Below are positions 1 through 64,000 of a stretch of DNA of 64,000 nucleotides, in pieces. The DNA comes from a candidate division WOR-3 bacterium (GTDB lineage: Bacteria > Hydrothermota > Tepidihabitantia > Tepidihabitantales > Tepidihabitantaceae), in the NCBI GenBank assembly GCA_024653355.1, contig JANLFQ010000001.1, positions 496,001-560,000 of the forward strand, read 5' to 3'. Position 1 is the stretch's first letter, and the number at the start of each line of letters is the position of its first letter. A model generated the notes under the pieces. It worked only from the letters and a program-made list of their open reading frames with translations. It was not told the origin of the DNA and ran no database searches. Made by a program: the position numbers and the translations under genes.

Positions 1-350
1 ATCAAAGAACCAAGAATCACACTCACACCTCTCCCGCCTTGAAAACCAAGCCATACGGGCCAGGTATGGCCAATAAAAGCTCCAATGCCAATCAGTAATG
101 GTAAAAACGACTCTGGTGCCAGAGCCTTACCTATAAACACCGGCACAAGCGCCTTGAGGATATCAAGTATCCCGACCAAGACTGCCGCTGGTTTAGAAAC
201 GAGCACGCCAACCATCGTTCCGGAAACGGTGCGGCTGCCATAATTACGCATATCAATTCCGCGCCAGGCTCGAACCAGAAGCCAGGAGAAAGGTATTGAA
301 CCAAAAAAGTAGCCAACCAAAAGCGCCAATGCGGAATAGACAACTATCAT
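1..350 (-). CDS. plsY: PlsY-family glycerol-3-phosphate acyltransferase, 3' end cut by window edge
   Basis: Translating the minus strand from the ATG at 350 gives a hydrophobic protein that stays open to base 1. It begins with a membrane segment and the GSIPFSWL motif of PlsY. A second region carries GHTWPVWLGFQGGRG, matching the family's GHxxPVxLxFxGGxG motif. PlsY moves an acyl group from acyl-phosphate to glycerol-3-phosphate at the inner membrane, the first step of phospholipid synthesis. The usual GSGNxGATN loop reads GSRTVSGTM here, so motif 2 is degenerate and the substrate could differ. The start overlaps the stop of the fatty-acid kinase fusion (ATGA), so the two are probably translated together. 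About 116 residues are visible. The family call is firm; activity is less certain because of motif 2. Confidence 0.8.
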   Translation of the reverse strand, partial: MIVVYSALALLVGYFFGSIPFSWLLVRAWRGIDMRNYGSRTVSGTMVGVLVSKPAAVLVGILDILKALVPVFIGKALAPESFLPLLIGIGAFIGHTWPVWLGFQGGRGVSVILGSL

Positions 351-2698
351 CGCTTGGCGGTTGAACCGTAACGAACAAGAAAACCCTGTAGACCCGGACC
401 GCTTATCATCTTAACATCAAACCGGAATTGTCCGATATTCAATTCCAATTCCTCACGCCGCTGACTGATTGCCTCTTCAATACTTTCTCGCAGTCGTCGT
501 GCGACATCAGCAGGTAAAATTTTTTCCAGACTGGTTGCCTCCGACATTGTTCTTCCGTAAATCCAATCAGAAGCAAAAATCACCGTGCTTTCGGAATCAA
601 GAACAAGCAGCGAACCGCCATCGGTCCGGACATAATTTTCAAACGCCCGCTGAATCAAACGCAACCTTGCCACCTCCTGTTGTAGAGTTTGATACCGGTG
701 ATGGGCACGGTACCACATTATGGGAAACAGTACCGCGTAGGCGACCCAGTTAGCAAAGAACCGCACGACATACCCTGGTACCTTTCTTACCCAATGGAAA
801 GCTCGAGCGAATCGAAAACGATAAATCTCTCGTTTCCGTTTCGCAAGCCTTGTTGGCGGTTTAGGTGGCGTAGCGTAACCGAATCGTGCGGCAATCCGCA
901 ACACCTCCTGCTCCAGACCTTCAGATACATGGATATGGAAATGGGTTGTCCCGTCCACCACATTAAAAGTTATCTTAGGGTTGGGCAAACGGTTATCAAG
1001 CATAACGAACGCTTTATTTAATTCCTCAGCGACCTCGCCCTGCACACAGCCCTCAACGCAGAAACCACGCAACTCAGGTGGTTGATGACGATAAATGAGC
1101 CGCTGGGCTAATTCACCATGGCGTCGAACCTCTTTTAACACCAGATGGTACCGTGTCTGGATTCGTTGTTCCCGAGATAAACCCAATGTCCGCAAAAGTG
1201 CCCATATGACCAGCGTGAATCCAAATCCTCCCGCATCAACCAGCCGTTCCTGTTTTAAAATTTCAACCTCCTGTACGCGGGGATTCAGCAGTTCTTCTGT
1301 TGCTGCCAGATAGGCATTGGTCAGGACATTGCGCAGCGTTGGTCTTTGCTCAAAAGCCTTTTGTGCCGCCTGGTCACAGGCTCGCATTACCGAAAGAATT
1401 GTCCCTTCTTTCGCTTCGCGACCAAAATAGGCGTAACACCGGTCTGTACCTGCCTTTAAAGCTTTAACCAGTACCTCAAGCGTTAAATTTTCAGTTGGGT
1501 TGTTTCTTTCAACATATTCACTGAATCCCAGAAAGTATGCACCAATGGCTCCACCGGAATAACCACCGCCCTTTCGGGCAATACGAACTGCGACCTGCTT
1601 CAACATCGGTGCGAATGGTATTGAAGCGTCAATGTTCGCTCCCGCTCCTTTAAATGGCGATAGTAAATTTGAACCGGTATCACCATCTCGGACCGGGAAA
1701 ACATTTATCGCATTTACCGTTTGTTGAAAGATTCTAAGTTCTTTCTCTACTTCATTGAGAAATCGTAAAAACACCGGGGTTGAAATCGACTCGTAACCTA
1801 GCCCGAGAACCCCGAACGCCACTAATGCTGTTCCGGTATGGACACCGATTACCGGGCTCGCCTGGTAAAACAACACTGGCTCCGACAGTATAAACTCCGA
1901 TTGGCTCTCAATGATTTTTCTTAATCGTTCGGCATCAGGCATAACCTCAGAACCGGTCCAGGAAACCTGGGCAATCATTGGCTCTTTATATCCCACCCGC
2001 TGCCGTATTGTGTCTAAAACGAACCGCTCCAATTGGCTTTTTCGTACCAATGCCATGGTCCGCGGTTTTTCGCCTTCAAGTATAAAAAATGGTAACAACC
2101 GGAACATCTTCAAAAACGGCTGAACCACGGTAGTAAGTAAGTATGGTATTGGTACCCGCCCGGTGCGCCGTAACCGCCTAACATCATACACGAAACCACA
2201 AACAAAACCTTTGCCCAGTTTATCCTCAACAAAATCCATAACCTCATCGATACTTTTACCTTTTGCGGCATATGCTGCCGCAACCCGTGCTAAAATACCC
2301 AGGGTAATAAATGCCTGTTCCCCTATTACAACAATCCGATTGGGATATTTTCTACTCAGTTCCTGTACCGCTTGTCGGGTGTTATCGTACACGCCCGAAA
2401 GCTGTCCGCCCACCACAAAACAGATAATATCGCTATCAGATTTCTGAATAATTGCTTCAAGAGTCTGTTTTATCTCCCAGGAGCTGCCGGCTTGCGTTCC
2501 CAAAAATAAACGGCGACCCTGCGGAGAACAAAGTAACCGATATAAAGCCTGGCAATCTCCCTGTCGCAGTTGATTCTCGACCTCTTGAGGTAAACCGGTC
2601 ACATGAATAATCGGCAAAACTTCAATACCAAATTTTGCCTGTTCTTCAGGGCTGAGATTTACGGTGTTGTCAACGGCAATTAGAACCGAACGGCTCAT
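347..2698 (-). CDS. Fused fatty-acid kinase: DegV/FakB + DhaL/FakA domains, membrane segment and PAS-like tail
   Basis: 783 residues. Residues 4-295 are a DegV/FakB fatty-acid-binding domain (SGVY near 101, HTGT at 287-290). Residues 315-510 are a DhaL kinase domain as in FakA, with NVFPVRDGDTGSN around 332-344 (Mg/ATP aspartates) and LVDAGGFGF near 486. Residues 540-610 look like the FakA middle domain, with Cys547 and HIH at 588-590 in the places of its zinc ligands. A hydrophobic stretch at about 645-663, a short coiled coil, and a PAS-like region at 693-780 follow. In Firmicutes FakA and FakB are separate proteins that phosphorylate free fatty acids, and the acyl-phosphate feeds PlsX/PlsY. 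Here both are one chain, overlapping plsY downstream and the FG-GAP gene upstream by 4 bases each. The membrane anchor could hand product to PlsY; that and the PAS role are inference. Confidence 0.82.
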   Translation of the reverse strand: MSRSVLIAVDNTVNLSPEEQAKFGIEVLPIIHVTGLPQEVENQLRQGDCQALYRLLCSPQGRRLFLGTQAGSSWEIKQTLEAIIQKSDSDIICFVVGGQLSGVYDNTRQAVQELSRKYPNRIVVIGEQAFITLGILARVAAAYAAKGKSIDEVMDFVEDKLGKGFVCGFVYDVRRLRRTGRVPIPYLLTTVVQPFLKMFRLLPFFILEGEKPRTMALVRKSQLERFVLDTIRQRVGYKEPMIAQVSWTGSEVMPDAERLRKIIESQSEFILSEPVLFYQASPVIGVHTGTALVAFGVLGLGYESISTPVFLRFLNEVEKELRIFQQTVNAINVFPVRDGDTGSNLLSPFKGAGANIDASIPFAPMLKQVAVRIARKGGGYSGGAIGAYFLGFSEYVERNNPTENLTLEVLVKALKAGTDRCYAYFGREAKEGTILSVMRACDQAAQKAFEQRPTLRNVLTNAYLAATEELLNPRVQEVEILKQERLVDAGGFGFTLVIWALLRTLGLSREQRIQTRYHLVLKEVRRHGELAQRLIYRHQPPELRGFCVEGCVQGEVAEELNKAFVMLDNRLPNPKITFNVVDGTTHFHIHVSEGLEQEVLRIAARFGYATPPKPPTRLAKRKREIYRFRFARAFHWVRKVPGYVVRFFANWVAYAVLFPIMWYRAHHRYQTLQQEVARLRLIQRAFENYVRTDGGSLLVLDSESTVIFASDWIYGRTMSEATSLEKILPADVARRLRESIEEAISQRREELELNIGQFRFDVKMISGPGLQGFLVRYGSTAKR

Positions 2699-4194
2699 TG
2701 TCTTACCAATAACTTCTGCCGCACGGTTCTGCCTCCTTCATGAGAAATCAAAAAATATACCCCGGGACGCACTTTGTTTGCCCTTCTGCCAGTTAGGTCA
2801 TAAATTGTTCCCGAGCCAAGGAGCATAACCATTCCTAACAACGGCTTTGTCTCTTTTATCGCCGATGACAGAGTATCACCCTCAATACAGTAAACATAGC
2901 CAGGCGATTCCCGATACTGATTACCGGCGATTACATCATCCAGCATATCACCATTAACATCAGCGATGCTCCGTACCGAATTTACCCATCCTCCAGTTGC
3001 GTAATTCCAGATAATCAGTCCTTCCCTGCCACTTAAACAGTAAATGTTGCCGTCACCGGAACCACCGACAACATCCGGATAACCATCGCCATTAACATCA
3101 CCAATCGGATAAACAGTCCAGACATCATCGCCCACTGAGGTTCGCCACAACTGAGTGCCACTCCTCCCATCAAGTACAATCACCGCAGGATCCCAAGAAC
3201 CGACAATCACCTCCGGAACTGTATCGCCGTTGATATCGCCCAGCAGTTCAACTCGCATCCCGTAACTACCAATATTTGTTGCCCAAATCAACTGTCCGGT
3301 ACTGCCTTCAAGACAGTAAACATAATTGCCCCAAGTTGAGGCAATTACATCATCGACCCCGTTGTGATTTACATCTGGTACCGAACGAACACAATAAACA
3401 TCACCGGCGGCAATATAAGACCAGAGAACCTGAGGTTGATTGCCACGGCTATTTCCACTGATACAATATACCCGGCGGTCACGGCTATTACCCCAAGCAC
3501 CAGCAACCACATCGGCATAGCCATCTCCATTTACATCCGGAATCGCGCATACCGTACCAATTGCGTCTTCGGCGTAAAAACGCCACAGGATTGTTCCATT
3601 GGCGCCAGAAAAGCAGAAAACGGTCTGGCAATAAGTACCGGTACCGGCTAAAACTTCGTAAATAGAATCGCCATCAACATCGGGCATCGGAGCAACACAA
3701 TAGACCCACCCTGAAGCGATTGAATCCTGATAGGTGTCATAAGACCAGATAGTTGACCCATCGCTGCCACTGATGGTAAAAACTGTCCTGCCACCCCATG
3801 CGGTGCCCAACAGCGCATCGCCTAAACCATCACCATTCAAGTCCGGAACTGCCGCAACGCACTGGTCGCCCCAACCACCACTGTTACTTATTCCACCTGT
3901 AGGCCAGATTGCCCATATTGTATCACCGGACATACCGGATAGACAGAAAAAATGGGCCGGTCCAGTTGTTCCGGCGTCAAAAGATTCTGCGAGAACATCA
4001 TTTATACCATCGCCATCAATATCCCAGAAAGGAGCAACACACTCTACATCATCGACGCCTTGAAATGTCCATAATAAATGCCCCGGTCCCCACAGAAGGG
4101 ACTGTGATGCCCGGATACTTTCCAGGGTTACAACATTTTTATCCGGTGTTGAGTTTAATAACGATATCAGTAACCATAAACACGCGATACCCAT
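2695..4194 (-). CDS. Secreted FG-GAP/VCBS-repeat beta-propeller protein with C-terminal sorting domain
   Basis: 499 residues. A hydrophobic N-terminus is followed by eight copies of a calcium-loop motif of the D(I/L/V)NGDG(x)xD(V/A) type (for example DINGDGIND, DVNGDGYAD, DVNGDGYPD), interleaved with blades carrying YCLSG-like and LIW-like strands. This is the pattern of FG-GAP/integrin-alpha-like and PQQ-like propellers, which usually bind calcium and act as surface or adhesion modules. The last 40 residues (IYDLTGRRA, PGVYF, KLLV) match the FlgD-Ig/type IX-like sorting tail found in other genes here. A good ribosome site (GAGG) precedes the ATG, and the stop overlaps the next start by 4 bases. 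The ligand is unknown. Confidence 0.8.
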   Translation of the reverse strand: MGIACLWLLISLLNSTPDKNVVTLESIRASQSLLWGPGHLLWTFQGVDDVECVAPFWDIDGDGINDVLAESFDAGTTGPAHFFCLSGMSGDTIWAIWPTGGISNSGGWGDQCVAAVPDLNGDGLGDALLGTAWGGRTVFTISGSDGSTIWSYDTYQDSIASGWVYCVAPMPDVDGDSIYEVLAGTGTYCQTVFCFSGANGTILWRFYAEDAIGTVCAIPDVNGDGYADVVAGAWGNSRDRRVYCISGNSRGNQPQVLWSYIAAGDVYCVRSVPDVNHNGVDDVIASTWGNYVYCLEGSTGQLIWATNIGSYGMRVELLGDINGDTVPEVIVGSWDPAVIVLDGRSGTQLWRTSVGDDVWTVYPIGDVNGDGYPDVVGGSGDGNIYCLSGREGLIIWNYATGGWVNSVRSIADVNGDMLDDVIAGNQYRESPGYVYCIEGDTLSSAIKETKPLLGMVMLLGSGTIYDLTGRRANKVRPGVYFLISHEGGRTVRQKLLVRQ

Positions 4195-4266
4195 ATTGCC
4201 TCCTCACTTCCGATTTTTAATTTAATACAGTTTTGCTAAGTTCCTATAAACCAGCTCGGTTGCCGA

Positions 4267-5295
4267 CTAAAAATCCACTCCCAGTGTCAAACGGTGCGAC
4301 ATTCCTAATCTACCAAGATTCCGATATCCGTAATCCAGCCCCAGCGCAAAATTGGGATTTGGCTTAACTCGAAACCCTGCTCCGAATGAAATTCCGGTTT
4401 CCCAGCCGATATTCGCCGCGTAATTCACATCGGTGTTTAGTATATAGCCACCCCGCAGCGCAAACATACCGGTTCGGTATTCCAGTCCGATATTTACCTT
4501 TTCATTGACATCGTTGAAATGATTCAAATCAACCGCTGCAGTTAGCGTATTCGCATCATTGTTAAAAATGTCGTAGGCAAGCCCCAAGCGAAACAAAACC
4601 GGTAACGGAAAAGTTTCTGTAAGGTAGGTTGCCGGGATGGGTTCTCTGGTCCAGGGCCATTCCCAGTCCGGGTTATATGTAAAGTTGAGTTGGCTACCTG
4701 CGTAGAGTAAATCCGGACCAAAATTGGCAATTACCATCCCCATCCGTAAATTACGCCATCCGGTGTTGTAATGGACGCCAAAATCAAACGCCATTCCACT
4801 CGTTCCGACATCCCAGATTTTTTCCGAGATAAATTTCGCGGTGAGTCCAAAGCAAAGTTTGTCGGTAAACATTCGGGCATAGGAAATCCCTGCCGCCAAG
4901 TCTGCACCACTAAAAGTTCTACCTGTTCCTTGATACTCATCGATCGTTGTCTCTTCAAATTGACCCAAAGAGAGTGCGGTAACCGAAATTCCAAAATTTC
5001 CAAAATTAGACGGAATGACCGCAGCAATGAACTCGTGACTGATATCTTTAACCCAATCAATGTGGTTTAAAGTCAACTGACGGTTGGGCACCAGTGCAAG
5101 ACCGGCAGGATTCCAGTAGGTCGCCGATGCATCATTCGCAATCGCCACAAATGCTTCCCCCATTCCGGTTCCTCTGCCAACACCAATTTTCAAAAAGGGC
5201 AACCCCGCCATACCAACTTTGGTGAAAGCAGCAAAACCGGGTGAGACGACCACAAAAACTATAATGAATATTGACAATTTTTTCCAGTGTTCCAT
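4267..5295 (-). CDS. PorV/PorQ-family outer-membrane beta-barrel protein
   Basis: 342 residues with a signal peptide ending near FAAF. The mature start carries the PorV/PorQ hallmark: a glycine-rich GVGRGTGMGEAFVAIANDASATYWNPAGLA region at about residues 39-66. The rest is alternating strands rich in aromatic and glycine residues and ends in phenylalanine (LTLGVDF), as barrels do. PorV is the outer-membrane acceptor that takes cargo from the type IX translocon in Bacteroidetes, and relatives occur in many FCB phyla. A strong AAGGAGG lies seven bases before the ATG. The gene sits 10 bases after a secreted protein with a sorting tail, which supports a secretion-related role. Whether it works in a true type IX system cannot be shown here. 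Confidence 0.8.
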   Translation of the reverse strand: MEHWKKLSIFIIVFVVVSPGFAAFTKVGMAGLPFLKIGVGRGTGMGEAFVAIANDASATYWNPAGLALVPNRQLTLNHIDWVKDISHEFIAAVIPSNFGNFGISVTALSLGQFEETTIDEYQGTGRTFSGADLAAGISYARMFTDKLCFGLTAKFISEKIWDVGTSGMAFDFGVHYNTGWRNLRMGMVIANFGPDLLYAGSQLNFTYNPDWEWPWTREPIPATYLTETFPLPVLFRLGLAYDIFNNDANTLTAAVDLNHFNDVNEKVNIGLEYRTGMFALRGGYILNTDVNYAANIGWETGISFGAGFRVKPNPNFALGLDYGYRNLGRLGMSHRLTLGVDF

Positions 5296-5305
5296 ATACG
5301 CCTCC

Positions 5306-8281
5306 TTAGTAAATCAAAACAAACTTGCCGGTCTGCGCTCTGCCATCCTCGGCTTCCACATAAAAAATGTATACACCGGGGGCAGGTTTCTGGTGTGCTT
5401 CGTTAAGCAAATCCCAGTCTTCGTCACCCCCGAACCGTCCTGGAACACCGCCAATCTCCGGTCGGGTATCGTAATGGGTGAGAACCTTTACAAGGTCACC
5501 GGCAAGATTGTAGATATATATCTTGCACCGTGACGGCAGATTGATAAATTTCAACTTACGAAAGTCGCGGTGACGTTCCCATTCGTTCCGGATAAAATAA
5601 GGATTAGGTACGACCTTAACCTGCAACTTTTCATCCTGCTCACTTGTAAATGCGGGGGTAAACGAAATACGGAATCGAGCAGCATAAGGTGCTGGAGAAA
5701 GTGGTTTGGTATACACAACCCAAGTATCTCCCGGTTCAGGCAACTGTAAAACCGGACTGCCAGAACGAGGCCGGAACATCAACTGCGCTCCACAGATTGA
5801 CATATAAAGCGTCTGGCCAATCGCCAGTGTATCTGAAGCACTGTTTGCTGTTTGGAAACACCAGCCGTCCGCGGAATCAACATCGCGTCGGAAACGCATA
5901 AATCGGTAGGGCACTTCAAGGTTATTATCAATATCGTAAACCCGGGCGGTTCTACTGCTCCCTTTTTCTTCCCAGACTATACGGTAATGAGAACCACGGT
6001 ATGCCCAGTGTGCACGATTGTTTGTTCCGTCATCAAGAAAAGCAATCGAATCTACCGGATATGAACCAACAACGGTAACCCGGTCAAAAAATTGGTAGGG
6101 TATCGAATCCATCTTTAACTTGACGGTAATCTGAGCCACCGGCATCCAAGCGCGAACGGTGTCGATCAAATGGTCATTTTTCTGAACTATGTTCGTGATT
6201 ATTGAATCAAAAGCGGTCATCACCATAACGATGGTGTCAGTTCGCGAGTCAATCTTCACGGGAAAATCTGTAACTGGAACGATCGTATCTGTTGAACCCT
6301 TTAGTAGTAAATACCGATAACGGGGCTGGCGCAGAGTCGCGTCGTAAACTGTTGGCAAGAATACCACCTGATAAGTATCAGGTTTTATCGCATAAGGCAC
6401 AACTCCCAGCGGCTCAATTTTGATTTTCAACCGACTATTGCCGGCAATCTGTATCCAATCACTTTGTGGCGGTACATAACCCGCCGGTGCGGTGCGTGGA
6501 ACCGCTTTAATGCCGATTATTCCTGACTCGAGCGACAGCGTATCAGGAGGCACCGGAGGATTTTGATTGGGGTCGCCGCCAAGGTAGTTGATATCATACG
6601 CGGTAACGGCGTAGTAGTATGGAAATCCGAGCCGAAGGTTGCTGGAATCAACAAAGCAGTAAGACAAACCAACATCCCGCGCTTTGGTTCGCAGAGATTC
6701 CACCACCGTTGTATCTTCAAATTGAATACCATCTTTTTTGTCAAACTGCGCCAGCAGTTGCCAATCTCCTGGTTGACCGGTACGGCTACGGTAAACTTTG
6801 TATCCTTGAAAATCCTGTTCCACATAATAGGGGTTCTGCAAAGTGGGCGCTAAAGGGAAAAATCTATCGCGTGCATCTTCTGGAATGTCATCCCAGACCA
6901 GCGTTACTCGTCCATCGCCCGGGATTGCCGTAACATTAGGAGCCGGGGGGGGTTCCGGCATTATCCAGTTATTGTCATAAGCCTGCTGCGCTGCTCGAGA
7001 AGCAACCGCTAAATAATAGGGCCAGGTTTGTGGTGGACCGGTTCGGTCTGCCTTAGCAGCGATTACCGCCACCGTAACTGTGGTCAACTCATTTGGTGCC
7101 AGAGTAACCGGACCCGTAGCCTGTAAAAATCGTTTGTCATCCGGTGCGGCATCGTTTGAATCGTAAGGGACATAGGGATAAGTTGGGTCATTCCAGTCAT
7201 AGCCGGCAAGGGCAAGATACTGCTCAAAGTCGTTCTTCGGGTCACCAGCAAGAATAAAAATCTGAAACGAACTCATACCAACCTGTCTGCCTTCTGCCGG
7301 TTCGTCTATTAAACCGTTGTTGTTATTGTCGATACCGTCAAAACCGTCGATTGAACCATCAGGGTTTTTCACATACGGGCTTTGAAGAAAATCAAAACCA
7401 ACAAATCCGCTGGGCGATGCATCATCCGAATACACATAACCTAAATTGTCCGCGTAAGCTGAATCTGTACCGCTTGCATTTTTGATATATTTATGCAAAC
7501 ATAACCCGCACCAGTCATCGGTTGCATTACCAACATCGGCATCACAAACAATCCCAAGGTAAAGGTCCTTAAGAGTATCGGTACTGCGATTGCGCACATC
7601 CAGTTTAAAAAATACAATATCCCGATTCCATGGCAAATTCCAGGAATAAATTGTCTGATAGACCTCGAGCCCAATCGGGCGCGGTGTTCTACCCGCAGTA
7701 TGATTAGCGGGGTCGGCATCGTTGAAAACTGCCCAAGCATCTCCGGTCGAGACTGCCCGTCGGGGTATATAGTGAAAATAGGTCGGAATAGTTTCGTTCC
7801 CGAGAGGAATTTTTAGTGGGGTAAGAACAGAGTCCTGCAATGAGGAAGGAAAATCAGCCGGATTCGGTGGAAAATCCGGTGTAATGTAAACCCTTTCAAA
7901 GGTACGCGAACTGTAGCCACCGCCTGCATTGTCATAGCAGCCCGGCGTCATTTCGGATTTACCGGAATTGGGATTGTACCCGTTAGAAACGAATGTATCC
8001 GGTCCGCCTGTCGTCCTCTTAATACAACCAATCCAGATGCCTGCCCCATAAATATACATATCACCGGAACCAGCAGGCCATTCTCCTCCGGAACGTCCAA
8101 TACCGTAACCAAATGTGCCGTAATTAGTGACCGCAAGATTCCACTGATTCTTTTGATACCACTGGAAATCGTATATCCGACCAGGCTTGCCGGAAGTAAC
8201 TGCCGTACGGGCAAAAGATAAACCAACAACAGTTAGAATTAATCCCACAACAGTTCTCAATTTTTTCTCGCCTCTTGTCAT
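5306..8281 (-). CDS. Large secreted protein with FnIII-like region and C-terminal sorting domain
   Basis: 991 residues with a signal peptide (hydrophobic stretch ending near LSFA). The first 450 residues have no family I recognise but contain a calcium-type loop (DGIDNNNNGLIDE, about 315-328). A fibronectin type III-like region follows PPPAPNVTAIPGDGRVTLVW at about 450-560. The final 90 residues (LKFINLPSRCKIYIYNLAGDLVK, then PAPGVYIFYVEA) form a FlgD-Ig-like sorting tail. It lies between a TonB-dependent receptor and a PorV-like barrel with gaps of 10-13 bases, so it is probably in one operon and exported to the surface. The organisation resembles large surface proteins common in WOR-3-like genomes; function unknown. 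Confidence 0.7.
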   Translation of the reverse strand: MTRGEKKLRTVVGLILTVVGLSFARTAVTSGKPGRIYDFQWYQKNQWNLAVTNYGTFGYGIGRSGGEWPAGSGDMYIYGAGIWIGCIKRTTGGPDTFVSNGYNPNSGKSEMTPGCYDNAGGGYSSRTFERVYITPDFPPNPADFPSSLQDSVLTPLKIPLGNETIPTYFHYIPRRAVSTGDAWAVFNDADPANHTAGRTPRPIGLEVYQTIYSWNLPWNRDIVFFKLDVRNRSTDTLKDLYLGIVCDADVGNATDDWCGLCLHKYIKNASGTDSAYADNLGYVYSDDASPSGFVGFDFLQSPYVKNPDGSIDGFDGIDNNNNGLIDEPAEGRQVGMSSFQIFILAGDPKNDFEQYLALAGYDWNDPTYPYVPYDSNDAAPDDKRFLQATGPVTLAPNELTTVTVAVIAAKADRTGPPQTWPYYLAVASRAAQQAYDNNWIMPEPPPAPNVTAIPGDGRVTLVWDDIPEDARDRFFPLAPTLQNPYYVEQDFQGYKVYRSRTGQPGDWQLLAQFDKKDGIQFEDTTVVESLRTKARDVGLSYCFVDSSNLRLGFPYYYAVTAYDINYLGGDPNQNPPVPPDTLSLESGIIGIKAVPRTAPAGYVPPQSDWIQIAGNSRLKIKIEPLGVVPYAIKPDTYQVVFLPTVYDATLRQPRYRYLLLKGSTDTIVPVTDFPVKIDSRTDTIVMVMTAFDSIITNIVQKNDHLIDTVRAWMPVAQITVKLKMDSIPYQFFDRVTVVGSYPVDSIAFLDDGTNNRAHWAYRGSHYRIVWEEKGSSRTARVYDIDNNLEVPYRFMRFRRDVDSADGWCFQTANSASDTLAIGQTLYMSICGAQLMFRPRSGSPVLQLPEPGDTWVVYTKPLSPAPYAARFRISFTPAFTSEQDEKLQVKVVPNPYFIRNEWERHRDFRKLKFINLPSRCKIYIYNLAGDLVKVLTHYDTRPEIGGVPGRFGGDEDWDLLNEAHQKPAPGVYIFYVEAEDGRAQTGKFVLIY

Positions 8282-8293
8282 ATTGCCTCCTTA

Positions 8294-11077
8294 CTAAAAT
8301 TCAAACACCAATCCCACCTTAACCTGTCTTGGTGGTCCGTAGTTAACTGGATTATTGACAAAGTCAAGGTAAGCAAGTTTATATGCGATATACTCCTCAA
8401 CATCGGTGATATAGCCGTCATGATTTACATCGCGTACCGGATTGTACTTCCCGGTGTTCAGTAGTGTTACATCAGGGTCAAGAACCCAGTTCGCTGGTGA
8501 ATAAGTTGCAATATAACCATCATCATCGGGTAATCCGGTAGCGCCATAAACCCACTGAACCACTTCGTTATCAAACAGGTTTGTAACAACACAGGTTAAT
8601 CCCAGTCTGAACTTACCAACTTTTATATACTTGGTCGCGTTCAAGTCCGCAGTGAATCTCGCCGGCATCCGGGCTGAATTACGCTCCGCGGTCGGTCTGC
8701 CGGCATTTAATCTTCGAACCTCACGTGGGGTGTAGGGCAACCCTGAACCGTAATTGAAAAGCACTGAAGCGTTGAACTGACGCAGCAAAATTGATGCAAA
8801 GTCATCGGGGAACTCGCAACCCACAGAAATTTTGGCGTTGTGCCGTTCATCAAACTCTAGAGCGTAATCGCGGCGCGGGGGTTCCATCTCCTCACCTGTA
8901 ACCGGGTCTACTCCATAACGATATCGCTCGTAGTACCATTCGTAGGCATAAGATGCGGTGCCCCGTGCAATGGATAAACCGTACGACAGCCGCGCGTTCC
9001 AGTAATTTGACTCCAGTTTCTGTAAACCAAGTTCAAAACCGCGAATATTGCCGTACTCCTCATTGACTATGGGATAATAACCCATTGGCACCGCAGGTTG
9101 ATAGCGCACACCCATCAAGTCAAAAACATCTTTGTAATATGCGGTTGCGTCGAACACCAAAACATCAGTTAACTGCTGTTCCAGACCCAACTCGTAAGCA
9201 ATCGTCTGTTGTGCTTTGAGGTCAACATTACCAATTATCTGATTGCCGCGGGCATAAGCGGCTGAAGAGATGTTATCGTAGAGAAAATGGTAAGCCGGTG
9301 TCTGGAAGAAGTGTCCATAACTAAATCGGAACTTCGTCTTCGTGGTTATAGGAAACGAAATACCAACCCGAGGAGAAAATTTATACTTTTGCAACGCCCG
9401 CACCATCGTCGTATCTTCAATATCCGCCGGGTTTGCTCGTTTGTAAGCCTTCGGGTCAAGATAATCAAGGCGCACTCCTAATCGCACAACTAAATCCTCA
9501 AAGTCCATTCGGTCTTGAACAAAAAAAGCCGCACCGATCGGATTGAAGTCATAAAGGTCAACAAACGGGTTCGGGTCCCAAGGTAATGAGTTGTAACGGC
9601 GATGTAGATAATTCTGTCGCAACTCCCCACCCGCTTTGAATTCGTGGACCTTTCCGACATTGTGCGTAATGTCTCCCTTCAGAGTCCACACATCTGACCA
9701 GTGCAACTGAAAATACCGATAATCCCCAAAACCGTAGAACAGATTGTAAACGCCCCACGGGTTGTTGGTGTTAGATTTGGACTGTTCAACATAGCCGGGC
9801 ATCGGGTGAAAAATGACATTCGGGTCTTTACGCACCGTATCTTCCGCCTTGAAGATGTAATCTTCCCAGAAACGCAAGGAGTAATTACGTTCATTGGCTT
9901 CACGTTCTAAATCCCGAATACCAATCATCCGTTCATTACTGAAATAACTCATACGCAGGGTGTATATCGTGGATTTTGTCAGCATATGGTTGGCAGAGAT
10001 GTTAAACTTCTTAACTCTTTCCCGCCGGGACAGAAAGTGGTCGAGGTTGTATTTAAAACCAAGATGGTTTTCGCTCTCCCGGTCGTAAGGATAGAGTCCG
10101 TACTGCTCCCGCGCCACATAACCATCGGCCGTCATTTTCAACCCTTGACCTAACGGCAAAGAGTAGGTTATTTTTCCAGTGGCTTTATAATCCTGGCGTT
10201 GCTGATGGGGAAGTTTATAGCGCATAGGATTATAATCATCGGCAAAATAAAGTTCACCAGAAAGAAAATAGCGTAGCGGTTTTACACCAAAAAGTGGCCC
10301 ACCGATTGACGCCTCATATCGGTTATCGCCAAAATTTAGCGGCGCAGGGAAAATTTCGTCTGTCGTCATTCGAAACCGGCCCTGGACATTTTCCCTTCCC
10401 TCTTTAGTAATAACCTGAATAATCCCGGACATCGCTTCCCCGTACTCGGCATCAAAACCGCCCGAAATTACCACCACTTCGGCGGTTGCCTCGGGATTAA
10501 CCCGTGCTGCTTGATAACCAAACAACGGGTCTGAAGTTGCAACACCATCCACATAGTACATTACCTCATCAGGTCTACCTCCTCGGAGATGCTGACCGTA
10601 GGCGGGACTGGTAACAACGCCTGCCTGTAACCGAACAATATCAGCAAGGGTTGCAACGGGCATTTTAGTAAACTCATCGGTTGTCATATACCGGCTGGTG
10701 GTTGGGTCGGTACGGACAATTGCTTCCCTTTTACCTTTAACTTCTACTACACCCATTTCCACCGTTCCCGGAGAAAGCCGAAAATCTTCTTTTATAGTCT
10801 GGTCAACCATTACCAGAACATTGGAACGACGCTGGGTCTGGTATCCAACATAAGAAACTATCAAGGTTTGATTACCGGCAGGTACATTACTGATAAGGTA
10901 TTCCCCATTAATATCGGTTGCTGCACCCAGCATTGTCCCTTCCACAAGCACATTGGCGCCAATCAATGGCTCACCGGTTTTCGCATCAACAACTCGCCCC
11001 CGAATTCTTCCGGTTTCACCCGCAAGTGCTATACCCAGCAATAATATAAATAACAACCCCAATACCTTTTTTGTCAT
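8294..11077 (-). CDS. TonB-dependent outer-membrane receptor with carboxypeptidase-regulatory-like domain
   Basis: 927 residues. A signal peptide is followed by a CarboxypepD_reg-like beta-sandwich (GRIRGRVVDAKTGEPLIGANV, about 23-105), then a plug domain (TLADIVRLQAGV, GGRPDEVMYYVDGV, with ISGGFDAEYGEAMSGIIQVITK near 205-228), then a long barrel ending in VGLVFEF. An unusual insert near the C-terminus (DVNHDGYITDVEEYIAYK) looks like an EF-hand/dockerin loop inside an extracellular loop. Such receptors take up large ligands with energy from TonB-ExbB-ExbD, encoded 3 kb away. The SusC-like N-terminal domain suggests a polymer or glycan substrate, but there is no SusD partner, so the ligand is open. 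Confidence 0.85.
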   Translation of the reverse strand: MTKKVLGLLFILLLGIALAGETGRIRGRVVDAKTGEPLIGANVLVEGTMLGAATDINGEYLISNVPAGNQTLIVSYVGYQTQRRSNVLVMVDQTIKEDFRLSPGTVEMGVVEVKGKREAIVRTDPTTSRYMTTDEFTKMPVATLADIVRLQAGVVTSPAYGQHLRGGRPDEVMYYVDGVATSDPLFGYQAARVNPEATAEVVVISGGFDAEYGEAMSGIIQVITKEGRENVQGRFRMTTDEIFPAPLNFGDNRYEASIGGPLFGVKPLRYFLSGELYFADDYNPMRYKLPHQQRQDYKATGKITYSLPLGQGLKMTADGYVAREQYGLYPYDRESENHLGFKYNLDHFLSRRERVKKFNISANHMLTKSTIYTLRMSYFSNERMIGIRDLEREANERNYSLRFWEDYIFKAEDTVRKDPNVIFHPMPGYVEQSKSNTNNPWGVYNLFYGFGDYRYFQLHWSDVWTLKGDITHNVGKVHEFKAGGELRQNYLHRRYNSLPWDPNPFVDLYDFNPIGAAFFVQDRMDFEDLVVRLGVRLDYLDPKAYKRANPADIEDTTMVRALQKYKFSPRVGISFPITTKTKFRFSYGHFFQTPAYHFLYDNISSAAYARGNQIIGNVDLKAQQTIAYELGLEQQLTDVLVFDATAYYKDVFDLMGVRYQPAVPMGYYPIVNEEYGNIRGFELGLQKLESNYWNARLSYGLSIARGTASYAYEWYYERYRYGVDPVTGEEMEPPRRDYALEFDERHNAKISVGCEFPDDFASILLRQFNASVLFNYGSGLPYTPREVRRLNAGRPTAERNSARMPARFTADLNATKYIKVGKFRLGLTCVVTNLFDNEVVQWVYGATGLPDDDGYIATYSPANWVLDPDVTLLNTGKYNPVRDVNHDGYITDVEEYIAYKLAYLDFVNNPVNYGPPRQVKVGLVFEF

Positions 11078-11092
11078 CTTTCCTCCTTCTTA

Positions 11093-12184
11093 TTATTGTG
11101 ATAGCACCTGAACTGGTATTGCCCAGGCACTTCCCTTATAGTACGCGCCGGGATAAAACAAATTTGAATAAGGTAAAACCTCAATGTAGACGTGCTGATA
11201 ACCGGTATCTCCGGCAGAAAAGCTGAAAACCCCACTGCCTCTTTGGGCACCAACTGTTATATCCTGCTTCCTGCCCCTCACTGTCAAAAAGAACCGGTTC
11301 TTGTCCGCTATCGTATCCTGGGGTGTACTGGTAACAACCGTTACCTGTATTTCCTCATTTACCCGCACCTGATAGAGTGAATCAAGGTGTTTCAGGTTGG
11401 TCAAACCTTTACCATTTTGACGTGGCGCAAAGTATATTGTATCCACCCTACCCGGCTTACTTAAAATTACTCTTGAAATCTGAGGCGCCTCTTCCGTCGT
11501 AGGAATGCTGGCATAGGCACCACTAACCTTTACAATATAGTAATAGAGCGTATCGGGAATTGTGTCGCGGCGCAGAAATACCCACCGATTGGCTGCCCAG
11601 CCGTAATCCTTTACCCCGAACTGGGTCGCGGGAAATCCCCTTTTCTCAACATAACTGACCCTATGTACTATCGTCGTTTCGGGCGGCGTTTTGGTTGTAT
11701 CAATAATCGTATCCGGTCGAAAACCAACAACCCAAATAGTATCAAACTCCAGATACAATCGGCAGTTTGACATTGAGTCCCGGTAAATCACCTGGCAAAA
11801 TGTGTCGGTCATATTAACGGTATCGGCGGTTACGCCAAACTGGTAAAAATCGATATGAACACTGTCTGTAGGTTCAACCCAAGCCCTAATTAAATGAGCA
11901 ATTTTGTAAATCGTATCGCCGGTTCGCGAACTACTGTCTTGATAAGTTAGCCCGACCCGGACATCCAAGCGATAACTGTCTTGCACAGCGTAGAAAAAGT
12001 TCAGTAATCCACGCCAGGGTTCAAGCGCATTTTTTACCGCAATCGAGTCGTCTGCTGTCCACCAGGGCCAACGCGGCGAGGAAGTTCTTCCACATTCAGA
12101 AAAAACAATAATACTAAGAAAAACAATTCCGGTTACCCAAAAACCGAACCCGAGGCGTCTAAAAACTAAATTTTTGAGTGTCAT
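11093..12184 (-). CDS. Putative exported lipoprotein, unknown function
   Basis: 363 residues. A hydrophobic N-terminal segment ends in VFSEC-GRTS, a weak lipobox, so lipid attachment at that cysteine is plausible. The remainder is rich in Thr, Val and Tyr strands (many DTI, TVVH and YYY runs), suggesting beta-sandwich structure. I recognise no enzymatic motif. It is the first gene of the minus-strand run leading through the TonB receptor to plsY: a promoter at 12204-12231 lies just upstream and a GGGGG ribosome site precedes the ATG. By position it may be a surface partner of the receptor, as lipoproteins often are; that is inference only. Confidence 0.6.
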   Translation of the reverse strand: MTLKNLVFRRLGFGFWVTGIVFLSIIVFSECGRTSSPRWPWWTADDSIAVKNALEPWRGLLNFFYAVQDSYRLDVRVGLTYQDSSSRTGDTIYKIAHLIRAWVEPTDSVHIDFYQFGVTADTVNMTDTFCQVIYRDSMSNCRLYLEFDTIWVVGFRPDTIIDTTKTPPETTIVHRVSYVEKRGFPATQFGVKDYGWAANRWVFLRRDTIPDTLYYYIVKVSGAYASIPTTEEAPQISRVILSKPGRVDTIYFAPRQNGKGLTNLKHLDSLYQVRVNEEIQVTVVTSTPQDTIADKNRFFLTVRGRKQDITVGAQRGSGVFSFSAGDTGYQHVYIEVLPYSNLFYPGAYYKGSAWAIPVQVLSQ

Positions 12185-12203
12185 TTTTACCCCCTGGTTT
12201 CTT

Positions 12204-12231
12204 ATCTTAACGCATAAAGGGGAAATGGCAA
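12204..12231 (-). promoter_or_regulatory. Predicted sigma-70 promoter of the lipoprotein-receptor-plsY run
   Basis: On the minus strand TTGCCA is followed after 16 bases by TAAGAT. It reads toward the gene starting at 12184 and leaves a leader of about 12 bases holding the ribosome site. Confidence 0.5.
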
Positions 12232-12258
12232 TTCATTCCCCGGCGGTGCTTAAATGAA

Positions 12259-12288
12259 GCGGGGGTCCGATTTGAATCGGACCCCCGC
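12259..12288 (-). terminator. Strong hairpin terminator after the Asp-box protein
   Basis: A perfect 13-base-pair inverted repeat (12259-12271 with 12276-12288, loop TTGA) begins about 10 bases after the stop at 12298. Its T-run on the minus strand is short (TTCATTTA), so it could also serve as an mRNA-end barrier. It separates the tonB operon from the lipoprotein-receptor operon. Confidence 0.7.
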
Positions 12289-12297
12289 AGATGGTAT

Positions 12298-14064
12298 TTA
12301 GCGAACTACCGTCAGCTTCTTGGTAACAGAAGAGTTTCCGGTAGTGAGAGTATAGAAGTAAATTCCGGCAGCAAGTTTGCTGTTGTTTAGGTTAAAGGTG
12401 TAACGCCCCGCCGCACGGTATCCGGTAAACAGGTTCTGAACCGGCCGACCCGCAGCGTCATACAGAGTAAGGGTGACATTACCTGACTGGGGTAGCGCAT
12501 AAGAAATGACTGTATGATTAGTGAACGGATTCGGATTTGCGCTCAGTTCCAGTCGCGTGGGTGTTCTTGCTCCTTCGGCAATACCATAAGGCACACCAAG
12601 TGACTCCACCGGTACCCATTGGACTACATATGGATTGTTGGTCGAATTGCCCTGACCCTGCACAACAAATCCTGCCTGCTGGTCAATTTCATACAGTACT
12701 GGCATATAACGGGCGCCGCCCATATCCACCATCTTGTCCGCAACACAGGGGAACCTACAGGATGAAGTTCCTGCCTGAGTCAGTTTAACAGCCGGCAACC
12801 AAGTGTTGCCACCATCGGTTGAAGCCGCTGCAAAGATATCTGCCCTGAGGACGCTGTTTACCGGCTCAACATTCGAAGAGTCAAACTGCTCCCATGCAAC
12901 ATAAAGATTACCATCCCGGTCCTGCCCGATGCTTGGACGGCAGGCGTAGGCTGCATTATACCCAACACCCGCCTGAAGGTTCATCGGATCACAACCGGCA
13001 CGATGAACCTTAGACCACTGCGGTGTGTTGTCCGGGCACCAGTGCCAGATTTCGGCAGGGATGATGTAAAGTGTTTCGCGAACGCTTGGGATTATTCCAG
13101 CAACGATGTGAAGGCGATCCTGTTCGTCATACCATGGGAAAAGAGATGTGATATGAAAAGAGGCAATTGTATCACCGGAATATGCCGGAGGCGGCGTCAG
13201 TTCGGTCGGCTCTTCCCAGGTTGTTCCACCATCATTAGAAATGCGATAGTACGCCGGCTCATAGGGTGAACCCTCTGAGTACACCCAAGTAACGCAAACC
13301 TTCTGACTTACCTTGGAAGCGGCGATGTTATGGTCCGGGAACATTGGGTCGGGCTGGGAGCCAACAATGCTTACCGGACTTTCCCAGTTGCACCAGGTTG
13401 GTACCCGGGTGTAGTACAACTGGTCCTGTGTTGCTGCATCAATCAATGCACAGTGGACAACCTGCTGACCGTCGATGGAAATCGGGGGCCATTGATACGC
13501 GTCGCAGTTGGGTTCACCACGGCAGAAGTCAAAAATCCCGGTCCCCGGTGCCATATCCTTACCAAGAGCCGGAATCAGGCTTCCACTAGACCCAGTAATA
13601 TGAGCGGTAAACATTGCCACCCCTTCTACCGGGTCAGCGTCAAGATGACCGAAGCCAGCTCTTGCTGTATAAACACCGACCCCAGACGCCATAAAGTCTG
13701 GGTCAACCCAGTTCCAATCGCCGGCGGTGTAGTCGTAGAAGTTGTAGCGCATATTTCGGTCAGGCCAGGGGTTTTCAGTAGCTGAGAACATCCAGCCTAC
13801 GTGGAGTCCGTAAGCAGGTGAATTTACGATTGTGCGATAAACCGGACCGTTGAACTGCCAGTCGTAGGTTGTGCCACCTACGGTATCAACTCTGCCCACC
13901 GCATAGATATTTGCGGTTGGCGCTGTTGCCTGCCTGTTTGGCACCGGTGTTACAGATGAACCATTCATCTGTGCCGGTTCCTGAGGCAGAATCGTCACAG
14001 GCTGGAGGTTACCAGCAAACAAGAGTGCTGGTACCAGCACCATCAGCATATACAAACTGCGCAT
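12298..14064 (-). CDS. Secreted Asp-box (sialidase-like propeller) protein with C-terminal sorting domain
   Basis: 588 residues from the ATG at 14064, chosen because AAGGAGG sits six bases before it. An upstream in-frame start at 14100 would put a charged stretch ahead of the signal peptide MRSLYMLMVLVPALLFAG. Two Asp-boxes (SNDGGTTW and STDGGNTW) mark a BNR/sialidase-type beta-propeller. The last 80 residues (NPNPFTNHTVISYALPQSG, LYDAAGRPV, GIYFYTL) are the FlgD-Ig/type IX-like tail. Sialidase catalytic residues are not evident, so binding or structural use is as likely as hydrolysis. It follows tonB by 57 bases and ends at a 13-bp hairpin, so it may be the last gene of the exb-tonB operon. 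Confidence 0.72.
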   Translation of the reverse strand: MRSLYMLMVLVPALLFAGNLQPVTILPQEPAQMNGSSVTPVPNRQATAPTANIYAVGRVDTVGGTTYDWQFNGPVYRTIVNSPAYGLHVGWMFSATENPWPDRNMRYNFYDYTAGDWNWVDPDFMASGVGVYTARAGFGHLDADPVEGVAMFTAHITGSSGSLIPALGKDMAPGTGIFDFCRGEPNCDAYQWPPISIDGQQVVHCALIDAATQDQLYYTRVPTWCNWESPVSIVGSQPDPMFPDHNIAASKVSQKVCVTWVYSEGSPYEPAYYRISNDGGTTWEEPTELTPPPAYSGDTIASFHITSLFPWYDEQDRLHIVAGIIPSVRETLYIIPAEIWHWCPDNTPQWSKVHRAGCDPMNLQAGVGYNAAYACRPSIGQDRDGNLYVAWEQFDSSNVEPVNSVLRADIFAAASTDGGNTWLPAVKLTQAGTSSCRFPCVADKMVDMGGARYMPVLYEIDQQAGFVVQGQGNSTNNPYVVQWVPVESLGVPYGIAEGARTPTRLELSANPNPFTNHTVISYALPQSGNVTLTLYDAAGRPVQNLFTGYRAAGRYTFNLNNSKLAAGIYFYTLTTGNSSVTKKLTVVR

Positions 14065-14121
14065 ACACATCCTCCTTGTTTGGATTTTGGCTTCTGCCAT
14101 ACCTAACTACTTCCTACACCC

Positions 14122-14751
14122 CTACTGCAGAGTAAAACGGTAAGGGATGGACACCCACACCCGTACCGCCTTATCCCGCTGTTTCGCCGGGGTGAATTTC
14201 GCTTTGTATGCGGCTTCGACCGCGGCCGCATCCAAAGACTGATTTCCCGAACTCTTAATTATCCGCGCCTCGATTATCGAACCATCAACATCAACCAGTG
14301 CCTCTACCACGCACTGCCCTTCAATTCCCGCATTCCGTGCCAGGTCCGGATAAACTGGTTTGGGAATATCTACCGGATTGGGTTTTACTTCGACTTTCCA
14401 GAAAGCGACAACCGGGATATCGGTCTCCTCCGTTTTTTTGGTAACCTCAGTGAAAGTAGTCGCTTCCACCGTGGTTGCCTGAACCTCGGCCTCACTGGCT
14501 GCAGCTACAGGTACCGAAGGCTTTGCCACCTTTGGGGGTTCGGCAATCTTTTCCAATTGCGGGGGTAGATTCTCCATAACCATTTCCACAGAACGTCGTA
14601 ATTGATAAGGCTTTACCACAAACTCTTTGGGAAGCAGAACAAAGGCACCAATTGCAATTACCAATGCTGCAATAAGGGCAACTCGAATTGCTATTGCATA
14701 GTAACGCTCCTCAAAATCTAAGGCTCCGATATTTCGCGCTACATCGTTCAT
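14122..14751 (-). CDS. tonB: TonB-family energy transducer
   Basis: 209 residues. One N-terminal membrane helix (about 25-42) is preceded by a short cytoplasmic tail. A linker rich in Pro, Glu and Lys spans the periplasm, and a C-terminal TonB domain begins at KPVYPDLARNAGIEG with DVDGSIIEARIIKSSG and ends in YRFTLQ. TonB carries energy from the ExbB-ExbD motor to outer-membrane receptors. The gene overlaps the second exbD by one base (TAATG), and a receptor gene lies 3 kb downstream on the same strand. The domain order is standard. Confidence 0.9.
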   Translation of the reverse strand: MNDVARNIGALDFEERYYAIAIRVALIAALVIAIGAFVLLPKEFVVKPYQLRRSVEMVMENLPPQLEKIAEPPKVAKPSVPVAAASEAEVQATTVEATTFTEVTKKTEETDIPVVAFWKVEVKPNPVDIPKPVYPDLARNAGIEGQCVVEALVDVDGSIIEARIIKSSGNQSLDAAAVEAAYKAKFTPAKQRDKAVRVWVSIPYRFTLQ

Positions 14752-15170
14752 TAACCACCCCCTTTAGCATAGCTTGTCGCAAAAGTAACCTTGAATGCCC
14801 GAGCATCCTTTAACGCCTCGAGTACATCGGTTACAAACCCATATTTCACATCCTTATCTGCCTGAAGTAAAACCACAAGTTCTGGATTCTCGATGACCTT
14901 CTCACTCATTATCGCGGTAATCATTGCTGGATTCACCAGGTTGTCCTGAATCGTCATTCTGCCAGTGGCATCAACCCATACTGCCGCGACATTGCGCCTT
15001 TTGAGAATTCGCTCTGTCATCTCCGCTTGGGGTAAATTTATCTTCAATCCCCGTTCGGTTCGGAAATGGGTAGCCACCATGAAGAAGATGATTAAAAGAA
15101 ATGCGATATCACCAGTGGAAGCGGTCGGAATATTGGGTGTTGCGATCTTCCTCTCACCTATCTTTTTCAT
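14751..15170 (-). CDS. exbD: ExbD/TolR-family biopolymer transport protein (second copy)
   Basis: 139 residues. A basic N-terminus is followed by IPTASTGDIAFLLIIFFMVATHF, a single membrane helix holding the conserved aspartate (Asp22) thought to carry protons in the Exb/Tol motor. The periplasmic domain (KINLPQAE, VVLLQADKDVKYG, VTDVLEALKDA) matches ExbD. It overlaps exbD-1 upstream by 4 bases and tonB downstream by one. Two consecutive exbD genes are common in FCB-group bacteria and may form a mixed ExbD pair in one motor. Confidence 0.9.
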   Translation of the reverse strand: MKKIGERKIATPNIPTASTGDIAFLLIIFFMVATHFRTERGLKINLPQAEMTERILKRRNVAAVWVDATGRMTIQDNLVNPAMITAIMSEKVIENPELVVLLQADKDVKYGFVTDVLEALKDARAFKVTFATSYAKGGG

Positions 15171-15601
15171 TGACCGCCTCCTTCTTCCTGTACGGGAACC
15201 AGACTGATGCGTTCGGCTTTGGCAATCTTCAACTGGTCAAACACCTCAACCATTATCTGGTAAGGCGCACTCCGACTAACTCTTAAAGCAACCGCCAGTT
15301 CAGGATTTTTGTCCAGTTCTTCGCGCACTAGGGTATGAACCTCAGGAACATTAACAATCCGATCGCCAATCAAAACCTGGCCAGTTTGGTTAACCGCAAC
15401 CGTTAGAATATTCTCCGCCTTGATCTTCGTTTCCGCTCCCTTTTCTGGAAGAACAATCTTCAACCCCTTCTCCCTACTGAAAATACTGGTAGACATAAAG
15501 AAAATCAGTATCAGAAATGCAATGTCGCCTGTAGAAGCGGTCGGAATGTTGGGCTCACTCGAACCTTTTGTCCGCGGCCGCAAACTCAATGCCATCCTCA
15601 C
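15167..15601 (-). CDS. exbD: ExbD/TolR-family biopolymer transport protein (first copy)
   Basis: 144 residues. The membrane helix IPTASTGDIAFLILIFFMSTSIF nearly repeats that of the second copy and keeps the motor aspartate. The periplasmic part (KIVLPEKGAE, VALRVSRSAPYQ, VEVFDQLKIAKAERISLVP) is clearly diverged, so the pair is not a recent duplication. It overlaps exbB by 4 bases and exbD-2 by 4 bases. Part of the proton-driven motor that energises TonB. Confidence 0.9.
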   Translation of the reverse strand: MRMALSLRPRTKGSSEPNIPTASTGDIAFLILIFFMSTSIFSREKGLKIVLPEKGAETKIKAENILTVAVNQTGQVLIGDRIVNVPEVHTLVREELDKNPELAVALRVSRSAPYQIMVEVFDQLKIAKAERISLVPVQEEGGGQ

Positions 15602-16221
15602 TCCTTACAGACACCGCTCTTAGTTACAAGATAGTCCATCAACTCGCTCGCTGCGGTTTCCATATCCCGCAGGTAGCCATTTATCCGGCCGGAAATCAAA
15701 ATATAAACAATTGACAATGGCGCGGCGATAATCAGACCCCACTTTGTTGTGATAAGCGCTTCGGCGATACCGCTGGAAACAACGGTTGGGTCAACTTCGC
15801 CAACCGCCGCAATCGCCTTAAAGGCGCTAATCATTCCGGTGACAGTACCAAGAAAGCCGAAGAAAGGCGCAACTGTCGTCAAACCAGCAAGAAGTGCCAT
15901 ACCCCGGTCAAGAAAAGCAAGTTCGGTTGCTCCGGCGCGAACGATCGCATCTTCCATCACCGTCTTACCTTCACTGGCTTTCAACAGCGCTGCCTTCAAA
16001 ACCTTGGCTACGGGACTCGGGGTCTCGTCGCACAGTTTCACCCCGGCTTGAATGCCATTTTTGTCAATCGTCTGAATCAACTGCTGGCTGAACTTTTTAA
16101 CATTCACCCGCATGCGGATGAATATTGTAAACAGCCTTTCCAGTGTCAACGCGATGCCTAATACGGCACACGCAAGTAGAAACCACATTATGCCGCCGCC
16201 GTCTTTAAATTCCTGTATCAT
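15598..16221 (-). CDS. exbB: ExbB/TolQ/MotA-family proton channel protein
   Basis: 207 residues. Three membrane segments are visible: near 12-30, about 100-125 (AGLTTVAPFFGFLGTVTGMISAF), and 150-180. The second contains the conserved ExbB/TolQ region with the TVTGM motif and the third the GLIIAAPLSIVYI stretch. ExbB pentamers surround ExbD and conduct protons. The gene heads the operon, with a promoter at 16277-16304 and AAGGAGG before the ATG. The sequence alone cannot separate ExbB from TolQ; the adjacent tonB favours ExbB. Confidence 0.9.
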   Translation of the reverse strand: MIQEFKDGGGIMWFLLACAVLGIALTLERLFTIFIRMRVNVKKFSQQLIQTIDKNGIQAGVKLCDETPSPVAKVLKAALLKASEGKTVMEDAIVRAGATELAFLDRGMALLAGLTTVAPFFGFLGTVTGMISAFKAIAAVGEVDPTVVSSGIAEALITTKWGLIIAAPLSIVYILISGRINGYLRDMETAASELMDYLVTKSGVCKE

Positions 16222-16276
16222 TCTATATCCTCCTTAGGTTGTGTTTATTACAATCATTTTTCAGCAGCACATCTTA

Positions 16277-16304
16277 AATTTAATCAAAATTACCCTTTTG
16301 TCAA
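16277..16304 (-). promoter_or_regulatory. Predicted promoter of exbB-exbD-exbD-tonB
   Basis: TTGACA, 16 bases, TAAATT on the minus strand, about 55 bases before the exbB ATG. The flanking DNA is AT-rich. Confidence 0.65.
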
Positions 16305-16368
16305 GCAACTTTTACAACAGGAAAATTTATTGTTAAATTTCAACCAATCCAAGCGGTTCAAGATAAAT

Positions 16369-16397
16369 TTGACATTATTGGGCGCTTTTCTTAATAT
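16369..16397 (+). promoter_or_regulatory. Predicted promoter of the CoA-transferase/acyl-CoA dehydrogenase operon
   Basis: TTGACA, 17 bases, TAATAT on the plus strand. It leaves a leader of about 45 bases before the ATG at 16451, which has a GGAGG ribosome site. It lies back-to-back with the exb promoter in the 229-base gap 16222-16450. Confidence 0.7.
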
Positions 16398-16450
16398 TCA
16401 TTAATTTCAATTAACTGGTAATACAACAATAAATTGATTGGAGGAAACCG

Positions 16451-17422
16451 ATGAAGGAACTGGAATCAGGAATAGGTGAACTTTTTCAACCCCCGGACCC
16501 GGATGGCTTCCGGGAATGGGTTCACAAGCACAAAAATACCAGAATGGTCCCCAAGGTAATGAGTGAACAGGAAGCGATAGCCCGATTTGTTAAAGACGGC
16601 GACTACATCGGTACCGAGCTTTACGGTACAGTTCGGGGTCCGATGTCATTGATTCGCGAACTGGTCCGACAGGGCAAGAAACACTTAAGGGTTGCGGGTC
16701 AGGGAATTCATGAAATTGACCTCCTGCTCGCCGCTGATATGGTTGATGCCCTGGACATCACTTATATCGGCTGGGAAGTATACGGGATATCTCATATTCT
16801 ACGCCGCGCAGTGGAATCAGGTCGGGTGAAAACTACCGAATGGTCTAATGCTGCCATCTCATGGCGGTTTAAAGCAGCATCAATGGGTGTTCCATTTATT
16901 CCAGTCCGTTCCATGCTCGGCACCGACACCTTGAAGTACTCAGCTGCCAAAGTTGTCGAAGACCCGTGGACCGGCAAGCCTATCTGTTTACTTCCTGCCC
17001 TCTACCTTGATGTCGGATTCATCCATGTCCACCAGGCAGATGAGTTTGGAAATTGCCGGATTGAAGGTATCTCCGGGTTTGCATTTGAACTGGCTCGGGC
17101 GTCAAGGACCCTGATAGTTTCAACCGAAGAAATTGTGCCTACTGAAGAAATCCGACGTTACCCGGAAAGAACCATCATCCCTTACTATCTGGTTGATGCG
17201 GTTGTTCTGGCAAAGTACGGTTCCCATCCGGGCGAGATGTGTTACCGCTACTGGCGGGACGAGGAGCATCTCCTCCAGTTTTACAAAGACTCCGCCGACC
17301 CGGAGAAAACCCGTGCCTATCTGGATAAATGGGTATACGGCTGTAAAAACCACGATGACTATGTCCAGAAGGTCGGAATAGAAAGGTTAAAACAACTGGA
17401 AAAAATGATTGGAGGTCGTTAA
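16451..17422 (+). CDS. CoA-transferase subunit A (GctA-like, family I)
   Basis: 323 residues. The protein resembles the alpha subunit of glutaconate CoA-transferase: an N-terminal KVMSEQEAIARFVKDGDYI region, ELYGTVRGPMSLIRELVRQGKKHL, and a later DVGFIHVHQADEFGNCRIEG segment typical of class I subunits. These enzymes move CoA between carboxylic acids, so they activate an acid without ATP. IpdA of steroid-degrading actinobacteria is a related protein with a different reaction, so the substrate is not settled. It is the first gene after a strong promoter and overlaps the beta subunit start (TAATG). Two acyl-CoA dehydrogenases follow. Confidence 0.8.
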   Translation: MKELESGIGELFQPPDPDGFREWVHKHKNTRMVPKVMSEQEAIARFVKDGDYIGTELYGTVRGPMSLIRELVRQGKKHLRVAGQGIHEIDLLLAADMVDALDITYIGWEVYGISHILRRAVESGRVKTTEWSNAAISWRFKAASMGVPFIPVRSMLGTDTLKYSAAKVVEDPWTGKPICLLPALYLDVGFIHVHQADEFGNCRIEGISGFAFELARASRTLIVSTEEIVPTEEIRRYPERTIIPYYLVDAVVLAKYGSHPGEMCYRYWRDEEHLLQFYKDSADPEKTRAYLDKWVYGCKNHDDYVQKVGIERLKQLEKMIGGR

Positions 17423-18186
17423 TGGCGAAATACAACGAAACTGAATTTCTCATCTGCCTCGCTGCCAGCCTGATGGAAGATGGGACAACCGCCTTCATTG
17501 GCACCGGGATACCGATGCTTGCTGCCGCTCTGGCAAAAAAGAGTCATGCCCCGAACTTAGTGGCAATATTTGAGTTTGGTGGCACTGGTGCTTCACTTGA
17601 ACGGCTGCCCCTTGCAGTTGGTGAATCGCGCACCTTCCACAAAGCGGTTGCCGCCTCGGGCATTTGTGACATTATGGAAACTGCCCAGCGGGGTTTCATC
17701 GAATACGGGTTTCTTGGTGCGGCGCAGATTGATATGTATGGCAATCTGAACACCACGATAATCGGTCCTTATTGGCCCCCCAAAGTGCGGCTTCCCGGTT
17801 CCGGTGGTGCCAACGATGTTGGCTCCCATTGCTGGAAAAATATCATTATTGTCCGTCAACACGACACCAGGCGGTTCGTACCGAAACTCGATTTTTTGAC
17901 AACGCCGGGCTATCTGACCGGTCCTGGCGCAAGGGAAAAAGCCGGGCTGCCACCAAATACCGGACCCTACCGCGTCGTAACCAGCCTGGGACTGCTCGAC
18001 TTTGAACCGGAATCAAAAAGAATGCGCCTGATTGGGCTGAATCCCAATGTCACCGTCGAACAGGTAAAACAGAACACCGGTTTTGAACTGCTCATTGCCG
18101 ACCACATTATTACCAATCCCGAACCAACCGACGAACAGTTGCGAATCCTGCGCGAAGAAGTTGACCCGGACCATTATTACATCTAA
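17422..18186 (+). CDS. CoA-transferase subunit B (GctB-like, family I)
   Basis: 254 residues, close in layout to glutaconate CoA-transferase subunit B. Glu51 in the AIFEFGG segment falls where GctB carries its catalytic glutamate, which forms the glutamyl-CoA thioester. Other matching pieces are IGTGIPML, GGAQIDMYGNLNTTIIG, GSGGAND, TTPGYLTGPGAREKAGLPP and the C-terminal REEVDPDHYYI. The catalytic residue argues for a real transferase rather than an IpdAB-like hydrolase, but the acid partner is unknown. GGAGGT at the 3' end of the alpha gene provides the ribosome site. Confidence 0.82.
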   Translation: MAKYNETEFLICLAASLMEDGTTAFIGTGIPMLAAALAKKSHAPNLVAIFEFGGTGASLERLPLAVGESRTFHKAVAASGICDIMETAQRGFIEYGFLGAAQIDMYGNLNTTIIGPYWPPKVRLPGSGGANDVGSHCWKNIIIVRQHDTRRFVPKLDFLTTPGYLTGPGAREKAGLPPNTGPYRVVTSLGLLDFEPESKRMRLIGLNPNVTVEQVKQNTGFELLIADHIITNPEPTDEQLRILREEVDPDHYYI

Positions 18187-18201
18187 AGAACGGAGACAGC
18201 C

Positions 18202-19320
18202 TTGATTCTTTCGAGCAACCATCAAAAGTTTCAAAAGGAAATCCGGGAACTGGCGCAATCAACAATTGCACCCCGGGCAACAGAGTACGACGCAACCGGT
18301 AAATTTGTTGAAGAAAACATCCGGATATTGGCGGCAGCCGGTTATCTTGGCATCCCCTGGCCTAAAGAACTGGGAGGAATGGGCCTTGATTATCTATCTT
18401 ATGCAATCGCCGTCGAAGAAGTGTCGCGCGCCTGCGCGGCAACCGGACTTACCCTTGCTGCTCACACATCTCTGGGCACATATCCTATCTACAAATTCGG
18501 TACCGAAGACCAGAAGAAAAAGTATATCCCGCCACTTGCCCGAGGCGAATACCTCGGCGCCTTTGGATTAACAGAACCCAACGCCGGTAGCGACGCCGCA
18601 AGCATCGAAACAAGTGCCCGAAAAACTGAAAAGGGCTATATCATCAATGGCTCAAAAAGGTTTATCACCAATGCTGCCTTTGCCGGCACGATTGTCGTTG
18701 CCGCAACCCTTGACCGTAAATTAGGTCGCAAAGGCATCACCTGTTTTATCGTGGAAACAAAATCGCGCGGCTTCATCGTAGCCAAAGAAGAAAACAAAAT
18801 GGGCTTGCGCGGTTCGAATACCGTTGAACTGGCGTTTGAAGACCTGTTTGTGCCTGAAGAAAACGTTCTCGGTAAAGAGTACGATGGCTATCGGATATTT
18901 ATGGAAACGCTCGACGGTGGCAGGATTTCAATCGGTGCCTTCTGTCTCGGTATGGCACAGAGTGCGCTCGATGTCCTGATTAATTGGGCAAAGACTAGGG
19001 AACTGTCTCAGCAGGCGGCAAAAGCACTTGCCGATACCGCAATGGAAGTTGAAGCGGCACGCCTCCTGGTTTACGATGCAGCACTAATCAAAGATGCCGG
19101 GGTCCGGGCTGATAAACAGTGTGCCTTTGCCAAACTTTTTGCTTCGGAAGTTGCAATGCGCGCCGTCAACACGGCAATCGCCACCATCGGTATGCCCGCC
19201 CTGACCCAGGAGATGGATTTGAATCGGGTGTACCGCGATGCCAAACTGGGTGAAATCGGCGAAGGCACATCCGAAATAATGCGGTTAATAATTGCCAAAG
19301 AGGTACTAAAAGAAGCATAG
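18202..19320 (+). CDS. Acyl-CoA dehydrogenase (first of two)
   Basis: 372 residues from a TTG start preceded by GGAG. All three acyl-CoA dehydrogenase parts are present: an alpha-helical N-terminus ([13 protein letters not shown]), a beta domain with FAD-contact motif [16 protein letters not shown] and [14 protein letters not shown], and a helical C-terminus. The EGTSEIMR motif near the end contains the glutamate that acts as base in short-chain enzymes. It lies 15 bases after the CoA-transferase beta gene and 8 bases before a second dehydrogenase. It oxidises an acyl-CoA to an enoyl-CoA with FAD. Chain length cannot be read. Confidence 0.88.
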
Positions 19321-19328
19321 GAGGTAAA

Positions 19329-20471
19329 ATGGAGTTCAATTTAACCGAAGACCAGGTAATGTTGCGCAATATGGTGCGCGATTTTGCAACCAACGAACTC
19401 GAGCCCAAGGCAGCACACCTTGATGCCAGCGGCGAATTTCCTCACGAGACAATAAAGAAACTGGCAGAACTCGGTCTTCTGGGGATGACCATTCCCGAAA
19501 AGTATGGCGGAAATAAGTTTGACTTCGTGTCGTTGGCGATTGCAATTGAGGAAATTTCCCGGGGCTGTGCCTCGACCGGGGTTATCACCGCAGTTCACAA
19601 CACACTCGTCGCCTGGCCTATCGTAAACTGGGGAAGCGAAGAACTCAAACAAAAATACCTCCCGCGCATGGCAACCGGGGAAATGCTGGGCGCATTTGGC
19701 TTAACCGAAGCCAATGCCGGAAGCGACCCGGCATCGATGGAAACAAAGGCGGTGCTAAAAGGGGACAAATACATCCTCAACGGCTCCAAGCGGTTCATCA
19801 CCAATGCCGGTGCCGCCCAGCTATTTATCGTCTTTGCCAAAACCGCACCGGAATTGGGCAGTAAGGGCATAACCGCATTTGTTGTCGAACGCTCCTTCCC
19901 CGGATTTTCGCTCGGAAAACACGAAGACCTTTTGGGCCTTCGTGCCACTGCCAACTGTGAACTTATCTTTGAAGACTGCGAGGTCCCGAAAGAAAATGTC
20001 CTCAGTGAACTGAACGCCGGTTTCAAAGTGGCGCTGGGCACGCTCGATGTCTCAAGAATCGACATCGGCGCTCAGGCGGTAGGAATTGCTCAATCCGCCT
20101 TTGAAAAAGCCCTCGCCTACTCTAAAGAACGAAAACAGTTTGGCAAACCAATCTGCGAATTCGAAATGATTCAGGCAAAACTTGCGGAAATGGCAACCAA
20201 AATTGTCGCATCTCGACTCCTTGTTTACTATGCCGCCTTTCAGAAAGACGCCGGCAAACCACGCTTCAGCCAGGAAGCGGCGATGGCAAAACTGTTTGCG
20301 GCAACGACCGCGGTCGAGGTTACCCGGGAAGCGGTTCAAATTCTTGGTGGTTACGGTTACACCAAAGAGTATCCGGTTGAACGGCATTACCGCGATGCTA
20401 AGTGTATGGAGATTTATGAGGGCACATCCGAGATTCAGCGGATTGTTATCGCCCGTAATCTCCTTGCATAG
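19329..20471 (+). CDS. Acyl-CoA dehydrogenase, butyryl-CoA dehydrogenase-like (second of two)
   Basis: 380 residues. It is full length and closer to bacterial short-chain (Bcd/SCAD) enzymes than its neighbour: [16 protein letters not shown] at the start, [45 protein letters not shown] and [18 protein letters not shown] at the end, with the catalytic glutamate in YEGTSEI. AGGAGG precedes the ATG by a few bases. No electron-transfer flavoprotein genes are in the window, so the partner must lie elsewhere. The two dehydrogenases align over their full lengths but are clearly diverged. Confidence 0.9.
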
Positions 20472-20513
20472 TTTAATAAATCTGGAAGTTTAAGCCCAAA
20501 TACTCAGATAAAC

Positions 20514-20587
20514 CGCGCCTGGAGGGATTCGAACCCCCGACCATCGGATTAGAAATCCGATGCTCTATCCAGCTGAGCTACAGGCGC
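20514..20587 (-). tRNA. tRNA-Arg (anticodon TCT)
   Basis: A complete cloverleaf is seen on the minus strand: acceptor GCGCCTG pairing with CAGGCGC, D-arm TAGCTCAGCTGGATAGAGC, anticodon stem TCGGA/TCCGA with loop TTTCTAA, and T-arm GGGGGTTCGAATCCC. CCA is not encoded. It lies one base downstream of tRNA-Pro. Confidence 0.95.
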
Positions 20588-20588
20588 A

Positions 20589-20662
20589 TCGGGGAGACCC
20601 GATTTGAACGGGCGACCCCCACGTCCCAAGCGTGGTGCGCTAACCAGCTGCGCTACTCCCCG
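20589..20662 (-). tRNA. tRNA-Pro (anticodon TGG)
   Basis: Minus-strand cloverleaf with acceptor CGGGGAG/CTCCCCG, anticodon stem CCACG/CGTGG with loop CTTGGGA, T-loop TTCAAAT and discriminator A. CCA is not encoded. Only one base separates it from tRNA-Arg, so the two are cut from one transcript. Confidence 0.95.
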
Positions 20663-20670
20663 TGGTCAAT

Positions 20671-20699
20671 ACTATAAACTAAACCATCAGTTTTGTCAA
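20671..20699 (-). promoter_or_regulatory. Predicted promoter of the tRNA-Pro/tRNA-Arg pair
   Basis: TTGACA, 17 bases, TATAGT on the minus strand, 9 bases before the tRNA-Pro 5' end. It sits in the short gap after rdgB. Confidence 0.65.
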
Positions 20700-20708
20700 A
20701 CCGACACC

Positions 20709-21308
20709 TTACCCCGAACTGTTCTGTGCCTTCAGATAATCGATAACCTGACGGAGCGCCCGAGCTCGATGACTAACCTCGTTTTTCACCGCCCAGCCTA
20801 ATTCTGCAAAGGTAAACCCGTAACCTTCAGGAATAAATATCGGGTCATAACCAAAACCGGCAATACCGCGTAGTGTATGAGAAATTCTCCCTTCGCATAC
20901 CCCTTCAAAAAGGCGTTCTTCTCCCCGGGGGTTTATCAAGCACATCACACACCGGAAACGGGCGGTGCGTTTCTCAAAAGGAACGGCGACAAGCATCTCA
21001 AGCAGTCGCTGGTTTCGTTCGAGGTCGGTTGCCTCGGCACCGCCAAAGCGAGCTGACATTATTCCTGGTTGACCACCCAGGGCGTCAATTTCAAGTCCGG
21101 AATCCTCGCCTAAAACCCACATTTTCGTCAACTCAAATGCCGCTCGCGCCTTTTTACAGGCATTGTCCGCAAAGGTTGTGCCGTCTTCCTTTATCACCAA
21201 ATTTAGCCCGGCATCGATGATACTAAACACCTCAATCCCGGCGCGGTCAAAAAGATACTTTACCTCCCGGAACTTCCCCTGATTGTGGGTGGCAAAAAGT
21301 ACTTTCAC
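20709..21308 (-). CDS. rdgB: XTP/dITP diphosphatase (RdgB/HAM1 family)
   Basis: 199 residues. The N-terminus MKVLFATHNQGKFREVKYLF carries the family's THNxxK substrate-binding motif. EDGTTFADNACKKA, GEDSGLEIDALGGQPGIMSARF and GYDPIFIPEGYGFTFAEL are further HAM1 signatures. It hydrolyses non-canonical purine triphosphates (ITP, XTP, dITP) to monophosphates and keeps them out of DNA. The start overlaps the manC stop by 4 bases. The C-terminus ends in SHRARALRQVIDYL as in the family. Confidence 0.95.
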   Translation of the reverse strand: MKVLFATHNQGKFREVKYLFDRAGIEVFSIIDAGLNLVIKEDGTTFADNACKKARAAFELTKMWVLGEDSGLEIDALGGQPGIMSARFGGAEATDLERNQRLLEMLVAVPFEKRTARFRCVMCLINPRGEERLFEGVCEGRISHTLRGIAGFGYDPIFIPEGYGFTFAELGWAVKNEVSHRARALRQVIDYLKAQNSSG

Positions 21309-22378
21309 AAAAACCTCTTTCCAGCTCTACTTTTACCCATTTCGCTGAGAAGTTGTTTCAACTGGTCCAGCGCATTACGATGGGCAACAAGTACCGCATC
21401 ACCGGAACGAACAATAACCAGCTCATTGATACCGAGACCGGCAACAACCCCGGTGTCGGAATAGACAATACAGTCTGAACAACCTTTATGAAACCAGAGC
21501 CCGAGAGCAACATTACCGCTTTCGTCTTTGGGAAAATGTCGTTCCAATGCCTGCCACGACCCTACATCGTCCCAGTCAAAGTCCGCTTTCACAACCGCCA
21601 CATTATCCGCTTTCTCCATTATGGCGTAGTCAATCGAAATCGAAGGTGCCCGATTATACAAGTGTTTTATCGCCTGCTCCTTATTCCCTGTTGCCCACCT
21701 CTTCTGGAATCGCATCAACTCCTGGGAGAATTCGGGCATAAATCGCTTGAAAGCGTCAAGAATTACATCCACTCGCCACACAAACATCCCCGAATTCCAG
21801 AGATACTCGCCGCTGCTCACATATTGCCGTGCGGTGGGCGCATCCGGCTTCTCCTTAAACGCAATAACCCGATGGACAGTTCCGCCACCATTCTTCATCA
21901 ACTGCTTACCAAAATGGATATAACCATAACCGGTGTCCGGTCGAGAAGGTACAATACCAAAAGTCACCAGATAGCCTTGCTGTGCCGCCTTAACCGCCTG
22001 GTTGATAGATTTAAGAAACGCCAATCGGTTTGATATCAAGTGGTCAGCGGGTAAAACCACCATCACGCCGCTGGGGTCAAAATCTGATATGACCGTTGCC
22101 GCAAAGCCGATTGCCGGTGCGGTGTTCTTGCCCACCGGCTCAAGTAGCAACTGTCCCTGTTTAACCCTGAGTTCCTTCTTCAATAACTTGGCAAACTGTC
22201 TTCCGGTAACAAAAAACTGCCTTTTTAAGGGGCAAACCTTTTTTATCCTTTCACTTGTTGCCCGAATCAGTGACTTATTACCAAAAAGCACCATAAACTG
22301 TTTGGGTAAACGAACCCGGCTCTTGGGCCAGAACCGTTCCCCTTTACCACCACACAGAATTACCGTATAAACAGGCAT
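21305..22378 (-). CDS. manC: Mannose-1-phosphate guanylyltransferase
   Basis: 357 residues from the ATG at 22378, selected because GAGGAGGTGAT lies just upstream. LCGGKGERFWPKSR is the nucleotidyltransferase loop and LPKQF follows. VVLPADHLIS, GYGYIHFG, AFKEKPDAPTA, YLWNSGMFVW and SIDYAIMEKADNVAVVKADFDWDDVGSW all match GDP-mannose pyrophosphorylases. The product GDP-mannose supplies surface polysaccharide. There is no isomerase (cupin) domain, so this is the single-function form. It sits between the DUF3108 gene and rdgB. Confidence 0.93.
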   Translation of the reverse strand: MPVYTVILCGGKGERFWPKSRVRLPKQFMVLFGNKSLIRATSERIKKVCPLKRQFFVTGRQFAKLLKKELRVKQGQLLLEPVGKNTAPAIGFAATVISDFDPSGVMVVLPADHLISNRLAFLKSINQAVKAAQQGYLVTFGIVPSRPDTGYGYIHFGKQLMKNGGGTVHRVIAFKEKPDAPTARQYVSSGEYLWNSGMFVWRVDVILDAFKRFMPEFSQELMRFQKRWATGNKEQAIKHLYNRAPSISIDYAIMEKADNVAVVKADFDWDDVGSWQALERHFPKDESGNVALGLWFHKGCSDCIVYSDTGVVAGLGINELVIVRSGDAVLVAHRNALDQLKQLLSEMGKSRAGKRFL

Positions 22379-22379
22379 A

Positions 22380-23039
22380 TCACCTCCTCTCAATGCGTTT
22401 CAAATAGGCACTGACGGTAAAGCTACCAATTCGGGTGCGAATGACAACCGGCACCCGGTTTCGGTCCTGAGAAAGAAAAACTGCACCCAGCGGGCTGTTG
22501 GTACGAGGAGAGATAACCAGACAGTTGAAATCACCCAGCGGCGTCCGGACATTTTGCGTCCCAGTGACTACGAAACAGACCCGCCAGTTACGCCGGTCGA
22601 TATGGGCGTTAACAACCCGACTGTCTCCTCTGCCCCATTGTAAACTCCGCAGATAAAACCATAACGAAAGCATATCACGGGCAGAGTCGCTTAAAGGAAA
22701 TCGGTAGCCATCGGAATAATGGACAAAACCATGATCCGGAAAGTATTCCGCCCACCACTCGCTTCGGTAATTCTTCTCCCGGGTCCTTTTATAAGAGCGC
22801 ACCGTAACCCTGTCATCCTTTCGACACCAGCTTTCCAGTTGATAATTTGCCCAGAAAACAAATGACAGTGCTCGGTCAATCTCAATTTGCGCCGTCAAGT
22901 GCTCTAGTGTATCACCGGCGTCTCTCTTCTCCGGTTGGTACTCCATAACCATTGACCCGAGCACGACCGGACCGTATTTAATCTCATACTCGAGCCGCTC
23001 CAGGCCCGTTGACATCAACAGAAACAAAACCGTAACCAC
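22380..23039 (-). CDS. DUF3108 domain-containing protein
   Basis: 219 residues if translation begins at the GTG at 23039. The open frame extends to a TTG at 23081, but a promoter (TTGACT, 16 bases, TAATAT) lies inside that extension with its -10 box only 8 bases before the GTG. A leaderless GTG start is therefore more likely. A hydrophobic N-terminus is followed by the DUF3108 core: LERLEYEIKYGPVVLGSM, SFVFWANYQLESWC, and a C-terminal VISPRTNSPLGAVFLSQDRNRVPVVIRTRIGSFTV. Such proteins are periplasmic beta-rich proteins of unknown role. First gene of the manC-rdgB run. Confidence 0.75.
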   Translation of the reverse strand: MVTVLFLLMSTGLERLEYEIKYGPVVLGSMVMEYQPEKRDAGDTLEHLTAQIEIDRALSFVFWANYQLESWCRKDDRVTVRSYKRTREKNYRSEWWAEYFPDHGFVHYSDGYRFPLSDSARDMLSLWFYLRSLQWGRGDSRVVNAHIDRRNWRVCFVVTGTQNVRTPLGDFNCLVISPRTNSPLGAVFLSQDRNRVPVVIRTRIGSFTVSAYLKRIERR

Positions 23040-23047
23040 TACTGCGT

Positions 23048-23075
23048 ATATTAAAAATCCTTGGAAACAAGTCAA
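23048..23075 (-). promoter_or_regulatory. Predicted promoter giving a leaderless DUF3108-manC-rdgB mRNA
   Basis: TTGACT, 16 bases, TAATAT on the minus strand. The expected transcription start, about 7 bases after the -10 box, falls at or next to the GTG at 23039. Confidence 0.55.
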
Positions 23076-23137
23076 GGACAAGAATCTGTTGACAAACGGA
23101 AATTTCCCGGCATCGTTAATGAGAAAGGAGTCAATCG

Positions 23138-24316
23138 ATGAAAAAAAATCTTGATATCAAAACAATCTGCGTTCACGCCAGTTCACCCGAAACCGCACCG
23201 GGACCGGTCGTTTCTCCAATTTATGCCACATCAACTTTTCGTTTTCTTGACTTTCAGCATGGTGCAGACCTGTTTGCGGGCAAAACCCCCGGTTACATAT
23301 ACTCGCGCATGCTCAACCCTACCGTGGAACTTCTCGAAGACTGTCTTGCCCAACTCGAAGAAGGGAAAAAGGCACTGGCAACCGCTTCGGGAATGGCGGC
23401 GATTCAGACCTTGATCGGCGGTTTACTCTCCAGCGGTGAACACATCATCTGCTCGGAATCGGTTTACGGTCCAACCGCAACACTGATTAAAAACTACTTT
23501 AGCCGGCTGGGAATTAAATCAACATTTGTTGACTCATCGGACATCAACGCCGTTGAGCAAGCCTTCCTGCCCGAAACTCGCCTGGTTTTTATTGAAACCC
23601 CGGGCAACCCGACACTCGTCGTTTCCGACATCGCGGCAATCGCCCGTCTCTCTCATCAGAAAGGTGCTTTACTCGCGGTTGACAACACCTTCGCCAGTCC
23701 AGTTCTCCAGCAGCCGTTAAAACTGGGGGCGGATATTGTTGTGCACTCAATGACAAAATTCCTCAATGGCCACGCCGATGTTGTCGCTGGTGCGATTATT
23801 GTTAAAGAAGAGAAGTATTACGAACTGCTGCGGAAAACGCTGAACCATTACGGCGGGGTTCTTGCGCCATTTGAGGCGTTTCTTGTGTTAAGAGGGATAA
23901 AAACCCTTGCCCTGCGAATGGCACGCCACTGTGAAAACGGTCAACGCATTGCCGAATTTCTCGAAAAACACCCCAAGGTCGAATGGGTCCGCTTCCCTGG
24001 ACTCGCCAGCCATCCCCAGTTTGCCATCGCCCAAAAACAGATGTCAGGACCAGGTGGACTGATAAGTTTTGAACTCAAAGGCGGATTCGAAGCGGCGCGC
24101 CGGTTATTAAACGCAACAAAACTCTTCCTCCTTGCCGTGAGTCTGGGTGGTGTCGAAAGTTTAATCCAGCACCCGGCATCGATGACCCACGCCTCAATGC
24201 CGCCGGAAATAAGAAAACAGGCTCGTATTACCGATGGTCTAATCAGACTCTCAATCGGGATTGAAGACAGCGCTGACTTAATCAACGACCTCAATCAGGC
24301 GCTTGAACAGGTATAA
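23138..24316 (+). CDS. PLP-dependent trans-sulfuration enzyme (methionine gamma-lyase / cystathionine lyase-synthase type)
   Basis: 392 residues. The Cys/Met metabolism PLP family is clear: GPVVSPIYATSTFRF near the start, GYIYSRMLNPTVELLE, ATASGMAAIQTLIGGLLSSGEHI, FIETPGNPTL, AVDNTFASPVLQQPLKLGADIVVHSMTKFLNGH with the Schiff-base lysine in SMTKF, and SLGGVESLIQHPASMTHA near the end. Members cleave or form C-S bonds in methionine, cystathionine or homocysteine. Sequence alone does not settle lyase versus synthase. AAAGGAG precedes the ATG. It stands alone and is divergent from DUF3108-manC. Confidence 0.88.
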   Translation: MKKNLDIKTICVHASSPETAPGPVVSPIYATSTFRFLDFQHGADLFAGKTPGYIYSRMLNPTVELLEDCLAQLEEGKKALATASGMAAIQTLIGGLLSSGEHIICSESVYGPTATLIKNYFSRLGIKSTFVDSSDINAVEQAFLPETRLVFIETPGNPTLVVSDIAAIARLSHQKGALLAVDNTFASPVLQQPLKLGADIVVHSMTKFLNGHADVVAGAIIVKEEKYYELLRKTLNHYGGVLAPFEAFLVLRGIKTLALRMARHCENGQRIAEFLEKHPKVEWVRFPGLASHPQFAIAQKQMSGPGGLISFELKGGFEAARRLLNATKLFLLAVSLGGVESLIQHPASMTHASMPPEIRKQARITDGLIRLSIGIEDSADLINDLNQALEQV

Positions 24317-24451
24317 TTAACAAAGCGCAATTTAACCCGGCGTCATTCAAAAGTGTTCTATCATATTATGTAATATAATCAACTGAAAATCAATTATTTA
24401 TACCAACCTGTTATAAATTGGATATGGTATCTAAAAACGTTTACTTGCTTC

Positions 24452-25039
24452 TTACTTCTGAACTACTTTCAGAAAAAAGTTCTCAAACAGTCTTTTGCCG
24501 TTTTCACCCGACCTTTCAGGATGAAATTGAACACCAAAAAGTGGTAGTTCGGGATGCTTGATTGCCTCAACCGGACAGGAGTCTGAAATCGCACCAATTT
24601 CCCAACCAACCTTTATAACAGACTCCGGTGTAACAAACTCCCGATGGCTCTCGCGCATTGTTGTTTCGGGAAAGAGCCCGCGAAAAATATCCCATTCCGC
24701 AACAACCTTTATTATTTCGTCCTGCTCCACAAGCACCGTCCCTTTTTTAACCTCAGCACCAAATGACAAGCCAAGTAATTGATGACCAAAGCAAATCCCC
24801 AGGGTCGGTACTTTCAAAGCACGCACAAATTCAATTAATGTTACTGGCGGTTCCTGTTCAGAAAGCATCCATTGAGAACCAGAGAAGACAACGGCATCAA
24901 TACCTTTCAGGTTGAAATTGGAATTTAGTTCCGCAGCCCGGATCACAACGACTTCAGAGTATGGTCGGCACATATCAAGGTAAAAAGGTATTTTACTTTC
25001 GGATTTTTCTTTGTAGCAGTTAACGAGCAGGGTTTTCAT
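24452..25039 (-). CDS. Class I glutamine amidotransferase-like protein
   Basis: 195 residues from the ATG at 25039, which overlaps the FolE2 stop (ATGA); a longer start at 25051 is less likely. The triad elements are visible: Cys in GICFGHQLLG and His/Glu in VQFHPERSGENG. It resembles the glutaminase half of GMP synthase, but no synthase domain follows, so its partner and product are unknown. It is the last gene of the SDR-FolE2-amidotransferase run. A role with a pterin or nucleotide substrate is a guess from position only. Confidence 0.75.
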   Translation of the reverse strand: MKTLLVNCYKEKSESKIPFYLDMCRPYSEVVVIRAAELNSNFNLKGIDAVVFSGSQWMLSEQEPPVTLIEFVRALKVPTLGICFGHQLLGLSFGAEVKKGTVLVEQDEIIKVVAEWDIFRGLFPETTMRESHREFVTPESVIKVGWEIGAISDSCPVEAIKHPELPLFGVQFHPERSGENGKRLFENFFLKVVQK

Positions 25040-25812
25040 TCCCGAGACCACCGGCTTATGCAGGCGTAAGCCTCGTGGTGATGAATCGACTCAAAACTTT
25101 CCACCTCAACCTCATAACCGGTAATCAACGGTTGTTCGTTTAACCGCTGGGCAACGCGCCGCACAACATCCTCCACAAACACCGGGTTCTCATAAGCCTG
25201 ATTGGTCAGATGTTTCTCATCCTCTCGTTTCAGAAGCGAATAAACCTCGCTGGAACCGCATTCTTCAAGCAGGTCAATCAAATCTTCCAGCCAGAGAAAA
25301 CCCTTAAACTCGACCTCCGCTCGAATCTCGGCACGCTGATTATGCCCACCTTTACCCACCATCTCTTTGGAACAGGGACACAGCGTCGTAACCGGCACCG
25401 CCACCCCGAGTCGCAGTCGGAACCGGTCTTGCAAACTGGCATTTATCCAGCAGCGATAATCCATCTGTGCCCGCACACCCGAAATCGGCGCCTGCTTCTC
25501 CACAAAATAAGGAAATTCCATCTCAAGGTGCGCCGAACTAGCACCGAGCACCTCCCGCATCTCCTTGAGAATCGTGCCGATTTTGTGGACATCAATCTCC
25601 CGATGATGACGGTTCAACACCTCTACAAACCGACCCATATAAGTACCGCGCTGGCCCCGGGGCAGGTCAACAAACATACTGATGGTGGCAATCGTGTGCT
25701 GGCGCCGATGGGCTTTGTCAAGAAGAACAATCGGATAGCGTAACCCCTTGACACCAACCTTGTCTATCGGCACCGCCGATGCCGGCGGTCGTCCGCGTGG
25801 GTCGTTCATCAA
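25036..25812 (-). CDS. folE2: GTP cyclohydrolase FolE2 (type IB)
   Basis: 258 residues. The COG1469 pattern is present: SMFVDLPRGQRGTYMGRFVEVL near residue 48, PISGVRAQMDYRCWI, VAVPVTTLCPCSKEM with the metal-binding cysteine, GGHNQRAEI, and FVEDVVRRVAQRLN with SFESIHHHEAYA at the end. FolE2 makes 7,8-dihydroneopterin triphosphate from GTP for folate and queuosine and, unlike FolE1, can use metals other than zinc. It follows the SDR gene by 14 bases. No other folate gene is in the window. Confidence 0.92.
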   Translation of the reverse strand: MMNDPRGRPPASAVPIDKVGVKGLRYPIVLLDKAHRRQHTIATISMFVDLPRGQRGTYMGRFVEVLNRHHREIDVHKIGTILKEMREVLGASSAHLEMEFPYFVEKQAPISGVRAQMDYRCWINASLQDRFRLRLGVAVPVTTLCPCSKEMVGKGGHNQRAEIRAEVEFKGFLWLEDLIDLLEECGSSEVYSLLKREDEKHLTNQAYENPVFVEDVVRRVAQRLNEQPLITGYEVEVESFESIHHHEAYACISRWSRE

Positions 25813-25826
25813 TCAGCCCGAACTTT

Positions 25827-26822
25827 CTATTGAGGCCAACCGAGTTTCCCTTCCTGGTGACGTTTCCCTAAAACCTCCAGCATATCCTTGACCATCGCTT
25901 TCAGGTCGTAATCCGGTTTCCAGCCCCACTCCTGCCGTGCTGCGGAATCGTCAATTGACTCGGGCCAGGAATCGGCAATCGCCTGACGGAAGTCCGGTTC
26001 ATAGGTGACTTCAAAATCCGGAATGTATCGTTTAATCTCGGCGGCTAACTCTTCGGCTGAGAAACTCATTGCGGTAACATTGAAGTCGCAGTGATGTTTC
26101 AAATTCTCCACCGGTGCCTCAGCAAGCATAATCGTCGATTTAATACAGTCCGGCATATACATCATCGGCAACCGGGTATCAGCACGCAGGAAACATTTAT
26201 AACGCTTGAACTTGATTGCCGCATAGAAAATCTCCACCGCATAGTCGGTTGTACCGCCACCGGGTAGCGTTACATTGGAAATAATTCCCGGGTAGCGCAA
26301 CCCGCGCACATCAAGCCCGAAACGACGAAAATAGTAATCCCCTAACAGTTCACCGGCAACCTTGGTAATTCCGTACATCGTGCGGGGTTTGAGAATCGTC
26401 TCATTCGGCGTGTTCTGGCGCGGGGTTTCCGGTCCAAACACCGCAATTGAACTGGGCACAATCACCCGTGCCATATTATGCTCTCGTGCCACCTCAAGCA
26501 CATTATAGAGCCCATTGATATTAACATCCCACGCTAACTGCGGATTTTTCTCGCCCGCGGCAGAAAGTATCGCCGCCAGATGGAAAATGGTATCAATATT
26601 ATGCTTCTTAACTACCTCCTCTATTGTATCGCGCTTCGCCACATCGATAAAATAAAACGGACCGGATTCCAGCAACTCCTTACTGGGCTGGGTCTTTCTA
26701 CCGGTGGCAATAACATTTTCTGCCCCATAGCGGGCGCGCAGTGCCAGCGTCAATTCAGAACCAATCTGACCAACAGCGCCCGTAACAAGGATTTTCTTCA
26801 TCTCTCTCGTTTTGCTCATCAT
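25827..26822 (-). CDS. SDR-type L-threonine 3-dehydrogenase-like NAD-dependent epimerase/dehydratase
   Basis: 331 residues. ILVTGAVGQIGSEL is the Rossmann NAD site, VIVPSSIAVFGPE and YGITKVAGE give the Ser/Tyr-xxx-Lys catalytic set, and LRYPGIISN, GGGTTDYAVEIFYAA and PMMYMPDCIKSTIML are typical of extended-SDR threonine dehydrogenases rather than sugar epimerases. The reaction would be L-threonine to 2-amino-3-oxobutyrate. AAGGAG precedes a double ATG, so either may be used. A divergent promoter region separates it from the tRNA cluster. Confidence 0.8.
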   Translation of the reverse strand: MMSKTREMKKILVTGAVGQIGSELTLALRARYGAENVIATGRKTQPSKELLESGPFYFIDVAKRDTIEEVVKKHNIDTIFHLAAILSAAGEKNPQLAWDVNINGLYNVLEVAREHNMARVIVPSSIAVFGPETPRQNTPNETILKPRTMYGITKVAGELLGDYYFRRFGLDVRGLRYPGIISNVTLPGGGTTDYAVEIFYAAIKFKRYKCFLRADTRLPMMYMPDCIKSTIMLAEAPVENLKHHCDFNVTAMSFSAEELAAEIKRYIPDFEVTYEPDFRQAIADSWPESIDDSAARQEWGWKPDYDLKAMVKDMLEVLGKRHQEGKLGWPQ

Positions 26823-26858
26823 CTTCTCCTTTCAAATTTGTTTGTAAATATTTAATCA

Positions 26859-26886
26859 AATATAACCACAATGATACAAAATGCAA
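26859..26886 (-). promoter_or_regulatory. Weak predicted promoter of the threonine dehydrogenase-folE2 run
   Basis: TTGCAT, 16 bases, TATATT on the minus strand. The -35 box is poor but the -10 is good. It is back-to-back with the tRNA promoter at 26890. Confidence 0.4.
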
Positions 26887-26889
26887 GTA

Positions 26890-26917
26890 TAGACAAACCG
26901 CCTCGTTTTGCTATACT
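26890..26917 (+). promoter_or_regulatory. Predicted promoter of the tRNA-His/Arg/Lys cluster
   Basis: TAGACA, 16 bases, TATACT on the plus strand, 24 bases before the first tRNA. Confidence 0.6.
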
Positions 26918-26941
26918 CCACAATAAACAGCAGGTTGTCAC

Positions 26942-27017
26942 GGTGAGTGTAGCTCAACCTGGTTAGAGCACCTGACTGTGGATCAGGATGTTGGGGGTTC
27001 GAATCCCCTCACTCACC
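26942..27017 (+). tRNA. tRNA-His (anticodon GTG)
   Basis: Acceptor GTGAGTG pairs with CACTCAC, with the extra G at -1 (26942) encoded and facing C73 (27017), the hallmark of tRNA-His. Anticodon stem CCTGA/TCAGG carries loop CTGTGGA; T-arm GGGGGTTCGAATCCCC. Confidence 0.96.
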
Positions 27018-27036
27018 CTGAAACAAAATGAGTGAT

Positions 27037-27110
27037 GCGTCCGTAGCTCAACTGGATAGAGCGCCGGGCTTCGAACCCGTAGGCTGCGCGTTCGAGTCGC
27101 GCCGGACGCA
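27037..27110 (+). tRNA. tRNA-Arg (anticodon TCG)
   Basis: Acceptor GCGTCCG/CGGACGC, D-arm TAGCTCAACTGGATAGAGC, anticodon loop CTTCGAA on stem CCGGG/CCCGT, T-loop TTCGAGT, discriminator A. CCA is not encoded. Confidence 0.95.
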
Positions 27111-27129
27111 GGAAAAAGAAAAAATTTAT

Positions 27130-27203
27130 ACCCCGCTAGCTCAACTTGGCAGAGCAGCGGATTCTTAATCCGCGGGTTGCAGGTTCAAGTCCTGCGCGGG
27201 GTA
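27130..27203 (+). tRNA. tRNA-Lys (anticodon CTT)
   Basis: Acceptor ACCCCGC/GCGGGGT, D-arm TAGCTCAACTTGGCAGAGC, anticodon stem GCGGA/TCCGC with loop TTCTTAA, T-arm GCAGGTTCAAGTCCTGC, discriminator A. The protease gene begins 13 bases later. Confidence 0.94.
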
Positions 27204-27216
27204 CTGAAATTTGATT

Positions 27217-30033
27217 ATGCTCACCATATTCTGCCTGCTTACGGCGTTTAACACCGAGTTTGTGTGCGTCGCCCCAAAAACATCTGTCCCCAACCTGAAC
27301 ACCAGAAAGGTGTGGGTGTTTTTTACCGATAAAGGCGTGTTTAACGAAAACCAGTATCAGACCGCCTTGAACGCTTTAAGACAAAAAACCACCCCCCTTG
27401 CGCAACTGGACTTTTACGACCTGCCAGTGCGCACATCTTACATTCGCCAGATTGAAGCACTTGGTGCCCGAATGCGCTGCGTCTCCAACTGGCTTAACGC
27501 CGCCAGTTTTGATATGCCGCCGGAACTCGCCTCACAAATCTATCAACTGCCATTTGTTTATGACATCAGACCGGTGGGAATTCGCACCGAGATAGACCGC
27601 GAAATCACATTCCCCATTCCCCAACCTTTACCACCGATGCGCAAAGTCGATACTGCCGAAGCCCATCGATTCTACGGCGCCTCCTATGACCAGGCGCAGA
27701 TGCTTGGTGTACCGGAAATATTCTATCGCGGCTATCTCGGCTCCGGGGTAAAACTGGCGCTTTTTGACACCGGCATCAAACTGAAGCATACCGCAGTAAA
27801 AGGAATTCGCATCGCCCGCCAGTATGACTTTATCTCCGGCGATAACTTCTATCACCAGAGAGGTATGCACTCCGAACCAGCCCCAATTCCTTCGCTCCGC
27901 TACCTTGGCCTTGTTAAAGACCCGGCACTCGTCAATACCCAAAACACCCTGATGCTTACATTCGTTGCTGACAGTTTTAACTACCCCTATGGTTTGCCAG
28001 CCCGTGCCCTGTTCCTCTCCAGTTCAACCGACCAAGGTGAGACCTGGAGCGAACCCGTTGCCCTTGCCATTTCCCGGCCTTACTACTACACCTATGAAAA
28101 CCTCCAGATGATTTCCCGGGACTCGGTCACCTACCTCGCCTTCAACGAACTGAACCTTAACCCTGGTGGACAACCGATTTGCTATCTCGGCTACTTTACA
28201 AACACCACCTGGCGCAACCGGCTAACGGTCGGAAACGGTAAAAAACCATCTCTCACAATATTTGAAGACACCCTGTATTTCGTTTATATCACCAGCGACT
28301 CCTCAATCACATTCAAAAAATATTCCATCACCCAGCCCGCCCCAACACTCTTGCTAACCACCACGGTCAATTACCAAGAACCCATCAGTGAACTCCTGAT
28401 AACGGCTGGACCGGCAGGAGTTATCAATCTAATTGCCCTCTGCCGAACATCCGGTAAAATTGCCCAGCTCCGTTCTACCGATGGTGGCAACACCTTCAAC
28501 ACCACCGGTACAATTGTATCCCAATCGGCACGAATGATTAAACTGTATCCCCATTCCACTACAACCGCAACCAAACTCCTCCTCTACCTTGATGACAACC
28601 AACCGCCCTTCACCCGCCTAAATGCAAAACTTTCTAACGACTACGGCACAACCTGGGACATTGGCTCAGTGGTTGACAGCGCCTTAAACATCGGCGACTT
28701 CACTGCCCTCATCGGTGACGAAATAAAACTGGTCTACGAATCAAACGGCGTATTGTACCGGTGTGCGAGCGCCGATTATGGAACAACCTGGCAGACTGCC
28801 GTACCCATTGACACGATTGGTTTTTCAGTTGCTCCTCGTCTGGTAGCAATAGACGGCAACGACCTCCTCCTCTGGTTGCGCCGCGGTGACGAAAATGCGG
28901 TCTGGGAAGATGCCGACACCTTAAAATTCTCCCGCGAACAACCCAATCACGGTACCCGTATGGCGTCAATCATCGCCGGGTACCAACCTTACTCGTTAAT
29001 GGGCATCGCGCCGGCGGTTGACCTCTTTGTTGCCCGAACCGAATTTCACAAAACCGCCAGCAACCGCTACTACGAATACAATATGGAAGAAGACACCTAT
29101 ATCCAAGCACTGGAATGGGCAGCAAGAACTGGCGCTGACATCGTCTCCACCTCACTTGGTTACCGCGACTTCTATCGCGACGAACAGTTTGACGGCAAAA
29201 CAATCCCGGTTTCCATCGCCTCTGACCTTGCAACCAAAAAGGGTCTGCTTGTCGTAACCGCAATGGGCAATCGCGACTCAACCACTCATCCCTGGCCCCA
29301 GCCCTACATTGTTGCCCCGGGCGACGCAGAAGGTGTTATCACCTGTGGTGGCGTGCAAAAAAATATGCTACCCTGGCGTGGTACCGGCATCGGACCAACG
29401 GCCGATGGTAGAATCAAACCAGACCTTGTTGCCCTTGCCGACACCGTTGCTGTTGCTGCCCCGGACTCAGAAAACCTCCTTGAAGGGAGCGCTGGCACAT
29501 CATGTGCCACCGCGCTCATTGCCGGCTGTGCCGCACTGCTGAAAGAAGCCCACCCCAGTTGGACCGTTGATTCAATCAAAACGGCTTTGTTTATGACCGC
29601 CTCTTTAGCGGTGAAAAGTTGCACCTTTGGCTTTGGTGTACCCCGGGTGGACTCGGCGTTCAAAATCTTTCCGCCTGTACCTCAGGCAACGCCCGTTGCC
29701 AGAAATGAAATCGGCAAAATCTTCCCCAATCCTTTCAAAACCCCAGGCAACGACCGGATTTTTTTCGGATTAAACATCGCCCGCGTTACCCCGGATGCGA
29801 GCATCACCATTTACACAATCAATGGGACACCGGTCATAACCCTGCCAATCAACACCCGCAAATTATCAAGCCCGGGAAGATACTACGACATTCCGCTGCT
29901 TGAAGAAATCAACGCCTGCTGGGACGGCAAAAACGAGGCGGGCAAACCGGTTGCGTCCGGGTTGTACATCGCTGTGCTCAAGACAACCTTTGGCAGGAGT
30001 GCATCAAAATTTGCCCTGATACGCAAACCTTGA
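27217..30033 (+). CDS. Secreted subtilisin-family (S8) serine protease with Asp-box propeller insert in the catalytic domain
   Basis: 938 residues from the ATG at 27217; an in-frame TTG lies 6 bases earlier and neither has a ribosome site. The catalytic residues are Asp184 (LALFDTGIK), His578 (NHGTRMASIIAG) and Ser762 (GTSCATALIAG), with the oxyanion asparagine in AMGNRDS. In ordinary subtilisins Asp and His are some 30-60 residues apart; here about 390 separate them. The insert carries four Asp-boxes (STDQGETW, STDGGNTF, SNDYGTTW, SADYGTTW), so it looks like a sialidase-type propeller. The first 130 residues resemble an I9-like propeptide, and the C-terminus is a FlgD-Ig/type IX-like tail. 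It follows tRNA-Lys directly, so the mRNA may be processed from the tRNA transcript. Confidence 0.88.
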   Translation: MLTIFCLLTAFNTEFVCVAPKTSVPNLNTRKVWVFFTDKGVFNENQYQTALNALRQKTTPLAQLDFYDLPVRTSYIRQIEALGARMRCVSNWLNAASFDMPPELASQIYQLPFVYDIRPVGIRTEIDREITFPIPQPLPPMRKVDTAEAHRFYGASYDQAQMLGVPEIFYRGYLGSGVKLALFDTGIKLKHTAVKGIRIARQYDFISGDNFYHQRGMHSEPAPIPSLRYLGLVKDPALVNTQNTLMLTFVADSFNYPYGLPARALFLSSSTDQGETWSEPVALAISRPYYYTYENLQMISRDSVTYLAFNELNLNPGGQPICYLGYFTNTTWRNRLTVGNGKKPSLTIFEDTLYFVYITSDSSITFKKYSITQPAPTLLLTTTVNYQEPISELLITAGPAGVINLIALCRTSGKIAQLRSTDGGNTFNTTGTIVSQSARMIKLYPHSTTTATKLLLYLDDNQPPFTRLNAKLSNDYGTTWDIGSVVDSALNIGDFTALIGDEIKLVYESNGVLYRCASADYGTTWQTAVPIDTIGFSVAPRLVAIDGNDLLLWLRRGDENAVWEDADTLKFSREQPNHGTRMASIIAGYQPYSLMGIAPAVDLFVARTEFHKTASNRYYEYNMEEDTYIQALEWAARTGADIVSTSLGYRDFYRDEQFDGKTIPVSIASDLATKKGLLVVTAMGNRDSTTHPWPQPYIVAPGDAEGVITCGGVQKNMLPWRGTGIGPTADGRIKPDLVALADTVAVAAPDSENLLEGSAGTSCATALIAGCAALLKEAHPSWTVDSIKTALFMTASLAVKSCTFGFGVPRVDSAFKIFPPVPQATPVARNEIGKIFPNPFKTPGNDRIFFGLNIARVTPDASITIYTINGTPVITLPINTRKLSSPGRYYDIPLLEEINACWDGKNEAGKPVASGLYIAVLKTTFGRSASKFALIRKP

Positions 30034-30058
30034 TTTCTGCTCTTTTATCCGGTATATT
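30030..30058 (+). promoter_or_regulatory. Predicted promoter of tRNA-Asn
   Basis: TTGATT, 17 bases, TATATT on the plus strand, overlapping the stop codon of the protease and 9 bases before the tRNA. Confidence 0.6.
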
Positions 30059-30067
30059 TTATCTTGT

Positions 30068-30140
30068 TCCAGCGTAGCTCAATCGGTAGAGCATCCGGCT
30101 GTTAACCGGAGGGTCGCAGGTTCGAGCCCTGCCGCTGGAG
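30068..30140 (+). tRNA. tRNA-Asn (anticodon GTT)
   Basis: Acceptor TCCAGCG/CGCTGGA, D-arm TAGCTCAATCGGTAGAGC, anticodon stem TCCGG/CCGGA with loop CTGTTAA, T-arm GCAGGTTCGAGCCCTGC, discriminator G. CCA is not encoded. Confidence 0.95.
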
Positions 30141-30694
30141 TTTTACATCGTAACCACGCAATTCACTTTTAACAAAACTGTCCATTGTTCTTGACATCTG
30201 TCACCTAACAGTTATCGCGATATAATCCCTTTTCGATACTATCACCAAATAAATTTGCACCCTGAAACTGAAGCAATGACTGATTTATACTCAGAAACGA
30301 AAACGGTGCTTTCTAACCTCTCGCTAATTACTCACACACATCTTATTAATGCCAATCGGAAAAATGGCAGGTTGGTAAAATGCTACGGGCAAGATAAACC
30401 TTCCCTGTAGTCAATCAATGATGCGGTTAATTCTGTTTAACGCTAACTTACCATTAGTAATGCAAGTTAAGAGTCTGGTATAATCAGATGACGTTACCAT
30501 AACCGTCTTGCTGTCGGATACTATCCCGGAAAGGGTCCAGAGGGTCGTTCTCTATACGGTATCAGGAATAATCCGTAACTGTTGATACTGTGCAGGTTAA
30601 CCTCCTATTCTCGGAAAAGCACAGTTAATTTTTGTCCGTTTTGGTCTCTAATTAATGAATGGCTTGATAACACGGACTCTTTTAACGCGGCACA
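30141..30694. other. Intergenic region without a convincing gene; possible decayed remnants
   Basis: No open frame of convincing length lies here. A 44-codon frame at 30276-30410 (plus) lacks a ribosome site. Another short open stretch near 30490-30580 reads, on the plus strand, like the end of a secreted protein (VVLYTVSG, compare VxVYDVSGR tails), but stops interrupt the frame around it. A TATAAT at 30215-30220 has only a poor -35 (CTGTCA, 17 bases). It may be a decayed gene or hold an unrecognised small RNA. Confidence 0.35.
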
Positions 30695-30730
30695 GACAAA
30701 AAAGTAAGGGGCTGCCGCAATGACAGCCCC
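30695..30730 (-). terminator. Rho-independent terminator after the first kelch protein
   Basis: The inverted repeat GGGGCTG/CAGCCCC (30708-30714 with 30724-30730) is followed on the minus strand by TTACTTTTTTG. A near copy lies after the second kelch gene. Confidence 0.8.
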
Positions 30731-30749
30731 TGTGGTATATAAGGAGGTG

Positions 30750-33326
30750 TTACTGAACTACTATCGCCTTGGCAGAAACCGACTTGCCATCAACCCTCAA
30801 GCGGTAGAAATAGGTACCGTTCGCCACTCGCTTACCTGATGCATCACGCCGGTCCCAGGTAAACTGGTACTCTCCAGGAGAAAGAAGTTCATCGACAAGG
30901 GTTTTCACCAATGAGCCGGTAACATCATAGACGCCGAGGTTAACGCGTCCTGCCTTAGGAACGCCGAATCTCAACCAACCGTATGCTTTTACCGGATTCG
31001 TCATTTTCAACGAAAGCGAACCGCTTTCGATTTTGTACTCCTCCATACCGGTCATCGGAATCAAACCCTCTTCCAGATTAACCAGATATGTTGGTGTCAC
31101 GCAATCCGAACCATAGGCAACCCAGATTGAACCGCCGACAACATTGGGCATATGCCAGCCACGACGAGTTATCATCGGTGTCTCGGTTGACCAGGTGTTT
31201 GATGGTATATGATACTTGTAAACCAGGTTGTCCGCTGCTGCGGCACCGTCTGCTGAGCCACCCAGCACATAAATTACCGTATCCTCATAGGCAACCATCC
31301 GGTGATATATCCTTGGACCGGGCATATTAGCCTTCTGGGTCCAGGTGTTATTAACTGGGTCAAATTCCCAGCAGTCCTGATACTCGTTCTGTGACGCATC
31401 ACTGCCACCGGTCACATACACCTTACCACCGGCGCCGACCGCTGCTGCCCAACCTCTGCCCATTGGAAGTGTCGCTTTCGTTGTCCAACTGTTGGAACTC
31501 GGGTCATACTCGTAAGTAGTTCCGGTGCTACTTTCGCTGCCAATGACATACAGTTTATCGTTAACCACCGCACCGCAGCATGCCCAGGCGCCAGCCGGCA
31601 TATTAGCCTTTGCCGTTACCGTCTTGGTATCAACATCAAACTCCTCGCAGGAGTTAAGCGTTGTGCTCGCAGAATCTCTGCCACCGGCAACATATATCTT
31701 GTTGCCAATTCTGCCGCCGGCACCAGCACGGCGCGGTCTCGACAGTGTCGGCAAACCGGTCGTAATCCAGGTACCATTGGCGATGTCGTATGCGGTAATC
31801 GTTCGAATTGATGGTGCGTTTGACTGCCTTCCGCCCAGGAAGTAGATGGTATCGCGCACAACACCAGTACCCGGGCTCCAGTATCGACCAGGTTCAGGTG
31901 CAGCGGTTCGCACATACCAGGTAAGATTGGTTGGTCTAACCTGCGTTGTGCCTCGTAATGTATCGTTGCTCCGGTCTTCGTCGCCAGCTAAATCGGTGAA
32001 CATCGTTACATTGTAGGTGCCACCAATTGCTTGCCACTGGGGTGAAAAGTCAACATCAGCGGTTGCGCCCGGTGCTAATGGACCAGGATAAGTAACTGTC
32101 TGGTTGTAAACGCGGACCGCGCCGGAATCAATCCAGCAGTAAACCGGTATGTTAGACTGCGGCGCGGTACCAAAGTTCTTAATCTTCGCCCGCGGGGTCA
32201 CTGCTCCCGGTGGCACAGATGTACCCGGTGCGAGGATTTGTAACACGCCAACATCGTTAGCATTTCCGGCAGCGAGGACCTCATACTGACAGGTATCGGT
32301 GGGAGTAAAACCACCAATTGAACCGCCATAAACCACCGCCTTGCCATCCGCATTTCCAACACCGGTGCCCCGGTAAATTGGTAATAGGACATCAGGCGTA
32401 ACTGTCCAGGTCCGGGTTCCGAAGTCAAAATACTGGCAGGTGTCCATCAGCGCCATCGCCGAACTCACACCCGAATGGACAAACATCGTCTGACCAACAA
32501 CACCGCTCGCTGCTGCCCAGGTCGCAATCGGCAACTGCGGGAAAATGGTGTTGTTAACCGTCCAGGTGTTTGAAACCGGGTCGTAGAACTCAGAGTGGTT
32601 CAAAACGGTAGTGTTCTGATAACCACCGGTAACCCAGATGGTATCGTGATAGACACAACCCATCGCAAAGACCCGTCCCTGATTCATATCCGCAACCTGG
32701 GACCAGCCACTGCCCGGCGTATAGCAATAAACATTGCGAGTCGGATTGGTCGCTCCCGGCTGGTTGCAACCGCTGATGTAGTACAGTTTACCACCACAGG
32801 CTAATACAAGCGGCTGCCAGTTGTAGGTTGTACCGGTAAAAGGACCAGGACCACTCGTCCAGGTGTTGGTGCTGATACAGTACTTAAACATCGTGTCCAC
32901 AGTTGTGCCCAGTGAATAGGAGTACCCCGAACAGTAATAGAGTGTATCGCCAATGATTGCCGCACCACCATTGGAGATATCAAGCGGACAGGGTGCCATC
33001 GTTTGCCAGGTTGTTGAACCAATTTGATGCCGATATAGTGCATAGGTGGTGCCGTAACCGGCAAGGGCATAAACATAGTTGCCATCAGTCGCACAGGCGT
33101 TGTCCATCATCCTGCCCGGCATCTCGCTGTGCAACATCCAGGCATCGGTGGGAAGCGACGGATTTACTGTTCCCCAGACATAGTCGTTTGAGCCATAGGT
33201 GCCGTAGTACAGTTTTACCTTCTGGGGTGCACTCTGGCTCAGGTCGCTCGTGGTCACATCAGAACCGGCAGCAAACACCAGTCCCAATAGACTTACTAGA
33301 GCGAGGAGCGCTACATTTTTCCTCAT
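30750..33326 (-). CDS. Secreted kelch-repeat protein with CARDB-like middle domain and sorting tail (copy A)
   Basis: 858 residues with signal peptide MRKNVALLALVSLLGLVFAAG. Residues 1-352 hold a kelch propeller (repeats such as YVYALAGYGTTYALY, IWVTGGYQN, VVYGGSIGG). Residues 355-465 are a CARDB-like beta domain (VTPRAKIKNFGTAPQSNIPV, YNVTMFTDLAGDED). A second kelch propeller follows (IYFLGGRQ, IYVAGGRD, VYVTGGSD, IYVLGGSAD) and the last 80 residues are a FlgD-Ig sorting tail (LGVYDVTGSLVKTLVDE, NGTYFYRLRVDGKS). The first 352 codons and the whole 5' leader are identical to copy B, while the second propellers differ. It has its own promoter and terminator. Role probably surface binding; ligand unknown. 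Confidence 0.8.
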   Translation of the reverse strand: MRKNVALLALVSLLGLVFAAGSDVTTSDLSQSAPQKVKLYYGTYGSNDYVWGTVNPSLPTDAWMLHSEMPGRMMDNACATDGNYVYALAGYGTTYALYRHQIGSTTWQTMAPCPLDISNGGAAIIGDTLYYCSGYSYSLGTTVDTMFKYCISTNTWTSGPGPFTGTTYNWQPLVLACGGKLYYISGCNQPGATNPTRNVYCYTPGSGWSQVADMNQGRVFAMGCVYHDTIWVTGGYQNTTVLNHSEFYDPVSNTWTVNNTIFPQLPIATWAAASGVVGQTMFVHSGVSSAMALMDTCQYFDFGTRTWTVTPDVLLPIYRGTGVGNADGKAVVYGGSIGGFTPTDTCQYEVLAAGNANDVGVLQILAPGTSVPPGAVTPRAKIKNFGTAPQSNIPVYCWIDSGAVRVYNQTVTYPGPLAPGATADVDFSPQWQAIGGTYNVTMFTDLAGDEDRSNDTLRGTTQVRPTNLTWYVRTAAPEPGRYWSPGTGVVRDTIYFLGGRQSNAPSIRTITAYDIANGTWITTGLPTLSRPRRAGAGGRIGNKIYVAGGRDSASTTLNSCEEFDVDTKTVTAKANMPAGAWACCGAVVNDKLYVIGSESSTGTTYEYDPSSNSWTTKATLPMGRGWAAAVGAGGKVYVTGGSDASQNEYQDCWEFDPVNNTWTQKANMPGPRIYHRMVAYEDTVIYVLGGSADGAAAADNLVYKYHIPSNTWSTETPMITRRGWHMPNVVGGSIWVAYGSDCVTPTYLVNLEEGLIPMTGMEEYKIESGSLSLKMTNPVKAYGWLRFGVPKAGRVNLGVYDVTGSLVKTLVDELLSPGEYQFTWDRRDASGKRVANGTYFYRLRVDGKSVSAKAIVVQ

Positions 33327-33396
33327 ATCTTTCCTCCTGCTTTTATCTTTATCTGCTTTGAGTCCGGTTCAAGGTTACCTCGAAACCGTTGACTCC
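32271..33396 (-). repeat. 1126-bp direct repeat, copy A
   Basis: Reading base by base, 32271-33396 is identical to 35161-36286 (offset 2890). It spans the 5' leader, signal peptide and first propeller. Identity breaks at C versus T (32270/35160) and, on the other side, after GACTCC, just short of each gene's -10 box. Confidence 0.9.
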
Positions 33397-33412
33397 GATT
33401 TCCTCTTAAGCG

Positions 33413-33440
33413 ATTTTACACCTTGAAAAGGATATGTCAA
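33413..33440 (-). promoter_or_regulatory. Predicted promoter of kelch gene copy A
   Basis: TTGACA, 16 bases, TAAAAT on the minus strand. It lies 17 bases outside the identical block, so copy A and copy B have unrelated promoters. Confidence 0.7.
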
Positions 33441-33551
33441 ATTGTTTGTATTGAACTAACCAATTCGTTTTCATTTTTTAATTGCACTTATTACCTGATT
33501 TTAATCTATTGGGGTATCTAATCATACCTAACCACCGTCTAACGCTGTCCT

Positions 33552-33586
33552 AAAAATAGAAGGGGCTGCCGCAATGGCAGCCCCTT
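33552..33586 (-). terminator. Rho-independent terminator after the second kelch protein
   Basis: An 11-bp inverted repeat (33560-33570 with 33576-33586) is followed on the minus strand by CTATTTTTA. It is homologous to the one at 30695-30730. The gap 33327-33603 otherwise holds only the copy A leader and promoter. Confidence 0.82.
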
Positions 33587-33603
33587 TGGTATATAAGGAG
33601 GTG

Positions 33604-36216
33604 TTACTTAACCACTATCGCCTTGGCAGAAACCGACTTGCCATCAATCGTCAACCGGTAGAAGTAGGTACCGTTCGCCACTCGCTTGCCTGATGCATCA
33701 CGCCGGTCCCAGGTAACCGTCTTATTACCAGGTTCTGAAACTCCATTAACCAGAGTCCGGATTAGTGAACCCGAAGCATCGTAAACACTAAGGTTTACCC
33801 GCCCAGTAGAAGGAACATTGTAACTGATTCGGCAGAAATCCCGTACCAGTGTCGGCGCGATACCATCAATTCCCTCCCAGTTGATGCTCGGTTTGCCTTC
33901 TTCAATTCCAGTAAGGGCAATGATACCTTTCTGAACATTAGGAAGGATTGCGGTGCCGTAACCACCAGCAACCCAGATGTAGTTCCCAGAAATCGACCCA
34001 CCATGGGAACGGGTAGCGGTCAGAAGCGGACGGTCCGCGGTCCATGTATGATTATTCACATCATAGCGCCAGCAGGCAGTAACAATCGAACCGGTTCGAT
34101 AACCGCCAAATACATAGATATATGTACCGCCAGAGTAAGAATAGGCAACCGCACGACCCCAGCCTAATTTGTCGGGCATCGAATCAGCCGCTACCGTCCA
34201 GGTGTTACCGAGAACCGAATACTTCCACACTGTGCCACGAGTAGAGTTGTAGTCGTTGGCTGACATTCCACCAATCACATAAATGGTGTCTCCAACCCGG
34301 GCAACCATCGGATTCCGCCGGATATCAGGCATATTTGCCATTGCGGTCCAGGAGTTGGTTGATGGGTCATACCGATAGGTATTGTTAATCGGTCCCGATG
34401 TCCCGCTCGGTGAACCGCCAAAGCAGTACACCCAGCCCGAATCCGCATACTCACCAAGCGAGTAGTAGAGCAGATCGGACTGAGGCATTGCTGCGGCTTG
34501 CGTCCAGGTGTTGGCACCGAGGTCAAGTTTGGTAAGGTAGTTGTAAAATCCACTACCAGAACTACCACCGCCAACCCAGATGATATCACCGATTCTGACC
34601 GCATCGTGGTTGTGAACACCAACACCACCACCTGCTGGATGCTGCAACCCTTGAGACCAGGTATTTGTAACTGTATCGTAAACCTGGTCATACGGATGGG
34701 ATGTATGCGGGAAGCAGTTGCCACAGATAACATGGAGATTGCCCTGAGCATCGTTGACACAGGCAACCCGGCTCACCCGGTCGGGCTGAATCGTGTCGCT
34801 CTGGGACCAGTCAATCGTGTACTGCATAACCTGAGCGGTTCCGCGCAGCGTGTCGTTCGCCCGCTCTTCATCGCCCGACAGATTAGTAAACATCGTCACA
34901 TTGTAAGTCCCACCTACCGCCCGCCACTGAGGGGAAAATTCCACATCCGCAATTGCACCCGGCGGCAATGGACCGGTATAGGTCACACTCTGTTCGTAAA
35001 CCCGCGTTGCACCGGAATCAATCCAGCAGTAAACCGGAATGTTGTACTGTCCAACTGTACCGAAGTTTTTAATCTTCGCCTTAGGAGTGATGTTGCCCGG
35101 CGTAATGACACTTGCGGGACTGACAATCTGAATTACGCCAACATCGTTGGCATTTCCGGTAGCGAGGACCTCATACTGACAGGTATCGGTGGGAGTAAAA
35201 CCACCAATTGAACCGCCATAAACCACCGCCTTGCCATCCGCATTTCCAACACCGGTGCCCCGGTAAATTGGTAATAGGACATCAGGCGTAACTGTCCAGG
35301 TCCGGGTTCCGAAGTCAAAATACTGGCAGGTGTCCATCAGCGCCATCGCCGAACTCACACCCGAATGGACAAACATCGTCTGACCAACAACACCGCTCGC
35401 TGCTGCCCAGGTCGCAATCGGCAACTGCGGGAAAATGGTGTTGTTAACCGTCCAGGTGTTTGAAACCGGGTCGTAGAACTCAGAGTGGTTCAAAACGGTA
35501 GTGTTCTGATAACCACCGGTAACCCAGATGGTATCGTGATAGACACAACCCATCGCAAAGACCCGTCCCTGATTCATATCCGCAACCTGGGACCAGCCAC
35601 TGCCCGGCGTATAGCAATAAACATTGCGAGTCGGATTGGTCGCTCCCGGCTGGTTGCAACCGCTGATGTAGTACAGTTTACCACCACAGGCTAATACAAG
35701 CGGCTGCCAGTTGTAGGTTGTACCGGTAAAAGGACCAGGACCACTCGTCCAGGTGTTGGTGCTGATACAGTACTTAAACATCGTGTCCACAGTTGTGCCC
35801 AGTGAATAGGAGTACCCCGAACAGTAATAGAGTGTATCGCCAATGATTGCCGCACCACCATTGGAGATATCAAGCGGACAGGGTGCCATCGTTTGCCAGG
35901 TTGTTGAACCAATTTGATGCCGATATAGTGCATAGGTGGTGCCGTAACCGGCAAGGGCATAAACATAGTTGCCATCAGTCGCACAGGCGTTGTCCATCAT
36001 CCTGCCCGGCATCTCGCTGTGCAACATCCAGGCATCGGTGGGAAGCGACGGATTTACTGTTCCCCAGACATAGTCGTTTGAGCCATAGGTGCCGTAGTAC
36101 AGTTTTACCTTCTGGGGTGCACTCTGGCTCAGGTCGCTCGTGGTCACATCAGAACCGGCAGCAAACACCAGTCCCAATAGACTTACTAGAGCGAGGAGCG
36201 CTACATTTTTCCTCAT
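33604..36216 (-). CDS. Secreted kelch-repeat protein with CARDB-like middle domain and sorting tail (copy B)
   Basis: 870 residues. Residues 1-352 are identical to copy A. The CARDB-like domain is close but diverged (ITPKAKIKNFGTVGQYNIPV, FTNLSGDEERANDTLRG). The second propeller is clearly different (HVICGNCFPHTSHPYDQVYD, IWVGGGSSGSGF, VYCFGGSPSG, IYVIGGMSAND, IYVFGGYRTGS, IWVAGGYG). The tail again ends WDRRDASGKRVANGTYFYRL and KAIVVK, so the extreme C-terminus is conserved while the domain before it varies. Both genes have GGAGG before the same ATG. Tandem duplication with later conversion of the 5' half is the simplest account; a fixed base plus a variable recognition face is one functional reading. 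Confidence 0.8.
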   Translation of the reverse strand: MRKNVALLALVSLLGLVFAAGSDVTTSDLSQSAPQKVKLYYGTYGSNDYVWGTVNPSLPTDAWMLHSEMPGRMMDNACATDGNYVYALAGYGTTYALYRHQIGSTTWQTMAPCPLDISNGGAAIIGDTLYYCSGYSYSLGTTVDTMFKYCISTNTWTSGPGPFTGTTYNWQPLVLACGGKLYYISGCNQPGATNPTRNVYCYTPGSGWSQVADMNQGRVFAMGCVYHDTIWVTGGYQNTTVLNHSEFYDPVSNTWTVNNTIFPQLPIATWAAASGVVGQTMFVHSGVSSAMALMDTCQYFDFGTRTWTVTPDVLLPIYRGTGVGNADGKAVVYGGSIGGFTPTDTCQYEVLATGNANDVGVIQIVSPASVITPGNITPKAKIKNFGTVGQYNIPVYCWIDSGATRVYEQSVTYTGPLPPGAIADVEFSPQWRAVGGTYNVTMFTNLSGDEERANDTLRGTAQVMQYTIDWSQSDTIQPDRVSRVACVNDAQGNLHVICGNCFPHTSHPYDQVYDTVTNTWSQGLQHPAGGGVGVHNHDAVRIGDIIWVGGGSSGSGFYNYLTKLDLGANTWTQAAAMPQSDLLYYSLGEYADSGWVYCFGGSPSGTSGPINNTYRYDPSTNSWTAMANMPDIRRNPMVARVGDTIYVIGGMSANDYNSTRGTVWKYSVLGNTWTVAADSMPDKLGWGRAVAYSYSGGTYIYVFGGYRTGSIVTACWRYDVNNHTWTADRPLLTATRSHGGSISGNYIWVAGGYGTAILPNVQKGIIALTGIEEGKPSINWEGIDGIAPTLVRDFCRISYNVPSTGRVNLSVYDASGSLIRTLVNGVSEPGNKTVTWDRRDASGKRVANGTYFYRLTIDGKSVSAKAIVVK

Positions 36217-36286
36217 ATCTTTCCTCCTGCTTTTATCTTTATCTGCTTTGAGTCCGGTTCAAGGTTACCTCGAAACCGTTGACTCC
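35161..36286 (-). repeat. 1126-bp direct repeat, copy B
   Basis: Identical by eye to 32271-33396. It covers leader, signal peptide and the first propeller of the upstream kelch gene. Confidence 0.9.
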
Positions 36287-36298
36287 CTAACTACCCAA

Positions 36299-36326
36299 AG
36301 TCTATACTTCGAAACCCCAATGTCAA
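36299..36326 (-). promoter_or_regulatory. Predicted promoter of kelch gene copy B
   Basis: TTGACA, 16 bases, TAGACT on the minus strand, starting 13 bases outside the identical block. Confidence 0.6.
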
Positions 36327-36351
36327 ATTTAAACCAATCTGCCCAAACCCG

Positions 36352-36771
36352 CTACCTGAACCGCTCGAGGACATAGTGTTTTCCATCGTAATAATATTGA
36401 ACAATCTCGCTTATCGTTAGATTGCGGCATAACATATCCGCCTTGGTACCCAACCCTCTTGGTACATAAAGATAAAACCTCGCCCCTAATGCCGCGAACC
36501 TTTGCCACTCCTGCGCCTCGTCTTGTTCAACAGTCGTTTCGGTTTCAACCTCAACAACAGTTACCAATTTGCCCGACTCTCCGTTTAGAACCACGATGTC
36601 AGGGAACAACTCCTTCCCCATCCCATCCCGGACCGCTTTGGTCTTCACCGGATGATTGGCGAAGGTAATAAGATGGGGATGAGCCGGGTTCGGGTAATGA
36701 TAACACCGTTTGATTAAGATATAAATTATATGGTCATGCTTAACCTGTTCATCGATATCTCTTTCTGCCAT
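36352..36771 (-). CDS. Small PD-(D/E)xK-like protein, unknown function
   Basis: 139 residues from the ATG at 36771, chosen because GAGGAGG sits about 6 bases before it; a start at 36879 has none. The centre reads PDIVVLNGESGKLVTVVEVETE, compatible with the PD-x(n)-E-x-(K/E) core of restriction-endonuclease-like folds, followed by a helix with glutamine (EAQEWQRF). The usual lysine is glutamate here, so nuclease activity is uncertain. A short FYLYVPRG strand follows. There is no methylase, helicase or transposase nearby. It is divergent from ispF and has its own promoter. Confidence 0.6.
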   Translation of the reverse strand: MAERDIDEQVKHDHIIYILIKRCYHYPNPAHPHLITFANHPVKTKAVRDGMGKELFPDIVVLNGESGKLVTVVEVETETTVEQDEAQEWQRFAALGARFYLYVPRGLGTKADMLCRNLTISEIVQYYYDGKHYVLERFR

Positions 36772-36825
36772 CTCAGACCTCCTCTTCGTCGCCAACCAAT
36801 TGTTAACGGCATCAACCGCTGTTAA

Positions 36826-36854
36826 ATTAAACAGCGAACAGACCCTTTTGTCAA
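36826..36854 (-). promoter_or_regulatory. Predicted promoter of the small nuclease-like gene
   Basis: TTGACA, 17 bases, TTTAAT on the minus strand, about 55 bases before the ATG at 36771. Confidence 0.55.
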
Positions 36855-36881
36855 GGAAAAATTTGCTTTTGTCCCGCACGC

Positions 36882-36909
36882 TTGACCATCAATGGAAGAT
36901 GGATAAAAT
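36882..36909 (+). promoter_or_regulatory. Predicted promoter giving a leaderless ispF mRNA
   Basis: TTGACC, 16 bases, TAAAAT on the plus strand. The TTG start at 36919 lies 9 bases after the -10 box, about where transcription should begin. Confidence 0.55.
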
Positions 36910-36918
36910 ATTACCACT

Positions 36919-37416
36919 TTGAAGCATATCTCTCCCTATCGTACCGGCATAGGTTTTGACGCCCACCTTCTCAAAAAAGGACGCCCTTTGATACTGGGGG
37001 GCGTAAATATTCCCTGTCCTTATGGCCTTATCGGTCACTCTGATGCCGATGTACTTGTTCATTCGATAATTGACGCCTTACTCGGAGCAATGGCAATGCC
37101 GGACATCGGCACACTGTTCCCGGATACCGACCCCCAGTACCTGAATGTTTGCAGTATCAACCTGTTGCAAATTGTCCTGCAACGAATCAAGCGAAATGGC
37201 TGGCAGGTGGCGCAGATGGACTCAATTATTATCACCGACCTTCCCCGCCTTGCACCATTTGTTGCGCCAATAAGAAAAAGTCTGGCAGCACAGTTGAAAA
37301 TTGCTTCCGGACTAATTGGATTGAAAGCGAAAACCACTGAAGGCACCGAAATTGCCCTAAAAAGAAAGAGTGTCGCTGCGCTCAGCATCGTGCTGCTCGT
37401 TCCCCGAAAACGATGA
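36919..37416 (+). CDS. ispF: 2-C-methyl-D-erythritol 2,4-cyclodiphosphate synthase
   Basis: 165 residues from a TTG start with no ribosome site. YRTGIGFDAHLL holds the D-x-H metal ligands, HSDADVLVHSIIDALLGAMAMPDIGTLFPDTDPQY is the IspF signature, and KAKTTEGTEI is the CDP-binding TTEG motif. The enzyme makes the cyclic intermediate of the non-mevalonate isoprenoid pathway. The rest of that pathway is not in the window. The rhomboid protease overlaps the 3' end by 4 bases (ATGA). Confidence 0.92.
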   Translation: MKHISPYRTGIGFDAHLLKKGRPLILGGVNIPCPYGLIGHSDADVLVHSIIDALLGAMAMPDIGTLFPDTDPQYLNVCSINLLQIVLQRIKRNGWQVAQMDSIIITDLPRLAPFVAPIRKSLAAQLKIASGLIGLKAKTTEGTEIALKRKSVAALSIVLLVPRKR

Positions 37417-38078
37417 TTCCTCTTTACGACGACATTAAATCCCGACGCCGACCTTACATCAATTACTTTCTTATCGGTGCCTGTTCGGTAGTATGGGCAA
37501 TCCAGTTCACCCGTTCCCCTGAAGTTTTTGAATGGCAGATAAGGCAGTACGGAATGGTACCGGTAAAAATAATCCAGGGGCAGAACCTCTGGACCCTTTT
37601 CAGTTCTATGTTTATGCATGGCGGCTGGTTCCACTTCCTGGGAAATATGCTTTATTTATGGATATTTGGTGACAATGTTGAAGATACCCTGGGCCATTTC
37701 TTTTACCTCTTTGTTTATATCTTGTCCGGACTTGTCGGCAATCTGCTTCAGGTGTTGGTCGCGCCATTTTCCCGGATTCCAACAATCGGTGCCTCGGGCG
37801 CAATTTCCGGGATAATGGGGGCTTATTTTGTTTTCTTTCCCCGCGCCCGGATTTTAACCCTGGTCCCCTTTTTCTTCTTTATACGTTTAGTTTACCTTCC
37901 GGCATCACTTCTTCTGGGATTCTGGATTCTGTTTCAAATTCTGTACGGCTGTTCATCTTCACCGGGAACCGGTGGTGGTGTCGCCTACTTTGTGCACATT
38001 GGCGGATTTGTCTGCGGGATTTTAATTGCGTTGTTAGTCAGAAAAAAAGTCCGGCGCCCGTGGTATGAAATTTATTGA
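37413..38078 (+). CDS. Rhomboid-family intramembrane serine protease
   Basis: 221 residues with six or more hydrophobic segments. The motif HGGWFHFLGNMLYLWIFGDNVED is the HxxxxHxxxN loop of rhomboids, the catalytic serine is in TIGASGAISG (GxSG), and the catalytic histidine in AYFVHIGGFVCGI. The layout matches bacterial rhomboids that cut single-pass membrane proteins inside the bilayer. It is co-translated with ispF through a 4-base overlap, though no functional link is known. Substrates cannot be told. Confidence 0.92.
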   Translation: MIPLYDDIKSRRRPYINYFLIGACSVVWAIQFTRSPEVFEWQIRQYGMVPVKIIQGQNLWTLFSSMFMHGGWFHFLGNMLYLWIFGDNVEDTLGHFFYLFVYILSGLVGNLLQVLVAPFSRIPTIGASGAISGIMGAYFVFFPRARILTLVPFFFFIRLVYLPASLLLGFWILFQILYGCSSSPGTGGGVAYFVHIGGFVCGILIALLVRKKVRRPWYEIY

Positions 38079-38079
38079 T

Positions 38080-40164
38080 TTACTCTTTCGCCTCTTCTTT
38101 TACCCGTTTTGCCTCTTCTACTATCTTTGCCGCAATCTCCCGCGGCACTTCCTCGTAATGGTCGAACTCCATCGTGAAAAATCCGCGCCCCTGGGTCATT
38201 GAACGGAGACTGTTGGAGTATTTGTACATCTCGGCGAGTGGTACCTGCGCCTTAATTACCTGTAATCCACCCTGCATCTCCATACCCATTATCCTGCCCC
38301 GGCGCGCGTTTAAATCACCTATCACATCTCCGGTGTAACGGTCCGGCACGGTTACCTCTATCCTCATAATAGGTTCCAAAAGCACCACTCCCGCCTTTTC
38401 GCAGGCATTTTTGAATGCCAGACCGCCGGCGATTTTAAACGCAATATCCGATGAGTCAACCTCGTGGTAAGAACCGTCGTAAACGGTCGCCTTGATGTCC
38501 ATCATCCGGTAGCCGGCAAGCACCCCTTTCTCCATCGCTTCCACAACCCCCTTTTCAATCGAAGGAATGTACTTCGCCGGTATCGCGCCACCATAAATCT
38601 CATCGACGAACTCAAAACCTTCACCCCTGCCTTTGGGTTCAATTCTGAGCCACACATCACCGTACTGACCTCTGCCCCCAGTCTGTTTCTTGTGTTTCCC
38701 CTGCGCCTCCGCTTTACGGGTAATCGTCTCGCGATAAGGAATCCGTGGTTTTTCAATATCGACATTCACATCAAATCGCCGTTTGAGCCGGCCGATAATC
38801 ACATCAAGATGCAACTCCCCCATGCCACTGATCAATTGCTGCCCCAGTTCGGCATTGTATTCATAGGAAAAGGTCGGGTCCTCTTCGTGGAGTCGCGCCA
38901 GTCCGTTAGACACTCGCTCTTCATCACCTTTACTCTGGGGAACAATTGCAACCGAAATCGATGGCTTGGGGAAAACTATCGGCGCCAGCCGAACCGGTTC
39001 CCGTTTGTCAGAAAGAGTATCACCGGTATGGGTGTCGCGTAACTTAACCAGAGCACCAATCATTCCGGTGGTCAGGCGCGCGACCTCAGTTCGTTCTTTA
39101 CCCTTGACAATATAAATCTGATTGACCTTCTCGTCCCGTTGATTCGTTCCATTGACCACCACCATTCCCGGCTCCAGTTTCCCGCGAAATACTCGCACAT
39201 AGTGCATATCACCAACATGTGCCTCAGAAATTGTCTTAAACACCAGCGCACACACCGGACCTTCCGGCTCGGGTTTAACCTCAACTGTCTCCTGCGTGCC
39301 AAGATGGGTTGCCGGCAAAGCCGGAATCTCAACCGGGCTGGGCAATACATCGACCGCCAGGTCCAGTATCAGGTCAACACCAACCTGGGTGAGCGCATCG
39401 CCTCCCATCAACGGGTAAACCGCACCCGCTTTAATACCCTGGCGTACTGCAGTCCGCATCTCCTCCGGGGTAATTTCCGCGCCTTCCAGAAACTTTTCCA
39501 TAAGGGTTTCATCAACTTCGGCCGCGGCTTCAATCAAACGTTCCTTCCACTGACGAATCACCTCACTCATATCGGCCGGAATCGGAACTTCCTTTCTCGT
39601 GCCACTGTCATAGATATAGGCTTTATCGTTGAGCAGGTCAACCGCTCCTTTTAAACCGTTTTCTTTTCCAATCGGAATAAATAGCGGGGTGACCTTGCTG
39701 CCAAAAATTTTTCTCACCTCTTCGGCAATAGTGTTAAAATTGGTATTTTCCCTCGTCAACTTATTAACGAAAACAACCCGCGGCAGTTGTAACTCATCCA
39801 GCCGGCGCCATGCCATCTCCGTACCGACCTCAACACCGGAAGTGGCGTCGACAACCACAACCGCACAATCAATTGCCCGGACCGCAGATACCACATTGCC
39901 AAAGAAGTCCGCATAACCCGGTGTATCCACAAGGTTAATCAAAACATCCCGGTATTCACCGTATCCCAGAGAAAGGTTAATGCTGATTTTCCGGGCGATT
40001 TCGTCCTCGTCATAATCAAGCAACGAGGTCCCGGCATCTACCGCACCCAGCCGGTTATTTTGCTTCATCGTAAAAAGTAGCGACTCACACAACGAAGTTT
40101 TCCCCGATCCGCCGTGACCGAGAAAACCGATATTACGAATTTGCTCTGCTTTATAATCCTTCAC
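38080..40164 (-). CDS. fusA: EF-G-like translational GTPase (EF-G2 type) with altered G motifs
   Basis: 694 residues from a GTG start with AGGAGG. All five EF-G domains are seen, ending in the domain V region YSNSLRSMTQGRGFFTMEFDHYEEVP. G1 reads GHGGSGKT (16-23), as in EF-G-like paralogues rather than the AHIDAGKT of main EF-G. G3 is DTPGY (80-84): the tyrosine replaces the catalytic histidine of classic EF-G, as in other EF-G2 proteins. G4 is NKLT (134-137) instead of NKxD, so the guanine-specifying aspartate is absent. It stands alone outside the ribosomal operon with its own promoter. It may act in stress, recycling or a special elongation step; the exact role is unknown. Confidence 0.85.
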   Translation of the reverse strand: MKDYKAEQIRNIGFLGHGGSGKTSLCESLLFTMKQNNRLGAVDAGTSLLDYDEDEIARKISINLSLGYGEYRDVLINLVDTPGYADFFGNVVSAVRAIDCAVVVVDATSGVEVGTEMAWRRLDELQLPRVVFVNKLTRENTNFNTIAEEVRKIFGSKVTPLFIPIGKENGLKGAVDLLNDKAYIYDSGTRKEVPIPADMSEVIRQWKERLIEAAAEVDETLMEKFLEGAEITPEEMRTAVRQGIKAGAVYPLMGGDALTQVGVDLILDLAVDVLPSPVEIPALPATHLGTQETVEVKPEPEGPVCALVFKTISEAHVGDMHYVRVFRGKLEPGMVVVNGTNQRDEKVNQIYIVKGKERTEVARLTTGMIGALVKLRDTHTGDTLSDKREPVRLAPIVFPKPSISVAIVPQSKGDEERVSNGLARLHEEDPTFSYEYNAELGQQLISGMGELHLDVIIGRLKRRFDVNVDIEKPRIPYRETITRKAEAQGKHKKQTGGRGQYGDVWLRIEPKGRGEGFEFVDEIYGGAIPAKYIPSIEKGVVEAMEKGVLAGYRMMDIKATVYDGSYHEVDSSDIAFKIAGGLAFKNACEKAGVVLLEPIMRIEVTVPDRYTGDVIGDLNARRGRIMGMEMQGGLQVIKAQVPLAEMYKYSNSLRSMTQGRGFFTMEFDHYEEVPREIAAKIVEEAKRVKEEAKE

Positions 40165-40198
40165 AATTTCCTCCTGAAAATTTATTTATTATTCTGGT

Positions 40199-40227
40199 AA
40201 TATACCGAAATTGCTAATTACAGTCAA
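40199..40227 (-). promoter_or_regulatory. Predicted promoter of the EF-G-like gene
   Basis: TTGACT, 17 bases, TATATT on the minus strand, 34 bases before the GTG start, which is preceded by AGGAGG. Confidence 0.7.
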
Positions 40228-40239
40228 GCGAAGGTAGTC

Positions 40240-40269
40240 AAAATAAAAGGGCGCCCGGAACGGGCGCCC
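40240..40269 (-). terminator. Rho-independent terminator after the CARDB secreted protein
   Basis: A perfect 9-bp inverted repeat GGGCGCCCG/CGGGCGCCC with loop GAA (40249-40257, 40261-40269) is followed on the minus strand by TTTTATTTT. Confidence 0.85.
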
Positions 40270-40287
40270 GTAATTTTCATTCGTGCC

Positions 40288-42411
40288 CTATTCCACAATC
40301 AGCGCCTTAGTTCTGATGTTAAGGTCGGGTGTACTGATATTTAAGAAGTAAACACCCCGGGCAAGAAACCGCGGCTGCCACACATAGACACCTTTTCCCG
40401 CCCGGACATCGAAAGAAACTTTATCAACCAGACGTCCCGATGCATCGTAGGCTTGAAGCACAAACCTGCCCGGTGCCGTTACACTGTAAGAAATCGCTGT
40501 TTTATTGCGGAAGGGATTGGGATTAATACTAACTTTATCAGTTAAGGTAACACCGGGCGTCTCTGCCAGACCAACATTCGCATTGTACCACTCCTGTGCG
40601 GCATCGGCATTGTTCCGGATAGCAGTTTCGTCGGTGCCGCCGACAACGGCAATCGCAAAACGTTGCGTTGCTCCAGGTTCAAGGTTAAACGGACCTGCCG
40701 AAGTAACAATCGACCAGTCATAAGCCCGGTTGGAGTTTCGCTGCCGGATGGTGCCGTTCAAAAACCGCCACTTCATCCCGTCGGTCATCGCCGAATCCGG
40801 ATACACATAAATTGCATGGTCAATCAGGCTCAGATTGGCAAACGATGCAGGCTCAAGTATCTTAACACCCACTGAGGGATTAGCCGAACTCGCCTGCCGC
40901 ATATAGGTCAGGCGCCGTACCGTATCCGAAGCACCCTGGTTAGTAGCCGGCGAAGAGCCGATGTCAAAGTCCATAAATACCCCGGCGTAGAGTCCATTAA
41001 CCGCACTCGAACCCTGGTTTCGGATGTCATAGATTATCACAACAAAATCATCGTAGTTTGTTCCGGCGCTCATATAACTGTTCTGGACCACCGTAAGGTT
41101 TTTCGGTGTCGGATGGCCGGCATCAGAAAAACTGCCGTAGAAGTGTTCGTCACCAATCACTGGTGGAACTATCGCCCGCAATGAATCCACCGCCCGCAGG
41201 TCATTGTTCACCGGACCGCTCGCGGGATTGCCAAAATGTCGGTCCGCAACATAATTGGCATCGGTGCCCATCGCAAACGAACCGTAAAACAGGCAGGATG
41301 CCGCAGTCTTGGGATAGCAGAAACCAGAACCAAGGTCGGCTTGTGGGTTGTCGTAGCCAATCGAACCAAAACAGGAGACGCTCAGTTTACAATAGCCGGT
41401 ATCGTGGTCCATAATCGCAAATACATTGGCAATGCGTGTTTGCTGACGCAAAGAGTCATTGGCACGATTCATATCGGAAGAAAGGTCGGTAAACATCGTC
41501 ACGGTATACTGGGCGCCACCCGGTCCTGTACTCCATGATGGGAAGGTCACTTCAGTTCTATTACCCGGCTGCAAGGGACCGGCAATCGTTACCGTCTGGT
41601 TGTAGATTCGGTTACCAGCCGAATCAATCCAGCAGTACACTGGAATGTTGGATTCGGCACTGGTGCCAAAGTTCGTCACCCGGGCAACCGGTTGGTAAGA
41701 ACCCGGTCCGATATTTGTTCCGGGAACAACTATCTTGGAAACGCCAACATCATGTGCTAGCCCCGGAATTCGGCTAATGACCGCCCGGATGTTACAATTG
41801 TAATCAAGACCGAGGTCGGCTAACTGCTGCCAGCGTGTTCCATTGGTCGAAATAAAACCACCCCGGTTACGCACCATCGGTCCGGCATCGCATCCAATCG
41901 GAAATCTACCCGCGGTATGGGTTAATCGCACGCATGCCCAGAAATCGGTCCCGGCTTGCATAATAAGCGGCGGATTCAAATCGATTCGCTTCCAGCGCAT
42001 TGTATCGGTTCCCGTGTAAGGTATTGATTCCAGTTTCAAGCCCGGGGTTGTATCGTTCTCTTCCCCAAAAATGAAAACATAATCATTCGAGGACTGACCC
42101 CACTGGTAAAACAAAACTGCTTTGAGCGTGCAGGCGCTCGTCGGTGTAAAACGCGCCGCGGTGTAGAATGTGCCGCCATTGGTTAATCCCACGCCGGTAT
42201 AAGGCGTGCCATCGTAATGTAGCGTCTCATCAGGCGCAAAAGGTAGCGGGAAATAAACCCCTTGAATTTCTCCCGGTAATCCGACCGGTGCGATAATTTC
42301 TTCCGACCGGCTGAGAATTGGGACATCTACTCCTTGCCTGGTTTCGGGTAATGCCGCAAGGGCAATTCCCAGGGCAAGGAAATAAATCACCCCGAGACGA
42401 CAGTACTTCAT
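40288..42411 (-). CDS. Secreted protein with CARDB-like domain and C-terminal sorting tail
   Basis: 707 residues with signal peptide ending near ALAALPE. Residues 225-325 (HDVGVSKIVVPGTNIGPG, YQPVARVTNFGTSAESNIPVYCWIDS, YTVTMFTDLSSDMNRANDSL) form the same CARDB-like domain as in the two kelch proteins. The preceding 200 residues resemble a jelly-roll with TPTSACTLKAVLFYQWG. A long middle part has no family I recognise. The last 80 residues (NPNPFRNKTAISYSVTAPG, LQAYDASGRLVDK, GVYFLNISTP) are the sorting tail. It has its own promoter, a ribosome site AGGAGG and a strong terminator, so it is a single-gene unit. Confidence 0.75.
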   Translation of the reverse strand: MKYCRLGVIYFLALGIALAALPETRQGVDVPILSRSEEIIAPVGLPGEIQGVYFPLPFAPDETLHYDGTPYTGVGLTNGGTFYTAARFTPTSACTLKAVLFYQWGQSSNDYVFIFGEENDTTPGLKLESIPYTGTDTMRWKRIDLNPPLIMQAGTDFWACVRLTHTAGRFPIGCDAGPMVRNRGGFISTNGTRWQQLADLGLDYNCNIRAVISRIPGLAHDVGVSKIVVPGTNIGPGSYQPVARVTNFGTSAESNIPVYCWIDSAGNRIYNQTVTIAGPLQPGNRTEVTFPSWSTGPGGAQYTVTMFTDLSSDMNRANDSLRQQTRIANVFAIMDHDTGYCKLSVSCFGSIGYDNPQADLGSGFCYPKTAASCLFYGSFAMGTDANYVADRHFGNPASGPVNNDLRAVDSLRAIVPPVIGDEHFYGSFSDAGHPTPKNLTVVQNSYMSAGTNYDDFVVIIYDIRNQGSSAVNGLYAGVFMDFDIGSSPATNQGASDTVRRLTYMRQASSANPSVGVKILEPASFANLSLIDHAIYVYPDSAMTDGMKWRFLNGTIRQRNSNRAYDWSIVTSAGPFNLEPGATQRFAIAVVGGTDETAIRNNADAAQEWYNANVGLAETPGVTLTDKVSINPNPFRNKTAISYSVTAPGRFVLQAYDASGRLVDKVSFDVRAGKGVYVWQPRFLARGVYFLNISTPDLNIRTKALIVE

Positions 42412-42466
42412 CTTTACCTCCTTTTGGTTCGCTTATTTCCTTCAGCCGAAAATACTGACCAATTCG

Positions 42467-42494
42467 AGTATAATTATTTATCACCGTTTGTCAA
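42467..42494 (-). promoter_or_regulatory. Predicted promoter of the CARDB secreted protein
   Basis: TTGACA, 16 bases, TATACT on the minus strand, with a leader of about 50 bases. Confidence 0.7.
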
Positions 42495-42592
42495 TAGGTC
42501 AGCATTTCATCTTTTAAATTGTCCTGATGATACCGATGGTGAAACAGCGCCAACATAGAATTCCAAAGAATTAGCAACGATTCCGGCTTTTA

Positions 42593-42621
42593 TTGACTTT
42601 TGATAAAAATTTGCTTAAAAT
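42593..42621 (+). promoter_or_regulatory. Predicted promoter giving a leaderless fabH mRNA
   Basis: TTGACT, 17 bases, TAAAAT on the plus strand. The ATG at 42632 is 10 bases after the -10 box and no ribosome site is present. Confidence 0.6.
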
Positions 42622-42631
42622 AGTTAACAAT

Positions 42632-43675
42632 ATGAATTATACTCTTACCTCACCCCGAACAAGTCCCGGTGACGCTGAGTGCCAATCGAAATTGTGCTCC
42701 GCCATCTTCACCGGCACCGGATTTGCAGTACCAGAACGCATCCTTACCAATAATGACCTGGAAAAAATTCTTGAAACCTCTGACGAATGGATTGTTGAAC
42801 GCACCGGTATGAAAGAACGACGGATTGCTAAGCCGGAAGAAGCCGCCTCCGACTTTGCTCTGCGTGCTTCCCAGCAGGCACTTGCTGATGCCCGAATCAA
42901 ACCTGAGGAAATTGACCTGATTATTGTCGCAACTGTAACCGGCGATATGCCTTTCCCCTCAACCGCCTGTATTCTCCAGCACAAACTTGGGGCAACAAAT
43001 GCGGCGGCAATGGACCTCGCTGCCGGTTGCTCCGGTTTTATCTACGCGCTAACAACCGCCCGTCAATTCATTGCCACGGGCACATATCGAACCGTTCTTG
43101 TTGTTGGTGTTGAAGTGCTTTCGAAAATTACTGACTGGACCGACCGTAGCACCGCAGTTCTGCTTGCCGATGGCGCCGGTGCCGCAATCCTTCAAGCATC
43201 AACCGAAAAGGAGCGCGGCATTATCGCAACCTACCTTGGTGCCGATGGCTCTCACGGCAAAGACCTCTACATGCCCGCCGGTGGTTCTGCAATACCCGCC
43301 TCATTAGAATCAATCCAGCAACGCCTTCACTATTTGAAAATGAACGGCAGTGCAATCTTCAAAATTGCTGTCCGCTCAATGGCAGATGTGGTGCGCCGCC
43401 TGCTCGATAAAACTAAGTTGCCAGCCGAAGAAATCAAACTTATCATTCCCCATCAGGCAAATCTTAGAATCATCGAAGCAATGGCAAAACTTATCAACTT
43501 CCCGATGGAAAAGGTCTTCGTCAATATACAAAAATACGCCAATACCTCCTCAGCATCAACAATCATCGCCCTTGACGAAGCCCGCAAGCAAGGTCTTATT
43601 CATCCGGGTGACAAAGTAATCCTTGTTGCCTTCGGTGCCGGGTTAACCTGGGGTGGCACCCTCGTTTGTTTCTAA
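42632..43675 (+). CDS. fabH: Beta-ketoacyl-ACP synthase III (first copy)
   Basis: 347 residues from the ATG at 42632; an in-frame upstream start at 42593 lies within the promoter and is rejected. The condensing-enzyme triad is complete: Cys in MDLAAGCSGFIYAL, His in IIPHQANLRIIEAM and Asn in KYANTSSASTIIALDEA. The N-terminal 25 residues before FTGTGFAVPER are longer than usual. KASIII joins acetyl-CoA or another acyl-CoA to malonyl-ACP and starts fatty-acid synthesis. It is convergent with a second fabH. The two are not a fresh duplication. Confidence 0.92.
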   Translation: MNYTLTSPRTSPGDAECQSKLCSAIFTGTGFAVPERILTNNDLEKILETSDEWIVERTGMKERRIAKPEEAASDFALRASQQALADARIKPEEIDLIIVATVTGDMPFPSTACILQHKLGATNAAAMDLAAGCSGFIYALTTARQFIATGTYRTVLVVGVEVLSKITDWTDRSTAVLLADGAGAAILQASTEKERGIIATYLGADGSHGKDLYMPAGGSAIPASLESIQQRLHYLKMNGSAIFKIAVRSMADVVRRLLDKTKLPAEEIKLIIPHQANLRIIEAMAKLINFPMEKVFVNIQKYANTSSASTIIALDEARKQGLIHPGDKVILVAFGAGLTWGGTLVCF

Positions 43676-43702
43676 CCCTAAAAACTTAAGACCTGAAAGA
43701 AA

Positions 43703-44683
43703 TTACCAGCGGAAAACTGCTGCGGCCCAAGTGAAACCGGTGCCGAAGGCGGTCAAAAGCAAAATGTCACCGTCCTGAATTAAACCCTGTCCTCGGGCTT
43801 CGTCGATTGCCACCGGGATTGTTGCTGCCGACATATTACCGTATCTATCAAGCACAACAAACATCTTCTCAAACGGTATTCCGGTCCGTTCGCGTGCCGC
43901 CTCCATAATCCTCATATTTGCCTGATGAGGAATAAAAAGTTTAACATCCTGGGCGCTGATGCGGGCTTCAGAAAGCGCCTTCAACGCTGCTCCCCCCATT
44001 GCCCGAACCGCATGCTTAAAAACCTGATTTCCTTCCATATGAACGGTGTGCGCCATTTCTTTAACCGTTTTTTCGCTCGTCGGGAGCCTTGTACCGCCCG
44101 CCGGTTGATAGAGAAGCGGTGCCAGATTACCATCACACCCCCAATTGGAAGACAAAATGCCCGACTTGCCGTCACCGGGCACAACAATAGCAACACCCGC
44201 ACCATCACCAAACAACACACAGGTTGCCCGGTCCTTCCAGTTAACAACCTTTGACATCACCTCACCACCCGCAACCGCCACCTTTTTTGCAGTGCCGGCA
44301 ACAATCAAATTCGCCGCCACCTCAAGAGCAAAAAGAAAGCCGGAACAGCCCGCACTGATATCAAATGCCGCACTACCGGCGATACCCAGCCTCTTCTGGA
44401 CCCAGCACGCCGTTGCCGGGTAAACGGTATCAGGAGTACTGGTTGCAACGATAATCGTATCAAGCTCGGCGGGTTTTAATCCGGCCTGCGCACAAGCCTT
44501 TTCAATTGCAATTGCCACCAGGTCCGATGTCGCCGTATTCTCATCAGCAATTCGGCGTTGGCGGATTCCGGTGCGTTCAACAATCCAGGCATCGCTGGTG
44601 TCCACCATTTTTTCCAGGTCAAAATTGGTCAGAACCTTTTCCGGTAATGCGCTTCCGGTACCGACAATCTTAATTGACTTCAT
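43703..44683 (-). CDS. fabH: Beta-ketoacyl-ACP synthase III (second copy)
   Basis: 326 residues from the ATG at 44683, the usual FabH length; a start at 44716 would run into tRNA-Glu. The triad is Cys in FDISAGCSGFLFAL, His in LFIPHQANMRIMEAA and Asn in RYGNMSAATIPVALDEA. It lacks a ribosome site and sits 24 bases after tRNA-Glu on the same strand, so it may be expressed from the tRNA promoter at 44792-44819. Two FabH proteins with different starter units (for example straight and branched) are a common pattern, but specificity cannot be read here. Confidence 0.92.
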   Translation of the reverse strand: MKSIKIVGTGSALPEKVLTNFDLEKMVDTSDAWIVERTGIRQRRIADENTATSDLVAIAIEKACAQAGLKPAELDTIIVATSTPDTVYPATACWVQKRLGIAGSAAFDISAGCSGFLFALEVAANLIVAGTAKKVAVAGGEVMSKVVNWKDRATCVLFGDGAGVAIVVPGDGKSGILSSNWGCDGNLAPLLYQPAGGTRLPTSEKTVKEMAHTVHMEGNQVFKHAVRAMGGAALKALSEARISAQDVKLFIPHQANMRIMEAARERTGIPFEKMFVVLDRYGNMSAATIPVAIDEARGQGLIQDGDILLLTAFGTGFTWAAAVFRW

Positions 44684-44707
44684 TCGGGATTTTAACGAGA
44701 TTGGAAA

Positions 44708-44782
44708 TAGCCCCATGGGGATTTGAACCCCAGTCTTCTGGCTGAGAACCAGACGTCCTGGACCGGACTAGACGATGGGGCT
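44708..44782 (-). tRNA. tRNA-Glu (anticodon CTC)
   Basis: Acceptor AGCCCCA/TGGGGCT, positions 8-9 TC and the typical Glu D-stem start GTCTAG, anticodon stem TCTGG/CCAGA with loop TTCTCAG, T-arm GGGGTTCAAATCCCC. It lies between rplF and fabH on the minus strand. CCA is not encoded. Confidence 0.94.
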
Positions 44783-44791
44783 AAGGTTTTA

Positions 44792-44819
44792 ATGATATCA
44801 ATTGTCGAAATCAGGTCAA
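44792..44819 (-). promoter_or_regulatory. Predicted promoter of tRNA-Glu and probably fabH-2
   Basis: TTGACC, 16 bases, TATCAT on the minus strand, ending 9 bases before the tRNA 5' end and just after the rplF stop. Confidence 0.6.
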
Positions 44820-44831
44820 CCAAAAATGAAA

Positions 44832-45401
44832 TTAACCCTGAGCTCCAACCGCCCGCTTTCCCGCCTTTTTCCGTACCCATTCGCCTCGATAACGAAAACC
44901 TTTGCCATGGTAAGGGTCTGCCGGTTTTATTGCCCGCATCCGTGCCGCAGTATCGCCAACAACCTGTTTATCGATGCCCGACACAACAATTTCAAACATC
45001 TGCTCTTTTGTGTCTTCCGGGTTTGGGACCTGATTAATTTCAACCGATATTCCCGGTGGCACTACAAAATCGACCGGATGAGAAAACCCGCAACTGAACT
45101 GGACACCGGTCTTGGTTTTCTGGGCACGATAGCCCATCCCCCGTAACTCAACAACTTTTTGATAGCCACTACTCACTCCAACAATCATATTTCTGAGCAG
45201 CGCTCGCATCGTTCCAACATACTTGCGTTCGACTTCAGCAACGCCCTCAACCGTCACCTCGCGGTTTTCAACCTTTACCTGAACGCCAGGATAAAGCGAA
45301 AGAGTCAAAGACCCAAGTTTACCTTTAACTGTAACCTTATCGGCTTCCGGTTTTACTTCGACGCCGTCCGGTATTAACAATGGACGATATGTCTTCGCCA
45401 T
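44832..45401 (-). CDS. rplF: 50S ribosomal protein L6
   Basis: 189 residues. Two L6 repeats are visible, with the C-terminal signature ending in ADPYHGKGFRYRGEWVRKKAGKR. L6 binds 23S rRNA near the factor-binding site. It is the last ribosomal gene of this cluster; rplR, rpsE, rpmD, rplO and secY, which usually follow, are absent here. Confidence 0.96.
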   Translation of the reverse strand: MAKTYRPLLIPDGVEVKPEADKVTVKGKLGSLTLSLYPGVQVKVENREVTVEGVAEVERKYVGTMRALLRNMIVGVSSGYQKVVELRGMGYRAQKTKTGVQFSCGFSHPVDFVVPPGISVEINQVPNPEDTKEQMFEIVVSGIDKQVVGDTAARMRAIKPADPYHGKGFRYRGEWVRKKAGKRAVGAQG

Positions 45402-45404
45402 AAC

Positions 45405-45794
45405 TTACCACACCTTACAAATAACTTCGCCTCCGACTTTACGGCGACGGGCTTCGCGGTCAGTTATAATACCAGCAGGTGTTGAAATTATCGCCACTCC
45501 CAGCCCACCCATTACTCGGGGTAGGTCTCGGTACCCTACATACATCCTACGGCTCTGTTTCGACACCCGTTCCAGACCACGGATTACCGAACCACCATCG
45601 TCAAGATACTTCAAACTGATCACAATCCGTTTTTTTGTCCCCTCGCCTTCAACCCGAAAGTTGCTGATAAAACCCTCTTCAAGCAACACCCGGGCAATCT
45701 CGAACTTTACTCGAGAGTGAGGAACGCTTATCTCCTTGACCCGGGCAGCAATTCCGTTGCGGATCTGGGTAAGGAAGTCAGAAATCGGATCCAA
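45405..45794 (-). CDS. rpsH: 30S ribosomal protein S8
   Basis: 129 residues. MDPISDFLTQIRNGIAA at the start and GGLGVAIISTPAGIITDREARRRKVGGEVICKVW at the end are S8 signatures. It binds the central domain of 16S rRNA and in E. coli represses its own operon. Three bases separate it from rplF. Confidence 0.96.
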   Translation of the reverse strand: MDPISDFLTQIRNGIAARVKEISVPHSRVKFEIARVLLEEGFISNFRVEGEGTKKRIVISLKYLDDGGSVIRGLERVSKQSRRMYVGYRDLPRVMGGLGVAIISTPAGIITDREARRRKVGGEVICKVW

Positions 45795-45805
45795 TGTGCT
45801 CCTCC

Positions 45806-45991
45806 TTACCAGGTTGCCTTCCGAACTCCGGGTATTTCACCGCGGAGTGCCAGTTCTCGGAAACAGAGTCGACACAATCCGAATTGACGATAATACGCCC
45901 GGGCACGAAAACAAACTTGGCAGCGGTTGTGTTTCCGTACCTTAAACTTTGGCTCTCGTTGTGACTTAACAATCAAACATTTTCTTGCCAT
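45806..45991 (-). CDS. rpsN: 30S ribosomal protein S14, zinc-binding type
   Basis: 61 residues from the ATG at 45991 (a start at 46009 would add six residues). [16 protein letters not shown] and two cysteine pairs, CQVC and CRLC, give the short zinc-ribbon form of S14 that does not shorten when zinc is scarce. It sits between rplE and rpsH. Confidence 0.95.
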
Positions 45992-45992
45992 A

Positions 45993-46541
45993 TCACTTCC
46001 TTTTTGCAAACGGCATACCTAATTCTTCCAAAAGGACGCGCGCCTCATCATCATGCTGAGCGGTTGTCTGAAAAGTAATTGTCATCCCGAACACCTTTTT
46101 AACTTTGGCAACTTCGACTTCCGGGAAAATCACCTGTTCGTTCACTCCGATACTGTAACCGCCTCGACCATCAAAAGCATCAAGGGAAAATCCCCGGAAA
46201 TCGCGAATTTTGGGGGCGGCAAGATTAAAGAACCGGTCGATAAACTCGTACATCCGGTCCCCGCGCAGTGTTACCTTAACGCCCAGTGGCATACCCTCCC
46301 GGATGCGAAAAGCAGAAATTGCCTTTTTGGCATATGTCCGCACCGGTTTTTGCCCTGTAATCATCGCCAGGTCCTCGGCAATTACATCAAGGACTTTTGA
46401 ATCCTGAACCGCTTCCTTGGTCGTGACATTAATAACTACTTTAACCAGCCGGGGAACCTGATGTTTGTTTTTATAACCAAACCGGGCAATAAGTGCCGGA
46501 ACGACCTTATTTAAATAATGTTCTTTAAGTCTTGGTATCAT
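45993..46541 (-). CDS. rplE: 50S ribosomal protein L5
   Basis: 182 residues. [23 protein letters not shown] and the loop [35 protein letters not shown] are the L5 signature; it ends [21 protein letters not shown]5 contacts 5S rRNA and the P-site tRNA. It overlaps rplX by 4 bases. Confidence 0.97.
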
Positions 46542-46861
46542 ACATCGATAATCTCTTCACAAACTTTACAAACTCGCACCCTTCTTCCTTCATGCTCCGC
46601 CCGTTTTACCTTCGCCTTCTTACCGCATTTGGGACAGATAAGAACCAGATTGGAAACATCAATTGGGTTGGGCAGGTCAACAATTCCACCTGGTTTATCA
46701 GGTCCCCGGGTCCGCTGGTGTCGCTTTGCCAGATTGACCCCTTCAACAATCGCCCGATAACTGTTACTTTCTTTATGCCATTCGATTCGGAGAATCTTAC
46801 CACGGCGGCCCCGTTCCTCGCCAGTTATAACCTCAACAACATCACCTTTACGTAGTTGCAT
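46538..46861 (-). CDS. rplX: 50S ribosomal protein L24 with C-terminal zinc-ribbon
   Basis: 107 residues. A KOW motif at the start ([19 protein letters not shown]) identifies L24. The C-terminus adds two cysteine pairs (CPKC and CKVC), making a zinc ribbon, a form found in several bacterial lineages. L24 starts assembly of the large subunit. Confidence 0.95.
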
Positions 46862-46862
46862 A

Positions 46863-47231
46863 TTACACCACCTCAGTTGCCAGCGAAATGATTTTAGTAA
46901 ACTTACGCTCGCGCAATTCTCTGGCTACGGGACCAAACACTCGTGTTCCTTTGGGTTCCCCTTTATCGTCTACCAGAACACAGGCATTATCGTCAAATCT
47001 TATATAAGTTCCGTCATCCCGTCGGTACTCTTTTCTCGTTCGAATAACCACCGCTTTATACTTATCCCCGGGCTTTATCGGTCCGTTGGGCAGGGCGTCC
47101 TTAACAGTGACCAAAACCGTATCTCCCAACCAGCCGAACCGACGCTTGGAACCACCGTAAATCTTAATCACCATTGCCACCCGGGCGCCAGAGTTATCGG
47201 CAACATTAAGACGACTATATTCCTGAATCAT
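46863..47231 (-). CDS. rplN: 50S ribosomal protein L14
   Basis: 122 residues, the standard length, from the ATG at 47231, which overlaps the rpsQ stop; an upstream start at 47252 is rejected. [24 protein letters not shown] and [48 protein letters not shown] are L14 signatures. It lies at the subunit interface. Confidence 0.97.
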
Positions 47232-47467
47232 AGTTTCTTCACCACCCGCCACCGTTTTAACTTTGACAATGGCCTTGTCTCCATAACCATAACCCGGTCA
47301 CCTTCCTTGCATTCCGCCCGTTCGTCGTGTGCATACAGCTTTGTCCTCTTACGAATGTACTTTTTATATTTCGGATGCTGCACGAGTCGTTCAGTTTCAA
47401 CCACCACTGTCTTCTGCATCTTCGCTGAAATAACCGTTCCAACAACAGTACGTCGTTCATTACGCAT
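47228..47467 (-). CDS. rpsQ: 30S ribosomal protein S17
   Basis: 79 residues. [39 protein letters not shown] is the S17 OB-fold signature and the tail reads [24 protein letters not shown]. It overlaps rpmC upstream and rplN downstream, with 4-8 bases in each case. Confidence 0.96.
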
Positions 47468-47669
47468 TGCTGCCGCCTTCCTTCGACTCCTTCTCCTTCA
47501 GTACAGTAAGGCACCGGGCTATTTCCCGCCTCAGAACACGTAACCTCACTGGATTGGGCAACTGCTCGGTTGTCCGGCGCAGTTTCAACCTGAAAAGTTC
47601 ATCCCGCAACTCTGCAACCTTTCGGTGGAGTTCCTCTTTCGACAACTCGCGCAACTCAGAAGCCTTCAT
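47460..47669 (-). CDS. rpmC: 50S ribosomal protein L29
   Basis: 69 residues from the ATG at 47669, chosen because GAGG lies nearby and the protein then starts [21 protein letters not shown] as L29 does. A longer frame reaches 47693 but would overlap rplP more. [15 protein letters not shown] closes the helical hairpin. L29 sits near the peptide exit. Confidence 0.93.
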
Positions 47670-48084
47670 AGGTAAACTCCTCACGCTCGACAAGTTTAGT
47701 CCGGCACGGCATCTTACTCGCCGCCAATTTTAAAGCCTCCAGTGCCTCTGCCTTTGGTAAACCACCAAGTTCAAAAAGAACCCGGCCCGGTTTCACTACA
47801 CAAACCCACTCTTCCGGTGTTCCTTTGCCCTTACCCATTCTCGACTCGGCAGGTTTTTTAGTAACCGGCTTGTCGGGGAAAATTCTGATCCACATTTTTC
47901 CTGTCCGTTTGAGAAATTTAGTTAGACACAGTCGGGCGGCTTCAATCTGCCGGGCGGTTATCCAGGACGGCTCAAGGGCAACAAGCCCGAACTCCCCGAA
48001 ATCGACACGATTGGCGCTTGTCGCCTTCCCCTTCATTCGACCGCGCATTGCCTTGCGATACTTTACCCGTTTTGGCATCAACAT
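47656..48084 (-). CDS. rplP: 50S ribosomal protein L16
   Basis: 142 residues. [40 protein letters not shown], and [25 protein letters not shown] are L16 signatures. It shapes the A-site and overlaps the rpmC start by 14 bases. Confidence 0.97.
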
Positions 48085-48087
48085 AGT

Positions 48088-48726
48088 TTAACTCCCCGCT
48101 CTCGGTTGAATATCACCTTTATAAATCCAGACCTTAACGCCGCATGTTCCGGCAATTGTCTTGGCAACTTCCACCGAATAATCTACATCGGCATTTAAAG
48201 TTTGTAAAGGCACCCGCCCCTCGCGATACCATTCGCTACGGGCGATCTCCGCACCACCCAATCTCCCGCCAACCATCACCTTAATTCCCAGTGCACCGAG
48301 TCGCATCGCCTGTGTTACTGCCCGCTTCATCGCCCGGCGATGAGCAACTCGTTCTTCAAGTTGGCGCGCAATGTTCTGGGCAACAAGTTTCGCCTCAAGT
48401 TCTGGAACACGAACCACTTCAACGAGAATATGCACATCCCTGCCCACGAGCCGTTTAATCTCTTCCCGGAGCGCCTCCAGCGCCTGTCGCTTGGCACCGA
48501 ATACCATTCCCGGCCGCGCAGTGTGAATGGTAATGGTTGTTCGGTCTGCAACCCTTCGAATCTCAATGTTGGAAACCATCGCCTCGGCTAACTTCGCCTC
48601 TATGTACCGTCGGATTTTAAAATCTTCGAGCAGGTAGTCGCGGTAACGCTTTTTCTCGAACCACGCCGACTTCCAGTCTTTCGTTATTCCCAAGCGAAAA
48701 CCCAATGGGTGTGTCTTCTGACCCAT
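48088..48726 (-). CDS. rpsC: 30S ribosomal protein S3
   Basis: 212 residues. [23 protein letters not shown] begins the protein, a KH RNA-binding domain spans about 40-110, and [17 protein letters not shown] ends it. S3 forms part of the mRNA entry helicase site. One base separates it from rplV. Confidence 0.97.
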
Positions 48727-48727
48727 A

Positions 48728-49084
48728 CTAAGACTTCTCCTCCTTTGTTGCCACCTTCACATAAATATGGCACATCCGGCGTACAAAAACGGACGCGGTG
48801 CCTCGGGGTCCGGGCATCAGCCGCTTCATTACATTGGGACCGGGGTCAATTCTGACCTCTTTAACAATCAGGTCCTTCTCCTGCAGTCGTGCCTTCCCTG
48901 CCTTGTTAATCGCATTGGCGACAGCAGACCTGAGCGTCTTTAACAACGGCTGCTTTGATGGCTTGGCTAAAAATGTAAGCGTTGCCAGCGCGGTGGGCAC
49001 ATCCTTATTTCGAATCAGTTCCGCTATCCGATTCATCTTTCTTACTGAACCACGCTGAAACCTGCTTCGAGCGATTGCTTCCAT
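48728..49084 (-). CDS. rplV: 50S ribosomal protein L22
   Basis: 118 residues. It has the L22 helix-loop ([20 protein letters not shown]), then [15 protein letters not shown] and the long hairpin end [20 protein letters not shown] that reaches into the exit tunnel. Three bases after rpsS. Confidence 0.96.
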
Positions 49085-49087
49085 TTC

Positions 49088-49384
49088 TTAATGCTCCCGT
49101 TTCTCCTCACCCGACTTTTCCTTACGCTGTCCGGAGTGTGCCCGGAAAGTCCGGGTCGGTGCGAACTCACCTAATCGGTGACCTACCATTCGCTCGGTGA
49201 TATAAACTGGCACAAACCGATTCCCGTTGTGAATTGCAATTGTTTGCCCGACAAACTCCGGCGGGATAATGCTCCGGCGCGCATAGGTTTTTATCACCCG
49301 TCGTTCGCCTTTCTCGACCAGCTCCTTTATGCGCCGGAACAACTTTTCATCGATATAAGGACCCTTTTTTAGCGAACGCCCCAT
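49088..49384 (-). CDS. rpsS: 30S ribosomal protein S19
   Basis: 98 residues. [67 protein letters not shown] are clear S19 signatures. It binds 16S rRNA in the head with S13, which is not in this cluster. Confidence 0.97.
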
Positions 49385-49385
49385 C

Positions 49386-50210
49386 TTATGCCCTCCTGCG
49401 AATAATCAGTCGACTCGATTTCTTCTTCGGATTACGGGTCTTATACCCCTTGGCGATGATTCCCTTCTCAGAACAAGGATGTCTGCCGCCAGAACTCTTC
49501 CCTTCGCCTCCACCCATCGGATGGTCAACTGGATTCATCGCTACCGCCCGGGTTCTTGGTCTCCTTCCCATATGCCGACTTCTGCCTGCCTTGCCGATTG
49601 AAATGTCCTTGTGTTCAGGGTTAGAGACTCGACCAATTGTCGCCCAGCAGCGCAAATCAAACTTGCGAATCTCGCCCGACGGCAACTTCACCACTGCCCA
49701 GCCCTCCTCTTTCGCAAGAATCTGCGCCGCCGTGCCGGCAGAGCGCACCAGGAACGACCGGCTTGACGGATAAAGCTGGAGGTTGTGAATTTCCACACCA
49801 ACCGGAATGTCGGAAAGTGGCATTGCATTACCGAACCTAATCGGCAGATTGTTACCGGAAGCGACCTGGTCGCCAACCTTTAAACCTTCAGGACAAAGTA
49901 TATACCGGTACTCGCCATCCGCATAGCAAACCAGCGCAATTCGGGCAGAACGGTTGGGGTCATATTCAATCGAAACAACCTTAGCGGGAATACCAACTTT
50001 ATCCCTTAAAAAGTCGATTAACCGATAATGTCGCTTCTCACCGCCACCGCGATATTTAGCGGTAATCCTCCCTTGATTATTCCTGCCTCCGGTCTTACGC
50101 AGAGGAACCGTCAAAGGTTTGTAAGGCTCCTCCCGGGTAATTTCACTAAAATCGGAGACGGTGTAATGTCTTCTACCAGGAGTAATTGGTCGATACTCTT
50201 TAATACCCAT
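49386..50210 (-). CDS. rplB: 50S ribosomal protein L2
   Basis: 274 residues. [18 protein letters not shown], a middle OB/SH3 region, and the C-terminal [20 protein letters not shown] containing the conserved histidine linked to peptidyl-transferase function. It ends [11 protein letters not shown]. One base from rpsS. Confidence 0.98.
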
Positions 50211-50212
50211 AA

Positions 50213-50500
50213 CTAATGCTCCAACGCCTCAATCTTCTCGCCTTCTTTCAACTTAACTACCGCCTTTTTCCAGTCCGGTCGATACCCCTCAAACATCCCC
50301 ATCCGTCGCCTCTTTCCGGAAAAATTCATCACCCGCACCTCAGTTACATGTACTTTAAACATCTGCTCAACCGCCTGACGAATCTGATGTTTGTTTGCGT
50401 TCCGGCTCACGCGTAGCGTATAACTCTCCTCAGCCGCCTTGAGCCTTTCCGACTTTTCAGTAACAACAACACCTAAAATAATCTTAGTCGGGTCAATCAT
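50213..50500 (-). CDS. rplW: 50S ribosomal protein L23
   Basis: 95 residues. [62 protein letters not shown] is the L23 pattern. L23 docks SRP and trigger factor at the exit. Confidence 0.96.
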
Positions 50501-51130
50501 TTAACTCCCCATTGCAACAAGAAAACTATCGAGCCCCTTCTCCGTGAAAATCAACCTCTGATGAGTTATAACCTGATAGGAGTTCAACTGCGCTGCGGGC
50601 ATAACATCTAACCAGGACACATTTTTACTCGCCCGCAACAGGTTATCTGAAGCCTTATCAACGAGTAAAAGTACCTTTTCACCTTTTTCTAATGGCGCAA
50701 CTATCTTTTCAATTATCTTCACCAACTCTCGGGTCTTTGGTTCCCCAAGTTCGAAGTCTTCAATTATTTTAATATTATTTGCTTTAGCACGGGTGGTAAG
50801 TGCCAGTGCCAGCGCTTGTCGCCGAACCTTTTTCGGCAACTCGTAACTGTAATCTCTTGGTTTCGGTCCCCAGGCAATACCGCCTCCCCGCCAGATTGGC
50901 GAACGCCTGGAACCATGCCGTGCCCTTCCAGTGTGCTTTTGGGGCCATGGTTTTTTACCGGTGCCCGAAACCTCTCCCCGTGTCTTGGTCTTTGCGGTAC
51001 CCTGACGCTGATTCGCTAAATAACACCGTGCCGCCTCCCAGAGCAAACTCTTTGGTCCTGAACGGTTAAACCATTCGGATGGCAATTCCACCTGTTTCTT
51101 GACCTCGCCAGAAATGGTTAGTACCTCCAC
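50501..51130 (-). CDS. rplD: 50S ribosomal protein L4
   Basis: 209 residues. QRQGTAKTKTRGEVSGTGKKPWPQKHTGRARHGSRRSPIWRGGGIAWGP is the L4 loop that lines the exit tunnel; the C-terminal domain follows. In E. coli L4 also represses the S10 operon. Adjacent to rplW without a gap. Confidence 0.97.
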   Translation of the reverse strand: MEVLTISGEVKKQVELPSEWFNRSGPKSLLWEAARCYLANQRQGTAKTKTRGEVSGTGKKPWPQKHTGRARHGSRRSPIWRGGGIAWGPKPRDYSYELPKKVRRQALALALTTRAKANNIKIIEDFELGEPKTRELVKIIEKIVAPLEKGEKVLLLVDKASDNLLRASKNVSWLDVMPAAQLNSYQVITHQRLIFTEKGLDSFLVAMGS

Positions 51131-51131
51131 C

Positions 51132-51752
51132 TCATGCCCCCTTCCGGATTAAGACCCGGGCACCACGATAACCAGGAACCGCACCCCGCACATAAATCAC
51201 ACCCTGTTCCGGGTCCACCTTTACCACTTTGAGGTTTTTGATTGTAACCCGCTCACAACCGTAATGTCCCGGTAAAGTGCGACCGGGCAGCGCCCTTCCT
51301 GGCGAAGAACCGGCGCCAAGTGAACCAATGCGGCGGTGGGACATCGAACCGTGTGAGGCAGGACCACCATGCCAACCCCAGCGCTTCATTCCTCCGGCGA
51401 ATCCCCGACCTTTTGTCCAGCCGGTGATATTCACAAATTCGCCCGGCTTGAAGATGTCCACCTTCAACTCCTGTCCAACCTGATAACCGTCCACGCTATC
51501 AACCCGAAACTCGCACACCTTGCCGAGCACCGGCACACCCGTTTTTTTAAACTGCCCTTGGTAAGGCTTAGTCAATTGGCGCTTACTGGGCGCACCCTGA
51601 CCAACCTGAACCGCAAAATAACCGTGCTTCTCTTTGGTTCGCAAACCAACAACAACGCATTTCCCAATCTTAATCTCGGTCACGGGTACAACCTTACCCG
51701 AATCATCGTAAATCTGGGTCATCTCCCCTTTTGCACCAACCAGTCCAATCAT
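51132..51752 (-). CDS. rplC: 50S ribosomal protein L3
   Basis: 206 residues. [19 protein letters not shown] starts the protein and [52 protein letters not shown] is the L3 core extension. It overlaps rpsJ by 4 bases. Confidence 0.97.
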
Positions 51753-52072
51753 GCCGACTTTATCTCCACTTCTACCCCGGCGGGCACTTCAAGTTTCATC
51801 AAGGCATCCACCATCTCGGCAGTGGCGTTCGAAATCTCAATCAGCCGTTTATGCACGCGCAACTCAAACTGCTCCCGCGACTTCTTGTCCACATGGGGTG
51901 AACGCAAAACCGTAAAAAGGGTACGCTTTGTTGGCAGCGGAATCGGGCCTGCCACCTGTGCACCCGTCCTCTTCGCTACATCGACAATGTCGCGTGCCGA
52001 CTGGTCAAGCAGTCGGTGGTCATAGGCTTTTAACTTTATCCTTATCTTTTTCGAACTTCTTAATACACTCAT
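51749..52072 (-). CDS. rpsJ: 30S ribosomal protein S10
   Basis: 107 residues. [61 protein letters not shown] are S10 signatures. It is the first gene of the ribosomal run. No ribosome site is visible before the ATG, and the 115-base leader contains a small hairpin. Confidence 0.97.
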
Positions 52073-52148
52073 TTTTAAATAAAAACTACTATCTTTTCCT
52101 TTTTCTGCTTTCCGACCTTTACTTTACCGGGGTCTTTATTTTCTAAAT

Positions 52149-52162
52149 GTGCTTAATAGCAC
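52149..52162 (-). promoter_or_regulatory. Small hairpin in the rpsJ leader
   Basis: GTGCT/AGCAC with loop TAAT in the presumed 5' leader. Too short for a terminator; possible leader structure. Confidence 0.3.
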
Positions 52163-52193
52163 TTTGACCCGAGTTTCACAAACACTATTCTGA

Positions 52194-52221
52194 AATATAC
52201 TAAATTAAAAACATTTGTCAA
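52194..52221 (-). promoter_or_regulatory. Predicted promoter of the ribosomal protein operon
   Basis: TTGACA, 16 bases, TATATT on the minus strand, with an AT-rich segment upstream (52222-52230 is a run of T on the plus strand) that could serve as an UP element. It is about 120 bases before rpsJ. Confidence 0.75.
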
Positions 52222-52491
52222 CAATTTTTTTAAAGACCGCCTATAACTATCACGACACCTCTTTATAATAAGTAATTAGAGCGTGTGTAATGTTAACTCA
52301 AGCCTATCTATCAATTGAGTCGGAATGGAGTGTACCGCTAAACCATCTGCCAGTTAATATAATAATACAATTAAAACAGAAAAAGAAAAGACGAGATAGA
52401 ACTGCGTTATCCAAAATTGCACCAGTGTGAACCAGATGTCGCCTCTTATTTTGATAGTGGGTCTGACATCTTCAGCCTTAGCGCACCTACC
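52222..52491. other. Intergenic region, no gene seen
   Basis: Between the ribosomal promoter and the DUF35 stop no open frame with a ribosome site is evident. A GATGTC/GACATC inverted repeat 24 bases apart at about 52437-52472 is weak. No terminator could be recognised for the thiolase/DUF35 operon. Confidence 0.5.
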
Positions 52492-52968
52492 CTACTGTAC
52501 AGGTTGAAAGAAAAGTATATCGGTTATCGCGCCCTCTCTTTTGGCCTTCGGTTTAAGCACCGCAACTACCCTCATCCCAAAGCAGAGCTCTTCCGGCTTC
52601 ACACCGCCCAAGCGATGAACAAGGAAAGTTGATGCACCGTCAAGTTTAATCAACCCTACCAGTTCTGGCTGTTCAAGCCGTTTGCCATCGAGCCCAAGAA
52701 AAACCACTGTCCAAGACTCAACTGTTCCGGTCGGACCAACCGTTATCCAGTTATCAAGATGTTCAAGACACCGTTCACAGAAAATTCTTCCAGGAACGAA
52801 CACCAGACCGCATCGCTCACACTTTGTCCCCGTGAACTCTCCTTTTTCTTTAAGCGTTCGGAAAAAACGCTCACCGGCTATCCCCACCGTATAAAGGCTT
52901 TCGACCGGCAACTCACCAAACCAGACCTTAGTTTGGCTAACCTTTTCATTACGTTGTTTCAGCGCCAT
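52492..52968 (-). CDS. DUF35 OB-fold protein with N-terminal zinc ribbon (second)
   Basis: 158 residues. FFRTLKEKGEFTGTKCERCGLVFVPGRIFCERCLEHLD holds two cysteine pairs (CERC, CERC) of the rubredoxin-like zinc ribbon. The OB-fold follows (GTVESWTVVFLGLDG, LVGLIKLDGASTFLVHRLGGVKPEELCFGMRVVAVLKPK). Such proteins (ACDH-OB family) work as partners of thiolase-fold enzymes: the archaeal thiolase/HMG-CoA synthase complex, ChsH2 with Ltp2 in steroid degradation, PhlB in phloroglucinol synthesis. It lies 13 bases after another DUF35 gene and is the last of a four-gene operon. Confidence 0.88.
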   Translation of the reverse strand: MALKQRNEKVSQTKVWFGELPVESLYTVGIAGERFFRTLKEKGEFTGTKCERCGLVFVPGRIFCERCLEHLDNWITVGPTGTVESWTVVFLGLDGKRLEQPELVGLIKLDGASTFLVHRLGGVKPEELCFGMRVVAVLKPKAKREGAITDILFFQPVQ

Positions 52969-52981
52969 TTTGCTCCTCCCT

Positions 52982-53575
52982 TTACACTGGCTTCCAGTAG
53001 CGGATATCGGTAATCGCCCCTTCCCGCTGTGCGGGCTCTTTCCAGACCGCCTTCACTTTCATACCAATGTGCACCTTTTTGGGGTCCACCTCACCCAACA
53101 GATGCATTATTCCCATCCCTTTTGTTGCGCCATCAAGCTCAATCACTGCGGGAATCTGTGGTTCTTTTATCCTTTTCACATCCCAGGTCACATAACATAG
53201 CGAAAAAGTGTTCACTATGCCTGTATCTTTAAGTTCCACCCATTCGTCGATATTACGGTAACACCATTCGCAAAAAAGCCGGGGCGGCACCATCACCCGG
53301 TGACATTTGTAACACCGCACACCCAAAATCTTTCCCTCTTTTAGCCCAGCCAGATACCTACCTATTGCCACACCCGCATCCCAGCCGTATTTCGCGTCCG
53401 CCTTCCATCGCGTTGTAAGAACTGTACCTTGTCTAAGCTCTTCGTCACTTAGACCGGTCCCCTGAAGCCCACACTCTAACCTTTGCTTATCGCCCTTCAT
53501 TATCTCTTGTCCGCCGGGACGACCAGGAGTTACCGCCTGGTGTTTTTCCCTTTTTAGTTTTTTAACCTGTGCCAT
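52982..53575 (-). CDS. DUF35 OB-fold protein with zinc ribbon and extended N-terminus (first)
   Basis: 197 residues from the ATG at 53575, with GGAGG about 6 bases upstream. The first 60 residues are a basic, Gly-rich extension not seen in the other copy. YLAGLKEGKILGVRCYKCHRVMVPPRLFCEWCYRNIDEW holds the zinc ribbon (CYKC, CEWC), then the OB-fold (GIVNTFSLCYVTWD, IPAVIELDGATKGMGIMHLLGEVDPKKVHIGMKVKAVW). Two different DUF35 proteins beside two thiolase-like proteins suggest each has its own partner. Nine bases after the thiolase-like gene B. Confidence 0.88.
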   Translation of the reverse strand: MAQVKKLKREKHQAVTPGRPGGQEIMKGDKQRLECGLQGTGLSDEELRQGTVLTTRWKADAKYGWDAGVAIGRYLAGLKEGKILGVRCYKCHRVMVPPRLFCEWCYRNIDEWVELKDTGIVNTFSLCYVTWDVKRIKEPQIPAVIELDGATKGMGIMHLLGEVDPKKVHIGMKVKAVWKEPAQREGAITDIRYWKPV

Positions 53576-53584
53576 TTTCACCTC

Positions 53585-54745
53585 CTATATGCCTACAACC
53601 ACAACTGTTCCAACCTGCATTAAATCGCCCCAAGCTTGGGCAACGCCGCGCTTTACCTTTCTCGCCACCTGACGCTTTCCTGCTTCCCCCCTTAACTGCC
53701 AGAAAAGTTCTGCCACCTTCATCAAACCAGCAGCGGCTATTGGGTTACCAACCCCGAGCAACCCACCGGAAGGACAAACTGGTAGCTCACCATCACGCTG
53801 CGTTACACCATCTACGGTAAGTTGCGGTGCCTCTCCCCTACCGCACAAAAGCAGCCCCTCCATGTGGTGCAGTTCTTTGTAATCAAACGGGTCGTAAGGC
53901 TCGGCAATATGAATCTGATGACGTGGGTCAGTGACTCCTGCCATCTTGTATGCCATTCTTGCCGCCTCTTCAACATAACGCGGATAACACAGGTCGCGAT
54001 TTGTCCAGTAGGCGGTATCCAGAGACCAGCCAACGCCCTCAATCCATACCGGCTTGTCGGTAACCCTTCGGGCAACAGTCTCGTTCGCCAATATTACCGC
54101 CACTGCGCCATCTGATACCGGGCTGACATCAAGCCTTTGTACCGGCCAGGCAAGGACTTCGGAGCTAAGGATATCATCGAGTGTAACCTTGCCGCCAAGT
54201 TGCGCTGCCGGATGGTCAAGGGCATTATTTTTGTTCTTCACCGCAACCAGGGCAATATCCTCTTTCCGTAATCCGTAGGTGGTCATATAGCGGTTCATCT
54301 CCAGCGCAAATATCCAGAGTAAATTTGGCTTTAAAGGTCTCTCGGTGGTATGGTCAAAAATTGTAAGAAACGCCCCTTGGGCGTGAGGCTGATAAGATGA
54401 CATCTTCTCTTCACACACCACAAGACAGGTATCGAAAACACCGGAAGCAACATGATACCACCCATGAGCAACGGCAAACACACCGGTGCCGCCCCCCACA
54501 TAACACCGCATATAGGGCTTTCCCCAGGCACCGGCACCCGGTGACAGATACTCACCTTTCATATGCACACCATCAAAGGTGTCCGGGGCGCTTCCCAACA
54601 CGACGCCGTCAATCTGGTCAAGCTTCATCCCGCAACTATCGAGAGCCATTTTTGTTGCATAGAAGGCGAGTTCCTGACCGGTCTCCTGCGCCCGCCGTAC
54701 AAACTTTGTCATTCCCGCACCAACGATTGCTACTCTATTCCCCAT
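53585..54745 (-). CDS. Thiolase-fold protein lacking the catalytic tetrad (B)
   Basis: 386 residues of the SCP2-type thiolase family (VAIVGAGMTKF, VVCEEKM, SDGAVAVILANE, PSGGLLGVGNPIAAAG). The nucleophile position reads GGGTG (Gly85), the NEAF/HDAF histidine is Tyr284 (EPYDPF), the GHP histidine is Asn334 (GVGNPI), and no C-terminal catalytic cysteine is present. Ordinary condensation chemistry is therefore unlikely. A Cys-less thiolase-fold aldolase with DUF35 partners is known from steroid degradation (Ltp2), which uses tyrosines. Here one tyrosine is kept; the other is in the neighbouring protein A at the aligned position. Confidence 0.85.
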   Translation of the reverse strand: MGNRVAIVGAGMTKFVRRAQETGQELAFYATKMALDSCGMKLDQIDGVVLGSAPDTFDGVHMKGEYLSPGAGAWGKPYMRCYVGGGTGVFAVAHGWYHVASGVFDTCLVVCEEKMSSYQPHAQGAFLTIFDHTTERPLKPNLLWIFALEMNRYMTTYGLRKEDIALVAVKNKNNALDHPAAQLGGKVTLDDILSSEVLAWPVQRLDVSPVSDGAVAVILANETVARRVTDKPVWIEGVGWSLDTAYWTNRDLCYPRYVEEAARMAYKMAGVTDPRHQIHIAEPYDPFDYKELHHMEGLLLCGRGEAPQLTVDGVTQRDGELPVCPSGGLLGVGNPIAAAGLMKVAELFWQLRGEAGKRQVARKVKRGVAQAWGDLMQVGTVVVVGI

Positions 54746-54754
54746 TGCTCCTCC

Positions 54755-55915
54755 TTAAACAGTTAAAATTGCCACGGCGGCACTTGTCGTCGGAAGTCCA
54801 CGCCAAGCGTGAACCAGCGCGGTTCGGGGGTTAGGTAGTTGATTCTTTCCACAAGCACCGCGCAACTCTTGCACCGCCCAATAGAACCGGGCAAGACCTG
54901 TTGCCTCATAAAGATACCCCATTCCTAAGGCGCCACCCGACGAATTTACGGGCAAATTACCCTTCAATTCTGTCCGGCCCGATTCAATCCAGCCTTTCAA
55001 CTCACCTTCACCCACCAGCCGCAATTCAACAAGGTGCTGCAACTCCTTATAAGAGTAAGTATCATCAACCTCGGCAAAGTCAATCTCCTTGGCCGGGCAC
55101 TCAATACCAGCATGTCGGTAAGCCATATCCGCTGCCTTGGTAACGAAATCCTGTCTTTCCCAGGTACGGGACTCGAGACTGAAAGAACCATTACACCATC
55201 CAACGCCACTCAGAAACACCGGTTTTGAATTGTAACCGTGCCTTTTCCGTAACCACGCCTCAGAAGCCAATACAACCACCACCGCACCATCAACCGGCTG
55301 CGCGATATCGAGTTCGGAAAGCGGAAAAGCCACCATCGGTGAAGTTCGGAAATCGTCGACGGAAAGTTTTGCCGCCCGCCCAGCAATAGGATTGGCAAGT
55401 GCATTAGCCCGGTTCTTCTTCACCACCGCTGCACAGTGCTCGCTGGTCAGACCAGAGCGCTGAAGAAACAGGTTCATCTCCAGCCCGGCGATAAAAAGGT
55501 TGTTCAAACCCAGCGGCCGATTAAAAATTGGGTCCTGGGCACAAACCGCAACCCCATGCGGGGTCAGGATGTTTGACGCCTTAGAGTGTGCCTCCACCAC
55601 CGCCACATCGAACTCGCCCGTCATTATTTGAAGCCACGCCGCCGCGATACCATGCAGCCCTTCGCCAGATATGGTATGCATCTGTTTGAGTGCTGCCCCC
55701 AGTTGGTCGGGCACATACTCATCAAATATGCTCGTTCCTTCATGGTAGTCCTCTGCACAGGTTACAAAAGTATCCACATCGCGCCGCGGATCGATACCCG
55801 CATCCTCATAAGCCTTTACTGCCGCCTCAAACATCAGTTCCTTATAAGAAACATCGGGCGAAATGGAACGAAACTGGGTTGCGCCGATGCCGACAACCGC
55901 TACCTTATTTGTCAT
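54755..55915 (-). CDS. Thiolase-fold protein lacking the catalytic tetrad (A)
   Basis: 386 residues, exactly the length of B. VAVVGIGATQFRSI, VDGAVVVVLASEA, NSSGGALGMGYLYEATG mark the SCP2-type thiolase fold. The nucleophile region reads ISGEG (Ser83/Gly84), so no cysteine. The HDAF position is Asp284 (EVDDTY), the GHP position is Tyr334 (GMGYLY). The C-terminus LPTTSAAVAIL has no catalytic cysteine. It is the first gene of the operon, with a near-perfect promoter and AAGGAGG. A and B together hold a tyrosine at each histidine position, hinting at a heteromer; that is inference. Confidence 0.85.
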   Translation of the reverse strand: MTNKVAVVGIGATQFRSISPDVSYKELMFEAAVKAYEDAGIDPRRDVDTFVTCAEDYHEGTSIFDEYVPDQLGAALKQMHTISGEGLHGIAAAWLQIMTGEFDVAVVEAHSKASNILTPHGVAVCAQDPIFNRPLGLNNLFIAGLEMNLFLQRSGLTSEHCAAVVKKNRANALANPIAGRAAKLSVDDFRTSPMVAFPLSELDIAQPVDGAVVVVLASEAWLRKRHGYNSKPVFLSGVGWCNGSFSLESRTWERQDFVTKAADMAYRHAGIECPAKEIDFAEVDDTYSYKELQHLVELRLVGEGELKGWIESGRTELKGNLPVNSSGGALGMGYLYEATGLARFYWAVQELRGACGKNQLPNPRTALVHAWRGLPTTSAAVAILTV

Positions 55916-55981
55916 TGTACCTCCTTAAAAATCGACCTTCTCGGGAAATTTACCATAAAAAATTTACGATGCACGGACTGA

Positions 55982-56009
55982 ATTATATCCGGAAACTCTT
56001 TTGTGTCAA
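55982..56009 (-). promoter_or_regulatory. Consensus promoter of the thiolase/DUF35 operon
   Basis: TTGACA, 16 bases, TATAAT on the minus strand, both boxes perfect, with a leader of about 60 bases. The operon is probably strongly and constitutively transcribed. Confidence 0.85.
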
Positions 56010-56113
56010 TGAAAAAACCCGGCAGAACCGGACGATTGACTTATGACAATACCCATTGCATTACAACCTAAATTTGTTGGCATATCCTCCCAGAATCCTG
56101 TGAGCACCTTTGT

Positions 56114-56142
56114 TTGACAAAAACGGTAAGACGGTCTATTCT
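56114..56142 (+). promoter_or_regulatory. Predicted promoter of the membrane protein gene
   Basis: TTGACA, 17 bases, TATTCT on the plus strand, 23 bases before the GTG at 56166. Confidence 0.6.
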
Positions 56143-56165
56143 TCCCTATCAGGAACAATCAACCA

Positions 56166-57725
56166 GTGCAGAAATCGCTAATTCTTTTCACCGTCAGTTG
56201 TCCTTTTCTGATACTTTTTCTGCTACTACCATCGCGCCGTTACAGCACCGATGGATTTCGGGTTCTTGTAGCACTGCACCGGGTAACAGTCAGTACCGAA
56301 GGCACAACCCAGTTTATCCCTCTTAACTGGCAAACCGCCTATCAGCAACCTTACTACTTCCGCCAGAATGTCCAGAAACATTTTTTATTTCCCCTCTACG
56401 CTCACACCGTCTATCAAATCTCCCGACTGTTCAACTATCAAGGTAACGGTGTAAAACCTCTGCAGATAGGCAACGCCTTTTTTGCCGCTCTCACCATTTT
56501 TCTCTTCGCCCTGCTTCTCTTAACGCAATCCCATCCAATTTCAACGGTAATCGTCGCCACCATCGGACTGGGCATCTCCACCGCATTTTCTGCTCAGGGC
56601 ACCAACATTACCGAAGTAATTCCCGCAACCCCATGGCTCCTACTTTCACTCTTATTATTAGAAAAAAGGAAACCTTTTATCGCGGCAATTTTTCTCGGCA
56701 TCAGCGCCGCCTTTTACCTTTTGTCCCTGCTTGTTGTCCCTTTTCTCATTTTATTGTTTTTCGGGTGCACCCCACGCCGCACTCTTTTCTCCCTCCTTAT
56801 CGCCCCGCCCATAACAACTCTTTTCATCTATTTAACTGTCCTTATCTCTGCCGGCAACAAAAACCTGCAGGACCTCCTGACCGCGCTCTTCTTTTTACCG
56901 GAACAGGGCACATTTGGCGGCTTAAAACTGGCGAATTTCATCTCAACCCCGCTCGGTTTTATATCCAGTATCTTTCCCGTACTGCCCGAAAACTTCTCCG
57001 GTATCAAAACGGCACTTGCCACGCGAAACCCGCCCCCACTCCTGCTATTAACCTCAATCATCATTGGCATTCTACTTTTGACCCTGACACTGCTTCCGGC
57101 GGTCAAAAAAGTGCAACGGACACCGGGCATCGCCCTGCTCATCACCAGTCTGGTCACCGCCCTCTTCTGGGACCCCTATCATCAAAAAATCTGGCTCTAT
57201 GGCGTTATTGGCTTCTGGCTTTTGCTTGCCCATCTCCACCATTCCCGCCTCCCCATTTTTCTTATCCTGTTTATATTAATCCCGCTTAACATCAACGCCC
57301 TCATCAAAAACCACCAACCAAACCGAAAATGGCAAACCGCACAAAAACTTGCTCACTTTCTTCTTTTTGAACAGCACCCCGCAAACAAAAAGGTCGTATT
57401 TGGTAACTGGGAACCGGAATTTGACTACCTCACCGCCTTTCTGCCCGACACCTGCCTTATTTCAATGCCCGACCTCATCCTTGAAATTAGAAGAGACTCC
57501 AGCCGATTTCATTCAACAATTGACTCCATCAAACTGAGTTGCCCCGCAACCACGGTCTATTTTGTCAACACCTTCAACCGAACCAAGCAACAGTTAGAAA
57601 AGTTGTATGTTCACCGCCTTAAATTCCCCTTCATCCTCACTTGGCTGGAAAACCAGCGCCCGTTTACCCAGCCCTTATGGCAAGACTCGCTAACCGGCAC
57701 CACCCTCTACCATCTCGCTAATTAA
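56166..57725 (+). CDS. Polytopic membrane protein, possible GT-C-type glycosyltransferase
   Basis: 519 residues from a GTG start with an AGGA a little upstream. Ten or so hydrophobic segments are visible (for example LILFTVSCPFLILFLLL, AALTIFLFALLLL, AIFLGISAAFYLLSLLVVPFLILLFF, LIIGILLLTLTLLP). A loop after the first helix is 60 residues long, and a soluble C-terminal part of about 130 residues follows. This is the outline of GT-C lipid-sugar transferases, but I see no sure catalytic motif, so the call is tentative. The base composition (many CCC and CTC codons) matches its neighbours. It is divergent from the thiolase operon and is followed by sucCD. Confidence 0.55.
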   Translation: MQKSLILFTVSCPFLILFLLLPSRRYSTDGFRVLVALHRVTVSTEGTTQFIPLNWQTAYQQPYYFRQNVQKHFLFPLYAHTVYQISRLFNYQGNGVKPLQIGNAFFAALTIFLFALLLLTQSHPISTVIVATIGLGISTAFSAQGTNITEVIPATPWLLLSLLLLEKRKPFIAAIFLGISAAFYLLSLLVVPFLILLFFGCTPRRTLFSLLIAPPITTLFIYLTVLISAGNKNLQDLLTALFFLPEQGTFGGLKLANFISTPLGFISSIFPVLPENFSGIKTALATRNPPPLLLLTSIIIGILLLTLTLLPAVKKVQRTPGIALLITSLVTALFWDPYHQKIWLYGVIGFWLLLAHLHHSRLPIFLILFILIPLNINALIKNHQPNRKWQTAQKLAHFLLFEQHPANKKVVFGNWEPEFDYLTAFLPDTCLISMPDLILEIRRDSSRFHSTIDSIKLSCPATTVYFVNTFNRTKQQLEKLYVHRLKFPFILTWLENQRPFTQPLWQDSLTGTTLYHLAN

Positions 57726-57740
57726 CACCCGAACAACCGC

Positions 57741-57768
57741 TTGACCCCGCTTTCGTTTTCGTTAGATT
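57741..57768 (+). promoter_or_regulatory. Predicted promoter giving a leaderless sucC mRNA
   Basis: TTGACC, 16 bases, TAGATT on the plus strand. The ATG at 57777 is 8 bases after the -10 box, and no ribosome site is seen. Confidence 0.5.
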
Positions 57769-57776
57769 TAACCTGT

Positions 57777-58916
57777 ATGAAAATCCACGAATATCAGGCT
57801 AAACAGATTTTTGCCCAGGCGGGAATCCCAACACCACGCGAGGTAATGGTAAAGTCACCTCTGGAAGCAAAACAGGCAGCGGTTGCGGTCGGTGTTCCTG
57901 CGGTACTCAAAGCCCAGGTCCTGGTCGGTGGCAGAGGCAAAGCCGGTGGTGTCAAACGCGTCGACCGATTGGAAGATGTCCAACCGACCGCCGAAACAAT
58001 CCTCGGGATGTCAATTAAAGGGTTAAAGGTCACAAAACTCCTCGTCTCGGAATGTGTCCCGATTAAATCCGAGTTCTACCTCGGTATTACGATAGACCGT
58101 TCCGCACGGCAGCCGGTTCTGCTCGCATCCGCCGCGGGTGGCGTTGAGATTGAAGAAGTAGCGAAAACCAGCCCGGAAAAAATACTTAAGGCAGAAATCG
58201 ACCCCTTGCTCGGCATCCTCCAATTTCAAACCCGCAACATCGGCTTTTCCCTGTTCAACGACCTGAAATTGGCGAGCGCCTTCAGCACCATCTGCCAGAA
58301 ACTGTACCAGATATTTGTCCAGCGCGACTGCTCACTTGTGGAAATCAACCCGTTGGTATTAACGGACACGGACGCACTCCTTGCCCTGGACGCCAAAATC
58401 AACTTTGACGACAACGCCCTTTTCCGCCATCCCGAGAACGAAGCGTTACGCGACCCGGAAGGTGAAGACCCAAAAGAAATGGAAGCAAAAGCCGCCGGTC
58501 TTTCTTACATCAAACTCTCCGGCAATGTTGGCTGCATTGTCAACGGTGCTGGTCTGGCAATGGCAACGATGGATTTAATCAAACGCTACGGCGGCGAACC
58601 GGCAAACTTCCTTGATGTTGGTGGCTCCTCATCACCCGAAAAGATGATAACCGCGATGCGCATCATCCTCTCCGACCCCAATGTTAAGGCAATCCTCGTC
58701 AACATCTTCGGCGGCATCACCCGCTGTGACGACATCGCCCAGGGGCTCATTGCCGCAACCGAAAAAGCCAACATCAAAGTACCCATTGTCGCCCGACTGG
58801 TGGGCACCAATGCCGAAAAGGCGTGTGCCCTGCTTGCCGATAGTCCGGTCTTAAGTGCCACCGGAATGAGTGAAGCGGTCAAACTGGCGGTTGTTAAAGC
58901 AAAGGAGGCAAGATGA
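57777..58916 (+). CDS. sucC: Succinyl-CoA synthetase (ADP/GDP-forming), beta subunit
   Basis: 379 residues from the ATG at 57777; a longer frame from 57741 starts within the promoter and is rejected. [20 protein letters not shown] begins the ATP-grasp domain, [13 protein letters not shown] binds nucleotide, and [13 protein letters not shown] with [19 protein letters not shown] are the CoA-ligase end. With the alpha subunit it makes succinyl-CoA or runs in reverse to gain ATP. The sucD start overlaps the stop (ATGA). Confidence 0.95.
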
Positions 58917-59776
58917 GCATCCTGATTGACCAGAACACCCGATTGATTGTTCAGGGCATCACCGGCCGAGACGGCGCCTTTCACGCCCGATTGATGAAAG
59001 AGTACGGCACACAGGTTGTTGGTGGCGTAACCCCGGGCAAAGGCGGACAGGAGATTGAAGGCATACCGGTTTTCAACTCGGTTGCGGAAGCGGTCCGGGC
59101 AACTGATGCCAACGCATCAATCATCTTTGTGCCCGCTAACTTTGCGGGCGATGCGCTACTCGAAGCGGCTTTCTCCGGTGTAGAACTTATCGTATGCGTC
59201 ACCGAAGGGGTACCGGTCCTTGACGCAATCAAGGCGATTGCGGTCGCCCGAAACCGTGGCGTCCGGATTGTCGGTCCCAACTGCCCCGGTGCAATTTCGC
59301 CCGGAAAGGCAAAGGTTGGGATAATGCCCGCTACCGCATTCCGTCCTGGGCCGGTCGGCATCGTTTCCCGTTCTGGAACCCTGACCTATGAGATTGCCGC
59401 CAACACCGGCGAGTTCGGTCAATCAACTGTGGTCGGCATCGGTGGCGACCCGGTTATCGGCACAAACTTCATTGACTGCTTAAAAATGTTTCAGGACGAC
59501 CCCGAGACCAAAGCGATTGTCATCGTGGGCGAGATTGGTGGTAGTGACGAAGAAAAGGCAGCACAGTTCGTCAAACAATATGTAACAAAACCGGTGTTCG
59601 GCTTCATCGCGGGTCAGACCGCGCCCCCGGACAAAAGAATGGGGCATGCTGGCGCCATCATATCTGCCGGTTCCGGCACCGCACAAGAAAAGATTCGGGC
59701 GTTCCAGTCCGCAGGCATTGATGTCATCTACGAACCCGAGGAACTGGCAGAAAAACTTAATGCAAGAATAATGTAA
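58913..59776 (+). CDS. sucD: Succinyl-CoA synthetase, alpha subunit
   Basis: 287 residues. [39 protein letters not shown] is the CoA-binding start, [19 protein letters not shown] and [14 protein letters not shown] follow, and [19 protein letters not shown] contains the phosphohistidine. Complete and standard. The gap after it holds no recognisable terminator. Confidence 0.96.
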
Positions 59777-60144
59777 CATATTACTAATCTGGTACTTAAC
59801 CCATAAAACCTATAGGCCCATTCAACAACCGTGCGACTGTGCCTTATATAGACAAACCGGTATGAAGACCTTTACAGTGCCCCAAAATCACCGCCCCTTA
59901 CTCCCTATCCGGTATTACAAATCAGAACCCGGAAAAGCAATCTCCCACTCACTCCTTAATTGAACCGACCAACCAATCATCGAATCGCTCTGGGAACCGC
60001 TCCCTGAGTCGTTCCCCGACTCACTTCCTGAGCCCTTTTCTGTATCCTATCTACCGGCATTCTAATCGCGATATTAACAACCCTTTTACCCTCGCCATGA
60101 TAGAAAACAGGAAGAGAGAAAAGAAGCCAATTACGGAAAGCCGT
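59777..60144. other. Intergenic region, no gene seen
   Basis: 368 bases between sucD and the convergent Asp-box gene. I find no open frame with a ribosome site and no strong hairpin. A stretch at 59980-60040 is rich in short CT/GA tracts (CTCCCTGAGTC, CTTCCTGAGCC) but is not a clear repeat. Confidence 0.5.
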
Positions 60145-61680
60145 CTATTTCACCCGGATTGCCTTGCCGGAGAAATTTTTACCATCCGCCGCAACGATAA
60201 TGTAATAAACCCCTTCGGGCACCTGCTGGCCCTTTTCGTCTCTGCCATCCCAGATAAAACTGTAACCGCCCGTTAATCTGACCCCATTACTCAACACCCT
60301 TATCTTCCTGCCCGACCGGTCAAATATATTTATTGAAATAGGGCGGTTTAAGCCGGAGATGTTAATTGCGGTTCTTTCTTTGAAGGCAAATGGAAAGCAA
60401 CGCACCCATCCAGCACTTTGGTTTTCTACTTGTTCAGGGATGCCGGTCAAGCGGTTGGTGGAAAACCAGATTTCTGCCTTGCCCGAGCGCATATCCTGCC
60501 AGACGATATAGGCACAACCTTCATCATCAACTGCAATACTCGGGTCCCATTGCTGAACCGATGGCATTAAACTCACCGGTTCCCTTTGCTGCCAGGTGAG
60601 CCCGAAGTCGGCTGAACTTGTATAATAGATATTCCAGATTTGATTCTGCCTCTCGGCAATCATCAAGGCGGTATGCACTGTGCCCTGACGGTCTATTGCC
60701 AATTTTGCACCCTGAGTAAACGAACTGTAAATCGTATCCAGTTCAGTTACTAGAACCTGTTCACCCCAGGAGTCGCCCGGAACAAAATAGGTCCGCGCCA
60801 TTGTCACTGATTGGTTGCTGCCAGTTCTGCCACCGGTGTAATCGGTGATTATGTGCATTTCGTCAGCAACGATATGGGGCATCCGGCAGTAAGCAGAAAA
60901 TGTGTCCAGTTGAAACCCGGGCGAAAAACTCCTGCCCCTGTCGGTTGATTTATAAAAATGGGAATGGAGCACAATCTGACTGCCCTGACGGACGGGCGCA
61001 TCCGCCACTACTAAATAGTGATTCGTTCCAGGTTGGACAAAAACATCCGGCGGATAGCAATTAAAAGAGACGGTGTCATCGTCCACTCGGACATCAGTTC
61101 CCCAGGTTCTCCCCCCATCGGTTGAAACATCGGCAAAAACCCTCAGGTATGAACTTCGCTCGTCGGTCCAGGCACAGAAAAGGTTGCCTGCTGTATCAAT
61201 TGCCAGTTTGACCCAGCCCATCGGCACCATCGTAGGATTGTCATCAACCTGCACCGGGTCTGTCCAGGTTTCACCCATATCGGTTGAACGAACAAAATGG
61301 ATATGACCCCGACTGCCATCGACGCGGTCAACATAAATCAGATATACGGTTCCGTCTCGTGCCACCTGCAAATCCGGATAACAGGCAAACCGATTTCCCC
61401 GCCGAACAATGATATTTTCCCGGAGCCAGGTTCTGCCACCATCGGTTGACCGCTGAAAGGCTATATCACTTCGTTGAACAGTAAAAGGCACTGACTCGTC
61501 CTCAAATGCCACATAAATGGGCGGAACGCCACCATCATCAGGGCCAATCGCAATCTCGGCATGATAGCAGGCGTAGTTTGGTCTATTCTCCTGGTCAACC
61601 CGCACCGCAGGAATAAAATCTGCTTGGCTGAAATTGAAAAGGAGTAAAATGATGGTAATGAAGAGTGTGCGATTAATCAT
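60145..61680 (-). CDS. Secreted Asp-box (sialidase-like propeller) protein with C-terminal sorting domain
   Basis: 511 residues from the ATG at 61680, chosen because a signal peptide (MINRTLFITIILLLFNFSQA) then leads the protein; a frame reaching 61779 overlaps the lipoprotein gene. Five Asp-boxes or close variants are seen (STDGGRTW, STDMGETW, STDGGRTW, STDRGRSF, SADFGLTW), indicating a six-bladed BNR propeller. The tail (INIFDRSGRKIR, GGYSFIWDGRDEKGQQVPEGVYYI) is the FlgD-Ig sorting domain. The Arg triad of true sialidases is not evident. A surface glycan-binding or hydrolase role is possible. Confidence 0.75.
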   Translation of the reverse strand: MINRTLFITIILLLFNFSQADFIPAVRVDQENRPNYACYHAEIAIGPDDGGVPPIYVAFEDESVPFTVQRSDIAFQRSTDGGRTWLRENIIVRRGNRFACYPDLQVARDGTVYLIYVDRVDGSRGHIHFVRSTDMGETWTDPVQVDDNPTMVPMGWVKLAIDTAGNLFCAWTDERSSYLRVFADVSTDGGRTWGTDVRVDDDTVSFNCYPPDVFVQPGTNHYLVVADAPVRQGSQIVLHSHFYKSTDRGRSFSPGFQLDTFSAYCRMPHIVADEMHIITDYTGGRTGSNQSVTMARTYFVPGDSWGEQVLVTELDTIYSSFTQGAKLAIDRQGTVHTALMIAERQNQIWNIYYTSSADFGLTWQQREPVSLMPSVQQWDPSIAVDDEGCAYIVWQDMRSGKAEIWFSTNRLTGIPEQVENQSAGWVRCFPFAFKERTAINISGLNRPISINIFDRSGRKIRVLSNGVRLTGGYSFIWDGRDEKGQQVPEGVYYIIVAADGKNFSGKAIRVK

Positions 61681-61697
61681 TATGTCAGTTATATTAC

Positions 61698-62156
61698 TCA
61701 CAGTTCTGTCTTTGTGCCCTGCCGCTGCCAGTATATCAAGGTGCCAAGGGTGCCTTCCTTCTCCTTGACCAAGATGCAATGCAACCCTACACTCGCTTTT
61801 TCATCTTCTTTTATTTTCCGATAACTGTTCACTATCACCTGGTCAGAAACAGAACTGCTGCATTCGACATCCGGAAACAGGTTTGCTACCCGCTCATCGT
61901 AAAATTTCCGAACAACCGGTAACGAATCTGTTGTCCGAAAGACATAAAACCGATTAACTTCTTTTTCGTCGGTTGAAGCAGAATTGTCAATTACACTGGC
62001 ACCCGGATAGTTAAGTTCTGCGGGAAAATAGGGCGGGGAATCGCTCAATTGACTCTGACTTAGTCTGACCCTCTTTTCGTCCTCTTTGCTCGGGGCATTA
62101 CCACAACTTAGCATAAGGAGCGCACAAACGATTGGGACTATTCCGGTGCCCTTCAT
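61698..62156 (-). CDS. Small lipoprotein, unknown function
   Basis: 152 residues with a good lipobox (VCALLMLSC-GNAPS). The mature part begins with a charged stretch and has the region YPGASVIDNSASTDEKEVNRFYVFRTTDSLPVVRKFYDERVANLF, a mixed alpha/beta layout reminiscent of small domains in periplasmic proteins. No family recognised. GAAAGGAG precedes the ATG, and a consensus promoter lies upstream. The gene is 17 bases before the Asp-box gene, so the two are probably co-transcribed. Confidence 0.7.
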   Translation of the reverse strand: MKGTGIVPIVCALLMLSCGNAPSKEDEKRVRLSQSQLSDSPPYFPAELNYPGASVIDNSASTDEKEVNRFYVFRTTDSLPVVRKFYDERVANLFPDVECSSSVSDQVIVNSYRKIKEDEKASVGLHCILVKEKEGTLGTLIYWQRQGTKTEL

Positions 62157-62196
62157 ATTGACTCCTTTCTCTTTTTTAAACCGCCCTCAATTGGAG

Positions 62197-62224
62197 ATTA
62201 TAAAATGAGATTTTAAAATGTCAA
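62197..62224 (-). promoter_or_regulatory. Consensus promoter of the lipoprotein/Asp-box unit
   Basis: TTGACA, 16 bases, TATAAT on the minus strand, about 40 bases before the ATG at 62156. Confidence 0.8.
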
Positions 62225-62244
62225 TAGTAATTTGAACGCGGCGG

Positions 62245-64000
62245 CTAACGGGCTAATAGCAAACGAAGGCTGTTGCTTTCGCAATGAGGGCAGGCGCGTT
62301 CTTCGGGCTGACCCGGTGTCCAGTGATGAGTTGATTCTTTACCGCAGCGGAGGCATACAAACGACATCTCACCGGCGGTCTTGGGCTCAGTTCGTAAGGT
62401 CACCTTGGGTGGATTACTGAGAATTTGCTTTGTCTGCTCAATCTCCTCTGGTGTCACCGACGCCCTGAGCCTTTCCAGTTCCTCCATCGTTTTGACAAAT
62501 CGCGGCGCCTGCGCCGCAGAAATCCACTCCAGTTGCAGCCTTTCCGGTCGAATCCCCCACGCCTCAAGTTTATCCCATAGTTTCTCGACCCGACGCTGGG
62601 TCTGCCGGTTAGCATTGAGGTAGTGGCAGTCCGCATAGTGACACCCGGAAATGAGAACGACCGGCGCCCCGAGTGCAAACGCCTTGAGCACAAACTTTTC
62701 CGCAACCCGGGCGCTGCACATCGTCCGAATCAAAACCTGTGTGGGTGGGTACTGCGACCGTGCCAGCCCAACCGTATCTGATGCCGCATAGGAGCACCAG
62801 TGGCAGGCAAACACAATCGCTTTCGACCCGGGTTCTTCTGCCAGCGCCGCCTCAATCTGAGCGATAATCTGTTCGTCCGTGAACTGATGCGCCTCAATCG
62901 CTGCAAACCGACACTCGGCCGCACAATTGCCACAGCCGGCACAGACGGCATCAATCGCCTTTGCCGGCGCGCCCCGCTGCCACTCGACCGCTTTGAATGT
63001 ACAGACCGGTGCACACATACCACAGGCACGGCATTTATCGGTTATAACCTCCACCGTATTGGGCTCTGCCGCCAGGGAACCTTGTGCCAGAAGTCGCGCC
63101 GCCCGACCCGCCGCCGCACTTGCTTGGGTCACTGAATCCTTGACATCTTTTGGTCCTTCAGCACACCCGGCATAAAAAACCCCGCGTACCGGCGAATCAA
63201 CCGGTTGCAGTTTCGGGTGTGCCTCGAGCAGGAAACCTTCCGGATGGATTTGCAGCGCCATAAGTTGTTGAATCGGCTTGGCCTCAGGCCTTGGTTTGAC
63301 TCCGGTCGCCAGCACCACCAGTTCCGCAATGTGTTCCTCAACCTTACCGGTTTCGGTGTTTTCCACATAGAGTTTTAGATTTCCCGTTGCCTTATCTTCA
63401 ATCACTTCACCCGGAATCCCGCGAATATAGTTGACACCGAGACGCCGGGAACGCCACAACATCTCTTCAAACCCCTTACTGAAGGCGCGCAGGTCAATGT
63501 AGAAAACTTTGATGTCCATATCCGGGTAATGCTCTTTAAGCACCAGGCTGTCTTTAATTGTGTTCATACAGCAGATGTTGCTGCAGTAGGGCGTACCCTG
63601 TTGCGCACAGCGCGAGCCGACACACTGAATAAAGGCGATACTGTTCGGGCGCCGCCGGTCACTCAGCCGGATGAGTTCACCGCCCGTTGGTCCACCCGAC
63701 GATGCCAGTCGCTCAAACTCCAGCGCCGTTATCACATTTGCCGCCCGACCATAGCCGAATTCGGCGCGGGGCAACGGGTCAAACGGCTCCATTCCGGTGG
63801 CAACGATGATTGCCCCAACTTCAAATTTGAACTCTTTGTCCTGAGCGTTCAGGTCAATGCACTTCTTTTCGCACGCCTGCGCACATTTGCCACAGGCAAT
63901 GGGGTTTAAGCCAAGACAGTCATCGGGATTGAGTACATAAGACGCCGGAATCGCCTGCGGGAACGGCTGGTAAATCGCATGTCGCAACCCAAGCCCTAAA
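62245..64000 (-). CDS. hdrA: HdrA-like subunit fused to MvhD and a zinc ribbon, 5' end off the window
   Basis: The frame stays open to base 64000, so the true start lies outside. Visible in order: the end of an HdrA FAD domain region (GLRHAIYQPFPQAIP, CLGLNPIACGKCAQACEKKCID), the flavin/NAD-type domain (AIIVATGMEPFDP, FIQCVGSRC, YCSNICC), two [4Fe-4S] ferredoxin motifs (CRACGMCAPVC, CAGCGNCAAEC), then an MvhD-like domain (FACHWCSYAASD, ISGCHYADCHY), then a C-terminal zinc ribbon (CLRCGKES and CPHCESN). HdrA bifurcates electrons with HdrBC in methanogens and relatives occur in many anaerobic bacteria. The fused MvhD links it to a hydrogenase or dehydrogenase. The HdrA and MvhD calls are strong; the zinc-ribbon add-on is unusual. 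Confidence 0.9.
   Translation of the reverse strand, partial: LGLGLRHAIYQPFPQAIPASYVLNPDDCLGLNPIACGKCAQACEKKCIDLNAQDKEFKFEVGAIIVATGMEPFDPLPRAEFGYGRAANVITALEFERLASSGGPTGGELIRLSDRRRPNSIAFIQCVGSRCAQQGTPYCSNICCMNTIKDSLVLKEHYPDMDIKVFYIDLRAFSKGFEEMLWRSRRLGVNYIRGIPGEVIEDKATGNLKLYVENTETGKVEEHIAELVVLATGVKPRPEAKPIQQLMALQIHPEGFLLEAHPKLQPVDSPVRGVFYAGCAEGPKDVKDSVTQASAAAGRAARLLAQGSLAAEPNTVEVITDKCRACGMCAPVCTFKAVEWQRGAPAKAIDAVCAGCGNCAAECRFAAIEAHQFTDEQIIAQIEAALAEEPGSKAIVFACHWCSYAASDTVGLARSQYPPTQVLIRTMCSARVAEKFVLKAFALGAPVVLISGCHYADCHYLNANRQTQRRVEKLWDKLEAWGIRPERLQLEWISAAQAPRFVKTMEELERLRASVTPEEIEQTKQILSNPPKVTLRTEPKTAGEMSFVCLRCGKESTHHWTPGQPEERACPHCESNSLRLLLAR

Follow-up and report, generated by a model that had tools for sequence, protein, structure and literature searches.

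A predicted single-chain FakB-FakA fatty acid kinase overlapping a divergent plsY-like gene in a candidate division WOR-3 bacterium

The DNA analysed in this study, hereafter the window, is a stretch of 64,000 nucleotides from a candidate division WOR-3 bacterium (GenBank assembly GCA_024653355.1, contig JANLFQ010000001.1, positions 496,001 to 560,000 of the forward strand). At its left edge lies an open reading frame (ORF), here named fakBA, in which sequences related to both halves of fatty acid kinase, FakB and FakA, are joined (Table 1). These two halves are usually separate proteins. The range 1-2698 given in a first-pass annotation of this DNA comprises the fakBA ORF (347-2698) and, at 3-350, a plsY-family gene cut by the window edge, and the 4-base overlap reported there between the two genes was found as ATGA at 347-350. 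An FG-GAP repeat protein gene conserved in five genomes is the upstream neighbour of fakBA. The upstream region (window 4267-11077) also encodes a PorV/UPF0164-family barrel with a weak FadL-family match, which is not adjacent in genome G014, a 991-aa protein without a Pfam match and a TonB-dependent receptor, and a C25 peptidase gene lies in divergent orientation beyond plsY.

Table 1. Coordinates of the genes, domains and overlaps at the fakBA locus (window numbering)
Feature	Position	Strand	Basis
fakBA (fused fatty acid kinase gene)	347..2698	-	ORF with ATG start, 783 aa; Pfam DegV and Dak2
FakB/DegV domain, residues 5-297	1808..2686	-	Pfam; FakB structures at TMt 0.7-0.8; ligand residues T68, S101, T179, R181, H287
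FakA_N/DhaL kinase domain (the part covered by Pfam spans residues 335-501)	1196..1696	-	Pfam; structural match to 7rzk; residues
FakA middle (dimerisation, zinc) domain, residues 511-612, C547 and H586/H588/H590	863..1168	-	TIGR03599 alignment; invariant Cys/His
Possible membrane anchor: long helix (617-688) that contains a basic stretch and, at 644-662, a hydrophobic segment	635..850	-	AlphaFold2; hydropathy; conservation
PAS-like tail domain, residues 696-780	359..613	-	AlphaFold2; Foldseek; Pfam PAS at E 0.039 in one homolog only
ATGA shared by the stop of fakBA and the start of the plsY-like gene	347..350	-	ORF coordinates, 4 nt
plsY-like gene (class 3), cut by window edge	1..350	-	Pfam G3P_acyltransf; 217 aa full length at L022:11701-12351
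FG-GAP repeat protein gene	2695..4194	-	Overlaps fakBA start by 4 nt (2695-2698)

A search for the same fusion across WOR-3 genomes, as the first-pass annotation had proposed, recovered the FakB-first architecture from six of 147 genomes, all of them in the family of the window's genome and with identities of 51-82%. Because the same fused architecture is open in six genomes, chance is excluded, and a sequencing error or frameshift as the origin of the fusion was ruled out on the same ground. In a DhaL tree the six fusions formed a single clade (100/100) with a very long branch. Of the 18 genomes from this family, none that has the fusion encodes another DegV protein, and in the window's genome the fused protein was both the sole DegV and the sole Dak2 protein, so that the chain has no outside partner from these two families.

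Pfam assigned a DegV domain (63 bits) and a Dak2 domain (62 bits) to the window protein, against a cut-off of 27 in each case, and both folds were found by Foldseek, which bears out the proposal that the catalytic parts of FakB and FakA lie in one chain. The NCBIfam model TIGR03599 (YloV/FakA) aligned to residues 316-607, comprising the kinase and middle domains without the FakA C-terminal domain, and the scores of the window protein were below the NCBIfam cut-offs for YloV (101.6 of 396.1 bits), FakA (55.6 of 975) and DegV (72.9 of 99.7). In Pfam searches, the C-terminal FakB-binding domain of FakA (PF13684) had no match in the fused protein, a helix and a PAS-like fold being present there instead, and Dak1 did not match the N-terminal domain, which is DegV. 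An AlphaFold2 model of the fused protein, computed from an alignment of 48 sequences with truncated DegV rows (full-length ones were misplaced over the last 100 residues), had a pLDDT of 88.5 and a pTM of 0.78. The DegV and kinase folds were both confidently modelled, and their closest solved folds were FakB and FakA_N, respectively. In Foldseek searches against the PDB, the N-terminal part resembled DegV/FakB fatty-acid-binding structures (2dt8, 5uto and others) with a TMt of mostly 0.7-0.8 at an identity of only 14-20%, and the kinase domain matched FakA_N 7rzk with a TMt of 0.89 and an rmsd of 1.8 Å. The middle domain is followed in the model by a single long helix (617-688) and then by a b-b-a-b-b-b domain (696-780).

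The hydrophobic segment noticed in the first pass is real and occupies residues 644-662 of this helix, but its hydropathy is borderline, with a 19-residue Kyte-Doolittle value of 1.48 in the window protein (1.48-1.77 across the homologs) against the usual 1.6; basic residues flank it on both sides. A membrane anchor is plausible, and such an anchor may sit in-plane instead of crossing the membrane. When modelled alone, the tail reached a pLDDT of 83.7. PAS domains made up most of its top PDB matches in Foldseek, at E values of 4e-3 or weaker and a TM of about 0.6, alongside some roadblock/longin folds. The confident fold and these matches agree with the PAS-like end proposed earlier, but no PAS match was obtained with Pfam in the window protein, and one of six homologs matched at E 0.039. 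The domain, whose PAS identity is backed by the modelled fold and minimally by sequence, is here called PAS-like.

In FakB1, the residues T62, S95, S171 and H270 hold the fatty acid carboxylate and R173 is required for phosphorylation (PMC8892158). The positions equivalent to T62, S95, S171, R173 and H270 are T68, S101, T/S179, R181 and H287, respectively, and these residues were present in all six fused proteins. Nucleotide binding by FakA_N involves N32, D38, D40 (Mg), T41, N82 and D185, of which Asn82 contacts the beta-phosphate (PMC9136124). Five of these six positions are kept in the window protein: N332, D338, D340 and T341 (FakA N32, D38, D40 and T41) in every fused protein, and D488 (FakA D185) in five of the six, with His in G011. 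The exception is N82, which is Tyr (Y380, in GGGYSG) throughout the six, nearly all other homologs having GNSG. The ligand and kinase residues on which the first-pass proposal depended are kept in full on the FakB side and for the most part on the FakA side, and the DGDTG motif that it had named was located at residues 338-342. The middle-domain residues C240, H282 and H284 of FakA bind zinc and are needed for activity (PMC9136124, PMC11617999). In the fused proteins, C547 and an HFHIH run (H586/H588/H590; HFHFH in G011) are invariant in six of six, which upholds a conserved Cys/His set, but the match to the FakA His pair is ambiguous and the FakA middle-domain model PF21645 gave no score on the window protein in the Pfam search.

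Compared with the two-component FakA/FakB systems (S. aureus; S. suis complex 7w7h), the window protein has the same FakB ligand residues, the FakA kinase fold with most of its Mg/ATP residues and a probable Cys/His middle domain, but differs in being one chain with FakB first, in the absence of the C-terminal domain by which FakA docks FakB, in the Asn82 to Tyr change and in the extra helix and PAS-like tail. The earlier contrast with separate FakA and FakB is correct in that the catalytic parts are fused, but it is too simple, as single chains of the opposite order, Dak2-middle-DegV, are widespread. A total of 57 such ORFs (about 600 aa) were found in Bacillota, Mycoplasmatota, Zixibacteria, Gemmatimonadota, Spirochaetota, WOR-3 and others, four of which were confirmed with Pfam, and they rule out the fusion as a unique feature. 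These proteins (Listeria, Paenibacillus, Acholeplasmataceae, Zixibacteria, other WOR-3) likewise carry the kinase, the middle domain and a full DegV domain in one chain and, like the window protein, are without the added FakA C-terminal domain, whereas their order is reversed, their GNSG is kept and, in the searched set, they have no helix and PAS-like tail comparable to those of the window protein. No FakB-first order was found outside WOR-3 among the best 80 of 165 matches in one contig scan, and neither fusion order was found described in the literature searched. The work of Kinch in 2005 on the EDD domain reportedly touches on combinations of DegV and DhaL domains. Judged from the sequences compared, the novelty here lies in the permuted order of the domains, the loss of the docking domain and the presence of the tail, the single-chain fusion itself being already widespread. 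The single-chain dihydroxyacetone kinase of Citrobacter (1un8, 1un9) also has an EDD-type substrate domain followed by a DhaL kinase (581-588 aligned columns), but the N-terminal domain of the window protein is DegV and the overall superposition is poor (TM about 0.2-0.3).

Another short form was observed in family f8 (L009-L014, L030, L031), where a two-domain FakA of about 311 aa without the C-terminal domain adjoins fakB and is linked to a PlsY paralog with S35 changed to Asp. In this FakA, D38 is Cys or Ser, NSG is changed to NAG and the middle-domain Cys is missing, and it is possibly a changed or degenerate kinase. A kinship of its kinase domain with that of the fusions appeared in the tree (99/91) and was not relied on, both being very long branches.

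The gene overlapping fakBA, called plsY in the first pass, does belong to the PlsY family (Pfam G3P_acyltransf, 94 bits for the portion that the window includes), but it is a paralog that has diverged and whose acceptor site is changed, and not the standard PlsY of the genome. Three PlsY-family genes were found in the window's genome, namely a canonical copy (164 bits), a second paralog (115 bits) and the fakBA-linked gene (108 bits). Against the PlsY equivalog TIGR00023 (cut-off 137.2 bits) the fakBA-linked copy scored 95.1 and the canonical copy 156.4, and the best NCBIfam match of the former was NF010993, a PlsY-like model named only 'membrane protein' (109.7 of 249 bits). The PlsY of A. 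aeolicus (5xj5; PMC5700162), whose acceptor pocket is described as highly invariable, served as reference for the pocket, which the canonical copy keeps. The fakBA-linked protein shares the Pfam family and the acyl-phosphate-site residues of this reference, with H92, T41 (Ser in G001) and the GG-x-GV of loop 102-106 kept, but differs in the glycerol-3-phosphate pocket, where R45 is changed to V/F, K104 to R and H177 to R and S142 is lost; S35 is mostly kept and the position of N180 is uncertain. In the A. aeolicus enzyme, mutation of R45 or of H177 removes some 90% of the activity or more, and 25% remains in K104R (PMC5700162). The neighbour as housekeeping PlsY is ruled out by the canonical copy elsewhere, the altered pocket and the score below the NCBI cut-off. 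Conserved motifs of its own (GSRTVS, GGRGVS and KR-x-EAN) were recognised in the fakBA-linked protein, and its identity between genomes (54-81%) is close to that of the canonical copy (61-83%), from which it is judged to be under constraint.

The fusion and the plsY-like gene are adjacent in five of the six fusion genomes, G011 being the exception, and have a near-identical distribution, in line with the co-occurrence on which the earlier proposal had been made to depend. A profile of the fakBA-linked PlsY gave 392-399 bits in five fusion genomes, the next best match scoring 109, and detected a contig-edge fragment in G002, where the fusion would fall off the contig. Beside the G011 fusion no plsY-like gene was found in six frames; nearby frames we take, by eye, to be pyrE- and pyrF-like. 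Elsewhere, a plsY-family gene comes after a Dak2-DegV fusion in one genome each of Neomarinimicrobiota and Spirochaetaceae, and Fak and plsY-family genes also occur together in Heimdallarchaeota, in the WOR-3 genomes G063, G067, G068 and G128 and in family f8. The pocket of Fak-linked PlsY is largely canonical outside WOR-3, with R45 and H177 kept, and in every examined WOR-3 case R45 was altered together with one or more other pocket positions, in a sample that is small and uncontrolled for kinship. The gene associations support a functional Fak-to-PlsY link, and the WOR-3 cases suggest that changed acceptors may recur in this group.

On balance, we favour the reading that fakBA encodes a self-sufficient fatty acid kinase, its activity predicted from sequence and models, which would feed acyl-phosphate to a specialised PlsY-like acyltransferase with a changed acceptor. 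The N-terminal FakB domain would take a free fatty acid from the membrane and hold it for the kinase and middle domains of FakA, tethered in the same chain, which would phosphorylate its carboxylate with ATP to yield acyl-phosphate. The C-terminal helix probably anchors the enzyme at the inner membrane, and the PAS-like tail may serve in dimerisation or regulation. The acyl-phosphate would then be consumed by the PlsY-like membrane acyltransferase, which is translationally coupled to the kinase and whose altered pocket suggests that its acceptor is not sn-glycerol 3-phosphate. The covalent tether may substitute for the absent C-terminal domain of FakA, which in S. aureus docks FakB. FakA without this domain retains activity, its KM for FakB being raised ten-fold (PMC9136124), and the lack of the domain here fits the idea that a covalent tether to FakB makes a docking domain dispensable. 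More tentatively, the two genes may form a dedicated acyl-phosphate pathway bypassing glycerol-3-phosphate, in which a membrane-tethered single-chain kinase supplies a new PlsY-related enzyme with a different acceptor and which perhaps evolved repeatedly in WOR-3.

Channelling of the product to PlsY for ordinary lysophosphatidic acid, as first proposed, is not the safest reading, as the neighbour is a diverged PlsY copy in which the acceptor site is changed. It appears unlikely that the fused kinase works with an ordinary glycerol-3-phosphate acyltransferase whose pocket has re-evolved, the two forming a dedicated route from scavenged or recycled fatty acids to lysophosphatidic acid beside PlsX and the housekeeping PlsY. 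The mostly kept S35, the residual activity of K104R in A. aeolicus, the largely canonical Fak-linked PlsYs of other phyla and the presence in the window's genome of PlsX, two PlsC-family proteins and a ketoacyl synthase, by which an ordinary pathway exists, are all compatible with it, but R45 and H177, so costly to change in A. aeolicus, are replaced, S142 is lost, and the score is under the PlsY equivalog cut-off with that of the canonical copy above it.

Altered or lost kinase activity is possible, given the Tyr that each of the six fused proteins has in place of Asn82 and the His in place of D185 in G011, and these changes, the PAS-like tail and the very long branch in the kinase-domain tree could point to a protein that is mainly a fatty-acid sensor or carrier, its FakB domain loading a fatty acid, with the tail signalling or the chain regulating the PlsY-like protein. 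We regard this as improbable, however, since the Mg ligands, DGDTG, EGTIL and the middle-domain Cys/His are invariant among fused homologs of 51-82% identity, which one would not expect of a dead kinase. A further reading, in which the substrate of the kinase is not one of the common long-chain fatty acids and the specificity of the DegV pocket changed along with the PlsY acceptor site, would agree with the low identity of the DegV domain to solved DegV/FakB structures and with the divergent, lineage-restricted character of both fakBA and the plsY-like gene; it is judged quite improbable, as the residues that bind the carboxylate are those standard in FakB and nothing positive speaks for another ligand.

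If active, the fused protein would be a self-sufficient fatty acid kinase of a domain order not found in the literature searched, and a natural test of whether the FakA C-terminal domain is a docking device only. The coupled PlsY paralog raises the sharper question of further acceptors of acyl-phosphate, and a conserved kinase-linked PlsY with a rebuilt pocket would be a possible new step of lipid synthesis, directly testable with the two purified proteins.

Several further observations were made in the course of the analysis. The second PlsY paralog (L183:6443-6991, L184:6051-6614) has S35 changed to Asp, T41 to Val and R45 to Lys, and is flanked in both genomes by a 237-aa protein without a Pfam match and by what we take, by eye, to be a possible glycosyltransferase. 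PlsY-like N-terminal regions were also found in ORFs of about 400 aa on L151 and L153 (G008 and G012), with Thr at S35 and Gln/His at K104, which by sequence represent another divergent PlsY-like form. On the Heimdallarchaeota/Asgard contigs L056, L061, L062, L090 and L091, a FakA-like gene is followed by a plsY-family gene, with a separate DegV gene between them in four of the five, and a fatty acid kinase route in these archaea is possible. Within the window, two tandem genes at 30753-33326 and 33607-36216 encode proteins of 858 and 870 aa with identical starts, apparently a recent duplication.
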